Below, piece by piece: positions 1-38,153 of a stretch of 38,153 bases of DNA (position 1 is the first letter of the stretch; every line of letters begins with the position of its first letter). The notes below the pieces were generated by a model that did not search any database, was not told the DNA's origin, and saw only the letters and a program-made list of their open reading frames with translations. The translations under genes were made by a program, and so were the position numbers. Source of the stretch: a virus; IMG/VR virus record IMGVR_UViG_3300047667_000909, positions 1-38,153 of that record, one strand, 5' to 3'.

Positions 1-27
1 AGTATTTTTCATTTTTTAAGTTATTTC

Positions 28-64
28 GGGTTGGTGCGGTGGGCAAGTCCGCAGGGTGGCCCGG
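28..64 (-). repeat. Leader element copy 1
   Basis: One of six related intergenic elements. The core GCGGTGGGCAAGTCCGC (+ strand) is at 36-52, followed by a GGCCCGG block. In leftward orientation it follows the stop of the 82-315 gene. It lies 23 nt before an ATG at 12-10 that would start the VirE-type gene if the window ends join. TGCGG and CCGCA can form a short stem around a 9-nt loop. Confidence 0.8.
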
Positions 65-81
65 TTGTGTTGTGCGGGTGA

Positions 82-315
82 CTACAATTCCACTAAATCA
101 AAAAAGCCTTTAGGTAGTTGACTTTGCGCCACTTTTAGGCAATCTTCGCACATAGACATAGAGCCTTTAAGCCCATCGGTTCCTTCATTCATTTCTGTCG
201 CAATGACTTTAGGTGGGGAAACACACCTAATCATTTTGTGCCCGCCGCCGTATGTCATAAAATTTTGACCGTTAGGCTTTTCTGCTTGGCATCTTTCTTT
301 ATCTATTGGGAACAT
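82..315 (-). CDS. Small cysteine-containing phage protein, unknown function
   Basis: This 77-residue protein has Cys9, Cys31 and a CEDC pair (Cys56 and Cys59), a spacing that could bind a metal such as zinc. It has no membrane segment or signal peptide. I recognise the general style of small phage protein (an RCQAEKPNG start, then a GSMSMCEDC block) but know no function. It is preceded in the leftward direction by leader element copy 2 and followed by copy 1, so it belongs to the set of small genes each carrying this element. The ATG at 315 is the first start after the element and has an A/T-rich leader. Metal binding is inference. Confidence 0.75.
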   Translation of the reverse strand: MFPIDKERCQAEKPNGQNFMTYGGGHKMIRCVSPPKVIATEMNEGTDGLKGSMSMCEDCLKVAQSQLPKGFFDLVEL

Positions 316-332
316 AATCTTATTTGGATTTA

Positions 333-371
333 TTGAACTAAAGCGGCGGGCAAGTCCGCAGGGTGGCCCGG
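333..371 (-). repeat. Leader element copy 2
   Basis: The core GCGGCGGGCAAGTCCGC is at 343-359 (one base different from copy 1), with the GGGTGGCCCGG flank. It lies between the stop of the 395-589 gene and the ATG at 315, ending 27 nt before that start. Confidence 0.8.
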
Positions 372-394
372 CTATTAAAATTATTGATATGCAG

Positions 395-589
395 CTACAA
401 TGAGGTAAACGTTTCTGGGTAATCCCTACGCAACACCCTCGCGCCTAATAGGTCTTGTAATTTATGGAAGCTGCCTACCCATTCGGTTATTTCCATTGGG
501 TGCGTTCCGTCTAATTCTATGAAATTATTGTGTGCTTCTACAAGTAAATTCATAATCTTTTGTTCTTTCTCTGTAAATGGTTTTTTCAA
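395..589 (-). CDS. Small phage protein, unknown function
   Basis: This 64-residue, mostly alpha-helical-looking protein has a run of charged residues at the start, then HNNFIELDGTHPMEITEWV and a final ARVLRRDYPE segment. Similar short proteins with a THPM..EWV pattern are common in phage accessory regions; I know of no assigned function. No ATG lies in frame after the upstream stop, so the start appears to be TTG at 589, directly after an A-rich stretch. A shorter start at the internal ATG (residue 13) is possible. It sits between leader element copies 3 and 2 in the leftward string of small genes. Confidence 0.7.
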   Translation of the reverse strand: MKKPFTEKEQKIMNLLVEAHNNFIELDGTHPMEITEWVGSFHKLQDLLGARVLRRDYPETFTSL

Positions 590-603
590 TTTAGCTTTTT
601 TTT

Positions 604-622
604 GGTCCGCAATGGGGCCCGG
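604..622 (-). repeat. Leader element copy 3 (partial)
   Basis: A half copy: only the GGTCCGCAATGGGGCCCGG part is kept, and the GCGGTGGGCAA half is replaced by an A/T run. It lies 14 nt upstream of the TTG start at 589. The GTCCGCAATGGGGCCC block matches copy 5. Confidence 0.6.
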
Positions 623-631
623 CCATTAAGA

Positions 632-844
632 TTACGCCAACTTATTATCGGCGAGCCATAAAGTGTGCGCCTCGTCTGCGCGTATGGCCGTTACCGCTCG
701 GATAATATACCCATCGTTTACGTGTGCCTCGCCTACTGTTATGGCGTTTTCCGGAGATGTTGCACGCACCATCCCGGACACTAATACGGTGGTATTTCGG
801 CGAGTGTGGTAGGCTATCGACACTACGTAATTGTGCATGGTCAT
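632..844 (-). CDS. Small phage protein, unknown function
   Basis: This 70-residue protein opens with short beta-strand-like stretches (NYVVSIAYHTRR, TTVLVSGMVRA), then a SPENAITVGEAHV helix-like segment and a hydrophilic end. The pattern of two strands followed by a helix resembles small phage proteins in which a TSPENAI.. segment follows a strand, but I cannot assign a function. Two possible starts exist, ATG at 844 and ATG at 838; the first lies 13 nt after leader element copy 4. It lies in the string of small leftward genes and has neither signal peptide nor membrane segment. Confidence 0.7.
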   Translation of the reverse strand: MTMHNYVVSIAYHTRRNTTVLVSGMVRATSPENAITVGEAHVNDGYIIRAVTAIRADEAHTLWLADNKLA

Positions 845-845
845 T

Positions 846-894
846 TATTGGGTTGAAGCGGTGGGCAAGTCCGCGATTAAGTCCATTTAGGTGG
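846..894 (-). repeat. Leader element copy 4
   Basis: The core GCGGTGGGCAAGTCCGC is at 858-874, with ATTGGGTTGA on its gene-proximal side as in copy 5. On the other side the GGCCC block is replaced by sequence ending CCATTTAGGTGG, resembling the CCTTTAGGTGG of copy 5. It precedes the 632-844 gene and overlaps the space after the 896-1162 gene. Confidence 0.8.
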
Positions 895-895
895 T

Positions 896-1162
896 TTACT
901 TACCGGCCACCGTTACGGTGCCTCGGCCGGACGCCCGGTAGGCTTCTTCTAGCAAAGAGGTCTCGGTAAAGTACTGGGAGGTCATTCTTACGGTCTGACC
1001 TATGAGCTCGGCCGTTATGAAATGGCCGACCGCCCGTGTGGGGTCGGCATAAATCATACCGTTAATGGTGGTGAGTCTACCGAGCGTGGCTTTGGCGGCG
1101 GCGGTAGATACGGCGGTGATAATTACGGTGGCCGATACGGAGTATATCATTACGGTGTTCAT
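896..1162 (-). CDS. Small protein of a tandem paralogous pair (copy B)
   Basis: This 88-residue protein is clearly related to the next gene upstream (1236-1466). Shared features are an MNTV.IYSVS start, an AAAK..LGRL..NGM segment, then Y(F)TETSLLEEAYRASGRGTV. Compared with its paralogue it carries about ten extra residues after the MNTV.IYSVS start (ATVIITAVST), giving a more hydrophobic N-terminus that might be membrane-active; this is inference. The alternation of short strands suggests a small compact fold. Function unknown. The ATG at 1162 lies 24 nt after leader element copy 5. Confidence 0.75.
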   Translation of the reverse strand: MNTVMIYSVSATVIITAVSTAAAKATLGRLTTINGMIYADPTRAVGHFITAELIGQTVRMTSQYFTETSLLEEAYRASGRGTVTVAGK

Positions 1163-1174
1163 GGTATTGTTCTT

Positions 1175-1222
1175 TATTGGGTTGGTGCGGTGGGCAAGTC
1201 TGCAATGGGGCCCTTTAGGTGG
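1175..1222 (-). repeat. Leader element copy 5
   Basis: The core GCGGTGGGCAAGTCTGC (one change) is at 1187-1203, with TTTATTGGGTTGGT on the gene side and AATGGGGCCCTTTAGGTGG on the other. It lies between the tandem paralogues, immediately before the start of the 896-1162 gene. Confidence 0.8.
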
Positions 1223-1235
1223 TCGGGGTTGGTTA

Positions 1236-1466
1236 TTAGGCTACCGTTCCGCGCCCGGCTGCGCGTCTGGCTATCTCTAGCAAAGAGGTCTTGGTAAAGT
1301 ACCGGGAGGTAATTTTAACTTTGTCTCCGCTAAGTATCCCGGCCGCCAACGTGCTAGAATTTGCGTGGTTGCGGCTGGTATAGACCATCCCGTTAAATGA
1401 TGCTAATCTACCGAGTGCGCTTTTCGCGGCGGCACGTGATACGGAGTATATGGTTACGGTGTTCAT
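1236..1466 (-). CDS. Small protein of a tandem paralogous pair (copy A)
   Basis: About 76 residues, paralogous to the 896-1162 product along its whole length (MNTVTIYSVS start, AAAKSALGRLASFNGM, RYFTKTSLLEIARRAAGRGTV). The DNA is also similar, for example around the start codons and the CTCTAGCAAAGAGGTCT stretch, so the pair arose by tandem duplication. I place the start at ATG 1466, because it aligns with the paralogue's start and the upstream TTG at 1484 lies inside the duplicated promoter repeat. Expression is likely from the promoter at 1505-1536. Function unknown. Confidence 0.75.
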   Translation of the reverse strand: MNTVTIYSVSRAAAKSALGRLASFNGMVYTSRNHANSSTLAAGILSGDKVKITSRYFTKTSLLEIARRAAGRGTVA

Positions 1467-1475
1467 GGTAGTTAA

Positions 1476-1546
1476 GTTTAGCAAGCTACTCGCTTACGAT
1501 AGTACAAATATACGACCCCCTAACCCACTATTGCAACTATTGCAAA
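1476..1546. repeat. 71-bp duplicated promoter region, copy A
   Basis: Matches 34442-34512 at 68 of 71 positions by direct comparison. It carries the leftward promoter and ends just before the downstream gene's start. Confidence 0.9.
1505..1536 (-). promoter_or_regulatory. Leftward promoter, Bacteroidota type
   Basis: On the minus strand, TTG (1536-1534), 21 nt, then TATATTTG (1512-1505) matches the Bacteroidota -33/-7 pattern. The expected transcript start is around 1498-1500, giving a leader of about 30 nt to the ATG at 1466. An identical arrangement lies at 34471-34502. Confidence 0.7.
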
Positions 1547-1573
1547 GATTATCTTTGTAATTAGTTTAATTAC
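1540..1573. promoter_or_regulatory. Two abutting palindromes upstream of the promoter
   Basis: TTGCAAAGAT-T-ATCTTTGTAA (1540-1560, one mismatch) runs into GTAATTA-GTT-TAATTAC (1557-1573, perfect arms). They lie between the methyltransferase stop and the -33 element. They could be protein-binding sites or an attenuating hairpin for read-through from the methyltransferase gene. They are absent from the second promoter copy. Confidence 0.45.
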
Positions 1574-1577
1574 TTTG

Positions 1578-2360
1578 CTAAAACAGCCTTTCGGCTGCCG
1601 CCTTATGACATTCAGCTATTCGGTTTTCGCCCAAAGCAAAGTATTCCCCCTCTTGCTCCATACAAATATATTTGCGCTCGGTATTAAGGCAAGCCACAGC
1701 CGTGGTAAATGAACCGGCGCAGTTGTCCAAAACCGTTTCACCTTCGTTGGTGTAGGTTTTAATGAGGTACTCGAATAGGGGTACGGGCTTTTGGGTTGGG
1801 TGTAATCCTCTGCCAGTCCTTACGTTAAAGCGTAACTGCGTTGTCGGGAACTTATGGGTATATGTTTTTACGGTGTCGCCGAACTCTTTGGATTTTTCGG
1901 TTATGGCTAACCGTATTGCCTTGTTTTTACTCTGTCCATTTCCGCCACTTTTTATAGGCTTATCCCTTTTTACCATTTGAGGGAAATACAAAGGCTGCTT
2001 TCCCGTCTTGCTAAAAACAATTACCTCCTCGTGGTCCTTTAACGGTTGCCGCTTTGCTTGTACAAAATTGGCGGCAAACTTTTTATCCCAAATAAAAGAG
2101 TGCGCAAACCCTTTTAAATTACTCATTATCAACGCACTGGTAAAAGGTTGGCTGCCAAACAACACAATAGCCCCATTATCCTTTATAACCCTCTTGTACT
2201 GCCCCCAAAGTGGACCGAAAGGTATTACGGTGTCCCACTTGCAATCGGTCGTACCATAAGGCAAATCGCAAAGTATCATATCAATACTTCCGTCTGGTAT
2301 TTCTTTCATCAGTTCCAAACAATCGCCTTTGTGAATGGAACTTGTTTTAGGGTTAATCAT
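1578..2360 (-). CDS. DNA methyltransferase, N6-adenine/N4-cytosine type
   Basis: A 260-residue DNA methyltransferase. The catalytic motif IV is DLPYGT at residues 32-37, close to the N-terminus. The AdoMet-binding motif I lies near the C-terminus (VLDNCAGSF around 210-218), preceded by HPTQKP (187-192). This order, with a central target-recognition region, is that of beta-class amino-methyltransferases. Motif I reads GSF where most members have GSG. No restriction endonuclease is encoded nearby, so it is probably a solitary enzyme that protects phage DNA or affects regulation; that role is inference. The gene starts 13 nt after the lysozyme stop and is likely cotranscribed with it. Confidence 0.9.
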   Translation of the reverse strand: MINPKTSSIHKGDCLELMKEIPDGSIDMILCDLPYGTTDCKWDTVIPFGPLWGQYKRVIKDNGAIVLFGSQPFTSALIMSNLKGFAHSFIWDKKFAANFVQAKRQPLKDHEEVIVFSKTGKQPLYFPQMVKRDKPIKSGGNGQSKNKAIRLAITEKSKEFGDTVKTYTHKFPTTQLRFNVRTGRGLHPTQKPVPLFEYLIKTYTNEGETVLDNCAGSFTTAVACLNTERKYICMEQEGEYFALGENRIAECHKAAAERLF

Positions 2361-2372
2361 GGGTTGGTTCTT

Positions 2373-2927
2373 TTAAAAAGATTTTCGACTATGGTTGTTA
2401 ACGATCCGTTGAAGGTCCACGGCGAGCTCTTGGCGCTCCTCGGCAGACGTTAGGAGAAAGGCCGCCTCCGAGTTCCGCCTATTGGTCAGGCCGTCCAGCA
2501 CCTTGCCCGCCGACTTATTGTACATGGGCATTACGGCGGCCACCTTGGCGAGATCTCCCGACCTTATAGCGCGGTTAAGGCGGGGCCCGAAGCGGCTAAC
2601 GTTGTAGTCCATGACGGACAGGACCAATGCCGGCCACTCGTCGACGCATGGGTACCTCCTCCGTATATCCTTATGGACGATATCGAAAACCCGTGTGGTC
2701 CTTATATCGGCCTCCTTTTTACTTATCGTCTCCGTGCGGGATAAGGCTTTGGTTCCCCAACCGTTGCGGTATGCGTTTACGTCCCACGTGGCTTTTGGCG
2801 TTAGCGCCTCCCACCTCTTAACCATTAGCATCGCTATCTCTTTGTCGGAGTATTGCGGAGAGCATGGGGCCGGGGCCGGTAGGTTCGGCAGTCCGTAAAG
2901 CCTTATCGGTGACGTCGTAGGGTACAT
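2373..2927 (-). CDS. Endolysin, GH24-type lysozyme
   Basis: A probable cell-wall muramidase. From the ATG at 2927 it has about 184 residues. The segment KRWEALTPKATWDV carries a Glu and an Asp nine residues apart, the same spacing as Glu11 and Asp20 of T4 lysozyme. A GWGT follows, whose Thr could be the third catalytic residue. The start is uncertain: ATG 2927 overlaps the 78-residue upstream gene by 110 nt, while ATG 2831 or 2825 would overlap its stop by only a few bases (coupling) but trim the SDKEIAMLM segment typical of the family start. A GTG at 3059 would add a signal-peptide-like hydrophobic stretch. It lies in the leftward arm, away from the structural genes. Confidence 0.8.
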   Translation of the reverse strand: MYPTTSPIRLYGLPNLPAPAPCSPQYSDKEIAMLMVKRWEALTPKATWDVNAYRNGWGTKALSRTETISKKEADIRTTRVFDIVHKDIRRRYPCVDEWPALVLSVMDYNVSRFGPRLNRAIRSGDLAKVAAVMPMYNKSAGKVLDGLTNRRNSEAAFLLTSAEERQELAVDLQRIVNNHSRKSF

Positions 2928-3054
2928 ACTGCTGGCTGGTAGGCTTTTTAGTCGGTAGGTCGGGGAGCCCGAGAGATAATTGCGCGTCGAAATCGTATTC
3001 ATCTTCGCAAGAGTTGAAGATACGAGAACTAGGAGTATTACGTTTATTAGACAT
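2818..3054 (-). CDS. Small protein overlapping the endolysin, unknown
   Basis: A 78-residue hydrophilic protein, acidic near residues 17-23 (EDEYDFD) and proline- and threonine-rich later; likely flexible. The ATG at 3054 follows an AT-rich leader and a candidate TACCTTTG promoter element at 3107-3100, so it is probably the first gene of this transcript. Its last bases (ATGGTTAA) contain an in-frame ATG for the endolysin, which would couple translation of the two. I do not recognise a family; an endolysin regulator or small early protein is a guess. The overlapping endolysin frame is also open here, so one of the two frames may be passive. Confidence 0.55.
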   Translation of the reverse strand: MSNKRNTPSSRIFNSCEDEYDFDAQLSLGLPDLPTKKPTSQQYVPYDVTDKALRTAEPTGPGPMLSAILRQRDSDANG

Positions 3055-3099
3055 TTCACGAAGTTATATTTGGTTAAGGATACCGGCAGGGCCGGGGCG

Positions 3100-3107
3100 C
3101 AAAGGTA
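3100..3107 (-). promoter_or_regulatory. Candidate -7 promoter element
   Basis: The minus strand reads TACCTTTG, a full match to TAnnTTTG, 46 nt before the ATG at 3054. No good -33 element is visible at the right spacing (TTCG is the nearest), so support is partial. Confidence 0.4.
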
Positions 3108-3111
3108 GGGG

Positions 3112-4026
3112 TTAAAGGGCCATGTTGTCTACGAACCCCCATTTGCCCGAAGGTAGGAACACGGCCGTTACGTCGTGTTCCACGCAAGCGGCCCGGAGTT
3201 GGTGGAGTCTTGGGTTCGGTGAAGGCACAAAAAGAGGCTTGGTAGTGCCGTCTATTTGTTTTTGGTCAAAAGTAGTCCCCGATAAACCCTGCCGGAAGTG
3301 GTGAGGGCTAGGTAGGCTACTTGGATCAAACACGGCGGCACTCCCGGTCTCCGTAATCAATATAGCCACGCCGAGGGTACCACTAAGTTCACGGCACAGT
3401 AACGCGGTCAGCCCTCTGTCTTTGGCGGGTTCGCCCGACATTAGCATACTTACGACACCTTGTACTATATTAAGGGATTTGGCAACCTTGGATTGGGTAA
3501 TGTTAGCGTAAACCAACACCTCCGATAGACTTATATGCGTCTTGGGGTTAATAGGAGTATCGGCGCGAACTGGTACAAGGCCTTTCGGTGTGGTGTAGTT
3601 ACGGCCGTCGAGCGCGTAGTACACCTCGACACTTAATAGGTCGCATATCCCGGAAACAAGCGGCGCCCTCTTCGTGTGTAGCTCGGGCCACGTATCCTCT
3701 ATATCCCGCGCAACGTGGCGAGGTAGAGGCTTTGAGGGTATCCGGCTGCCGAAGTCGTCAAGGTTCCAACCTTTCATACGCCGGAATTGCCCAAGGGTCA
3801 TACCGGGGAGCTCCGACGGTGGGAAAGGTTCGGCCACCCGGAGGCCGTCGGCGGTTTGTAGTGTGGGCCAACCTAAGTGTTTAAGGATGGCGACCGTGGA
3901 GGCCGTTGGACCGTTGGGCCATTGGTTCTCACAGTTGAAAACGGTGGCCGTGGAGAGACCGACGCCCCGGGCAAAATCGGCCCGGGAAAGGCCGGCGATT
4001 TGGCGTAGTTTTTTCGGATTAAGCAT
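3112..4026 (-). CDS. Regulator with three HTH-like segments
   Basis: A 304-residue protein, first gene of the leftward arm. Residues 4-54 look like an Xre/Cro-type helix-turn-helix (LRQIAGLSRADFARGVGLS..TV). A second, weaker HTH-like segment starts at residue 76 (MTLGQFRRMKGWNLDDFG), and a third spans about 166-225 (LSEVLVYANITQSKVAKSLNI). The C-terminal 80 residues show no known domain; an S24 peptidase-type autocleavage domain is not seen. It sits beside the divergent control region with repeated TTGTCAACA-type sites, one in its own leader, so it probably regulates both arms and itself. Whether it represses lysogeny-style or is an early/late switch is unknown. Confidence 0.7.
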   Translation of the reverse strand: MLNPKKLRQIAGLSRADFARGVGLSTATVFNCENQWPNGPTASTVAILKHLGWPTLQTADGLRVAEPFPPSELPGMTLGQFRRMKGWNLDDFGSRIPSKPLPRHVARDIEDTWPELHTKRAPLVSGICDLLSVEVYYALDGRNYTTPKGLVPVRADTPINPKTHISLSEVLVYANITQSKVAKSLNIVQGVVSMLMSGEPAKDRGLTALLCRELSGTLGVAILITETGSAAVFDPSSLPSPHHFRQGLSGTTFDQKQIDGTTKPLFVPSPNPRLHQLRAACVEHDVTAVFLPSGKWGFVDNMAL

Positions 4027-4039
4027 GTAATTTATTAAA

Positions 4040-4054
4040 AATTCCTGTTGACAA
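4040..4054. promoter_or_regulatory. Operator-like half site 1
   Basis: AATTCCTGTTGACAA, in the leader between the leftward promoter and the ATG of the regulator. The TTCCTGTTGACAA part is identical to half of the 4228-4256 site. Suited to autoregulation. Confidence 0.5.
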
Positions 4055-4128
4055 ATTAGTGGTGGTGGCGGGCGATTTTTACGTATATATGGCCATTTTA
4101 ACCTAAAACGCTATTTACGGCCGTGCTG

Positions 4129-4160
4129 CAAAAGTACATCGTTTTCGATTACCTACCAAA
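4129..4160 (-). promoter_or_regulatory. Leftward promoter of the regulator
   Basis: The minus strand reads TTTG (4160-4157), 20 nt, TACTTTTG (4136-4129), an excellent Bacteroidota-type promoter. A second -7-like TAAATTTG overlaps the -33 region. The predicted transcript has a leader of roughly 95 nt before the ATG at 4026. Confidence 0.7.
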
Positions 4161-4227
4161 TTTATATAGGTTTTCTTTTGAGTATTTGCGTTGTAGTGGG
4201 TATTGGGTGACGGTTGGCAGGTCGGAT

Positions 4228-4256
4228 TTGTCAACACGGAAAATTCCTGTTGACAA
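4228..4256. promoter_or_regulatory. Operator-like near-palindrome (two half sites)
   Basis: TTGTCAACACGGAA (4228-4241) faces TTCCTGTTGACAA (4244-4256). The arms differ by a single inserted base. The same half site occurs at 4040-4054 and 4436-4448, so this is probably the strongest binding site of a dimeric regulator. Confidence 0.55.
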
Positions 4257-4335
4257 CTGAAATGACCAAAACCCGCATAAACAAAGGGTTTAATAAATTT
4301 TGTACTAAAAGCTAAATCTAAATATATACTAGTCA

Positions 4336-4418
4336 AATTAAAGTAGAGTTACTAAATAAGTAATAGAGATACAGTAAAATAGGGATTACTGATTTAGTAA
4401 TCGTACTTTACTTTAATT
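4336..4418. repeat. Nested inverted repeat
   Basis: The outer arms AATTAAAGTA (4336-4345) and TACTTTAATT (4409-4418) are exact complements. Inside each arm is a smaller palindrome TTACT-N5-AGTAA (4349-4363 and 4386-4400). The two halves are therefore nearly complementary over about 30 bases around a centre near 4375. Likely a protein-binding site or cruciform-capable element of the control region. Confidence 0.7.
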
Positions 4419-4435
4419 GGGTGGTGGGCTTCTTA

Positions 4436-4448
4436 TTTCTGTTGACAA
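4436..4448. promoter_or_regulatory. Operator-like half site 4
   Basis: TTTCTGTTGACAA, one base different from the other half sites and closest to the rightward operon. Confidence 0.45.
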
Positions 4449-4512
4449 TTTATAAAAATCGCCTTTACCTAGCAAAAATATATACGGATTTTATGAGTGT
4501 TATTTTCGCGCC

Positions 4513-4545
4513 TTTTTCGACCATTGTTTTACTTTTCGTATCTTG
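4513..4545 (+). promoter_or_regulatory. Candidate rightward promoter
   Basis: A TTTTT run (4513-4517), then GTATCTTG with TATCTTG at 4539-4545, directly before the ATG at 4551. The -7 lacks one T of TAnnTTTG but closely resembles the elements before the capsid fusion gene (10795) and the sheath gene (18905). The leader would be extremely short. Confidence 0.4.
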
Positions 4546-4550
4546 CCAAC

Positions 4551-5150
4551 ATGGCCCAAATAGACGTCAGCGACGCGGTACGGACATTTCGAGGACTGCA
4601 CACCGATTTGACCGGTGCGCAGTTTGATAAGAACGTGGCGGGCGCATTGAACCACACCGCCCGTAAGGTGAGGACCCGTACTAGCATAGAGGTGCGAAGG
4701 TTATATCGAATTAAAGCTAAAGACGTAAAGAAATCTATATCGTTAGGGCCTGCCATGGTGACCAATCTAACCGCGACGATACGGATATCAGGTAAGCGCC
4801 TACCCATTAGGGCGTTCCCACATAGGCAGACCCGCAAGGGCGTGTCCGTGTCTATCCTTAAGGGCCCCCGGAGGGTCATACACAAGGCTTTTGTATCGTC
4901 TATGGGGAATGGACACCAAGGGGTGTTCGCCCGGGGGGAGTATAAAGCTAAAGGGTTCGGATTTAGGTACAAGAGGACGGCACCTAGTAGGGGTAATGAT
5001 CTTGGCATTAGTGAACTACTGACTACAAGCGTACCACAAGCCGCCGCGCGTAAGATCATATTACAGAAACAACGCCGAGGTGTGGAGGCGGACTTTCCTA
5101 AAAGGTTGTCCCACCTGTTAGGTCGCGCGTCGGCACGCGTAAGGTCTTAA
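4551..5150 (+). CDS. Minor tail protein Z-like (tail completion)
   Basis: About 199 residues and very basic. Residues 27-60 (NHTARKVRTRTSIEVRRLYRIK and on) and the following LTATIRISGKRLPIRAF, then KGVSV.ILKGPRRVIHKAFV, match my recollection of the prophage minor tail protein Z family (lambda Z-like, tail completion). ELLTTSVPQ near the end fits too. The start is the ATG at 4551; an upstream GTG at 4497 lies in the promoter region and would add an unrelated hydrophobic stretch. It is unusual for this protein to open the rightward operon, ahead of packaging genes and about 9 kb before the tail genes. Family call from motifs only. Confidence 0.65.
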   Translation: MAQIDVSDAVRTFRGLHTDLTGAQFDKNVAGALNHTARKVRTRTSIEVRRLYRIKAKDVKKSISLGPAMVTNLTATIRISGKRLPIRAFPHRQTRKGVSVSILKGPRRVIHKAFVSSMGNGHQGVFARGEYKAKGFGFRYKRTAPSRGNDLGISELLTTSVPQAAARKIILQKQRRGVEADFPKRLSHLLGRASARVRS

Positions 5151-5275
5151 GGCATACTTAAGTGCCTGACTTCCATAAAATTAGCGCGGGTCCTTCCCCG
5201 AAAAGGAGCGATGCGGGTAGTCTAGCCCCGGAAACGCACTAGTTTAAAATTCTGAAATGGCAGGGACGACCAAAT

Positions 5276-5283
5276 TATATTTG
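5276..5283 (+). promoter_or_regulatory. Candidate upstream -7 element
   Basis: TATATTTG in the 200-nt gap after the Z-like gene. The expected -33 position has only TCTG, so this may be a weak partner to the stronger promoter just downstream. Confidence 0.4.
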
Positions 5284-5294
5284 GCGCGTTAAAA

Positions 5295-5327
5295 TTTGGA
5301 GTTGTCATTTAGGCCGCACTATATTTG
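5295..5327 (+). promoter_or_regulatory. Rightward promoter, Bacteroidota type
   Basis: TTTG (5295-5298), 21 nt, TATATTTG (5320-5327): a full match to the -33/-7 pattern, 24 nt before the ATG at 5352. This probably drives the packaging genes. A TTG start at 5325 would lie inside the -7 element and is rejected. Confidence 0.75.
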
Positions 5328-5351
5328 CCCCGAAGCAAAACACAAATCCAA

Positions 5352-5732
5352 ATGAGAACATCCACCCTCGACTCCTCGGAATTAGATACGCTATTTATAG
5401 AGCTTGACGATTTAACATCGCTAGTGACCCAATACACTAAAGATTACGAACGGGCAACCCAACGGTTGCAGTACTCGAACTCCGAGTACTTCGGCGTTCA
5501 AAATAAGCTCCAAGAGCTCCTCGCTAAACATATCGGTCAAAATGCGATCCCGGCAGACAACGGACCTAATTACCTGCAACACGCCGGGAAATTGTGGACG
5601 TACTGGTACACCTTAGAAACCGGCGACATATCCATGCTTATACCGGCCGAGGACCTGTTGGAGATCCGCCCGGAGGCTACCGGTACGACCCTGCGCTCCC
5701 GCGCAACCAAAACCCTTGGGACTAATGAATAA
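5352..5732 (+). CDS. Coiled-coil protein, unknown function
   Basis: A 126-residue protein. Residues about 10-60 are rich in Glu, Asp, Leu and Gln with helical spacing (DTLFIELDDLTSLVTQYTK and on), indicating a coiled coil, followed by a short Trp/Tyr-rich segment (LWTYWYTLE). I do not recognise a family. The ATG at 5352 follows a strong promoter, so it is the first gene of the packaging transcript. Its stop overlaps the start of the next gene (ATGAATAA), indicating coupling. Expression with the terminase genes suggests an early-late or packaging-related role, but this is inference. Confidence 0.75.
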   Translation: MRTSTLDSSELDTLFIELDDLTSLVTQYTKDYERATQRLQYSNSEYFGVQNKLQELLAKHIGQNAIPADNGPNYLQHAGKLWTYWYTLETGDISMLIPAEDLLEIRPEATGTTLRSRATKTLGTNE

Positions 5733-5979
5733 GATAACCCCCGAACTGATTGAGAGCGCCATTATCTCCGAGGAGATAATGAATACGACCCGGTCTACCA
5801 TCGTTATCCTAACCCTGCGTAATGGGTTCGAGGTCGTCGGCACCTCCGGCGTGGTAGATCCCGCAAGGTTTGACCTTACGATAGGGTACGACGTGGCCTA
5901 CCGGCGTGCGGTTTCCAAAGTGTGGGAACTGGAAGGGTACCTACTTCAAGATAAACTCCGCATGGCTAATGGACAATAA
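5725..5979 (+). CDS. Phage N4 gp49 / Sf6 gp66-like protein
   Basis: An 84-residue protein matching the N4 Gp49/Sf6 Gp66 family pattern: ITPELIESAI at the start, LTLRNGFEVVGTS in the middle, then VDPARFD and IGYDVAYRRAVSKVWELEGYLL. The family is widespread in phages with no well-established function. The start is ATG 5725, overlapping the previous stop; a TTG 9 nt earlier is less likely. Its own stop overlaps the start of the small terminase gene by 11 nt, so these three genes are translationally linked. Confidence 0.85.
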   Translation: MNKITPELIESAIISEEIMNTTRSTIVILTLRNGFEVVGTSGVVDPARFDLTIGYDVAYRRAVSKVWELEGYLLQDKLRMANGQ

Positions 5980-6592
5980 ACCCAAGGCCAAAAGAGGTAG
6001 GGGCCGACCGCCCGGCGCTAAGAACAAAAACAAAGCTAAAACCGTTACGACCACCGAGCTCGCCAAGATACTCGGAGTATCTACGGGCAAACTACGGACG
6101 GCCATAGCCACCGGACGGGTGCCCGCTACGTGCTATACCAAAGACGGAGGCCGCACCGGCACGTATCGGTTTGACGAAAAATCAGCAGTACGGGAGTACC
6201 GGGAAAACGCGAACCACAAAAGTATCAATAAAAAATATTTGGCGGCTAACCCGGGCCTCGACCCAAGCGCGGCGGCCCCCACGGATAAAACGAAGATGGG
6301 CAAGGGCCAAGCCACGCTCACCCAAATTCGCCAAGATACCGAGCTCCTAAATTACGAGAAAAAATTGCTTGAGTTGGAGCAGCTCAAAGGTACCCTCGTC
6401 GTTAAGGCGGAGGTATATATGGAGCTATATGCGCACGGCCAACGGGTACGCCAAGCGATCCAAAGCGTACCTAAAAGAACCATCGACGATATCCGGGCCG
6501 CGTCCAATCGTACGGAAGCGGCCAAGATTCTCTCGGACGCTCTGGACGACGCGTTGCGCGTCCTCGCCGACGCTGACCACTTAAAAATATAA
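5969..6592 (+). CDS. terS: Terminase small subunit (Nu1-like)
   Basis: About 207 residues, the probable DNA-recognition subunit of the packaging motor. Residues 5-16 form an AT-hook-like basic stretch (KAKRGRGRPPGAKNK). A winged helix-turn-helix of the Nu1/excisionase kind follows (TTTELAKILGVSTGKLRTAI..GRVP), then a helical assembly region (ELLNYEKKLLELEQLKG) and a C-terminal helix that would contact the large subunit. The ATG at 5969 overlaps the end of the gp49-like gene. An earlier start would only add residues encoded inside that gene. The large terminase follows after two small genes. The extra AT-hook at the N-terminus is unusual for Nu1. Confidence 0.85.
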   Translation: MDNKPKAKRGRGRPPGAKNKNKAKTVTTTELAKILGVSTGKLRTAIATGRVPATCYTKDGGRTGTYRFDEKSAVREYRENANHKSINKKYLAANPGLDPSAAAPTDKTKMGKGQATLTQIRQDTELLNYEKKLLELEQLKGTLVVKAEVYMELYAHGQRVRQAIQSVPKRTIDDIRAASNRTEAAKILSDALDDALRVLADADHLKI

Positions 6593-6597
6593 ACGTA

Positions 6598-6819
6598 ATG
6601 GCTAAAATATACATTCAAGATTTACGGGCTAAATTCTCCGGTAAGCCCGAGGTGGAAATACCAGAGGGGGCCACCCTACGTTTTGAACTCCCGAGCGGGA
6701 ATATGTGCGTAAGCGTAGAGGACGGGGTTCTAAAGATTAGAAAGCATGGCTCCGGCCTAAGTTACGACGATCAAATAAACCTCCGTCCGGTAGTACAAAA
6801 CCGGATCGATATAAGTTAA
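6598..6819 (+). CDS. Small protein between the terminase genes, unknown
   Basis: A 73-residue protein with beta-rich character (EIPEGATLRFELPSG, NMCVSVEDGVLKIRKHG), no membrane segment and no cysteine motif. It begins 5 nt after the small terminase stop and ends 4 nt before the next gene, so it is firmly inside the packaging operon. I do not recognise a family. The size and strand pattern would suit a small structural or accessory protein, but no function can be given. Confidence 0.7.
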   Translation: MAKIYIQDLRAKFSGKPEVEIPEGATLRFELPSGNMCVSVEDGVLKIRKHGSGLSYDDQINLRPVVQNRIDIS

Positions 6820-6823
6820 TAGA

Positions 6824-7009
6824 ATGACCAACAAAAAACTATTCACCTTCGCATGGTTCGCGCTCACACTTACGGTATGCCTCGCGATTGCGGTAGGCGA
6901 AAAATGGACCTCCCGGCTCTCCGAGGTCTTTACCTTCATAGCATGCGCCGCCGGGGCCGGTAGCGCCATGCTCGGCCTATGGGCCGGATTAAAAGATTTA
7001 GATAACTAA
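6824..7009 (+). CDS. Small membrane protein with two TM segments, holin candidate
   Basis: A 61-residue protein with two hydrophobic segments, about residues 7-25 (FTFAWFALTLTVCLAIAVG) and 35-55 (VFTFIACAAGAGSAMLGLW), separated by a short loop with Lys and Arg, and with charged termini. This is the layout of small class II holins, so a role in lysis is possible, though many phage membrane proteins of unknown role look the same. The stop (TAA) is followed directly by the ATG of the large terminase (TAAATG). The terminase-gene location is unusual for a holin. Membrane topology is visible; function is inference. Confidence 0.65.
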   Translation: MTNKKLFTFAWFALTLTVCLAIAVGEKWTSRLSEVFTFIACAAGAGSAMLGLWAGLKDLDN

Positions 7010-8899
7010 ATGACCCAACCCGTACACCTCGCCGGCTTTCTGGACGGGCTCCGCCCGGCCGTCCACCTCCTTCCGTCGGAGTGGGCGGATGAACGTCGTT
7101 TTTTATCTTCAAGCGCGGCGGCCGAGCCCGGCCGGTGGAGGACTGACCGGACCCCGTATCTACGGGAGATAATGGACTGTTTCGATATTTATAGCGAGGT
7201 GCAAGAGGTGGTCATAATGAAGGGCGCCCAATTAGGACTTACTGAGGCCGGCTTCAACGTGGCGGGCTATTTCATCGATATGGACCCGTGCCCAATTATG
7301 TACGTTATGCCTACCGACGCCACCGTTAAGCGTAACTCTAAGCTCCGATTTGACCCAATGGTTCGGGAGAGTCCTACGCTCGCCGCTAAGGTCTCCGCCG
7401 GTAGCTCGCGTAGCAAGTCCAATACCATGCTGCAGAAAGATTACCCGGGCGGAACTATGATTTTCCAAGGGGCCAACACGGCCTCCGGCCTCCGCTCCGT
7501 GCCGATCCGCGTTTTGATTTTCGACGAAACCGACGCCTTCCCCTCCGATCTCGACGGTGAGGGCTCACCCATCGAATTAGGCTTGGCACGTACCCGCACC
7601 TTTGAGGGCACCAAAAAGGTACTTAAGATATCCACGCCGACGCTCGCCGATACCTCCGTCATAGCTGCCGAATTTGCGAGTACGGACCAACGGTACTACC
7701 ACATACCTTGCCCCCATTGCGGGACGTTCCAAGTGCTGGAATGGGAAAACATTATTTTCGATTCTGACGCCACGCGCGTAACCGAAGCCCACTACCAATG
7801 CGAGGGGTGCGAAGTGCTCATTGAGGAGCGCCATAAAACTAAAATGTTAGCTGCCGGCCAATGGATCGCGACTAACACGGACGGACACGACCCACAGCGT
7901 AGGGGGTACCACATCAATAGTTTTTACTCCCCTCTCGGGTGGTTCTCTTGGGTGTCCGCCGCTAACCAATTCCTAAAGGCTTTTAGGGAACACGATCAAG
8001 CAAAAATGAAAGTTTTCGTGAACACGGTACAAGGTAAAGCGTGGGAGGAGACCACCGTAACGCCCCGCGCCCAAGATCTATACGAGCGCCGAGGCGGCTA
8101 CCGGTCCAAAGAGGTGCCGGCCCAAGTCACCACACTAACCGCCGGCGTAGACATCCAAGGCGACCGCATAGAGGTGGAGGTGGTCGGGTGGGCACAAGGT
8201 ATGCGGGCGTACTCCATCGACTACGTGGTACTTCCGGGCAACACGAACCAACCGGAAGTTTGGGCCCGACTTTCCCAACTCCTATACACCCCGTACGAAC
8301 GGGCCGACGGGGCGACCATCGGACTCTCACGTATGTGCGTAGACTCGGGCTTTAACACCCAAGAGGTCTACAACTTTTGCCGGGAACATCCCGGGCAAAT
8401 AGTCGTACCCGTTAAGGGTCAAGACAACGATAGACAGAAAGTAATGATACGCCCGCCGCAAGTCGTCGACGTAAAAGCCAACGGTAAGAAAGTTGGCAAA
8501 GTTGGTCTTTGGAATTTAGGGGTAAGTATGATAAAGCAAGAGGTGTACGGCCGCTTAATGCTCGGCCTAACCGCCGCCGGGGACACACCCCCGGGCTATT
8601 GCTTTTTTCCCGAAGACTACGATATGACATATTTTAATATGCTCGCCTCGGAGCGCCTTGCCAAGAGATTAACGCCCCAAGGTTACTATAAATTTGTGTG
8701 GGAAAAGATACAAGCCCGTAACGAAGCCCTCGATTGTAGGGTGTACGCCCGGGCGGCGGCGGCCATGCTCGGCCTTGACCGTTGGCGGGACGAACATTGG
8801 GAACGTGCCAAGGCCAATGCGTACGCCCCGAAGTCCCCTACCGACGCGAAAAAGACGAAACAGAAACCCAAACCCCGAAAGGATAGTATTTGGGGATAA
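7010..8899 (+). CDS. terL: Terminase large subunit (GpA family)
   Basis: A 629-residue packaging motor ATPase and nuclease of the lambda GpA type. The ATPase Walker A-like motif is KGAQLGLTE (71-79) and the Walker B is VLIFDETD (168-175). A zinc-finger-like CPHC..CEGC (Cys234, 237, 264, 267) follows, as in GpA relatives. The C-terminal nuclease half opens with TAGVDIQGDRIEVEVVGW and contains a VDSGFNTQEVYNF acidic motif. The tail is lysine-rich (KTKQKPKPRKD). Length is normal for the family. It is followed by the gpW-like connector and portal, as in lambda. Confidence 0.95.
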   Translation: MTQPVHLAGFLDGLRPAVHLLPSEWADERRFLSSSAAAEPGRWRTDRTPYLREIMDCFDIYSEVQEVVIMKGAQLGLTEAGFNVAGYFIDMDPCPIMYVMPTDATVKRNSKLRFDPMVRESPTLAAKVSAGSSRSKSNTMLQKDYPGGTMIFQGANTASGLRSVPIRVLIFDETDAFPSDLDGEGSPIELGLARTRTFEGTKKVLKISTPTLADTSVIAAEFASTDQRYYHIPCPHCGTFQVLEWENIIFDSDATRVTEAHYQCEGCEVLIEERHKTKMLAAGQWIATNTDGHDPQRRGYHINSFYSPLGWFSWVSAANQFLKAFREHDQAKMKVFVNTVQGKAWEETTVTPRAQDLYERRGGYRSKEVPAQVTTLTAGVDIQGDRIEVEVVGWAQGMRAYSIDYVVLPGNTNQPEVWARLSQLLYTPYERADGATIGLSRMCVDSGFNTQEVYNFCREHPGQIVVPVKGQDNDRQKVMIRPPQVVDVKANGKKVGKVGLWNLGVSMIKQEVYGRLMLGLTAAGDTPPGYCFFPEDYDMTYFNMLASERLAKRLTPQGYYKFVWEKIQARNEALDCRVYARAAAAMLGLDRWRDEHWERAKANAYAPKSPTDAKKTKQKPKPRKDSIWG

Positions 8900-8918
8900 G
8901 ATACCGGCGTGTAGTTCG

Positions 8919-8981
8919 CCCCGCCGTAGCGCGTTAGTTTTGCTTCAAACACGCCTAACAAGCCACAATCGGCGGGGTTTT
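8919..8981 (+). terminator. Structured spacer, terminator-like
   Basis: CCCCGCCG (8919-8926) pairs exactly with CGGCGGGG (8970-8977), followed by TTTT. The 43-nt loop itself can pair (GTTAG with CTAAC, TTTG with CAAA), giving a branched structure. It lies between the large terminase gene and the gpW-like gene. Confidence 0.55.
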
Positions 8982-9002
8982 ATACGTTTTATGCCTACCT
9001 TT
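8976..9002 (+). promoter_or_regulatory. Weak promoter-like element
   Basis: GGTTTTATACGT (from 8976) followed by TACCTTTA (8995-9002), one base from TAnnTTTG. The same GGTTTTATACGT precedes the capsid fusion gene, so this may restart transcription after the terminator-like spacer. Confidence 0.35.
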
Positions 9003-9020
9003 AGCCAAAATTACATATAG

Positions 9021-9248
9021 ATGGCAGCTACCACACCCCCCAAACTATATACCGAAGCTATGTACTTGGCGCTTGGTAAGGCCGTAGCCGAGGGCGTAAA
9101 GCAAGTCCAGTACTCCGACAAAATGGTTACGTACCGCTCACTCGCCGAGATGAGAGAGATACTAGCACTAATGCGGGCGGAACTGTACCCGGAGAGTCCA
9201 TTGGGATCCCGGAGTCGCCGCGTCGGGTATTACAGTTCTGGAAAATAA
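9021..9248 (+). CDS. gpW-like head-tail joining protein
   Basis: A 75-residue protein whose central part (YLALGKAVAEGVKQVQYSDKM, then TYRSLAEMREILALMRAEL) fits the lambda gpW layout: a helix, a short hairpin around the KMVTYRS turn, and a second helix. gpW sits at the portal after packaging and prepares the site for tail attachment. Its place between the large terminase and portal genes is the lambda gene order (A, W, B). The C-terminal 20 residues are basic and glycine/serine-rich. Family assignment is by pattern and context. Confidence 0.75.
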   Translation: MAATTPPKLYTEAMYLALGKAVAEGVKQVQYSDKMVTYRSLAEMREILALMRAELYPESPLGSRSRRVGYYSSGK

Positions 9249-9255
9249 ACACCCC

Positions 9256-10773
9256 ATGAATTTAATTGATCGCACCATAGCCTACGTGGCCCCACGCGCC
9301 GCACTAAAACGGATGCAAGCCCGAGCCGCCATTGGCGGCCTCGACGAACTGGTACGTAAGTTTGACGGCGCCACGCGCGGCCGACGCGGCAAAGGTTGGG
9401 ACGCCCGCGCAACCTCGGCAAATACCGAAATCGAACGGGAGGGCTCCATTGTGCGGTATCGCGCCCGGGACCTCGTACGAAACAATCCGTGGGCCCGCAA
9501 GGCTGCACAAGTGGTGAAAACGAACGTAGTAGGATCCGGCATAAAAGCGAGCCTCCGCGCCGAGGGTAAGAGCAAAGCCCAACGGCGTTTCGTCGAGACC
9601 GCTAAAACTCTCTGGAAAAATTGGGCGGAAACCACCGCATGCGATTTTTACAAGCGCAAAAATCTATACAGTATCCAGCGCCAAGTAATGCAGCACGTTT
9701 TCGTGGATGGCGAGGTGCTGGTACGGCAGCGTAGGAACAAAAACCTAACCATACCGGTAGAGCTCCAAGTTCTGGAAATTGACTACCTAGACACCACTAG
9801 AACCGTTACGCGGATTTCGGAGGGCGGCGGGTACATCGACCAAGGCGTCGAAATGGACGGCGACGGGCGCGTAGTGGCATACTATCTATACCAACAACAC
9901 CCGGGCAATAACACCGTGTGGCAAAGCCTCGTATCCATCCGCGTACCCCGGGAGGAGATACTGCACATATACCACGAGGAACGCGCGGGACAGATACGGG
10001 GAGTCTCCGAAATGGCGGCCTCTATGTTACGCCTACGGGACTACGACGAATACGAGGACGCGCAATTGATCCGGCAAAAAATCGCGGCATGTTTCGCGGT
10101 GTTCATCCACGGTGACGAGTCAGGACTACCGGGCGAGGACGGAGGCGATGGCTACGATTTCGAGCGATTAGAGCCCGGTATGATTGAACGTTTACCGGCG
10201 GGTAAAGAGGTGTCGTTTGCATCTCCTCCCGAGACTTCCGATTACGACCCTTACACCCGACGCGTACTACAAGGCGTTTCGGCCGGCATGGGCGTCACGT
10301 ACGAGTCCATGACAAACGACTACTCCAACGTAAATTTTAGTTCGGCCCGTATGGGGTGGATAGAAACCGGACGTAGGTACGCCGAATTTCAAGCCGACGT
10401 CGTACAAGTACAACTTTGCGCCCCGGCGTGGGAGTGGTTCTTACAAGCCGCCCGCGTAGCGGGGAAATTACCCGCTAGGGGAGAATTTATTGTGAGTTGG
10501 ACGCCACCCCGGCGCGAAATGATCGACCCGGTAAAGGAAACCGAGGGACTAAGCGCGCAAGTACGTGCCGGCTTTGTCGCGTGGCAAGATGTAGTCCGCC
10601 AACTCGGGGGTGACCCGGAGGAGGTAGTGGCCAAGATGAAAGAGGACCGGGATATTTTCGACACCCTCGACGCCAAGTTTACTACCGACCCCCGGTGGGA
10701 CCCCGCCCGTAAACCGGAAGCCGACCCGGAGGCGGGAGTGAAACCCGCGAAGGCCAAAAAACCTACCGAATAG
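9256..10773 (+). CDS. Portal protein (lambda B family)
   Basis: A 505-residue portal protein, forming the ring through which DNA enters the capsid. The N-terminus has the basic LIDRTIAYVAPRAALKRMQAR type of start and YRARDLVRNNPWARKAAQV, which matches lambda-type portals. HVFVDGEVLVRQR and LQVLEIDYLDT are family hallmarks, as are IRGVSEMAASM and YSNVNFSSARMGWIE in the second half. The C-terminus is lysine/proline-rich. Length agrees with the family. It starts 8 nt after the gpW-like stop and is followed by a promoter-like element and the capsid gene. Confidence 0.95.
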   Translation: MNLIDRTIAYVAPRAALKRMQARAAIGGLDELVRKFDGATRGRRGKGWDARATSANTEIEREGSIVRYRARDLVRNNPWARKAAQVVKTNVVGSGIKASLRAEGKSKAQRRFVETAKTLWKNWAETTACDFYKRKNLYSIQRQVMQHVFVDGEVLVRQRRNKNLTIPVELQVLEIDYLDTTRTVTRISEGGGYIDQGVEMDGDGRVVAYYLYQQHPGNNTVWQSLVSIRVPREEILHIYHEERAGQIRGVSEMAASMLRLRDYDEYEDAQLIRQKIAACFAVFIHGDESGLPGEDGGDGYDFERLEPGMIERLPAGKEVSFASPPETSDYDPYTRRVLQGVSAGMGVTYESMTNDYSNVNFSSARMGWIETGRRYAEFQADVVQVQLCAPAWEWFLQAARVAGKLPARGEFIVSWTPPRREMIDPVKETEGLSAQVRAGFVAWQDVVRQLGGDPEEVVAKMKEDRDIFDTLDAKFTTDPRWDPARKPEADPEAGVKPAKAKKPTE

Positions 10774-10802
10774 GTTTTATACGTAAAATATCCGTATTAT
10801 TG
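10773..10802 (+). promoter_or_regulatory. Candidate promoter of the capsid gene
   Basis: GGTTTTATACGT (10773-10784) then GTATTATTG with TATTATTG at 10795-10802, immediately before the ATG at 10808. It resembles the elements before the 4551 gene and the sheath gene. A strong promoter would fit high capsid demand. Confidence 0.45.
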
Positions 10803-10807
10803 CCGCA

Positions 10808-12838
10808 ATGAAAGTAGAAACTTTTAACCGTAACGCAACCAACGACGACGCCAACGACCCGCTAACCACGCGGGCGCTTGGCGCCACCTTCCGGCCAAGC
10901 TCCGTTAACGTGGACGCCCGGACGGTGGAGGTAGTCTTTGCGTCCGACATTTCCTATACCCGAAACGATTGGTACACCGGAATGGCGTACGACGAGGTAC
11001 TAAGTATGGACCCGGCCCACGTTCGACTCGAACGTATGCAATCAGGTGCCCCGCTTTGCGATAACCATAACCGGTTCGGGCGGACTTTAGATTGCGTTTT
11101 CGGCGTAGTCGAGGAGGTCCGGTTGGAGGGTTCGCAAATGGTCGGCGTTATTCGTTTCTCGAAACGAGCCACCGCCGAGGAAATTTTTCAAGACGTTATC
11201 GACGGCATCTTGCGTAATTTCTCCATCGGTTACCGTGTGTATGCCTACGACCGCGAGGCCGCCACCGAAACAAAAATTGAAACCCGCACCGCCGTAAGTT
11301 GGGAGCCTTTCGAGCTCTCCATAACCCCGGTGCCCGCTGATTACACGGCGCAAGTAAGGACACAAAACAAAAATTTATTAAACCCCCAAAATAAACCTAC
11401 CGTAATGGACGAGGATATTCTAACCCCGGGCGCAACGCCTACCGTAGCCCCGACGGCTCCCGTCGCTACGGAAACCCGCACCGGCGCCCCCGCGCCGGCA
11501 GCCACGCCCGCACTAGTGCCGGCGATTGTTAACCCGCCCGTAGTCGCTACGGATATCGTAACCCGCACCGCCGCACAAGTGGACGTTGCCAACCCGGTTT
11601 CCGTGATGCAACTGGTACGCATGGCGGGATTACCCGTAACCGTCGCCGAGGATCTCGTGGGCCGCAACCTCTCCGCGTCAGCAGTAACCGCCGAGGTTAC
11701 CCGTCTCTATGAGGCCGCCGGGAGTGCCAACGTAACCGACCGCCCGGCCGCCGTAACGGGTGGCGACGAGGCGGTACGATCCGCCGCCGATATGACCAAC
11801 GCCATTTTGCACCGCTCCGGCGCTGCCGGCGTCGAGCTTACCGATGGCGGCCGCCGTTTCCGTAGCCTTAATATGCTTCGCATGGCGGGCCAATTTCTGG
11901 AAGGTCGCGGTATTCGTACCTCCGAAATGGGTAACCGTGAAATCGCGAAGCGTGCTATGCAGTACCGTTTCGGAGGAGCTCACACGAGTTCCGATTTCCC
12001 TACGATCTTAGGTAGCGCCATTAACATCTCGCTACGCAAGGCGTACGAGTTGCAACCGCGCACCTTTATGCCGTTCTCTCGTCGTGAACTCCACGCCGAC
12101 CTCCGCGAGCACTCTAAAGCCCAACTTTCCGGGCTCGTGGGCAACTTCGGCAAGGTGAAAGAAGGTGGCGAGTACAAAAGTGCGACGTTCACCGAGGCGG
12201 TGGAGTCCTACAAGGTCGAAAAGTACGGCGAAGAAGTGCCGTACACCTTGGAAATGATTATCCAAGACCGCCTCGACGCGTTTAGCCGTATCCCTACTGC
12301 TCTCGCCGCGAAGGCCGCGCAACTGCAAAGCGATCTCGTTTACGGTGTCCTTTCCGCGAACGCCAATATGGCGGACGGTAACGCGCTGTTTAGTGCCGCC
12401 CACGGCAACAACGCCGCCTCCGGCGGTGCCATTACCGAGGCGAGCTTGAACGCCGCTCGCACGGCCATGATGTTGCAAAAGGACCTTAACGGGGACTTTA
12501 TCGGCGTAAGCCCTCGATTTATCGTAGTCGGCCCTACCCGTATGTTGGAGGCACAAAAAATGCTCACGGGCATTACCGCCAACACGACCGGAGCCGTAAA
12601 CGTTTTCGCCGGATCGCTTACCCTTATCGTCGAGCCTCGTTTGGGCTCGGCGTGGTACTTAATGGCCGACCCCTCCAGCGTCGACACCATTAACTACGCG
12701 TTCCTCGATGGCGAGGGTGAACTTTTCACCGAGACCTACCAAGACCCGTCTACTGACTCCACGAAGGTTAAGGCCCGGATGTTTTTCGGAACCAAAGCCA
12801 TCGATCACCGAGGTATGTACCGCAACGCCGGAGCATAA
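10808..12838 (+). CDS. Prohead protease - major capsid protein fusion
   Basis: A 676-residue fusion. Residues about 25-190 are a prohead protease of the HK97 type: candidate catalytic His87 in CDNHNRFG and Ser139 in RNFSIGYRV, and a closing EPFELSITPVPADYTAQV. Residues about 200-290 are an Ala/Pro/Thr-rich linker, probably scaffold-like and removed. From about 350 on the sequence resembles the Mu gpT-type major capsid protein (FPTILGSAINISLRKAY, EEVPYTLEMIIQDRLDAF, ITANTTGAVNVFAG). An in-frame ATG at 11405 (residue 200) follows an A-rich leader like those of real starts here, so a shorter capsid-only product is likely too. Such protease-capsid fusions are known in phages. Confidence 0.9.
   Translation: MKVETFNRNATNDDANDPLTTRALGATFRPSSVNVDARTVEVVFASDISYTRNDWYTGMAYDEVLSMDPAHVRLERMQSGAPLCDNHNRFGRTLDCVFGVVEEVRLEGSQMVGVIRFSKRATAEEIFQDVIDGILRNFSIGYRVYAYDREAATETKIETRTAVSWEPFELSITPVPADYTAQVRTQNKNLLNPQNKPTVMDEDILTPGATPTVAPTAPVATETRTGAPAPAATPALVPAIVNPPVVATDIVTRTAAQVDVANPVSVMQLVRMAGLPVTVAEDLVGRNLSASAVTAEVTRLYEAAGSANVTDRPAAVTGGDEAVRSAADMTNAILHRSGAAGVELTDGGRRFRSLNMLRMAGQFLEGRGIRTSEMGNREIAKRAMQYRFGGAHTSSDFPTILGSAINISLRKAYELQPRTFMPFSRRELHADLREHSKAQLSGLVGNFGKVKEGGEYKSATFTEAVESYKVEKYGEEVPYTLEMIIQDRLDAFSRIPTALAAKAAQLQSDLVYGVLSANANMADGNALFSAAHGNNAASGGAITEASLNAARTAMMLQKDLNGDFIGVSPRFIVVGPTRMLEAQKMLTGITANTTGAVNVFAGSLTLIVEPRLGSAWYLMADPSSVDTINYAFLDGEGELFTETYQDPSTDSTKVKARMFFGTKAIDHRGMYRNAGA
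11370..11407 (+). promoter_or_regulatory. Probable internal translation start for capsid protein
   Basis: Inside the fusion gene the sequence turns AT-rich and contains ATTAAACCCCCAA before the in-frame ATG at 11405. Almost the same string (ATTAAACCCCCAATG) is the leader of the tail tube gene. This suggests ribosomes can enter here and make the linker-capsid part in excess over the protease. Confidence 0.5.
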
Positions 12839-12865
12839 CCGCCGACCGCTCCACGAGCACCGCAT

Positions 12866-12908
12866 AACGGGGCCGCCGCCACATACGGGGGCGGCCCCGT
12901 TTTCTTTT
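12866..12908 (+). terminator. Rho-independent-like terminator after the capsid gene
   Basis: AACGGGGCCGCC (12866-12877) pairs with GGCGGCCCCGTT (12890-12901), a perfect 12-bp stem with a 12-nt loop and a TTTTCTTTT tail. It lies 28 nt after the capsid stop and before the cement gene, so it probably reduces transcription of downstream genes relative to capsid. Confidence 0.85.
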
Positions 12909-12936
12909 CAAAACCAAAACTTAACCTTTTTCTAAG

Positions 12937-13257
12937 ATGAAAAATTACATCCAAGAGGGCCGCCACATCGACGTATCGGCCCCCGCAAACGCCACCTCTG
13001 GCAACCTCGTAGTTATCGGCAGCCTCGCCGGCGTAGCGAACACCACCGTACTTTCCGGTGAGAGTCTCTCGATATCTTGCGACGCTGTTTTTGAGCTCCC
13101 TAAAAGCGCCATCGCACTAGCCGTAGGCGCTCCCGTGTACGCCGCCGCCGGCGTCGCCCAACCCGTAACCGCCACCGACTCCGATACCAAAGTAGGCATC
13201 GTCGTACGTGCGGCCATCATCGGAGACGCCACCGTATGGGTGCGAATCAGCATTTAA
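12937..13257 (+). CDS. Capsid cement/decoration protein (DUF2190)
   Basis: A 106-residue protein matching the DUF2190 family: MKNYIQEGRHIDVSAP start, SGNLVVIGSLAGVANTTV, then SCDAVFELPKSAIALAVGAPVY, and a short ATVWVRISI end. The family lies next to major capsid genes and is thought to stabilise or decorate the capsid surface. The ATG at 12937 has an A-rich leader and follows the terminator-like hairpin, so expression relies on read-through or an unseen promoter. Length and position agree with the family. Confidence 0.85.
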   Translation: MKNYIQEGRHIDVSAPANATSGNLVVIGSLAGVANTTVLSGESLSISCDAVFELPKSAIALAVGAPVYAAAGVAQPVTATDSDTKVGIVVRAAIIGDATVWVRISI

Positions 13258-13267
13258 ACAGAACCTT

Positions 13268-13639
13268 ATGCCCTCCCGCTTTGAAGCCTACCAATTTGGC
13301 GTATTTACCCGAGTGCTCGGTACCATGGGTACCCCCGCACATTGGACGTCCGTAGATGGTACTTTGACGTGGGAGGGCTTGGTACTTTTTCAGAACCCCA
13401 CGGAACAATACCGGCTCGCCGGCATGCCCTCGGAGACCGGCCGCTACGTCGTCGAGTATTACTTCGGACAACTGGACGGACTAAAGGAAATTGTAGATCG
13501 TCAAGAGAACGACGATAACGAAGTTATCAGCGTGGACGGCATCGACTACCAAGTTACGTCCGTCGAACGCGTGCATGACGGCAGAACGTACCGCGCCGAT
13601 GTGGTACCGGTACGGATTGACGACACGTATAACGTTTAG
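13268..13639 (+). CDS. Putative head-tail connector (stopper-like)
   Basis: A 123-residue, beta-rich protein. The C-terminal ISVDGIDYQVTSVERVHDG then TYRADVVPV resembles the last strands of head-closure (stopper) proteins that follow capsid genes, and its place between capsid and tail-terminator genes supports that role. The start is the ATG at 13268 (MPSRFEAYQFG); an earlier start would run back into the cement gene. I know of no precise family, so the connector role rests mainly on gene order. Confidence 0.65.
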   Translation: MPSRFEAYQFGVFTRVLGTMGTPAHWTSVDGTLTWEGLVLFQNPTEQYRLAGMPSETGRYVVEYYFGQLDGLKEIVDRQENDDNEVISVDGIDYQVTSVERVHDGRTYRADVVPVRIDDTYNV

Positions 13640-13643
13640 CCTT

Positions 13644-14177
13644 ATGACCCGATACGATGAAATTGAGGACGGCTTTGTAAACCGCTTGGCGGTACTTCGC
13701 ACTTACGAGTGGGAAGTGCAAGCCTTTCCAGATAATAAAGCACGTTTCGAACTGCAAGCGGGCAAACCTAGAATTACGGTAGCCTACAATAATAGCTACT
13801 ACGGGGATAGTAATAGCCCCGGCCGGCCGGCCATTTTGTCCATGGGTGGCACTATGGCCCAAGAGCAATTCGTGGAGATTGTGGTAGCCATAGAAAGTAA
13901 GTCGCTCCGGGGCCCCCGGGGTGTCTACCAAGGCTACGAATATATTCGTACCTTACTCCTCGGGTGGTCACCCTCCCCCGAGTTCCGTAAGGCTTCGTTT
14001 CTCCGGGAGGAGTTCGAGGAACACGACGCCGGGAGGTTTAAATTCTCGCTCGTCGTACTAACTTCTAGACTCGTAATTGAGTCACAAACCGAGATCGGAC
14101 CCGGTGGGTTAAACCCCGAGGACGACCCCGAAACCCCGCCGCTTTTCCTAGAGGGGAGCGCCGACATAACTTGCTAA
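13644..14177 (+). CDS. Tail terminator-like protein (Mu gp37 type)
   Basis: About 177 residues. The start YDEIEDGFVNRLAVL, the central strand pattern RITVAYNNSYYGDS and SMGGTMAQEQFVEIVVAIES, and RGVYQGYEYIRTLLLGW correspond to the Gp37-type tail protein family, whose members sit between capsid-connector and sheath genes and likely cap the tail. The ATG at 13644 is 5 nt after the previous gene; an upstream ATG at 13575 lies inside it. An acidic, proline-rich stretch (NPEDDPETPP) lies near the C-terminus. Confidence 0.75.
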   Translation: MTRYDEIEDGFVNRLAVLRTYEWEVQAFPDNKARFELQAGKPRITVAYNNSYYGDSNSPGRPAILSMGGTMAQEQFVEIVVAIESKSLRGPRGVYQGYEYIRTLLLGWSPSPEFRKASFLREEFEEHDAGRFKFSLVVLTSRLVIESQTEIGPGGLNPEDDPETPPLFLEGSADITC

Positions 14178-14179
14178 CC

Positions 14180-14716
14180 ATGGCGGACATTACCCCCGTA
14201 AAAATATCGCAACTTAGCCTCACCGAGTTCGTAAACCCGGGGGATAATTTTGTGTTAAGTCGTAACGGCGTAACCGTCCGGGTGTCTTTTGAGAAAATCG
14301 GTCAAGCCCTTACCACTCTCACCGGGGGCGTAGGTAGCTTTAGCCTAACGAGTGGCGTATTGACGGCGCGCGGTGAGTACTTCGGCGCAACCGCCCCGAC
14401 CCTATCCACTTCCGCCGCCGGCAACTACGTACTAACCGTTCCCGCCGGGACGCGGGTAATATCGTTTACAGTCTTCGGTAACAACGCGGTATTGAATGGG
14501 TCTAACGAGTTTGTACTACGGATCGACAACACCGCCAACGCAATCCAGAGGAGCTATACCGTATCCCAATACGTCGCCAACACCGGCGCGGCTGCCGATA
14601 AATTCAGCCTCGGGACCAATGAAACAGAAACGTTTCCAACTACCAACGTAACACAACTACTATTCCCCGGAATGAACGGCTACGGAACAACCGGCTTTCG
14701 TTTAGTTCTGGCTTAA
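14180..14716 (+). CDS. Fibre-like or virion accessory protein, unknown
   Basis: A 178-residue protein. The N-terminal 45 residues (VKISQLSLTEFVNPGDNFVLS then RNGVTVRVSFEKI) look like the short attachment module found at the start of some phage fibres. The rest is a beta-rich, Ser/Thr/Asn/Gly-rich domain (NYVLTVPAGTRVISFTVFG, EFVLRIDN) of the kind seen at fibre tips. It sits directly before the large SGNH fibre gene, with 13 nt between. It may be an adaptor, a partner subunit or a separate short fibre. No firm family. Confidence 0.6.
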   Translation: MADITPVKISQLSLTEFVNPGDNFVLSRNGVTVRVSFEKIGQALTTLTGGVGSFSLTSGVLTARGEYFGATAPTLSTSAAGNYVLTVPAGTRVISFTVFGNNAVLNGSNEFVLRIDNTANAIQRSYTVSQYVANTGAAADKFSLGTNETETFPTTNVTQLLFPGMNGYGTTGFRLVLA

Positions 14717-14729
14717 AAAATACCCTACA

Positions 14730-17700
14730 ATGCGTAAAATAATCCTCTTAGCCCTCGTCTTGGTTATCGTCACATCCGCCGACCTTTTCGGACAGTTCCG
14801 TTTAGCCTCGGATGGCTTTGTTTCCCAATTTAGCAACCCAAACGACAGCACTTATATTGTTGACGTTGACCTATTTTCTGACCTTACGGGTACGGGGTAT
14901 GTCCCGACCGGTATAACCACCGCCTACCGCGTATTTAGCCAGCGCGGTCAGTTGTACCGGATCAGCGCAACGTCAAACCTTACGTTTAGTTCTGCACGCT
15001 TAACGCTGGTAGAAATCGACAACGACCAAGTTAATACCGAGGGTTTACCAACCGGCCAAATACAAATCTTTGACCCGGGAGCGGTAGGGGCAATACCACA
15101 AGTACCTTTTGGCACGACCGGCGCAACGTCTGTTTTGCAAGCGGCCGTCGTGTCGTACAATAGTATTATCCCGTCAGTATCCGCAGGAGTGAGCGCCGCA
15201 CAGGTAAAGGTAGACGTGGATTCGGCGCTGGTAGCTGCAAAGGGGTATGCCGACCTAAAAGAACAAAGAGATTCAAGGGGAAGCATTAGCCAAGGGGCAA
15301 ACATGGCATACAAGATAGGAGTAGACACATTCAAGCAACCTAACATTTGGCTGGTTGGCGACAGTAAGTTAAACGCAGTACATACAATATCGAAAATACA
15401 AGCCAACTACGGCGCGGCCTATGGCTTTGCAGGGACTGGCTATATGTCATTAAGCACAAAAAATAACGGGCGGTTAGGACTAATACCAAGGGCCACCTCG
15501 TCCGCTCCGGTAGAATACCCCGGAACGGTTTTCGCAAAATATTCCTTAGACGGACAGGCCCAAGAATTAACAGGAACGGGGGAAGTAAGGATAGAGCTAA
15601 ATACCAATTACACAACCTACACAGATGATCTAACTTGTACCTATTGGGACTACGCAAAGATTAGCTATCTACGCCACCCATCGGGGGGAAACATTAAAAT
15701 TATCGTAGACGACATTACGTTGGCAACGATTGACGCAAACGGGGCGGAGGCTAAAATGATCTACGAAATAACCGGACTTGCGGACACTTCGCACACCCTT
15801 AAGATTGAGAATGTAAGCGGGACAAATTACACCTTAGATGCGTATTTTTTGAGGACTAACGCTAAAGGAATTATCGTGAACTGTTTGTCCAATTCGGGGT
15901 ATGACGCTGAACTGTTCAATACTTTGCTGGACTTTCCGAACAAGGAAATGCTTTCTAGTTACCCTCCCGATGCGGTGGTCGTAAGATTAGGAACAAACGA
16001 CAGTAATAGGGACTTTACACCTACTGCCTTTGTTGCGAACGTTGCGCGGATAGTGGACACCTTACAAAATTACGGGCCGAGTTCGGATGTTTTACTAGTC
16101 GGTATTGAGGGAATGGCACTAGGAACTATCTATACCGATACGGAGTACAACGCAAAGCTAAAGAGTTCGGCAGATGCTAGATATTGGCGGTTTGCAAATC
16201 TGTACGACATAGTTCCCGACGCTGCAACTTTCCAAAGCCGGGGTTTCTCAACGGACGCCGTACATGAAAGTAGGGAAGGTTCGCACCTGATTGGTAATTT
16301 TATCTTTAGTGCTATTCAGAACAATGGAGGAGCCAGCAGTTTACCGCAAGACCTTCAAGCAGCCACAGACGTAGGGGCGGTAACGGATAATCCAATTACA
16401 ATAAACGCAAATCTGAACCTGCAAGACGCCAACGGGAATATCAGGATCGGACTACAAGCGGGGGAAGATCTTACAACAGGTACGTTCAATATAATGCGTG
16501 GCTACCAATCAGCACTCAACACAACTACCGGCGGCTACAACGTCTTCGACGGCTACCAAGTAGCTTTTAGAAACACCACAGGAGAAAAGAATGTAGTCAT
16601 AGGAGGGCAATCTTTTTTCAACAACAGAACAGGGTCGCAAAACTTTGCGCTCGGCGCCCAAGCCGGGCAGTTCGCTACCGGTAGTGTGCCTCTATTTACG
16701 GCCAATCAGTCCATGTACGTCGGCCCTATGACCGAGGCAGCGTATGACAACCCTATCAATGAAAACGTTTTTGGGTTTGACGCAATAGGAAACGGATCAA
16801 ACAGCTTTACTTTTGGGAACGATAACACGGATTCAACTTTCCTAAAGGGGACTGTTCATTTTAACGCTGCGCCTGACCTAAATAGCAATTATTTAGGTGG
16901 TCTTTTAGACCCAGTAAGTAACCAACAAGGAGCGACGAAAGGATATGTAGACGCGCAAACATCCGCAATTGCGTCGCAATGGACGACAACGGGAAGTGAC
17001 ATTTACTACAATACGGGAAACGTTGGTATAGGCACCGTAACACCTACTACAAACCTGCATATATCAGAACCTACACTAAACGCACAGCTAAGATTAGACG
17101 CTGCACAGTTTGCCACTTTTATAATCAGCTCTGACCTATCCAGCACATCGGACCGTGACCCGTCTTTTCGTTTTGAAACGCAAGGCGTCGAACGTTGGCG
17201 AGTAGGCGTTGACGATAGCGATAGCGACGCTTTTGTAATAAGCGCCAGCGTTTTAAGTTCCACCGCCGCCGCCATATTCATACAAAAAGATAATAAGTAC
17301 GTAGGATTCGGGACGGATCCAACGCAACAGATAGACGTTGCTGGAAGCATTAGAGCCCGGGGTATTGGAACCGGAACACCTACAACCGGACTGGGAACCA
17401 CGTCAAACGGTACGTTTGCGAAAACCGACCTATTTATAAACTCTGCAATCCAAACAGACATAAATAATGCTCAGACAGACGCGGAAGCGTATGCCAGTAC
17501 ATTAGCAAACGGCATCCAATTTGCTACACAAGACGCGGATTCGGTAGTGACGTCGGTAAACCCAAAAGTTTACTTTACCCTAATCACTACCACCTCGGCC
17601 AGCGGTCCTACAAGCCTTGTGCTCCCGCCCGCTGCGGCGGCTAGAGCTGGACAAACAATAAGCCTCTTTAGTATTCTCGGTCCGGGAGCGACGGAGGATA

Positions 17701-17840
17701 ACAGATTTAGCACCACAAGCGGAGATATTAGAAACGGGACCGCTACGGTTTCAAGCCTTGTAGTAGCGGTCGGAAACGTGGTAAGCGTAACGTGTAGACT
17801 GATTAACACATCGGGTACTTATAATTGGGTGGTGAATTAA
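14730..17840 (+). CDS. Large fibre with signal peptide and SGNH hydrolase domain
   Basis: A 1036-residue protein. Residues 1-22 look like an Sec signal peptide (two basic residues, a hydrophobic core, then LFGQ), odd for a virion protein. An SGNH hydrolase domain spans about 205-530: GDS with Ser212, GTND with Asn423, and DAVH with Asp509 and His512. It would act as an esterase, for example deacetylating a surface glycan. Residues about 565-650 are head-type repeats (IRIGLQAG, NIMRGYQSA, NVVIGGQS, NFALGAQAG). Then come GATKGYVDAQ and two VGIGT/VGFGT..P segments typical of fibre shafts, and a beta-rich C-terminus. Codon use is more AT-rich, with many AGA/GGA codons, suggesting transfer. It lies between terminator and sheath genes instead of with the other fibres. 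Confidence 0.8.
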   Translation: MRKIILLALVLVIVTSADLFGQFRLASDGFVSQFSNPNDSTYIVDVDLFSDLTGTGYVPTGITTAYRVFSQRGQLYRISATSNLTFSSARLTLVEIDNDQVNTEGLPTGQIQIFDPGAVGAIPQVPFGTTGATSVLQAAVVSYNSIIPSVSAGVSAAQVKVDVDSALVAAKGYADLKEQRDSRGSISQGANMAYKIGVDTFKQPNIWLVGDSKLNAVHTISKIQANYGAAYGFAGTGYMSLSTKNNGRLGLIPRATSSAPVEYPGTVFAKYSLDGQAQELTGTGEVRIELNTNYTTYTDDLTCTYWDYAKISYLRHPSGGNIKIIVDDITLATIDANGAEAKMIYEITGLADTSHTLKIENVSGTNYTLDAYFLRTNAKGIIVNCLSNSGYDAELFNTLLDFPNKEMLSSYPPDAVVVRLGTNDSNRDFTPTAFVANVARIVDTLQNYGPSSDVLLVGIEGMALGTIYTDTEYNAKLKSSADARYWRFANLYDIVPDAATFQSRGFSTDAVHESREGSHLIGNFIFSAIQNNGGASSLPQDLQAATDVGAVTDNPITINANLNLQDANGNIRIGLQAGEDLTTGTFNIMRGYQSALNTTTGGYNVFDGYQVAFRNTTGEKNVVIGGQSFFNNRTGSQNFALGAQAGQFATGSVPLFTANQSMYVGPMTEAAYDNPINENVFGFDAIGNGSNSFTFGNDNTDSTFLKGTVHFNAAPDLNSNYLGGLLDPVSNQQGATKGYVDAQTSAIASQWTTTGSDIYYNTGNVGIGTVTPTTNLHISEPTLNAQLRLDAAQFATFIISSDLSSTSDRDPSFRFETQGVERWRVGVDDSDSDAFVISASVLSSTAAAIFIQKDNKYVGFGTDPTQQIDVAGSIRARGIGTGTPTTGLGTTSNGTFAKTDLFINSAIQTDINNAQTDAEAYASTLANGIQFATQDADSVVTSVNPKVYFTLITTTSASGPTSLVLPPAAAARAGQTISLFSILGPGATEDNRFSTTSGDIRNGTATVSSLVVAVGNVVSVTCRLINTSGTYNWVVN

Positions 17841-17878
17841 ATTCGAATAACGCCCCCACCAACTAAAGCCCCATACTA

Positions 17879-18274
17879 ATGACAGAACTATTTGAACTTT
17901 TCCGTGAACATCCTAAAACCATGTGGGCCCTTGTAGGCGGGCTACTTACGTCCGTAGGGGTGTTCCTTATCGCTGGTCGTGCCATTATCCACCGCATACG
18001 AGGTAAGCACATGGCTACCGCCATGGACCGCATGGACGGCCTTTTTTCTCGGCAAGATACCCGCATTGAAAAGCTAGAGATTAGGTTAATGGCGGTAGAG
18101 GAGGAAAAGTTGGCCGCCAACCTCCGGGCGGCCAAGGCCGAACACCGCGCGGCGCAAGCGGAGCAGAGGGCGTCGCAAGCGGAGCAACAAATGGGCGACC
18201 TTCGTAACATTATCGTAGAGCTTCGCGCCCGCCTACTGCACTTAGAGCGCGAACGGGACACAAAAAAAATATAG
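17879..18274 (+). CDS. Membrane-anchored coiled-coil protein, lysis candidate
   Basis: A 131-residue protein with one membrane segment at about 14-34 (MWALVGGLLTSVGVFLIAG), then a basic patch (HRIRGKH) and a long helical region to the end, rich in Glu, Ala, Arg and Gln (AAKAEHRAAQAEQRASQAEQ) that should form a coiled coil. A single N-terminal anchor plus periplasmic or cytoplasmic coiled coil resembles inner-membrane spanins or holin-like lysis proteins. No outer-membrane partner is seen. It starts 38 nt after the fibre gene. Topology is visible; function is inference. Confidence 0.65.
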   Translation: MTELFELFREHPKTMWALVGGLLTSVGVFLIAGRAIIHRIRGKHMATAMDRMDGLFSRQDTRIEKLEIRLMAVEEEKLAANLRAAKAEHRAAQAEQRASQAEQQMGDLRNIIVELRARLLHLERERDTKKI

Positions 18275-18358
18275 TGACTACCGGGCAATACGGTAAAAAT
18301 ATACTATCTTACCGGCCATCGAAACAAAGTATGTTTCACTAATCCAAATTATCCACAC

Positions 18359-18823
18359 ATGGACACCACCAACGCAACCGGGCAAGGGCTCGGCCCAATC
18401 ACCCCCCAAGATCGGGGCGCCCTCGGCATTAACAACGCCAAAGCGTTCCTTACCGCCCTCGCCGGCCAAGTTATGGCGGGCGCAAGCCTCGACGCGAACC
18501 GGGACGGCACTATTAGTACGTCAGAATGGACGGGCTTTGGTACGGGCTTCATCCTCGCCGCCCTTGGCAATCTATCCACCGGCCGCGCGGCCTTTCCCGA
18601 ATTTGGAGATCTCAAAGGTCCCGAGTTTGGCGAACTGACTGCTCACGTTTTGAATACGGATTTTCTCCCGGGCGACCAAGACCAAGCGGAGCAACTCGTT
18701 AAACTTGTTCTGCTTGCCGCCAATGCCAACCGCTTACTTATTAGCGGTATCCTAGACCTCTCGCAAGGTCGCCCGCTGGATTTCGACCCGCTCGAAATCT
18801 TCGGAGCCACGTTCGGCGCGTAA
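18359..18823 (+). CDS. EF-hand-containing protein, unknown function
   Basis: A 154-residue protein. Residues 45-56 form a complete EF-hand calcium loop, DANRDGTISTSE, with Asp45, Asn47, Asp49, Thr51, Ser53 and Glu56 in the coordinating positions, flanked by helical segments. The remainder is alanine/leucine-rich and helical (LVKLVLLAANANRLLISGIL). I do not recognise a family. It has its own 84-nt leader upstream and a strong terminator downstream, so it may form a single transcription unit between the fibre/lysis-candidate genes and the sheath gene. A calcium-dependent structural role is inference. Confidence 0.7.
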   Translation: MDTTNATGQGLGPITPQDRGALGINNAKAFLTALAGQVMAGASLDANRDGTISTSEWTGFGTGFILAALGNLSTGRAAFPEFGDLKGPEFGELTAHVLNTDFLPGDQDQAEQLVKLVLLAANANRLLISGILDLSQGRPLDFDPLEIFGATFGA

Positions 18824-18853
18824 TTTGAGCCGCGAAAACGCCTTAAAAGTGCG

Positions 18854-18892
18854 AAGTGTAACCCGATCTCGTATTGGGTTACACTTTTCTTT
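18854..18892 (+). terminator. Rho-independent-like terminator before the sheath gene
   Basis: AAGTGTAACCC (18854-18864) pairs exactly with GGGTTACACTT (18876-18886), followed by TTCTTTT. It separates the EF-hand gene from the sheath gene. Confidence 0.85.
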
Positions 18893-18911
18893 TAGAAAAA
18901 ACCGTATATTG
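18883..18911 (+). promoter_or_regulatory. Candidate promoter of the sheath gene
   Basis: A T-rich -33 region in the terminator tail, then GTATATTG with TATATTG at 18905-18911, 17 nt before the ATG at 18929. The string CGTATATTGTCGC resembles CGTATTATTGCCGC before the capsid gene. Directly after a terminator, a new promoter is expected. Confidence 0.45.
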
Positions 18912-18928
18912 TCGCAAAATAAAAAGTA

Positions 18929-20341
18929 ATGCTAGGATTCCTCCACGGTGTAGAGATCGACGAAGTGTCAACAGGTAATAACAATATCACTACCGTACCC
19001 TCCGGCGTTATCGGTCTCGTGGGCACCGCCCCCAAAGGTGCAACTAACGCGCTGACGGTTATTTCCTCCTCTCGTCAGGGTCTCGAAATCTTTGGCGAAG
19101 ACGTCCCCGGGTTCACCATCCCGGCAGCCCTTGACGCTATTTTCGCCCAAGGCGGTGCGAAAGTACTAGTTGTAAACGTCTTTGACCCGGCCGCCCACAC
19201 TATAACGGTAGCTGACGAGACGGTTACTATCGCCAACGGGGCCGCAACGCTCGCAAATGAGCCGGTCGACTCCATCGTAGTCACCAACGCCGCCGGTACG
19301 ACCACGTACGCCGTCGGTGTAGATTTCACAATTACCGCCTACGGCGCCATACGGGTCGTCAATACGGTGTCGATTCCTAACGGAAGCGAACTCCTCGTGG
19401 ACTACCGCCACCTCGACCCGGCCGCCATTACGGCAGTCGTAGTTAACGGTTCGGCGGCCGCCCCACGGACGGGCGTAGAACTCTTGGAGGAGGCCGACTT
19501 AACTTTGGGCTACTCTCCTAAAATTCTTATCTCCCCTACTTACGTGGAGGAGGCGAGCACCTCCGCCCTACTGTTGGCGAAGGCTGCCGCGTTCCTCGGC
19601 GTTGCGCTTATCGACGCTCCGGAGGCCGCCACCCCCGCCGGTGTTATCGCCGGGCGAGGACCCGCCGGCGGAGTCCCCGGTTTTCAAACGACAGACAAAC
19701 GGGCCGTACTCCTATACCCGTACGTAAAAGACACCGACGCCCGCAACAACCCGGTAAACCGGCCAATGTCGGCCTACGCTGCCGGCCTCATGTCCGTTGT
19801 CGACGCTACCGAGGGGTATTGGGTCTCTCCATCAAACCACCAACTCAAAAGCATTCTCGGCCCGGCCACATTCCTTACCTCCGGTTTCCGTAACGCTAAC
19901 AGCGACGTGAACCAACTTAACGAGGTGGGCGTTACCTCCATCCTTAACGCCTTCGGTACCGGTTTCCGTCTTTGGGGCAACCGCAACGCCTCGGCACCAC
20001 TAAACACGGTGTCGGACGTATTTATCTCCGTACAACGGACCAAAGACGTACTTAACGACTCCGTGGCGTTCTCTATGCTACCTTTCATTGACCGGCCCAT
20101 TACGCCGGCGCTTATCGACTCAATCCGGGAGGCGGTCAACTCGTACCTTCGTACCCTTACCGGGCTTGGCGCCATTCTGGACGGACGGTGTGCGTACATC
20201 CCGGCGGACAACCCTACGGCCGCTTTGGCCCAAGGCAAACTCGTTTTTGACCTTTCGTTTCAACCTCCGACACCTGCCGAACGCGTAACCTTTAAATCCT
20301 ATTTGGACCAAGGGATACTAGACGCGGTACTAAACGCATAA
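18929..20341 (+). CDS. Tail sheath protein (Mu gpL type)
   Basis: A 470-residue contractile tail sheath subunit. The N-terminus (HGVEIDEVSTGNNNITTVPSG then VIGLVGTAPKGA) is typical, as are the later KAVLLYPYVKDTDA-type segment, the VSPSNHQLKSILGP stretch and the C-terminal FISVQRTKDVLNDSV then TALTGLGAILDG-like region (RTLTGLGAILDGRC) and a final LSFQPPTPAERVTF. It polymerises around the tube and contracts to drive the tube through the envelope. Length fits the Mu/P2 type. It opens the tail operon, 37 nt before the tube gene. Confidence 0.95.
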   Translation: MLGFLHGVEIDEVSTGNNNITTVPSGVIGLVGTAPKGATNALTVISSSRQGLEIFGEDVPGFTIPAALDAIFAQGGAKVLVVNVFDPAAHTITVADETVTIANGAATLANEPVDSIVVTNAAGTTTYAVGVDFTITAYGAIRVVNTVSIPNGSELLVDYRHLDPAAITAVVVNGSAAAPRTGVELLEEADLTLGYSPKILISPTYVEEASTSALLLAKAAAFLGVALIDAPEAATPAGVIAGRGPAGGVPGFQTTDKRAVLLYPYVKDTDARNNPVNRPMSAYAAGLMSVVDATEGYWVSPSNHQLKSILGPATFLTSGFRNANSDVNQLNEVGVTSILNAFGTGFRLWGNRNASAPLNTVSDVFISVQRTKDVLNDSVAFSMLPFIDRPITPALIDSIREAVNSYLRTLTGLGAILDGRCAYIPADNPTAALAQGKLVFDLSFQPPTPAERVTFKSYLDQGILDAVLNA

Positions 20342-20378
20342 GCCCAACTTTCCCCAACTCTAAAAAATTAAACCCCCA

Positions 20379-20897
20379 ATGGGCATACAAATCAATCGCG
20401 TAACTAACGGAAATCTTTACATCGACGGTGCCAACTTTCTCGGCACCGTAATGGAGATGAACTTACCGGCCATCACTCAAAAGACCGCCGAACACAACGC
20501 CCTCGGAATGATTGGCACGGTAGAAACCTTCGCCGGTTTCGAGAAAATGGAGTCTACCATTAAGTGGACGGCAGTTTACGCCAAGGTCCTCTCGTTAATC
20601 TCCGACCCATTCAAATCGCACAGCCTCCAACTACGGGGAAATATAGATAAGTTCGACTCGGGCGGCCTCAACGCCCAAGAGTCGTACGTGGTCTATCTCA
20701 CCGCCGCGTTTAAGAAAGTCCCTACGGGCGATTTTAAGCAGCACGAAAACGTCGAACTCGAAACCGAGTTGGCGGTAACCGCCATCAAGGTAGAGATCGC
20801 GGGCGCGGAGATTCTCGAATTTGACGCCCTCGCCAACATCTATAAGGTAGATGGCGTGGATAAACTTGCAACATACCGGGCCAACATCGGCGCGTAA
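20379..20897 (+). CDS. Tail tube protein (Mu gpM / P2 FII type)
   Basis: A 172-residue inner tube subunit. INRVTNGNLYIDGANFLGTV at the start, then MEMNLPAITQKTAEHNALGMI, then ELETELAVTAIKVEIAGAEI near the end match the contractile-tail tube family. It stacks in rings along the tape measure inside the sheath. The leader has ATTAAACCCCCAATG, an A-rich site also found inside the capsid fusion gene. The order sheath, tube, chaperone, tape measure is standard. Confidence 0.95.
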   Translation: MGIQINRVTNGNLYIDGANFLGTVMEMNLPAITQKTAEHNALGMIGTVETFAGFEKMESTIKWTAVYAKVLSLISDPFKSHSLQLRGNIDKFDSGGLNAQESYVVYLTAAFKKVPTGDFKQHENVELETELAVTAIKVEIAGAEILEFDALANIYKVDGVDKLATYRANIGA

Positions 20898-20901
20898 AAA
20901 A

Positions 20902-20957
20902 TCGTCCGGCCCCGGACGGAACCCGAAACGGCTTTAGGGAGCCTATTAACCCGTTTC
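20902..20957 (+). other. Two consecutive hairpins between tube and chaperone genes
   Basis: CGTCCGG and CCGGACG pair back to back at about 20904-20919. Then GAAACGG...CCGTTTC at about 20925-20957 forms a second stem with an internal GGCT/AGCC pair. No T-run follows, so this is more likely an RNA stability or processing structure than a terminator. Confidence 0.5.
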
Positions 20958-20968
20958 ACACATCACAC

Positions 20969-20996
20969 TATAACATTATAACACTATACCATTATG
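20969..20996 (+). repeat. Tandem octamer leader
   Basis: TATAACAT, TATAACAC, TATACCAT, then TATG, the last containing the ATG of the chaperone gene, in register. Three 8-nt repeats run directly into the start codon. Confidence 0.7.
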
Positions 20997-21266
20997 CCAA
21001 AGCAAGTAAGAGACGTAGTGACGTTCGTACATGATTTTAACTTACCAGCGTCAGGTAAGAAGTGCTCGTTTATTGATTTTCGGGGCCACCACATGGTAGA
21101 GGCGACCCGCCTAATGGACGGCAAAGTTGAAATGTTCACGCCGGCCCTTATGCACGTAGTTGCACGTGTTGAAGGCGTAAAGATTACGATGGAGGAGTTT
21201 TTGGAAATGAAGGGTAAGGATTACATGGCGATTACCACCGCGCTTTCGGAGCAGGGTTTTATTTAA
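20994..21266 (+). CDS. Tail assembly chaperone, short product
   Basis: The unshifted 90-residue product. It has a beta-strand start (VRDVVTFVHDFNLP), then FIDFRGHHMVEATRLMDGKVEMF and a helical end (KGKDYMAITTALSEQGFI). Position between tube and tape measure genes and the slippery site at its end identify it as the G-type tail assembly chaperone, which binds the tape measure during assembly and is not in the virion. It is made in excess over the shifted form. The stop is TAA at 21264. Confidence 0.85.
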   Translation: MPKQVRDVVTFVHDFNLPASGKKCSFIDFRGHHMVEATRLMDGKVEMFTPALMHVVARVEGVKITMEEFLEMKGKDYMAITTALSEQGFI

Positions 21267-21421
21267 TCTCCGAGGCGGATGTTATATTTTTGGCCAGTAT
21301 AACCGGTTGGAGCTACTCCGAAATAATGTATACGATACCGCCCCGTGAGATTTTCCGATACCATGCCGAGGCCGTTAAGCTTCACAATAAGTTAGCGAAA
21401 CAAGCAAACGCCGGGGGTTAA
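20994..21421 (+). CDS. Tail assembly chaperone, -1 frameshift product (G-T type)
   Basis: Ribosomes slipping back one base at GGGTTTT (21254-21260) read a second frame from 21260 to the stop at 21419-21421, adding 53 residues for a total of 142. The added part begins YLISEADVIFLASITGWSYS and contains EIMYTIPPREIFRYH, in line with the short C-terminal domains of such fused chaperones. In lambda the same trick uses GGGAAAG. The -1 frame has no stop and no good start of its own, which is why it is missed as a gene. The ratio of forms is set by the slippage rate. Confidence 0.85.
21254..21260 (+). promoter_or_regulatory. -1 ribosomal slippery heptamer
   Basis: G GGT TTT in the 0 frame is a perfect X XXY YYZ heptamer, placed two codons before the 0-frame stop. 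Slipping gives GGG TTT and continues in a 53-codon open frame. Confidence 0.85.
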
Positions 21422-21436
21422 TCTCTCCGGCGTTTT
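21408..21436 (+). terminator. Hairpin with T-run between chaperone and tape measure
   Basis: ACGCCGG (21408-21414) pairs with CCGGCGT (21427-21433), then TTTT. It overlaps the stop codon of the shifted chaperone, so translation to that stop would melt or cover part of it. It may tune read-through into the tape measure gene. Confidence 0.55.
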
Positions 21437-21451
21437 CTGATAAATGAAAAA

Positions 21452-23398
21452 ATGAAAAAACTACTTACCGCGCTCATTACGCTTAAGGCCGTAGACAAAA
21501 TGTCGTCGACCGTTAACCGCGCGTATGGCAACGCGCAAAGTAAGTTGTCTAGGTTGTCGCGTAGTAGTGACCGCGTTGCGAAAAAATCTACGGCCATCGC
21601 CTCCTCGGCCGGTATCGCGTCGCTTGGCATGGCGGCCGCGCTCTCCGTACCCGTCCAAAAGGCCATACAATTCGAGCAAGCCATGGCGGACGTTGGCGCC
21701 GTTATGGCCAACGTGACGGGGCCTCAGATGGAGGCCCTAAATAAGCAAGCCCGGCACCTCGGGGCCACGACACAGTTTACGGCCACGCAAGCCGCCGAGG
21801 CTATGGGTTTCCTCGCCATGGCGGGTTTCGACGCCACGCAAACTATGGAGGCCATGCCGTCTATGCTGAATTTATCAGCGGCCGGCGCTCTTGACTTGGC
21901 GAAAACTGCGGATATAGCTAGTAACGTTCTTACAGGTTTCGGGTTAGAGGCGAACCAAATGACCCGAGTGGCGGACGCCCTTACGGCCGGTTTCACCTCT
22001 ACGAACACGGACCTTGTTATGTTGGGGGAGACTATGAAGTTCGCCGCCCCCATCGCCTCAAAACTTAATCTTTCGTTGGAGGATACCGTGGCCATCGCCG
22101 GTATGTTGGGTGACGCTGGAATACAGGGCTCGATGGGGGGTACCGCCGTACGTACCTCGCTCCTCCGCTTGGCCGGCCCGCTACGTAAGGGTGAAAAAGC
22201 CCTAAAAAAATACGGCATCGCTACGTTAGACCTTGCTGGAAACGTTAAGCCGGTCCCGACGCTCTTTGCGGAGATTGGGAACAAGCTAGACGCGTTGCCG
22301 TCAGGCGCTAAAATGGCCGCTCTCCGGGATATCTTCGGCACGGAGGCCACAAGCGCCGCCGCTGTTTTTCTAAACCAAAAACGAAACGCCACCTTACAAG
22401 ATTATATTGCCAAGTTGCAAGAGGCTAAAACGGCCGAGCAAGTAGCGGCCGCCCGGATGGCGACCACTAACGGTGAAATACTAAAACTAAATTCGGCGTA
22501 CGAAGACGCCATGATTACGATAGGACTGGCCTTTTTGCCAATGCTCGTAAAGGTCGCCCAAAAGGCCGCCGCCGTAGCTACGGCCATCTCTACGTGGGCG
22601 CAAGCGAACCCCAAACTTTTTAAGACGCTTGCTAAAATCGTACTCGTAGTGGGTGCGGTTATCTCGGCCATCGCCGTCGTTGCTACGGTAGTTGCCGCCG
22701 TATCCTCCGCCGTCGGTTTTATGGCCACGGTGTTCTCCGTCGTGGGTACCGTTATTGGCTTCGTATCGGGTGTAGTAGCCACGATAATTCCATTCATATC
22801 GGCTTTAGCTGCCGGCTTTACTTTCCTTACTGGTATTGCGGCTTTGCCCTTCGTGTTGGTAGCCGCCGCGATTGCTGCCGCCGCGTTTTTGATATACAAA
22901 TATTGGGACCAAATCCAAGCTTTTTTCGTAAAGCTCGGCCCTAAGATGTTGTCCGCTGGTAAGAGTATTGTAAACATGATCGGCCAAGGAATAAAGTTTG
23001 CCCTAACCGGTCCGCTTTCACCTTTCGGATTAATGAAGGCCAACGTTAAAAAGATACGCGATCTACTGCCGTTTAGCCCGGCCAAGACCGGACCGCTACG
23101 GGATATCCACCGTATAAAACTGGTGGAGACCATCGCCGGGAGCATAAAATCTAAACCTCTCGTATCGGCCATGACCGGCGTGGTAGGCGACGTTGCGAAT
23201 ATGTCAGGCGCCCGGCCGGCGTTATCGCCCTCCTCGTCCGGCGGCGGTGCGATCAATGCACCGATAACGGTAACCTTTAACGGGGCCGTTTCGGAGAACG
23301 ATAAAATGGATTTTCGCAAGATGTTGGAGACCCACAAAGCCGACCTCGCCCGAATGATGGGGCGCATAAATAACGACACTAAACGCCTCGCATACTAA
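21452..23398 (+). CDS. Tail tape measure protein (TP901 type)
   Basis: A 648-residue protein that sets tail length. The N-terminal 100 residues are helical and basic (DKMSSTVNRAYGNAQSKLSR). The conserved TP901 core is clear: AIQFEQAMADVGAVMANVTG, then ARHLGATTQFTATQAAEAMG and GVIAL-like FKFAAPIASKLNLSLEDTVA with GIQGSMGGTAVRTSLLRL. Hydrophobic helices follow between about 375 and 490 (VVGAVISAIAVVATVVAAV; LAAGFTFLTGIAALPF), which may enter the membrane during DNA delivery. The C-terminus is Ser/Gly-rich then charged. It starts 30 nt after the chaperone stop; its stop overlaps the next gene (TAATG). Confidence 0.95.
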   Translation: MKKLLTALITLKAVDKMSSTVNRAYGNAQSKLSRLSRSSDRVAKKSTAIASSAGIASLGMAAALSVPVQKAIQFEQAMADVGAVMANVTGPQMEALNKQARHLGATTQFTATQAAEAMGFLAMAGFDATQTMEAMPSMLNLSAAGALDLAKTADIASNVLTGFGLEANQMTRVADALTAGFTSTNTDLVMLGETMKFAAPIASKLNLSLEDTVAIAGMLGDAGIQGSMGGTAVRTSLLRLAGPLRKGEKALKKYGIATLDLAGNVKPVPTLFAEIGNKLDALPSGAKMAALRDIFGTEATSAAAVFLNQKRNATLQDYIAKLQEAKTAEQVAAARMATTNGEILKLNSAYEDAMITIGLAFLPMLVKVAQKAAAVATAISTWAQANPKLFKTLAKIVLVVGAVISAIAVVATVVAAVSSAVGFMATVFSVVGTVIGFVSGVVATIIPFISALAAGFTFLTGIAALPFVLVAAAIAAAAFLIYKYWDQIQAFFVKLGPKMLSAGKSIVNMIGQGIKFALTGPLSPFGLMKANVKKIRDLLPFSPAKTGPLRDIHRIKLVETIAGSIKSKPLVSAMTGVVGDVANMSGARPALSPSSSGGGAINAPITVTFNGAVSENDKMDFRKMLETHKADLARMMGRINNDTKRLAY

Positions 23399-24258
23399 TG
23401 TATTACACCCTTGGAGATACCATTTTTACCGGAGCGTTCGGACCTTCGGCCGTTTCGGCGGAGTACGGGGCCCCATTGTTCGCACAGCAACAACCCATCG
23501 GCGGCAAAGCCATACTCCAAGACACCGGCACCGGCTTAAACCGGTTCGGGCTTACTCTTTTTCTCGACTTTTCCTTTACCAACGTACCCTCGGCACTCGC
23601 CGAGCTACGCGGGTACATGGACGCCCGGCGCGTCGTAGACTACTCGGCCGGTAACGGTGAGTTTTTCGGTACGTTTGTACTAACTAAAATGGCGGTCACG
23701 GAGCTAAACCGCAACCCTCGGGGCGAACTAGTTACGGCCTCCGTGGCGGTCGACCTCCTCGAATACGTAGACGCGGACCCCGAAGCGTCCCGGCGCCGTA
23801 GAGCGGTTACCGAGGCGGTAGCGGTGACGGAAAACGGAGTTATCCCGGTCCGTGTTACCGCGCTACCGACATCCCCTACGGGGCAAGTCGTGTCTACTCT
23901 TGGCGCCGGCATGGCTGCCGGCTTGGAAGGCGCCCTCATTATCGAACGCGCCGTTATGTTCTCCCCTGAACGCGAAAGTTTACTAAACCAAGCCGAGGCC
24001 ATATATAAAGTTGGTCGGGATAAGGTAGCCGAAGGCATCTCCGCCGCCGCCAACGTCCAAACCTTGGCCGCCCGGGCTCCGACGCTCTTGGCCGATATGG
24101 AGGCCGTAAAAAGTGCAATGGAGGTAGCCGTAGGCGCCGCCAAAACGGGCGACCTAACCAACGCTCGGGCGGCCGCAAGTAACGTCGTAGCCGCGTCCGA
24201 CGTGGCCGCCACAAGCTCCCGTTTTTTATCCGTAGATCTAATAACCCGACGCGCCTAA
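23398..24258 (+). CDS. Tail protein U-like (GpU family)
   Basis: A 286-residue protein. The N-terminal 120 residues match the P2 GpU pattern: the start LGDTIFTGAFGPSAVSAEYG, then TGTGLNRFGLTLFLDFSF, a block that places a ruler-like AELRGYMD and GEFFGTFVLTKMAVTELN. The remaining 150 residues are alanine-rich and helical, which makes it longer than P2 U (about 160). It is thought to take part in tail completion at the baseplate-tube junction. ATG overlaps the tape measure stop and its own stop overlaps the X gene (TAATG), so all three are coupled. Confidence 0.8.
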   Translation: MYYTLGDTIFTGAFGPSAVSAEYGAPLFAQQQPIGGKAILQDTGTGLNRFGLTLFLDFSFTNVPSALAELRGYMDARRVVDYSAGNGEFFGTFVLTKMAVTELNRNPRGELVTASVAVDLLEYVDADPEASRRRRAVTEAVAVTENGVIPVRVTALPTSPTGQVVSTLGAGMAAGLEGALIIERAVMFSPERESLLNQAEAIYKVGRDKVAEGISAAANVQTLAARAPTLLADMEAVKSAMEVAVGAAKTGDLTNARAAASNVVAASDVAATSSRFLSVDLITRRA

Positions 24259-24485
24259 TGGAAAACACGCAATACATTGAGTACATTACCCACGAGGGCC
24301 AACGGCTGGACCAAATCGCACACGCGAGCTACGGAGACGTCAACAACTGGAAACCCATACTTGACGCTAACCCGTCTCTCCCGATCTCCGCGAACCTACC
24401 GGCAGGGCTACGCCTTCGCGTCCCGGTATTAAGCGTGGCAACCGTCAATGATAACGCGCTAAACCTACCACCATGGAAACAGTAA
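24258..24485 (+). CDS. Tail protein X-like (LysM-type)
   Basis: A 75-residue protein of the P2 gpX kind: EYITHEGQRLDQIAHASYGD then ILDANPSLPISANLPAGLRLRVP is a LysM-like fold that may bind cell-wall glycan during baseplate action or help assembly. It lies between U and D, as in P2-like tails. Its last 13 bases overlap the start of the D gene, and its first bases overlap the U stop. Confidence 0.9.
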   Translation: MENTQYIEYITHEGQRLDQIAHASYGDVNNWKPILDANPSLPISANLPAGLRLRVPVLSVATVNDNALNLPPWKQ

Positions 24486-25462
24486 CCCGGGCGGAATTAA
24501 CCGTATTGATTAGGGGCCGGGACGTAACTAGCGACCTAACGCCCTACATTTTGTCGGCGAGTTACGAGGACGCGGTGGCGGGGGAGGCGGACAGCCTTAC
24601 GCTAACCGTAGCCGATCCGGACGCGCGATTTTTAAACTCGTGGTATCCGGATAAGGGCGACACTCTCGAAATGCTGCTAGGTTATCCCGGCGACTACGTG
24701 CCCTCGGGACTTTTTGAGATCGACCAAGTAGACGTAAACGGACCTCCCCGGGCAATAAGTATTAAGGCGATCTCGGCCGGCATTACAAAGAAATTAAGAA
24801 CTCGGCGGAGCTTCGCCCACGAGGGTAGCGACTTGCGTAAAATTGCCGCCACAATCGCGGACCGGCACGGCCTATCCGTCGAGGGTGAAATTAACGAAGG
24901 CTTAAAGGTCACTCGGTCTACCCAATATCGGGAGACCGACTTGGGCTACCTTTCCCGCATGGCGAAAGAGTATGGTTATGTTTTCAGCGTACGCGGATCC
25001 CGGTTAGTTTTCACGAATATTTATACTTTGGAGTCCCGCCCGGAAGTTGCCGCCCTCGACGTGGCCGAGCTCCTAAGCTACGCCTTCGCCGATAAGACTA
25101 CCGAAACGTACGGAGCCGCCACCGTACGATACCACAACCCCGACACCCAACAATATACCGAATATGTCAAAGAAAACGAGGCCGCTACGTCTACCGAAGC
25201 CGACACGGTGGAGGTTTTTACCGTGGCTAAGGAGCCGGCTACTGCCGAAGCCAAAGCCCGGGCCGCCCTGCACGACAAAACCACTCATAAGGTAACTGGC
25301 ACAATTAGCCTACCGGGCCGGCCGGCGATCCTCTCGGGTAATAACGTAGAGCTCACCGGGCTTGGGGTGTTTGACGGCATATACCACGTCGAGCGGTGTA
25401 GTCACATCTACGACGTAGGTGGAGGGTACACCACATCGGCAGAACTCAAAAAAATACGATAA
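24473..25462 (+). CDS. Baseplate hub protein (late control D family)
   Basis: A 329-residue hub protein of the P2 D / Mu P family. RAELTVLIRGRDVTSDLTPYI at the start, DSLTLTVADPDARFLNSW, YVPSGLFEIDQVDVNGPP and the ETDLGYLSRMAKEYGYVFS segment are family hallmarks. The C-terminus (KVTGTISLPGRPAILSGNNV and YTTSAELKKIR) forms the conserved last barrel. It joins tube and spike in the baseplate. The stop precedes the V gene start by one base. Confidence 0.9.
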   Translation: METVTRAELTVLIRGRDVTSDLTPYILSASYEDAVAGEADSLTLTVADPDARFLNSWYPDKGDTLEMLLGYPGDYVPSGLFEIDQVDVNGPPRAISIKAISAGITKKLRTRRSFAHEGSDLRKIAATIADRHGLSVEGEINEGLKVTRSTQYRETDLGYLSRMAKEYGYVFSVRGSRLVFTNIYTLESRPEVAALDVAELLSYAFADKTTETYGAATVRYHNPDTQQYTEYVKENEAATSTEADTVEVFTVAKEPATAEAKARAALHDKTTHKVTGTISLPGRPAILSGNNVELTGLGVFDGIYHVERCSHIYDVGGGYTTSAELKKIR

Positions 25463-25463
25463 A

Positions 25464-25985
25464 ATGTTAAGATTTGGAAACATAGCGGAAGTAAACCACG
25501 CCACCGGCCTCGTCCGCGTGGAACTCCCGGAAGACGCAATAGTAACTTCGTGGCTTTCCTACGTTTGGCCTGCCACGCGCGCCTCCCGGAGCTACTCGCC
25601 CCCCGTGGTCGGTGAGAGCGTAGCCGTGCTACTCGACGAGTACGCCACGGACGGAGTGGTACTTGGCGCCATCTACGCGGCGGAGGTCGACACCCCGGGA
25701 GCTGACCCCGGCCAACATTTTACTACCTTTGCCGACGGCGGGCGCGTCGAGTACGACGAAAACACCGGCAGACTAACCGTAAATAAAGGCTCCGTTAACG
25801 TCCTCGTCGACGGCGCAAAGATCACGATAAGTAAGGGAGGCGAGAGCCTTGGAGGTATCCTTTCCGACCTCATCGACCAACTCGCCATCGAAACGCACAC
25901 CGCACCGTCAGGACCGACCACGCCACCACTAAACGCGGCCGCATACACCGCAATTAAAACACGCCTCACACAATTCTTAGGCTAA
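25464..25985 (+). CDS. Baseplate spike protein V-like
   Basis: A 173-residue protein of the gpV / Mu gp45 kind. The N-terminal barrel starts MLRFGNIAEVNHATGLVRVE, then SYVWPATRASRSYSPPVVGES and DGVVLGAIYAAE. The next part is beta-helical (ADGGRVEYDENTGRLTV, NKGSVNVLVDGAKITIS), as in membrane-piercing spikes. The end is HTAPSGPTTPPLNAAA, typical of family members. The start is ATG 25464; the frame extends upstream only into the D gene. Its stop overlaps the next start (TAATG). Confidence 0.9.
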   Translation: MLRFGNIAEVNHATGLVRVELPEDAIVTSWLSYVWPATRASRSYSPPVVGESVAVLLDEYATDGVVLGAIYAAEVDTPGADPGQHFTTFADGGRVEYDENTGRLTVNKGSVNVLVDGAKITISKGGESLGGILSDLIDQLAIETHTAPSGPTTPPLNAAAYTAIKTRLTQFLG

Positions 25986-26275
25986 TGAAAAACAAAGAGA
26001 GCAACCCCGGGACGCTTGCTACCATCGCCGAGTACCTCCCGTACGTATCGGTTGTAGTCGCCACGTTAAAAAGCGTATGGATTTCACTATTCGGGCCAAA
26101 GAAAACGCCGGCGGAGAAAAAGTTGGCCGAGTGGAATAGTGCGGTAAAAGACTACCGTAAAAATCGCAACGCTATGACGTGGGAAAAGCTCCAACGTTTG
26201 GCCCGGATACTTTACCCCGATGGCTCGGTACTTCCGCAACTTACCGAGCTGGACAAAAATAAAAACAATGCCTAA
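25985..26275 (+). CDS. Small basic protein with one hydrophobic segment, unknown
   Basis: A 96-residue protein. Residues about 17-36 (YLPYVSVVVATLKSVWISLF) form a moderately hydrophobic segment, then a lysine-rich helical region (KKTPAEKKLAEWNSAVKDYR). It lies between V and W genes, overlapping the V stop by one base and the next gene by 8 nt, so it is translated with the baseplate genes. No family recognised. It may be a small baseplate or membrane protein; location alone suggests a tail role. Confidence 0.65.
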   Translation: MKNKESNPGTLATIAEYLPYVSVVVATLKSVWISLFGPKKTPAEKKLAEWNSAVKDYRKNRNAMTWEKLQRLARILYPDGSVLPQLTELDKNKNNA

Positions 26276-26921
26276 CACCGAGCCCTTAAACCCCGTTGGT
26301 ACGGGCCCTTTCGACGCCGAAGACCTAGCCACCTCCGACTCGGCGGCCGAAATCTTAACGCCCCGTTTCAACGTCTCCGACCTTTTTCCGGAGGACGCGC
26401 CGGCCCGAGAGTCCTACCGGTCCGCCGAACAAGGCTTGGAGATTTATAGCGCGAATTGGCAACTCTCGGCCACCCGCTTCGGCGGGATTGTGGAAGGTAG
26501 CGAAGACCTAAACCAAGCCATCACCCTCGCCCTCTCCACGCGTAAGGGCTCCGACCCATTCCGGCCCACCTTCGGATCCGACATTTGGGAGCAAGTGGGT
26601 AGGCCAATATCGTTAGCCGGTCCGGCCATCGTAAGGGCCGTGCGGGAAACCGTAGGCGCTTGGGAGCCGCGCGTAAAAATCGTATCGGTATCCTACTCTT
26701 ACCAAGACAGTTACGGCGGTAATGCGGGCCTACTATCCGGCATCCGTATAGATATTACATGGGCTCCCCTCGCCAACGGCTCGGCGAATCAAATCCTTAG
26801 CCTCTTAGTTGCCGACTCTATCGGCCTCGGAGACGTGGAGGACGTCGGAATTATTCGTATATTGGCAACCGAAGCCGGCGAGGCAATTATAACCGGCCTT
26901 GGAGAATTTATTTTAGTATGA
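26268..26921 (+). CDS. Baseplate wedge protein (W / gp25-like)
   Basis: A 217-residue protein. The family core lies in the second half: EDLNQAITLALSTRKGSDPF then RPTFGSDIWEQVGRPIS, where the GSDPF..PTFGSD motif is typical of gp25/W proteins, and IRIDITWAPLANG. The N-terminal 70 residues are an extra acidic stretch (FDAEDLATSDSAAE), longer than in P2 W. It anchors the sheath to the baseplate wedge. ATG 26268 overlaps the previous gene. Confidence 0.9.
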   Translation: MPNTEPLNPVGTGPFDAEDLATSDSAAEILTPRFNVSDLFPEDAPARESYRSAEQGLEIYSANWQLSATRFGGIVEGSEDLNQAITLALSTRKGSDPFRPTFGSDIWEQVGRPISLAGPAIVRAVRETVGAWEPRVKIVSVSYSYQDSYGGNAGLLSGIRIDITWAPLANGSANQILSLLVADSIGLGDVEDVGIIRILATEAGEAIITGLGEFILV

Positions 26922-28024
26922 TCGCACCGCAATTTGTCGACACCGGCTACGAGGCAATCGTAGCGCGCATGGTTGCCCGCTACGAGGAGATCGTGGGCCG
27001 CACCGTCCAGCCCGCCCAAGTGGAGCGGCTCGTTATCAATAATATCGCCTACGAGATTAAGGTGGCTTTGGAGCAGATGCAAAGCGCGTCAGAACAACAA
27101 CTACTCGCCTTCGCCACCGCTCCTATGCTGGACTTTCTCGCCGAGCTTGTAGGCGTAGATCGTCTACCGGCCTCGGGTGCGGTTACTACCTTACAATTTA
27201 CCGCCGTGGTCGGTGCCACGTCTGCCGTGGTGCCCGCAAACACCCGCGTAGGGTCGGTGGATGGCCGCGTTATTTTCCTCACCACCGAGGCCGTTACGTT
27301 GGCCGGCTCGCCTCTTACGGGCACGGTTGGCGCGATATCCACCACGGTAGGCGCCAACGGTAACGGGTATCTACCGGGGGAGGTTTCCCAAGTTTTGGAC
27401 CCCCAACCCTTTATAGCTACTGTGGCGAACACCGAAACCACCAATGGCGGAGCCAACGCGGAGAGCGACGACGAATTGCGGGAGCGTACCCGATTGGCGC
27501 CCGCCCAATACTCCGTTGCTGGTCCTAGCGAGGCTTACAAGTTTTTCGCCCGTAAGGCATCCTCCGCCATTATCGACGTGGCCGTAATGTCACCGGCACC
27601 GGGCACGGTAAACGTATACCCGTTAATATCCGGGGGCGTAGGGACGCCGCAAACACTCCTCGACTTAGTGAACGCCACCTTAAACGACGATAGGGTGCGG
27701 CCACTAACTGACACCGTGGCGGTTATCAGTCCGACGGTAGTACCGTTCGTCGTCAATATCCAAATAACAGCATACACCAACGCGGACGAGGCCACGATAG
27801 TCTCCGGGGCCACTTCGGCCGTGGCGGCGTACCTTCTAGCCCGGGAGAACCGCTTAGGACAAGACGTAAAACGCTCCCAACTTATTCACCTTGCCACCAC
27901 CTCGGTATCCGAGGTGTTCGACGTTAACGTAGTTGAACCGGCGGCGGATGTCGTTGTAAACTTATCGGAGGTCCCCAAGGCCACCGCGCTCACCATTACC
28001 GTAACGAACCGCTCCGATGGATAA
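26918..28024 (+). CDS. Baseplate protein J
   Basis: A 368-residue wedge protein of the J / Mu gp47 family. FVDTGYEAIVARMVARYEEI, a helical AFATAPMLDFLAELVGVDRL segment, then LQFTAVVGATSAVVPANTRV, NGGANAESDDELRERTRLAP and PGTVNVYPLISGGVGTP are hallmarks. The C-terminus has RLGQDVKRSQLIHLA and VNLSEVPKA. It overlaps the W gene by 4 nt (ATGA) and the I gene by 8 nt. Confidence 0.95.
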   Translation: MIAPQFVDTGYEAIVARMVARYEEIVGRTVQPAQVERLVINNIAYEIKVALEQMQSASEQQLLAFATAPMLDFLAELVGVDRLPASGAVTTLQFTAVVGATSAVVPANTRVGSVDGRVIFLTTEAVTLAGSPLTGTVGAISTTVGANGNGYLPGEVSQVLDPQPFIATVANTETTNGGANAESDDELRERTRLAPAQYSVAGPSEAYKFFARKASSAIIDVAVMSPAPGTVNVYPLISGGVGTPQTLLDLVNATLNDDRVRPLTDTVAVISPTVVPFVVNIQITAYTNADEATIVSGATSAVAAYLLARENRLGQDVKRSQLIHLATTSVSEVFDVNVVEPAADVVVNLSEVPKATALTITVTNRSDG

Positions 28025-28733
28025 CATTGCAAGTGCGCTAGTTAACGCGCCCCACATTACAGCCTTCGCCCGGGCCACCGCCGCCGAACTCGCCGACACG
28101 AGTTTCGCGCCCTTACTTATGTATGTGGTCGACGAAGCGCCCGAGGACGCGTTGTACTATCTAGCGGAACAATTTAACGTCCTCGGCTGGAAAGGGTGGA
28201 ACTTGGCCACGACCGCAACCGCCCGGCGCGAACTGATTAAAAACGCCATACGCCTACAACGCGCGAAAGGTACCCCCTACGCAATACGGGAGGCGGTGCG
28301 TACTCTAGGTTTCGAGACGGCGGTAGTACGAGAGAATATTGGCGTAGATTACGACGCGGCCAACAACCACGACGGGACAATTAGTTACGGAGACGGGGGC
28401 GGCCTTTTCACTTTCCGGGTACTCATCTACGTAGGTGCCGACGTCGCCATTAACGCCACGTCCATCGGCGAAATAACCGAGTTAGTTTTGGCGTATAAAA
28501 ATGCGCGTAGCCACCTTATAGATATTTCCTTTGGTATCACTCTCCAAGACACCCTCGCCTCGGAGGAGACGTTGGAATACGATGGCTCCGAACTTTCGGA
28601 GAGACTAACCCCCGGCGTTTACCACACCGGAGCGGCTACCTATAACGGTGCCGAGACACACAACAACACCGCAAGTTCCGTAAACTTGCGTATTTTTACT
28701 AACGGAACACTAACCGAAGATGCTAACTACTGA
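28017..28733 (+). CDS. Tail protein I
   Basis: A 238-residue baseplate protein of the P2 I / Mu gp48 family, which links baseplate wedge to tail fibres. LYYLAEQFNVLGWKGWNLA, then ARRELIKNAIRLQRAKGTPY and AIREAVRTLGFETAVV are the conserved helical core. After about residue 180 the sequence becomes Thr/Asn-rich (TYNGAETHNNTASSVNL), longer than P2 I, and may contact the next fibre-like gene, which it overlaps by 14 nt. Confidence 0.9.
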   Translation: MDNIASALVNAPHITAFARATAAELADTSFAPLLMYVVDEAPEDALYYLAEQFNVLGWKGWNLATTATARRELIKNAIRLQRAKGTPYAIREAVRTLGFETAVVRENIGVDYDAANNHDGTISYGDGGGLFTFRVLIYVGADVAINATSIGEITELVLAYKNARSHLIDISFGITLQDTLASEETLEYDGSELSERLTPGVYHTGAATYNGAETHNNTASSVNLRIFTNGTLTEDANY

Positions 28734-29154
28734 CAAACTAATACCTACCGGTGCCGTAACGCTTAGAGGCTTTGACGCTGACGGACTCCTATGGACTTGG
28801 AACGCGTATAACCTCGTAGTGAACGGCGGCCGCCAAGCTATTAGCCGCCTACTTGGTAACCAACCTACGGGTAAGAATATCGACCGGTTCGCCGTAGGAT
28901 CCAACGGATCCGGCGCGGTGCTTACTGACGTCGCAATTACTGACCAATTCGCCAAGGCCGTATCGGGTATTTCCTTTCCGGGTAATGGTGTACAATTCGC
29001 GTTTTCGTTGGAACTTTCCGAGGCTAACGGGCTCACCATTCGGGAGTTTGCCCTACTTTGTGCGGATAATACCGTATTTTCCCGCATAGTACGCGCCCCC
29101 ATCATTAAGGACAACACCGTACGCATTGAGGGTACGTGGACAATCAATTTTTAA
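28720..29154 (+). CDS. Fibre/baseplate-associated protein, unknown
   Basis: A 144-residue, beta-rich protein. LRGFDADGLLWTWNAYNLVV then NGGRQAISRLLG, and FSLELSEANGLTIREFALLC resemble short proteins located between tail protein I and fibres in several myophages. They may form a fibre-attachment or short distal fibre domain. It overlaps the end of tail protein I and precedes the collar-domain fibre by 3 nt. Function inferred from position and style. Confidence 0.65.
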   Translation: MLTTDKLIPTGAVTLRGFDADGLLWTWNAYNLVVNGGRQAISRLLGNQPTGKNIDRFAVGSNGSGAVLTDVAITDQFAKAVSGISFPGNGVQFAFSLELSEANGLTIREFALLCADNTVFSRIVRAPIIKDNTVRIEGTWTINF

Positions 29155-29157
29155 ACT

Positions 29158-30045
29158 ATGGCAAATCTAACCGAAACGCCCACCTTTGACACGGGTATCT
29201 ACCAATTAGAACTTACCGATCCGGTAGTAGGAGGACCTAACGGTACGTCTAATATGCAGGCTAAAGGGCTCGCGAACCGGACAAAATACCTTTTCGATAA
29301 GCTCGTAAATTCCGGCCTTAACGGCAGCCCTCGGCAGTTCTCCGGCGACGTTAACACGTTGTTATCGCCCGGGTTTTACCTTATCCGCGCGGACTCTACC
29401 AATATGCCCGTAACGGGTAAATTCGGGCACATGTTCGTATCGGGTGACGCCGCCGCGCCCGATCAAAACGGGCAAGGTGCGTCGGTGTGCCAACTGTTTA
29501 TACTGAATAATTCCGACGTTTCGGAGATATACTTCCGCGTCCACCGGCAAACCTCCGGGCTCCCCGGGTGGAGTAAGTTGGTCTCCTCCTCCGACCTTGA
29601 CGCGATTAGTGGCCAGCTCGTGGGCATGGTCTCCCCGTTCGGTGGGGCCGCCGCCCCGTTCGGTTGGTTCGAGTGTAACGGCGCGGCTGTTAGCCGGTCG
29701 ACTTACGCGGCACTATTCGCCCGCATTGGTACAACGCATGGAGCCGGAAACGGCACCACTACGTTTACCCTCCCGGATCTACGGGGCGAGTTTGTGCGCG
29801 GTTGGGACCATGGCCGAGGCATTGACTCCGGCCGTGCCGTGGCGTCTACCCAAGCGGACGAGCTCAAAAGCCACAACCACGGCTTCACTAAACCCGGGCC
29901 GGACACTCCGCAAGTACTAGTTAACACCATCGCCGGCGCCAACTTCGTAGTACCTACTGGTCAGCTCATAACTACCACGAACAACACCGGCGGGACCGAA
30001 ACGCGCCCGCGTAGCGTGGCGCTAATTCATTGCATCAAATATTAA
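29158..30045 (+). CDS. Tail fibre with collar domain
   Basis: A 295-residue fibre. The N-terminal section (YQLELTDPVVGGPNG then LANRTKYLFDKL) is a common fibre attachment segment. The middle resembles a receptor-side region with FYLIRADSTNMPVTGKFGHM. The C-terminal 125 residues hold the tail collar domain: GMVSPFGGAAAPFGWFECNG, then ALFARIGTTHGAGNGTTTF and TLPDLRGEFVRGWDHGRG, closing SVALIHCIKY. It probably forms the main receptor-binding fibre or its proximal part. Confidence 0.9.
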   Translation: MANLTETPTFDTGIYQLELTDPVVGGPNGTSNMQAKGLANRTKYLFDKLVNSGLNGSPRQFSGDVNTLLSPGFYLIRADSTNMPVTGKFGHMFVSGDAAAPDQNGQGASVCQLFILNNSDVSEIYFRVHRQTSGLPGWSKLVSSSDLDAISGQLVGMVSPFGGAAAPFGWFECNGAAVSRSTYAALFARIGTTHGAGNGTTTFTLPDLRGEFVRGWDHGRGIDSGRAVASTQADELKSHNHGFTKPGPDTPQVLVNTIAGANFVVPTGQLITTTNNTGGTETRPRSVALIHCIKY

Positions 30046-30055
30046 ATTCCACCCG

Positions 30056-30409
30056 ATGAAAACTATTTTTCACTACGACGAAAATACCGGGGGTTACCTT
30101 GGCCAGAACGTCGCCGACGTCGACCCCGCAACGGGTAATGCGCTCTTACCAGCCCACGCCACCGATATCGCCCCGCCGGCGCTATTGGGCGTTAAATTCA
30201 ACATTAAGAAAGGGTGTTGGGAAGGCATCGATCCGGCGGCCGTAGTCGTCGAACTACCGAAGCCCGTGGAGATCGTAGAGGACATTATTTTATCCTCCGA
30301 AGACCTCGAGACCACTACCCCCGACGTGCTGGCCGTCAACACCCCCGGAGAAATGGAGGAGCGGGTACCCGCAAAAAATAAGCGCCGCCGAGGTCGGCCG
30401 CGCTCATAA
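30056..30409 (+). CDS. Tail fibre assembly-like protein
   Basis: A 117-residue protein. The start FHYDENTGGYLGQNVADVDP and LLPAHATDIAPPALLG match the N-terminal part of tail fibre assembly chaperones, which often follow a fibre gene and aid its trimerisation. The usual C-terminal part of the family is replaced by an acidic stretch and a basic AT-hook-like end (KNKRRRGRPRS), similar to the basic stretch in the small terminase. It is the last gene of the rightward arm, before the terminator. Confidence 0.75.
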   Translation: MKTIFHYDENTGGYLGQNVADVDPATGNALLPAHATDIAPPALLGVKFNIKKGCWEGIDPAAVVVELPKPVEIVEDIILSSEDLETTTPDVLAVNTPGEMEERVPAKNKRRRGRPRS

Positions 30410-30443
30410 AATAATGGGTGTTCTCATAGTGTGTGTAGAGTTT

Positions 30444-30478
30444 CCCCGGTCGGCCTCGTGTCGGCCGGGGTTCTCTTT
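30444..30478 (+). terminator. Terminator at the end of the rightward arm
   Basis: CCCCGGTCG (30444-30452) pairs with CGGCCGGGG (30462-30470) through one G-U pair, then TTCTCTTT. It lies between the convergent ends of the two arms; the reverse strand lacks a T-run, so it acts mainly rightward. Confidence 0.8.
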
Positions 30479-30486
30479 TAAAAGGG

Positions 30487-30960
30487 CTAACGGCCCACGT
30501 CCAGAACCACCTCGCGGCCTTGGTTGAATGCGTTATCTAGGATCTTGTAGAGGCGCTTGTACCCCACCACGGAATCCGTTAGGGTGTACGTATTACTGTT
30601 TGGGTCAAAACGTGCCCCCATCCCGGTAAGTAGACAGCCCCGTGTATCCACGTGGCCGTTCCCTACGTGCATAAGTATGGCCGAAAAGTTATCCACGTCC
30701 GTTAGTAGGGGTACGAAGGTGTGCCCCCAACGTCTTTTATACTCGCGGAGAAATCTACCGGCACGGTACCGGAGGACCGGGTATTGCCCGGCGGGTATGC
30801 GGGTCTCGCCCGGTACCTTTTTCGTCCTAAAGCCGTCCTCCAAGAGAAAACATATAAAGAGCGGGTAACCGTTAGGGTTGTCCATTTCTAGCTTTGAAAG
30901 CGTAGTGGTTGCGGTTTCGGCGACTTGGGTCACCGTCAGGCAAAGGGTAGTCGATGGCAT
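30487..30960 (-). CDS. DUF5675 protein
   Basis: A 157-residue protein matching the DUF5675 pattern: TLSKLEMDNPNGYPLFICFL then a LEDGFRTKKVPGETRIPAGQ (charged residue block and GxTRIPAG), AILMHVGNGHVDTRGCLLTG (HxGN..DT.GCLL). The conserved His, Asp and Cys in the HVGN..DTRGCL segment suggest an enzyme active site, perhaps related to cell-wall peptidase folds, but the function is unknown. It is the last gene of the leftward arm, facing the fibre assembly gene across the terminator. Confidence 0.85.
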   Translation of the reverse strand: MPSTTLCLTVTQVAETATTTLSKLEMDNPNGYPLFICFLLEDGFRTKKVPGETRIPAGQYPVLRYRAGRFLREYKRRWGHTFVPLLTDVDNFSAILMHVGNGHVDTRGCLLTGMGARFDPNSNTYTLTDSVVGYKRLYKILDNAFNQGREVVLDVGR

Positions 30961-30964
30961 AGCT

Positions 30965-31186
30965 TTAGGTTTGAGAGTCTACCCACTCTTTGGCCGTTTT
31001 GCGGGCGTGTTGTAGGCTTGGGTAGTTCCGGAGTGTGTAGGTGAAAAAGTTAACCCGCTCGCCGGTCGGGTCCATTACGTCGAGGGTGCCCCGGCGGCGC
31101 TTCGGTCGGGTAGTCCCGTCTTTTAGTTTTCGGGCTTCTAATTCGACGATCTCGCCGCGCTTTATCGTGTGGTACTGGTAAATCAT
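30965..31186 (-). CDS. Small basic protein, unknown
   Basis: A 73-residue, basic protein with beta-strand character (YHTIKRGEIVELEARKLK, then RRRGTLDVMDPTGERVNFF) and a C-terminal helix (QHARKTAKEWVDS). Its ATG overlaps the stop of the exonuclease gene (ATGA), so it is coupled to it. No family known to me. It could be a small nucleic-acid-binding protein, judging only from charge and neighbour. Confidence 0.7.
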   Translation of the reverse strand: MIYQYHTIKRGEIVELEARKLKDGTTRPKRRRGTLDVMDPTGERVNFFTYTLRNYPSLQHARKTAKEWVDSQT

Positions 31187-31764
31187 ATTAGGTCGTCAGG
31201 TTGTGCGGTGACCGCGTGGTAAATCCGGCGGGTTAGGTGGACGTCGTAGAGCGCGTCGTGGAGCCTTGTTTTGTCCACCTCTATGCCGAGGGTCATGGCG
31301 ACCCGGAATTGTTTAAAGGTAGGCATTTCGGGCCTTTTGTCGAGGAGAAATTGGGATGCAAGTACGAGGGCGTCCAGCGTATCGGAATAAAACCACGATC
31401 CGAAAAAGCGGTCGTCGTTTTGATCAAACCACGCGCGCAAAAAGATATCGTCGAACGCACGGTTATTGTAGCCCACAAGGTGGGCCTTATCCTTGCGGTT
31501 AAACTTATCTATGTACTTGCCGAGGATGTCCGTAAAAGCCCGGTACCCGTCGGCCATGGGCATGTATCCGGCCAAGTCCTCCGCAGTTACGCCGGCGATT
31601 TCGAGCGCCTCGACTAATACTTCCGCTTTAGGGTTTGGCTGCACTTTAAGGTCAAACGTTTCTACTACTTCGCCGTCTACCTCGACGAGCCCGGCGAGCT
31701 GGTGGATGCCGTGGCGGTTCGGCTTAAGCCCGGTGGTTTCGAGGTCGTAAAATATTTTAATCAT
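31183..31764 (-). CDS. DEDDh 3'-5' exonuclease (DnaQ/RNase T-like)
   Basis: A 193-residue exonuclease. Exo I is YDLETTG with Asp7 and Glu9, Exo II is YNNRAFDDIFL with Asp105, and Exo III is RLHDALYDVHLT with His169 and Asp174, giving a complete DEDDh set that binds two metal ions. A proofreading or DNA/RNA end-trimming role in phage replication or recombination is likely, in a genome with no recognised DNA polymerase. The first 8 bases overlap the end of the upstream gene. Confidence 0.9.
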   Translation of the reverse strand: MIKIFYDLETTGLKPNRHGIHQLAGLVEVDGEVVETFDLKVQPNPKAEVLVEALEIAGVTAEDLAGYMPMADGYRAFTDILGKYIDKFNRKDKAHLVGYNNRAFDDIFLRAWFDQNDDRFFGSWFYSDTLDALVLASQFLLDKRPEMPTFKQFRVAMTLGIEVDKTRLHDALYDVHLTRRIYHAVTAQPDDLI

Positions 31765-31981
31765 TACTTAGGTTTTTAAGTGCCGCTACCGCGTAAAGAC
31801 CGGCGAAATAATCGGACCGCTGAGTTAACATTTTGTAAAGTATTTTGACTTGGTAGCCGTACGCCGCGTCGATTTCCGCGCCTTCGTGGGTAAAGCCGGC
31901 CTCCCGGTCGGCCACGAGTAGTTCGGCAGCCCGCGAAAGGGCTTTGGCTTTAGCGAGGTGCTTAAGGTCTATTGGTTTCAT
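31757..31981 (-). CDS. Small helical protein, unknown
   Basis: A 74-residue protein, alanine- and leucine-rich and helical (IDLKHLAKAKALSRAAELLV, GYQVKILYKMLTQ). I chose ATG 31981 because it directly follows the leader CTACTTTCCA also found before the neighbouring gene; an earlier start would extend inside that gene. Its end overlaps the exonuclease start, indicating coupling. No family recognised. Confidence 0.7.
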   Translation of the reverse strand: MKPIDLKHLAKAKALSRAAELLVADREAGFTHEGAEIDAAYGYQVKILYKMLTQRSDYFAGLYAVAALKNLSND

Positions 31982-32144
31982 TGGAAAGTAGTTTATAGAG
32001 GTGCCGATACTGTTTTTTATAGGACACCGCACCGCTATCGTAATAGTGGAAATGGTGAAGGTTGTGGCGGTTCGCCCTGTTTTCGTAGTAAGCCTCGTCT
32101 ACATCTCGGTACCCGAGCTCTACGTATGACTTTAGGTAGTTCAT
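31962..32144 (-). CDS. Small Tyr/His-rich protein, unknown
   Basis: A 60-residue protein with many Tyr, His, Asn and Arg residues (YYENRANRHNLHHFHYY, QYRHLYKLL). The ATG at 32144 has the same leader as the next gene, and its 3' end contains that next leader in coding sequence. The stop of the clamp-like gene overlaps its leader. Family unknown. The odd composition leaves some doubt, but the leader and tight packing support it as a gene. Confidence 0.6.
   Translation of the reverse strand: MNYLKSYVELGYRDVDEAYYENRANRHNLHHFHYYDSGAVSYKKQYRHLYKLLSNETNRP
31979..31995 (-). repeat. Repeated start-site leader, copy 1
   Basis: CATTGGAAAGTAGTTTA (+ strand), identical to 32142-32158. In leftward sense TAAACTACTTTCCAATG ends with the start codon of the 31757-31981 gene. 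Confidence 0.75.
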
Positions 32145-32158
32145 TGGAAAGTAGTTTA
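32142..32158 (-). repeat. Repeated start-site leader, copy 2
   Basis: The same 17 bases; TAA is the stop of the clamp-like gene and ATG starts the 60-residue gene. This copy couples two genes directly. Confidence 0.75.
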
Positions 32159-32788
32159 GCGGGTTGCGTATTTTACTGGCATTATTATAAACCGCGTACT
32201 TGGGTGGAATCTCTTGTGGGGGTAGATAAAGCGGACGTCCACCGGCTTAAAGCTGGAAGCGGCTACCAGTTCTACGGGGGCCGAAACCTTACGGCCTATA
32301 TCCGCAATACTGTTTAAGGCTAGGTACAACAGGTTGAATTTTGCCCCGTTGAAACAGAGGCTCGGGGTTGTCGTTTCCTCGTAGTCGGAAGCTGCCGGAA
32401 TAACCGCGTCTAGGTCGGGCACTCGAAAGGGTGCCATTTCGCCGTCAGGCGTTACGTAGGGGAGGGCGACGGGGCCCCCTCTTTTTAGTATCACGTAAAA
32501 GACGCCCGGACTAGGGGAGGACATAGAGAGTATTTCTTTACCCTCTACTTTTTTCCAGTCATTACGGTGGAAGCTCTTACCATCTAGCTCCGCCAAGATC
32601 CCCCCACGGGTGTATCCTACTTCGTCCTCCGCGTAGCCTACTACGTCCTCCGCGTGGATCCGGGCCATAACGTGGGCGTCGGTGGCGTATATATGGCCGT
32701 TTTTTGCATGCACATGCATAAGGGCCGGCACTAGCTCGTCGGAGCTACAAAGTTGGGATAGGCGTGGTAATTTTAGTAAAGTACTCAT
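32156..32788 (-). CDS. Possible sliding-clamp-like protein
   Basis: About 210 residues. The start LLKLPRLSQLCSSDELVPAL and NGHIYATDAHVMARI resemble the first strands of beta-clamp-type proteins (an ATD.H.. turn), and the end YPHKRFHPSTRFIIMPVK resembles the closing LLMP motif of bacterial DNA polymerase clamps. It is shorter than a bacterial beta clamp (about 370). A role as phage clamp or clamp-fold protein would fit neighbouring replication genes, but I am not certain. ATG 32788 lies 22 nt after leader element copy 6; an earlier start (32821) would begin inside that element. Confidence 0.5.
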   Translation of the reverse strand: MSTLLKLPRLSQLCSSDELVPALMHVHAKNGHIYATDAHVMARIHAEDVVGYAEDEVGYTRGGILAELDGKSFHRNDWKKVEGKEILSMSSPSPGVFYVILKRGGPVALPYVTPDGEMAPFRVPDLDAVIPAASDYEETTTPSLCFNGAKFNLLYLALNSIADIGRKVSAPVELVAASSFKPVDVRFIYPHKRFHPSTRFIIMPVKYATR

Positions 32789-32803
32789 TGTAGTTGTGTT
32801 TTC

Positions 32804-32843
32804 AGTTGAAGCGGTGGGCAAGTCCGCAATGTGGCCCGGTAGG
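32804..32843 (-). repeat. Leader element copy 6
   Basis: The only copy in the right part of the window: core GCGGTGGGCAAGTCCGC at 32811-32827, with AATGTGGCCCGGTAGGTG beside it. It precedes the clamp-like gene as the other copies precede small genes. Confidence 0.8.
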
Positions 32844-32847
32844 TGCG

Positions 32848-33240
32848 CTATGTGGTTGTGATCTCCATACCGTCCAGATGTGACGGGCCGGAAATAGGCT
32901 TAACAGGGTTCGGAATTGGCGCCTCCATGCGGGCCACAATTTGGCGTTGGCCGCTACGGATAAAGGACTTCATGGGCGCTTCTATGGCGGTGGCCATGCG
33001 GTCCGGTGTTGGGGCCCGGGACCACTCGGCGGCCATTTCCTCCGCCAATTCGAGCCGGTGGGCTTGGGCGTTTAAAGTGCGGACGGCGTACTTTGACCAC
33101 TCGTAGGCGGTGCGGTTAAGCTCTTGCGTTTTTTGGGTCTTTTTTTCGAGCTGTAAATATCGCTCGGAGAGCTCCAAAAACGCGGCGGCCCATTTCTCTT
33201 GACCGGCCGGTATGGTGGGTATTAACTTTTGCGTATCCAT
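32848..33240 (-). CDS. Helical protein, unknown
   Basis: A 130-residue protein. Residues about 15-70 (AFLELSERYLQLEKKTQKTQ and on) are helical with coiled-coil spacing, followed by a proline-rich end (MEAPIPNPVKPISGPSH). ATG 33240 overlaps the stop of the upstream gene. No family recognised. It may be a single-strand-binding or recombination helper, but the sequence does not show it. Confidence 0.65.
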   Translation of the reverse strand: MDTQKLIPTIPAGQEKWAAAFLELSERYLQLEKKTQKTQELNRTAYEWSKYAVRTLNAQAHRLELAEEMAAEWSRAPTPDRMATAIEAPMKSFIRSGQRQIVARMEAPIPNPVKPISGPSHLDGMEITTT

Positions 33241-33746
33241 TAGTCGATGGGGTTTACTGCCGAGTCGGCAAGATTATTAAATTCGGACCCGAGTATTTCC
33301 ACCATTTCGGGGCGGGGTTGGTACCGGCGTACGTCGCTCGGGATGGACACCAACACGTAAGACGCGTCGAATATTAAGCGCGGCGAACACGAAGGGTATG
33401 CGAGCGAGCCCAAGACGCCCTGCATACCGAGCGTCTCTTTAACGTCGGTGTGCGACACTACCGGCAGCTTTGCCACCTGCGCACGGATGTGTTTCGCGAA
33501 TGGGGCATACCATCCGGGGTGACCGATAACCGGCCTAAAAAGTTTTGGCTTAGGCTTGGGCTTAGTGCCACGGAAAACCGCGACTACGCCCCCGCAAATG
33601 TCGGTCTCGGCGTTGGCTCGTTTGTGTGGAGTTCCGAAGTGGTGGACCACGAACGCCTCGGCTTTTTGTTCCGCGCGCTCGGAGCGAAGCCGTAGGGCTT
33701 GTAGCTGGTCAAATAGAGGGTTTCCTTTTTCTATCTTGAAATTCAT
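33240..33746 (-). CDS. Unknown protein
   Basis: A 168-residue, basic protein. It begins with a helical stretch (LFDQLQALRLRSERAEQKAE), then HFGTPHKRANAETDICGGVV and a KPKPKPK run, and a beta-rich end (LIFDASYVLVSIPSDVRR). I recognise no family. It starts 8 nt after the 33754-33981 gene and overlaps the start of the next by a base, so it is cotranscribed. Confidence 0.65.
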   Translation of the reverse strand: MNFKIEKGNPLFDQLQALRLRSERAEQKAEAFVVHHFGTPHKRANAETDICGGVVAVFRGTKPKPKPKLFRPVIGHPGWYAPFAKHIRAQVAKLPVVSHTDVKETLGMQGVLGSLAYPSCSPRLIFDASYVLVSIPSDVRRYQPRPEMVEILGSEFNNLADSAVNPID

Positions 33747-33753
33747 AATCGTA

Positions 33754-33981
33754 TTAAGTTATTCGGGTGAAATTAGTACCCCAAAGGTTGACATCGTGGC
33801 CAACACGTATGCGGGAAATTAGTAGAATGTGATCCGGCGGAAGCATTGTATTTGAGAATAAGCTTACCGCCCCCAACGTTTGTACCTCCGTAGGGCAATA
33901 CGGGTCCGTCACCTTATACGTTTTTAGGCGGTAAGTTTTGCCGGGCGTTGGGGGCCAAAGGGTTAGTTGTTTATTTTGCAT
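33754..33981 (-). CDS. Small protein, unknown
   Basis: A 75-residue protein, beta-like (KTYRLKTYKVTDPYCPTEVQ, HILLISRIRVGHDVNLWG). It has one cysteine and no membrane segment. It overlaps the stop of the 33971-34432 gene by about 10 nt. No known family. Confidence 0.65.
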   Translation of the reverse strand: MQNKQLTLWPPTPGKTYRLKTYKVTDPYCPTEVQTLGAVSLFSNTMLPPDHILLISRIRVGHDVNLWGTNFTRIT

Positions 33982-34432
33982 ACGGTGAGCATTTTTCGAG
34001 GTCCGCTTTGGCTTTCGCGTTTTCCCACTTTATGTAGTGGTTCACGTGGAACGGGCTAATTAGAGAGATAGCCTCCGCGAGAGTCTCGACCTCTCCGGTT
34101 TGGAGTAGGCCTTGCGCGTCACTTACCGCGTCAAAGTAGGACACGGGGGCGCACGGGGCGATATAATCTACGTCGCTCGAGGTAGAAAGCGTAGCCGCGT
34201 CAAACTCTAAGGTGGAGTGCATAAGACCCGTCTTAAGGTCCGTAAACGATTCGTCGACCCCGCAAAAGTCGGATACGAATTTTGCGAAACCGGCGGGGGT
34301 GAATGACAAAATAACACCCCCTACTGTCCCCACGGTAGTGCGCGCGTACCGGGTCGCCCCGACGGATTTAACCGTTTCGTAGGTGAAGTAGTCCACCTTT
34401 ATAGTGACGTTTTTTTCTAGTAGGGTAATCAT
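33971..34432 (-). CDS. Unknown protein under the duplicated promoter
   Basis: A 153-residue protein. Strand-like start (VTIKVDYFTYETVKSVG), then TTVGTVGGVILSFTPAGFAK and a helical end (HYIKWENAKAKADLEK). I placed the start at ATG 34432; the TTG at 34450 lies inside the promoter repeat, exactly as in the 1236-1466 gene. It is the first gene downstream of the second promoter copy. No family recognised. Confidence 0.7.
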   Translation of the reverse strand: MITLLEKNVTIKVDYFTYETVKSVGATRYARTTVGTVGGVILSFTPAGFAKFVSDFCGVDESFTDLKTGLMHSTLEFDAATLSTSSDVDYIAPCAPVSYFDAVSDAQGLLQTGEVETLAEAISLISPFHVNHYIKWENAKAKADLEKCSPYAK

Positions 34433-34441
34433 TTTAAAACT

Positions 34442-34512
34442 GTTTAGCAAGCTACTCGCTTACGATAGTACAAATATACGACCACCTAACCCACTCTTGC
34501 AACTATTACAAA
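34442..34512. repeat. 71-bp duplicated promoter region, copy B
   Basis: The second copy of the 1476-1546 repeat (three mismatches), just before the start of the 33971-34432 gene. Confidence 0.9.
34471..34502 (-). promoter_or_regulatory. Leftward promoter, Bacteroidota type (second copy)
   Basis: The minus strand reads TTG (34502-34500), 21 nt, TATATTTG (34478-34471), as in the first copy. It should drive the genes from 34432 down to at least 32848. Confidence 0.7.
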
Positions 34513-34531
34513 TATTTTCTTTAAACTTTCT

Positions 34532-34744
34532 TTAAGTTGCGCCGGTATAGTCAAAAAGGTAAAGAGTACACCCGTTGGGCATTTGCTCACTAGTCGACAT
34601 TGTGAACCCGGCACCTATGAAAGCGTAAACCTCCGAGACGGTAAAACCCGCGTCCACAACGAACCTAAAGCCCGTGCTGGTCTTGCGGGCCAGCTTGACT
34701 TTAGCCAAAACCATTACGTCGTACCATTTTAATCTACTTGCCAT
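34532..34744 (-). CDS. Small protein, unknown
   Basis: A 70-residue protein, beta-like (KWYDVMVLAKVKLARKTSTG, FRFVVDAGFTVSEVYAFIGA). It resembles phage-type small proteins that end in a strand (CTLYLFDYT). Its start overlaps the helicase stop by 11 nt, so it belongs to the helicase transcript; the next gene has its own promoter. No family recognised. Confidence 0.65.
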   Translation of the reverse strand: MASRLKWYDVMVLAKVKLARKTSTGFRFVVDAGFTVSEVYAFIGAGFTMSTSEQMPNGCTLYLFDYTGAT

Positions 34745-36179
34745 TTTTGTACTCTTTAACCATGGCCTTTACGGCCGCCATAAAATCGTTTTGATCCGCG
34801 CTCTTTTCGTCTCCGCGCTTAACTACACGTTCGTCTATTGTTCCTTTACTTACCAAGTGGTGTATAACTACTTGGTTCTTTTGGCCTTGGCGGTGCAAGC
34901 GGGCGTCGGCTTGCTGTTTCCACTCTAGGTTCCACGTTTGGCCGAACCATATAATTATATTGCCCCCATCTTGAAGGTTAAGGCCGTGGCCTCCGCTCGC
35001 GGGATGCATCAGTTGTATTTGGGTCTCCCCGGCGTTCCATGCGTCTATATCTTCGCCGTCGATAGTGGTGGCCGGATGGTATTTTTTCAGTCGCTTAACA
35101 AGCCGGTCCCGGTCGTGCCGGAAGGTCCAAAAGATTAAGACCGGCTTACCGTTGGCCGCCTCCACGATCTGCTCTACCGCGTCAAGCTTAAGCGCATGGA
35201 CGGGTAACGACTCCCGCGTCGTCTTAGGCTCCTCGTCGCTCTCCCAATCGTAGTCCTCGTCGTAGACGATTTCGGGGTTAGAGTACACCGTACCGTTGGC
35301 GAATTGCAGCAACTTGTTAGAGAGGGCGGCGGCCGTGTCGGCTACCACCTCTTTCTCGCCGTGTTCGTCCTCTTGTAGAAAGGCCATAATTTGCTCCCGT
35401 TCAAACTCTTTATATCGGGCCATCAGCTTCGCACTAAATTCAATATCCACATAATTGTTTATGCGCCCCGGGAGGTCCAAGTAGTCTGCCGTCTTCATTG
35501 ATATACAGATGTCGCCTATTTTTTGGTAAATGATTTTCTCGGCGCCGTCTCGGAGTACATACTTACTATACCCACTATGCGCGCTATGATCGAAATATTT
35601 CTGTTTAAAAAACGTTTTCGACTCTCCGAGCCGTTTACCTCCGTCTAAGAGATATATTTGGGGCCAAATGTCGAGGAGGCCGTTCGGTATTGGCGTACCT
35701 GTTAGCCCCCAAACACGGGCAAAACTTGGGCGTACGATCTTCGCCGCTTTGTGTAGTTCGCTACCATCGTTTTTGAACTTACTCAGCTCGTCGAGGATTA
35801 GCACGTCGTAGGGTAGCATAAGCCCGCCGAATTGATCGCAAAGCCACCCGAAAAGGTTGGTACTAATAGTGTAGACGTCGGCCGGTTCCTTTATGGCATG
35901 GAGGCGTTTTTTCTCGTTGCCCATTATACGGCAGACTTTTAGGCCGGCGAGGTGCGACCATTTCTCTACCTCCCTATGCCATACGTTTTCGGCCACCTTT
36001 TTAGGTGCTACCACTAACGCGGTGTCCACGGACAGTTCGTCTTGGAGCTGCTTAAAGGCTGTTAGAGCCGAGATCGTTTTGCCCAACCCCATTTCGAGCA
36101 GTAGTCCGGCCGACTCGTTCTCTATGAGGTGGGTAACGCAATGGAGCTGGTACGCGTGGAGGTTCTTAAAATGTAGCAT
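34734..36179 (-). CDS. SNF2-type DEAD/DEAH-box helicase
   Basis: About 481 residues. Walker A is EMGLGKT (near residue 29), motif II is DELS (about 130), motif III is LTGTPIPN, and the C-terminal motifs VI and V include MHPASGGHGLNLQ and QADARLHRQGQ, diagnostic of SNF2 proteins. It translocates on double-stranded DNA; in phages it is linked with replication or recombination. The start is ATG 36179; GTG 36185 is possible. It overlaps the nuclease stop by 14 nt. Confidence 0.92.
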   Translation of the reverse strand: MLHFKNLHAYQLHCVTHLIENESAGLLLEMGLGKTISALTAFKQLQDELSVDTALVVAPKKVAENVWHREVEKWSHLAGLKVCRIMGNEKKRLHAIKEPADVYTISTNLFGWLCDQFGGLMLPYDVLILDELSKFKNDGSELHKAAKIVRPSFARVWGLTGTPIPNGLLDIWPQIYLLDGGKRLGESKTFFKQKYFDHSAHSGYSKYVLRDGAEKIIYQKIGDICISMKTADYLDLPGRINNYVDIEFSAKLMARYKEFEREQIMAFLQEDEHGEKEVVADTAAALSNKLLQFANGTVYSNPEIVYDEDYDWESDEEPKTTRESLPVHALKLDAVEQIVEAANGKPVLIFWTFRHDRDRLVKRLKKYHPATTIDGEDIDAWNAGETQIQLMHPASGGHGLNLQDGGNIIIWFGQTWNLEWKQQADARLHRQGQKNQVVIHHLVSKGTIDERVVKRGDEKSADQNDFMAAVKAMVKEYKNGK

Positions 36180-36462
36180 GGGCACGTATAAATTTGTTTA
36201 TTTTTTCTGTGGTGTCGATCACTTCAACGGCAAAGCCGAGGGCGATTAGTTTACGGTGTATTTGGCCTTGTTTCTTCGTCGGTTTCTGGCCGGTAGTTTT
36301 CACCTCCGCGAAGGCGATACGCCCGCCCGGGAACAAACAAATCCGGTCCGGTAGCCCTTTTACGAAGATGGCCGGCCACTTAACCGCCCACCCGCCTACG
36401 GCAGCGATACGGGCGACTAAGCGGTTTTCCAAGTCTTTTTCGCTTTCTTTTACGGTGGGCAT
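36166..36462 (-). CDS. VRR-NUC domain nuclease
   Basis: A 98-residue nuclease of the restriction-like fold: SEKDLENRLVARIAAVGG (catalytic Glu), GLPDRICLFPGGRIAFAEVK (the Asp and E.K motif), then KKQGQIHRKLIALGFAVEV. Short VRR-NUC proteins are common in phages, often next to SNF2 helicase genes as here. They probably cut branched DNA. The gene starts 2 nt after the VirE-type gene ends and overlaps the helicase gene. Confidence 0.92.
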   Translation of the reverse strand: MPTVKESEKDLENRLVARIAAVGGWAVKWPAIFVKGLPDRICLFPGGRIAFAEVKTTGQKPTKKQGQIHRKLIALGFAVEVIDTTEKINKFIRAHATF

Positions 36463-36464
36463 AA

Positions 36465-38153
36465 TTATATTATTTCTCGGGCGTAATATCTTTGGGTGCC
36501 ATACGCTCCGAAACGTTTAGAAGTGCCGGCGGCGGACCAACCGTCCAAGCCTCGGAGTAGTGCGTTTATTTCTTTGGTCTTGTGTTGGTCGATCTTGCCC
36601 GGATCGTTACCAAAACACTCGGCCCAAACCTCGGCCACACAAACGTATTCGCGTTCTACGGTACCTATACTTTGGTCTTCAAAATCAAGACCTATTGCCG
36701 GCCCGGGGTGAGTGTCGAGGTACTGCCGACGTTCGTAGATGTCCAGCCCGGCCCAATCGGTGGGTAGATAGGTGTCGAGGTACCGCACTAGTAGGCCGTG
36801 ACGTTCGTCCAGCTCGGAGTGGGCGCGTCTCTCCGTCTTGGCGAGGGCTTCGGCCGCACCGGTCAGGTAAAGGCGCTCACCAACTTCGTAGGCATCGACA
36901 GCTTCGGCCCAAATCTGGCCAATCTCCTCTTGGGAAATATCCCAAACGGATTTCGTTACTTTACGCGGGTGGACGTCGACCGGCATAAACCGGCGGTTAT
37001 TATTATCGGCCTGCAGAAAGTCGGTTTTATTGGTTGTGGCGATAAAAATACATTGGCGCGGGAAGTCCTCTTGTACGCGGGCGTAGGCCGGCCGGAAAGA
37101 GTCGGTTTGTATCGTGATGAAATGTTTCACCGCCTCGACGTCCGCTTTACGCATGCCCGATAGCTCCGCCATTTCGATAAGCCAAGCGCCTTGTAGTTGC
37201 TCGAATGCTCGGGTACCTTGAACCGTGTGGAATGAGTCGGAGGACCACCCGTTTCCAAGCTTTCGGATGAAGGTACTTTTGCCCGTGCCCTCGTCGCTAA
37301 CCAAGACCATTACTAGATCAAATTTACACCCCGGTTCCCGCACACGGGCCACGGCCCCGGTCAGTACCTTACGCATGGCCTCCCGTGTGTATTCGTTGTC
37401 GGCCGCTCCGAAATAGTCCACTAAAAGCGAGTCCATGCGGGCCGTACCGTCCCACGTTAGTCCGTCGAGGTAATCCCGTACCGGGTGAAACGTATTTTTT
37501 TCAAACTCCAACGCCATACAATCGTCAATCTTGCCCGTCGATGCAATAGCGTATACGGTTTCGATGTAGTTACGAAGGCCAGAGTAATCGACGCTCTTAA
37601 TGGGCTCGGGCGAAGTAATTACGCGCCACGGAACGGCCCGCATTAGGTACCTCTTAAAATCAAAACTGTTGTAGGCGAATACCTCACCGATGTGCGGGTC
37701 GTGGGATAAAATAAGATTTAGATTAGTGGCGGACGATTTGTAGCTACCACGGCCGTCCATATCTAGTTTTGTCATCCACTCCAACGGGTCCGCCGGCTCC
37801 TCCTCCGGGTTGTCCGGCACCGTTGGTGCCTTGGGGCCCGGCTTGGCAGCCTTTACGGCCTCCTCGTATCCGTCGGCGAAATCGTAGTCGAGCGCGGCGA
37901 TAGTCTCCGCACCTACCGTGCGACGCACGGCCGGGTCTTTTAGTGCGAGCGCCTCCATGGCCTTGTAACTTAGCCTTTTGGCTCCGGTACTCGTCGTGTC
38001 GACGTCGAGGTGTGCGAATTTGTGCATCCGCACAACGTCGAACGCATTACAGAGGTGCCCGCTGATTGGGTCCGTTCCGTGATGGCTGTATACGTAGAGG
38101 TCGTCGTATGCGATCACACCCTTACCCGTAGATCCATGGAGGTAGGTATATCG
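36465..38153 (-). CDS. VirE-type replication ATPase, open at window edge
   Basis: At least 562 residues in the window. A C-terminal AAA-like ATPase has P-loop SDEGTGKST (about 285 residues in) and the VirE hallmarks GAWLIEMAELSGMRKADVE, FITIQTDSFRPAYARV then IFIATTNKTDFL. The N-terminal section DDLYVYSHHGTDPISGHLCN is common in phage VirE proteins. The frame is open to 38153; continuing into positions 12-1 adds four codons and an ATG, predicting about 566 residues. Relatives often have an N-terminal primase part, which would be missing. It likely is the replication helicase. Confidence 0.85.
   Translation of the reverse strand, partial: RYTYLHGSTGKGVIAYDDLYVYSHHGTDPISGHLCNAFDVVRMHKFAHLDVDTTSTGAKRLSYKAMEALALKDPAVRRTVGAETIAALDYDFADGYEEAVKAAKPGPKAPTVPDNPEEEPADPLEWMTKLDMDGRGSYKSSATNLNLILSHDPHIGEVFAYNSFDFKRYLMRAVPWRVITSPEPIKSVDYSGLRNYIETVYAIASTGKIDDCMALEFEKNTFHPVRDYLDGLTWDGTARMDSLLVDYFGAADNEYTREAMRKVLTGAVARVREPGCKFDLVMVLVSDEGTGKSTFIRKLGNGWSSDSFHTVQGTRAFEQLQGAWLIEMAELSGMRKADVEAVKHFITIQTDSFRPAYARVQEDFPRQCIFIATTNKTDFLQADNNNRRFMPVDVHPRKVTKSVWDISQEEIGQIWAEAVDAYEVGERLYLTGAAEALAKTERRAHSELDERHGLLVRYLDTYLPTDWAGLDIYERRQYLDTHPGPAIGLDFEDQSIGTVEREYVCVAEVWAECFGNDPGKIDQHKTKEINALLRGLDGWSAAGTSKRFGAYGTQRYYAREII

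Follow-up and report, generated by a model that had tools for sequence, protein, structure and literature searches.

The phage genome analysed here (the window, a virus record of 38 kb taken over its whole 38,153 nucleotides) very probably encodes an E/E+E' tail-chaperone pair of a contractile-tailed phage, in which the longer product would arise by -1 ribosomal slippage at the heptamer G GGT TTT; from the sequence evidence we put the probability of this reading at about 96%. What the sequences show directly is the anatomy of the site, the order of the genes around it, a -1 relation that relatives keep, and selection acting on the second frame. The pair is strongly supported as a further case of the known chaperone frameshift of tailed phages, apparently real but ordinary. 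A gene finder would annotate a 90-aa protein here and overlook the 142-aa chaperone fusion.

The E/E' overlap and its surroundings

The features on which the argument depends are the following, all on the + strand.

18929–20341, +: tail sheath protein, P2 FI type (PHROG 23, E = 2.8e-90; PF04984, PF17482)
20379–20897, +: tail tube protein, P2 FII type (PF04985, E = 1e-49)
20994–21266, +: gene E equivalent, the 0-frame tail assembly chaperone of 90 aa (ORF)
21254–21260, +: slippery heptamer G GGT TTT, in frame with E, the putative -1 shift site
21260–21421, +: E' extension, 53 codons and a TAA stop in the -1 frame (homologous -1 frames, and purifying selection in relatives)
21452–23398, +: tape measure protein, P2 T type (PHROG 28, E = 6.5e-105; PF10145, E = 2e-47)
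23398–24258, +: P2 gpU-like tail protein (PF06995, E = 3.3e-12)

The E/E' pair as a whole (20994–21421) sits between the tube and tape-measure genes, the usual location of frameshifted tail chaperones in tailed phages, and the order sheath, tube, E/E' pair, tape measure and gpU is that of the P2 F operon. The gpU-like gene is followed by genes for a baseplate hub, a baseplate assembly protein, a J-like wedge, a P2 I-like protein and a collar fibre, and the head-side genes encode a gpA-type large terminase, a lambda-type portal and a capsid protein related to Mu gpT.

Direct inspection of the slip site gives the 0-frame codons CAG GGT TTT ATT TAA, with the stop at 21264–21266. The coordinates that the sequence-only reading gave for the heptamer and the -1 frame were right; its statement that the heptamer lies two codons before the 0-frame stop was close, although strictly a single sense codon (ATT) intervenes. 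As it had also described, the -1 frame can be read through 53 codons (21260–21418) and ends shortly before the tape measure, with TAA at 21419–21421 and the tape-measure ATG at 21452. The predicted E+E' fusion is 142 aa long, compared with 90 aa for E alone, and its predicted junction reads SEQGF followed by YLISEADV, with SEQGFYLISEADV as the junction-covering peptide.

Under a first-order Markov model, a 53-codon open -1 run has a probability of about 11% (0.11), and the 53 open codons by themselves are weak evidence for coding. Codon usage bears out the "typical composition" attributed to the -1 frame, which scores a gene-like +0.20 bits per codon; the other two frames score -0.69 and -0.47, and the upstream gene +0.25 bits per codon. 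In-frame X XXY YYZ sites number 240 across all frames of the window, roughly 2 per kb per frame, and about 0.1 would be expected by chance in the 48-nt overlap.

Several further elements were seen in the neighbourhood. A 12-bp hairpin (21406–21435) lies between the stop of E' and the beginning of the tape-measure gene, and 24 nt of it recur antisense, with 23/24 identities, at 28597–28620 (minus strand) within the gene for the P2 I-like tail protein. Between the head and tail genes, a 1036-aa ORF (14730–17840) carries a GDSL lipase/acylhydrolase domain in mid-protein and is without a PHROG match. The ORF at 17879–18274 contains an in-frame A AAA AAA at 18262–18268, six bases from its end, past which the -1 frame is open for 24 further codons; this arrangement may have a chance origin.

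Conservation of the -1 relation among relatives

The evidence that we regard as decisive for the frameshift reading comes from comparison across relatives. These were reached by searches with the tube protein, as a tblastn search of the annotated phage collection with the window's E protein alone gave no hit. Eleven sequences went into the profiles of E and E', which were run against the three forward frames of each fetched locus. In 24 of 24 distinct relatives with both parts recognised, as well as in the window, E' occupies the -1 frame with respect to E, and the same relation holds throughout the further loci in which both parts were found. Relatives with neither the heptamer nor an open -1 frame would have spoken against the sequence-only reading; the relation is -1 in every relative in which both parts are recognisable, and a slippery heptamer is retained in most.

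An in-frame X XXY YYZ is present within the overlap in 21 of the 24 relatives, most commonly A AAT TTT. Because the heptamers found at the homologous place differ between relatives (A AAT TTT, A AAT TTG, A AAA AAA, A AAA AAC, C CCT TTG and G GGA AAG), it is slipperiness and not the exact sequence that is conserved. The -1 relation is kept even where the heptamer is imperfect, namely in the three exceptions among the 24 (G GAT TTT in L008, a run of six G in L017 and L020) and in those among the further loci (a six-G run in L182, G GCT TTT in L184, no perfect heptamer in L190–L193). The expectation that relatives would share the heptamer is therefore borne out for its slippery type, which is mostly kept, but not for G GGT TTT itself, which within the relative set occurs in this phage only. 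The earlier description of this heptamer as "ideal" is fair, since both tRNAs can re-pair, although the same uniqueness tempers it. The only other contig with G GGT TTT (L003/L004/L016) was dropped as independent evidence, being 100% identical over 8.4 kb.

The fused proteins of relatives can be aligned across the E/E' junction; in an alignment of eight of them, divergence was too great for a pattern search. Changes in the -1 frame among relatives are most frequent at third codon positions (568/446/879 for the three positions), and the closest pair, L118 and L153, differ at six sites, all of them third positions of the -1 frame (dS 0.17, dN 0.01). This pattern indicates that the E' frame is under purifying selection among relatives.

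One alternative is that E' is a separate, unfused small protein translated from its own start inside or after E, by translational coupling. Many relatives do have starts in the -1 frame, some of them an ATG about 40–44 codons before the stop, and the only candidates in the window are a TTG and an ATG 43 and 31 codons before it. The position of such starts is not conserved, however. The conserved E' block starts at the slip site or just after it, so that either window start would cut the block, and the first -1 start falls within it in the window, L024, L027, L083 and L105. A separate start would moreover leave unexplained the conserved heptamers in the E frame just upstream, and we consider this alternative very unlikely. 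Because the E' frame is under purifying selection, and because none of the starts available in the window, or in several relatives, would retain the whole conserved domain, E' is most likely read by frameshifting.

Joining of the two frames by transcriptional slippage, not by the ribosome, is less probable still. Longer runs of A or T do occur in a few relatives (nine A in L034), but the longest homopolymer at the window site is four T, transcriptional slippage normally requires longer homopolymers than that, and relatives carry heptamers of mixed composition, AAATTTT and CCCTTTG among them. It is hardly credible that the 0-frame stop is a sequencing error or a genuine mutation that inactivated and split one gene. 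A one-base insertion or deletion would give such a two-part break, but 24 distinct relatives share this -1 break at the corresponding position, and assembly of a second contig yielded the identical sequence.

Five of the relatives (L102, L104, L108, L118 and L153) sit in assemblies named as Bacteroidota; the names of these assemblies only hint at the host group. Among 395 sampled genomes of the phylum of L118, three tube matches were found, including that of L118 itself, and the two new loci were without recognisable E/E'. A second group of small viral contigs (L194–L203, L205, L207–L209) carries E with a diverged E' in the -1 frame; in most of them C CCT TTG or C CCT TTA occupies a constant position, 21 nt ahead of the end of E.

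Relation to known chaperones and a proposed mechanism

The window's E protein falls in PHROG 21320, and its E' has a weak match to DUF6760. The Pfam family PF10109 (Phage_TAC_7) matches the window's E with E = 0.007 alone and 0.00095 as the fusion, both falling short of the curated cut-off; of 10 aligned members, 9 match this family (best E 1.4e-5) and one matches P2_GpE (PF06528), weakly (E = 0.074). By these matches the E part seems closer to Phage_TAC_7 than to the P2_GpE family. An hhalign comparison with P2 E+E' covered 60 columns, mostly in the E' region (probability 59, E = 9.3e-5).

In P2, E (91 aa) and E+E' (142 aa) are produced with a -1 shift at T TTT TTG (PMC3091744), and the P2 annotation carries this shift. 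The window resembles P2 in the order sheath, tube, E/E', tape measure and U, in the -1 direction of the shift and in its product sizes of 90 and 142 aa. It differs in its heptamer, and little sequence is common to the E parts of P2 and the window set. We have accordingly filed the pair under the general G/GT, E/E' kind, P2-like in layout and not a strict P2 E/E'.

The heptamer of lambda G/GT is G GGA AAG. As in lambda, the window has a -1 overlap between the tube and tape-measure genes and a short and a predicted extended chaperone; unlike the contractile tail of this phage, the lambda tail is non-contractile. In lambda, low-level -1 frameshifting between the genes for the major tail protein and the tape measure yields short and extended chaperones, gpG and gpGT, and in Mu gp41/gp42 the shift is -2 (PMC5009743). 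The window's E shares with the Mu pair its nearness to PF10109, but E' is in the -1 frame, not -2, both here and in every relative scored, and the Mu mode is excluded for the window because the Mu shift is -2.

The slippage itself, its efficiency and the roles of both products are what we infer from these comparisons. The majority of ribosomes would translate 20994–21266 and terminate at 21264, giving E (90 aa). A smaller number would pause with GGT in the P site and TTT in the A site, and both tRNAs would move back one base (GGT to GGG, TTT to TTT), after which the slipped ribosome would read 53 codons in the -1 frame to give E+E' (142 aa). If the parallel with lambda gpG/gpGT holds, E may coat the tape-measure protein in many copies, and the E' domain of the rare fusion may recruit the tail tube protein and start tube polymerisation.

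A stem-loop 3' of the heptamer in relatives

A stem-loop a few nt 3' of the heptamer is common in relatives with A AAT TTT, and in twelve loci (L018, L024, L027, L028, L043, L054, L088, L102, L104, L108, L118 and L184) one that is more stable than synonymous recoding would lead one to expect lies about 6–9 nt 3' of it. Stem-loop stability was compared with that of synonymous recodings using local codon usage. The stem-loop stretch gave p < 0.05 in 13 of 27 sequences, with a Stouffer score of -7.8 vs. -2.5 and -1.7 in two control stretches. A sliding scan of 18 relatives gave a single sharp peak over 36 nt, from the second -1-frame codon past the heptamer, with a Stouffer score of -8.1, which overstates independence, as the 18 include sequences that are related to one another; the next strongest position scored -3.5. 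The register of the stem varies between sequences. Its position is the usual place of a frameshift stimulator, making the stem-loop a candidate stimulator in these relatives, and it may be the sole part of the finding that is new.

In the window, a search for a stimulatory structure 3' of the heptamer found none (z between -0.16 and 0.29). In this branch of P2-like tail operons, the common arrangement would be A AAT TTT with a stimulatory stem-loop about 6–9 nt further on, preserved as a structure through changes of sequence and register; the window's phage would have lost the stem-loop or never acquired it and has G GGT TTT instead, as if a trade-off between heptamer strength and stem-loop held the ratio of E to E+E', an idea that we put forward tentatively and at less than even odds. 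Relatives with varied heptamers, with or without the stem-loop, offer a natural series on frameshift efficiency versus tail assembly, one that extends beyond the enterobacterial models. In P2 and three Burkholderia P2-like phages, no comparable structure has been reported (PMC3091744). The heptamer of the window, as GGGUUUU, turns up in text searches of papers on plant and animal RNA virus frameshifting.
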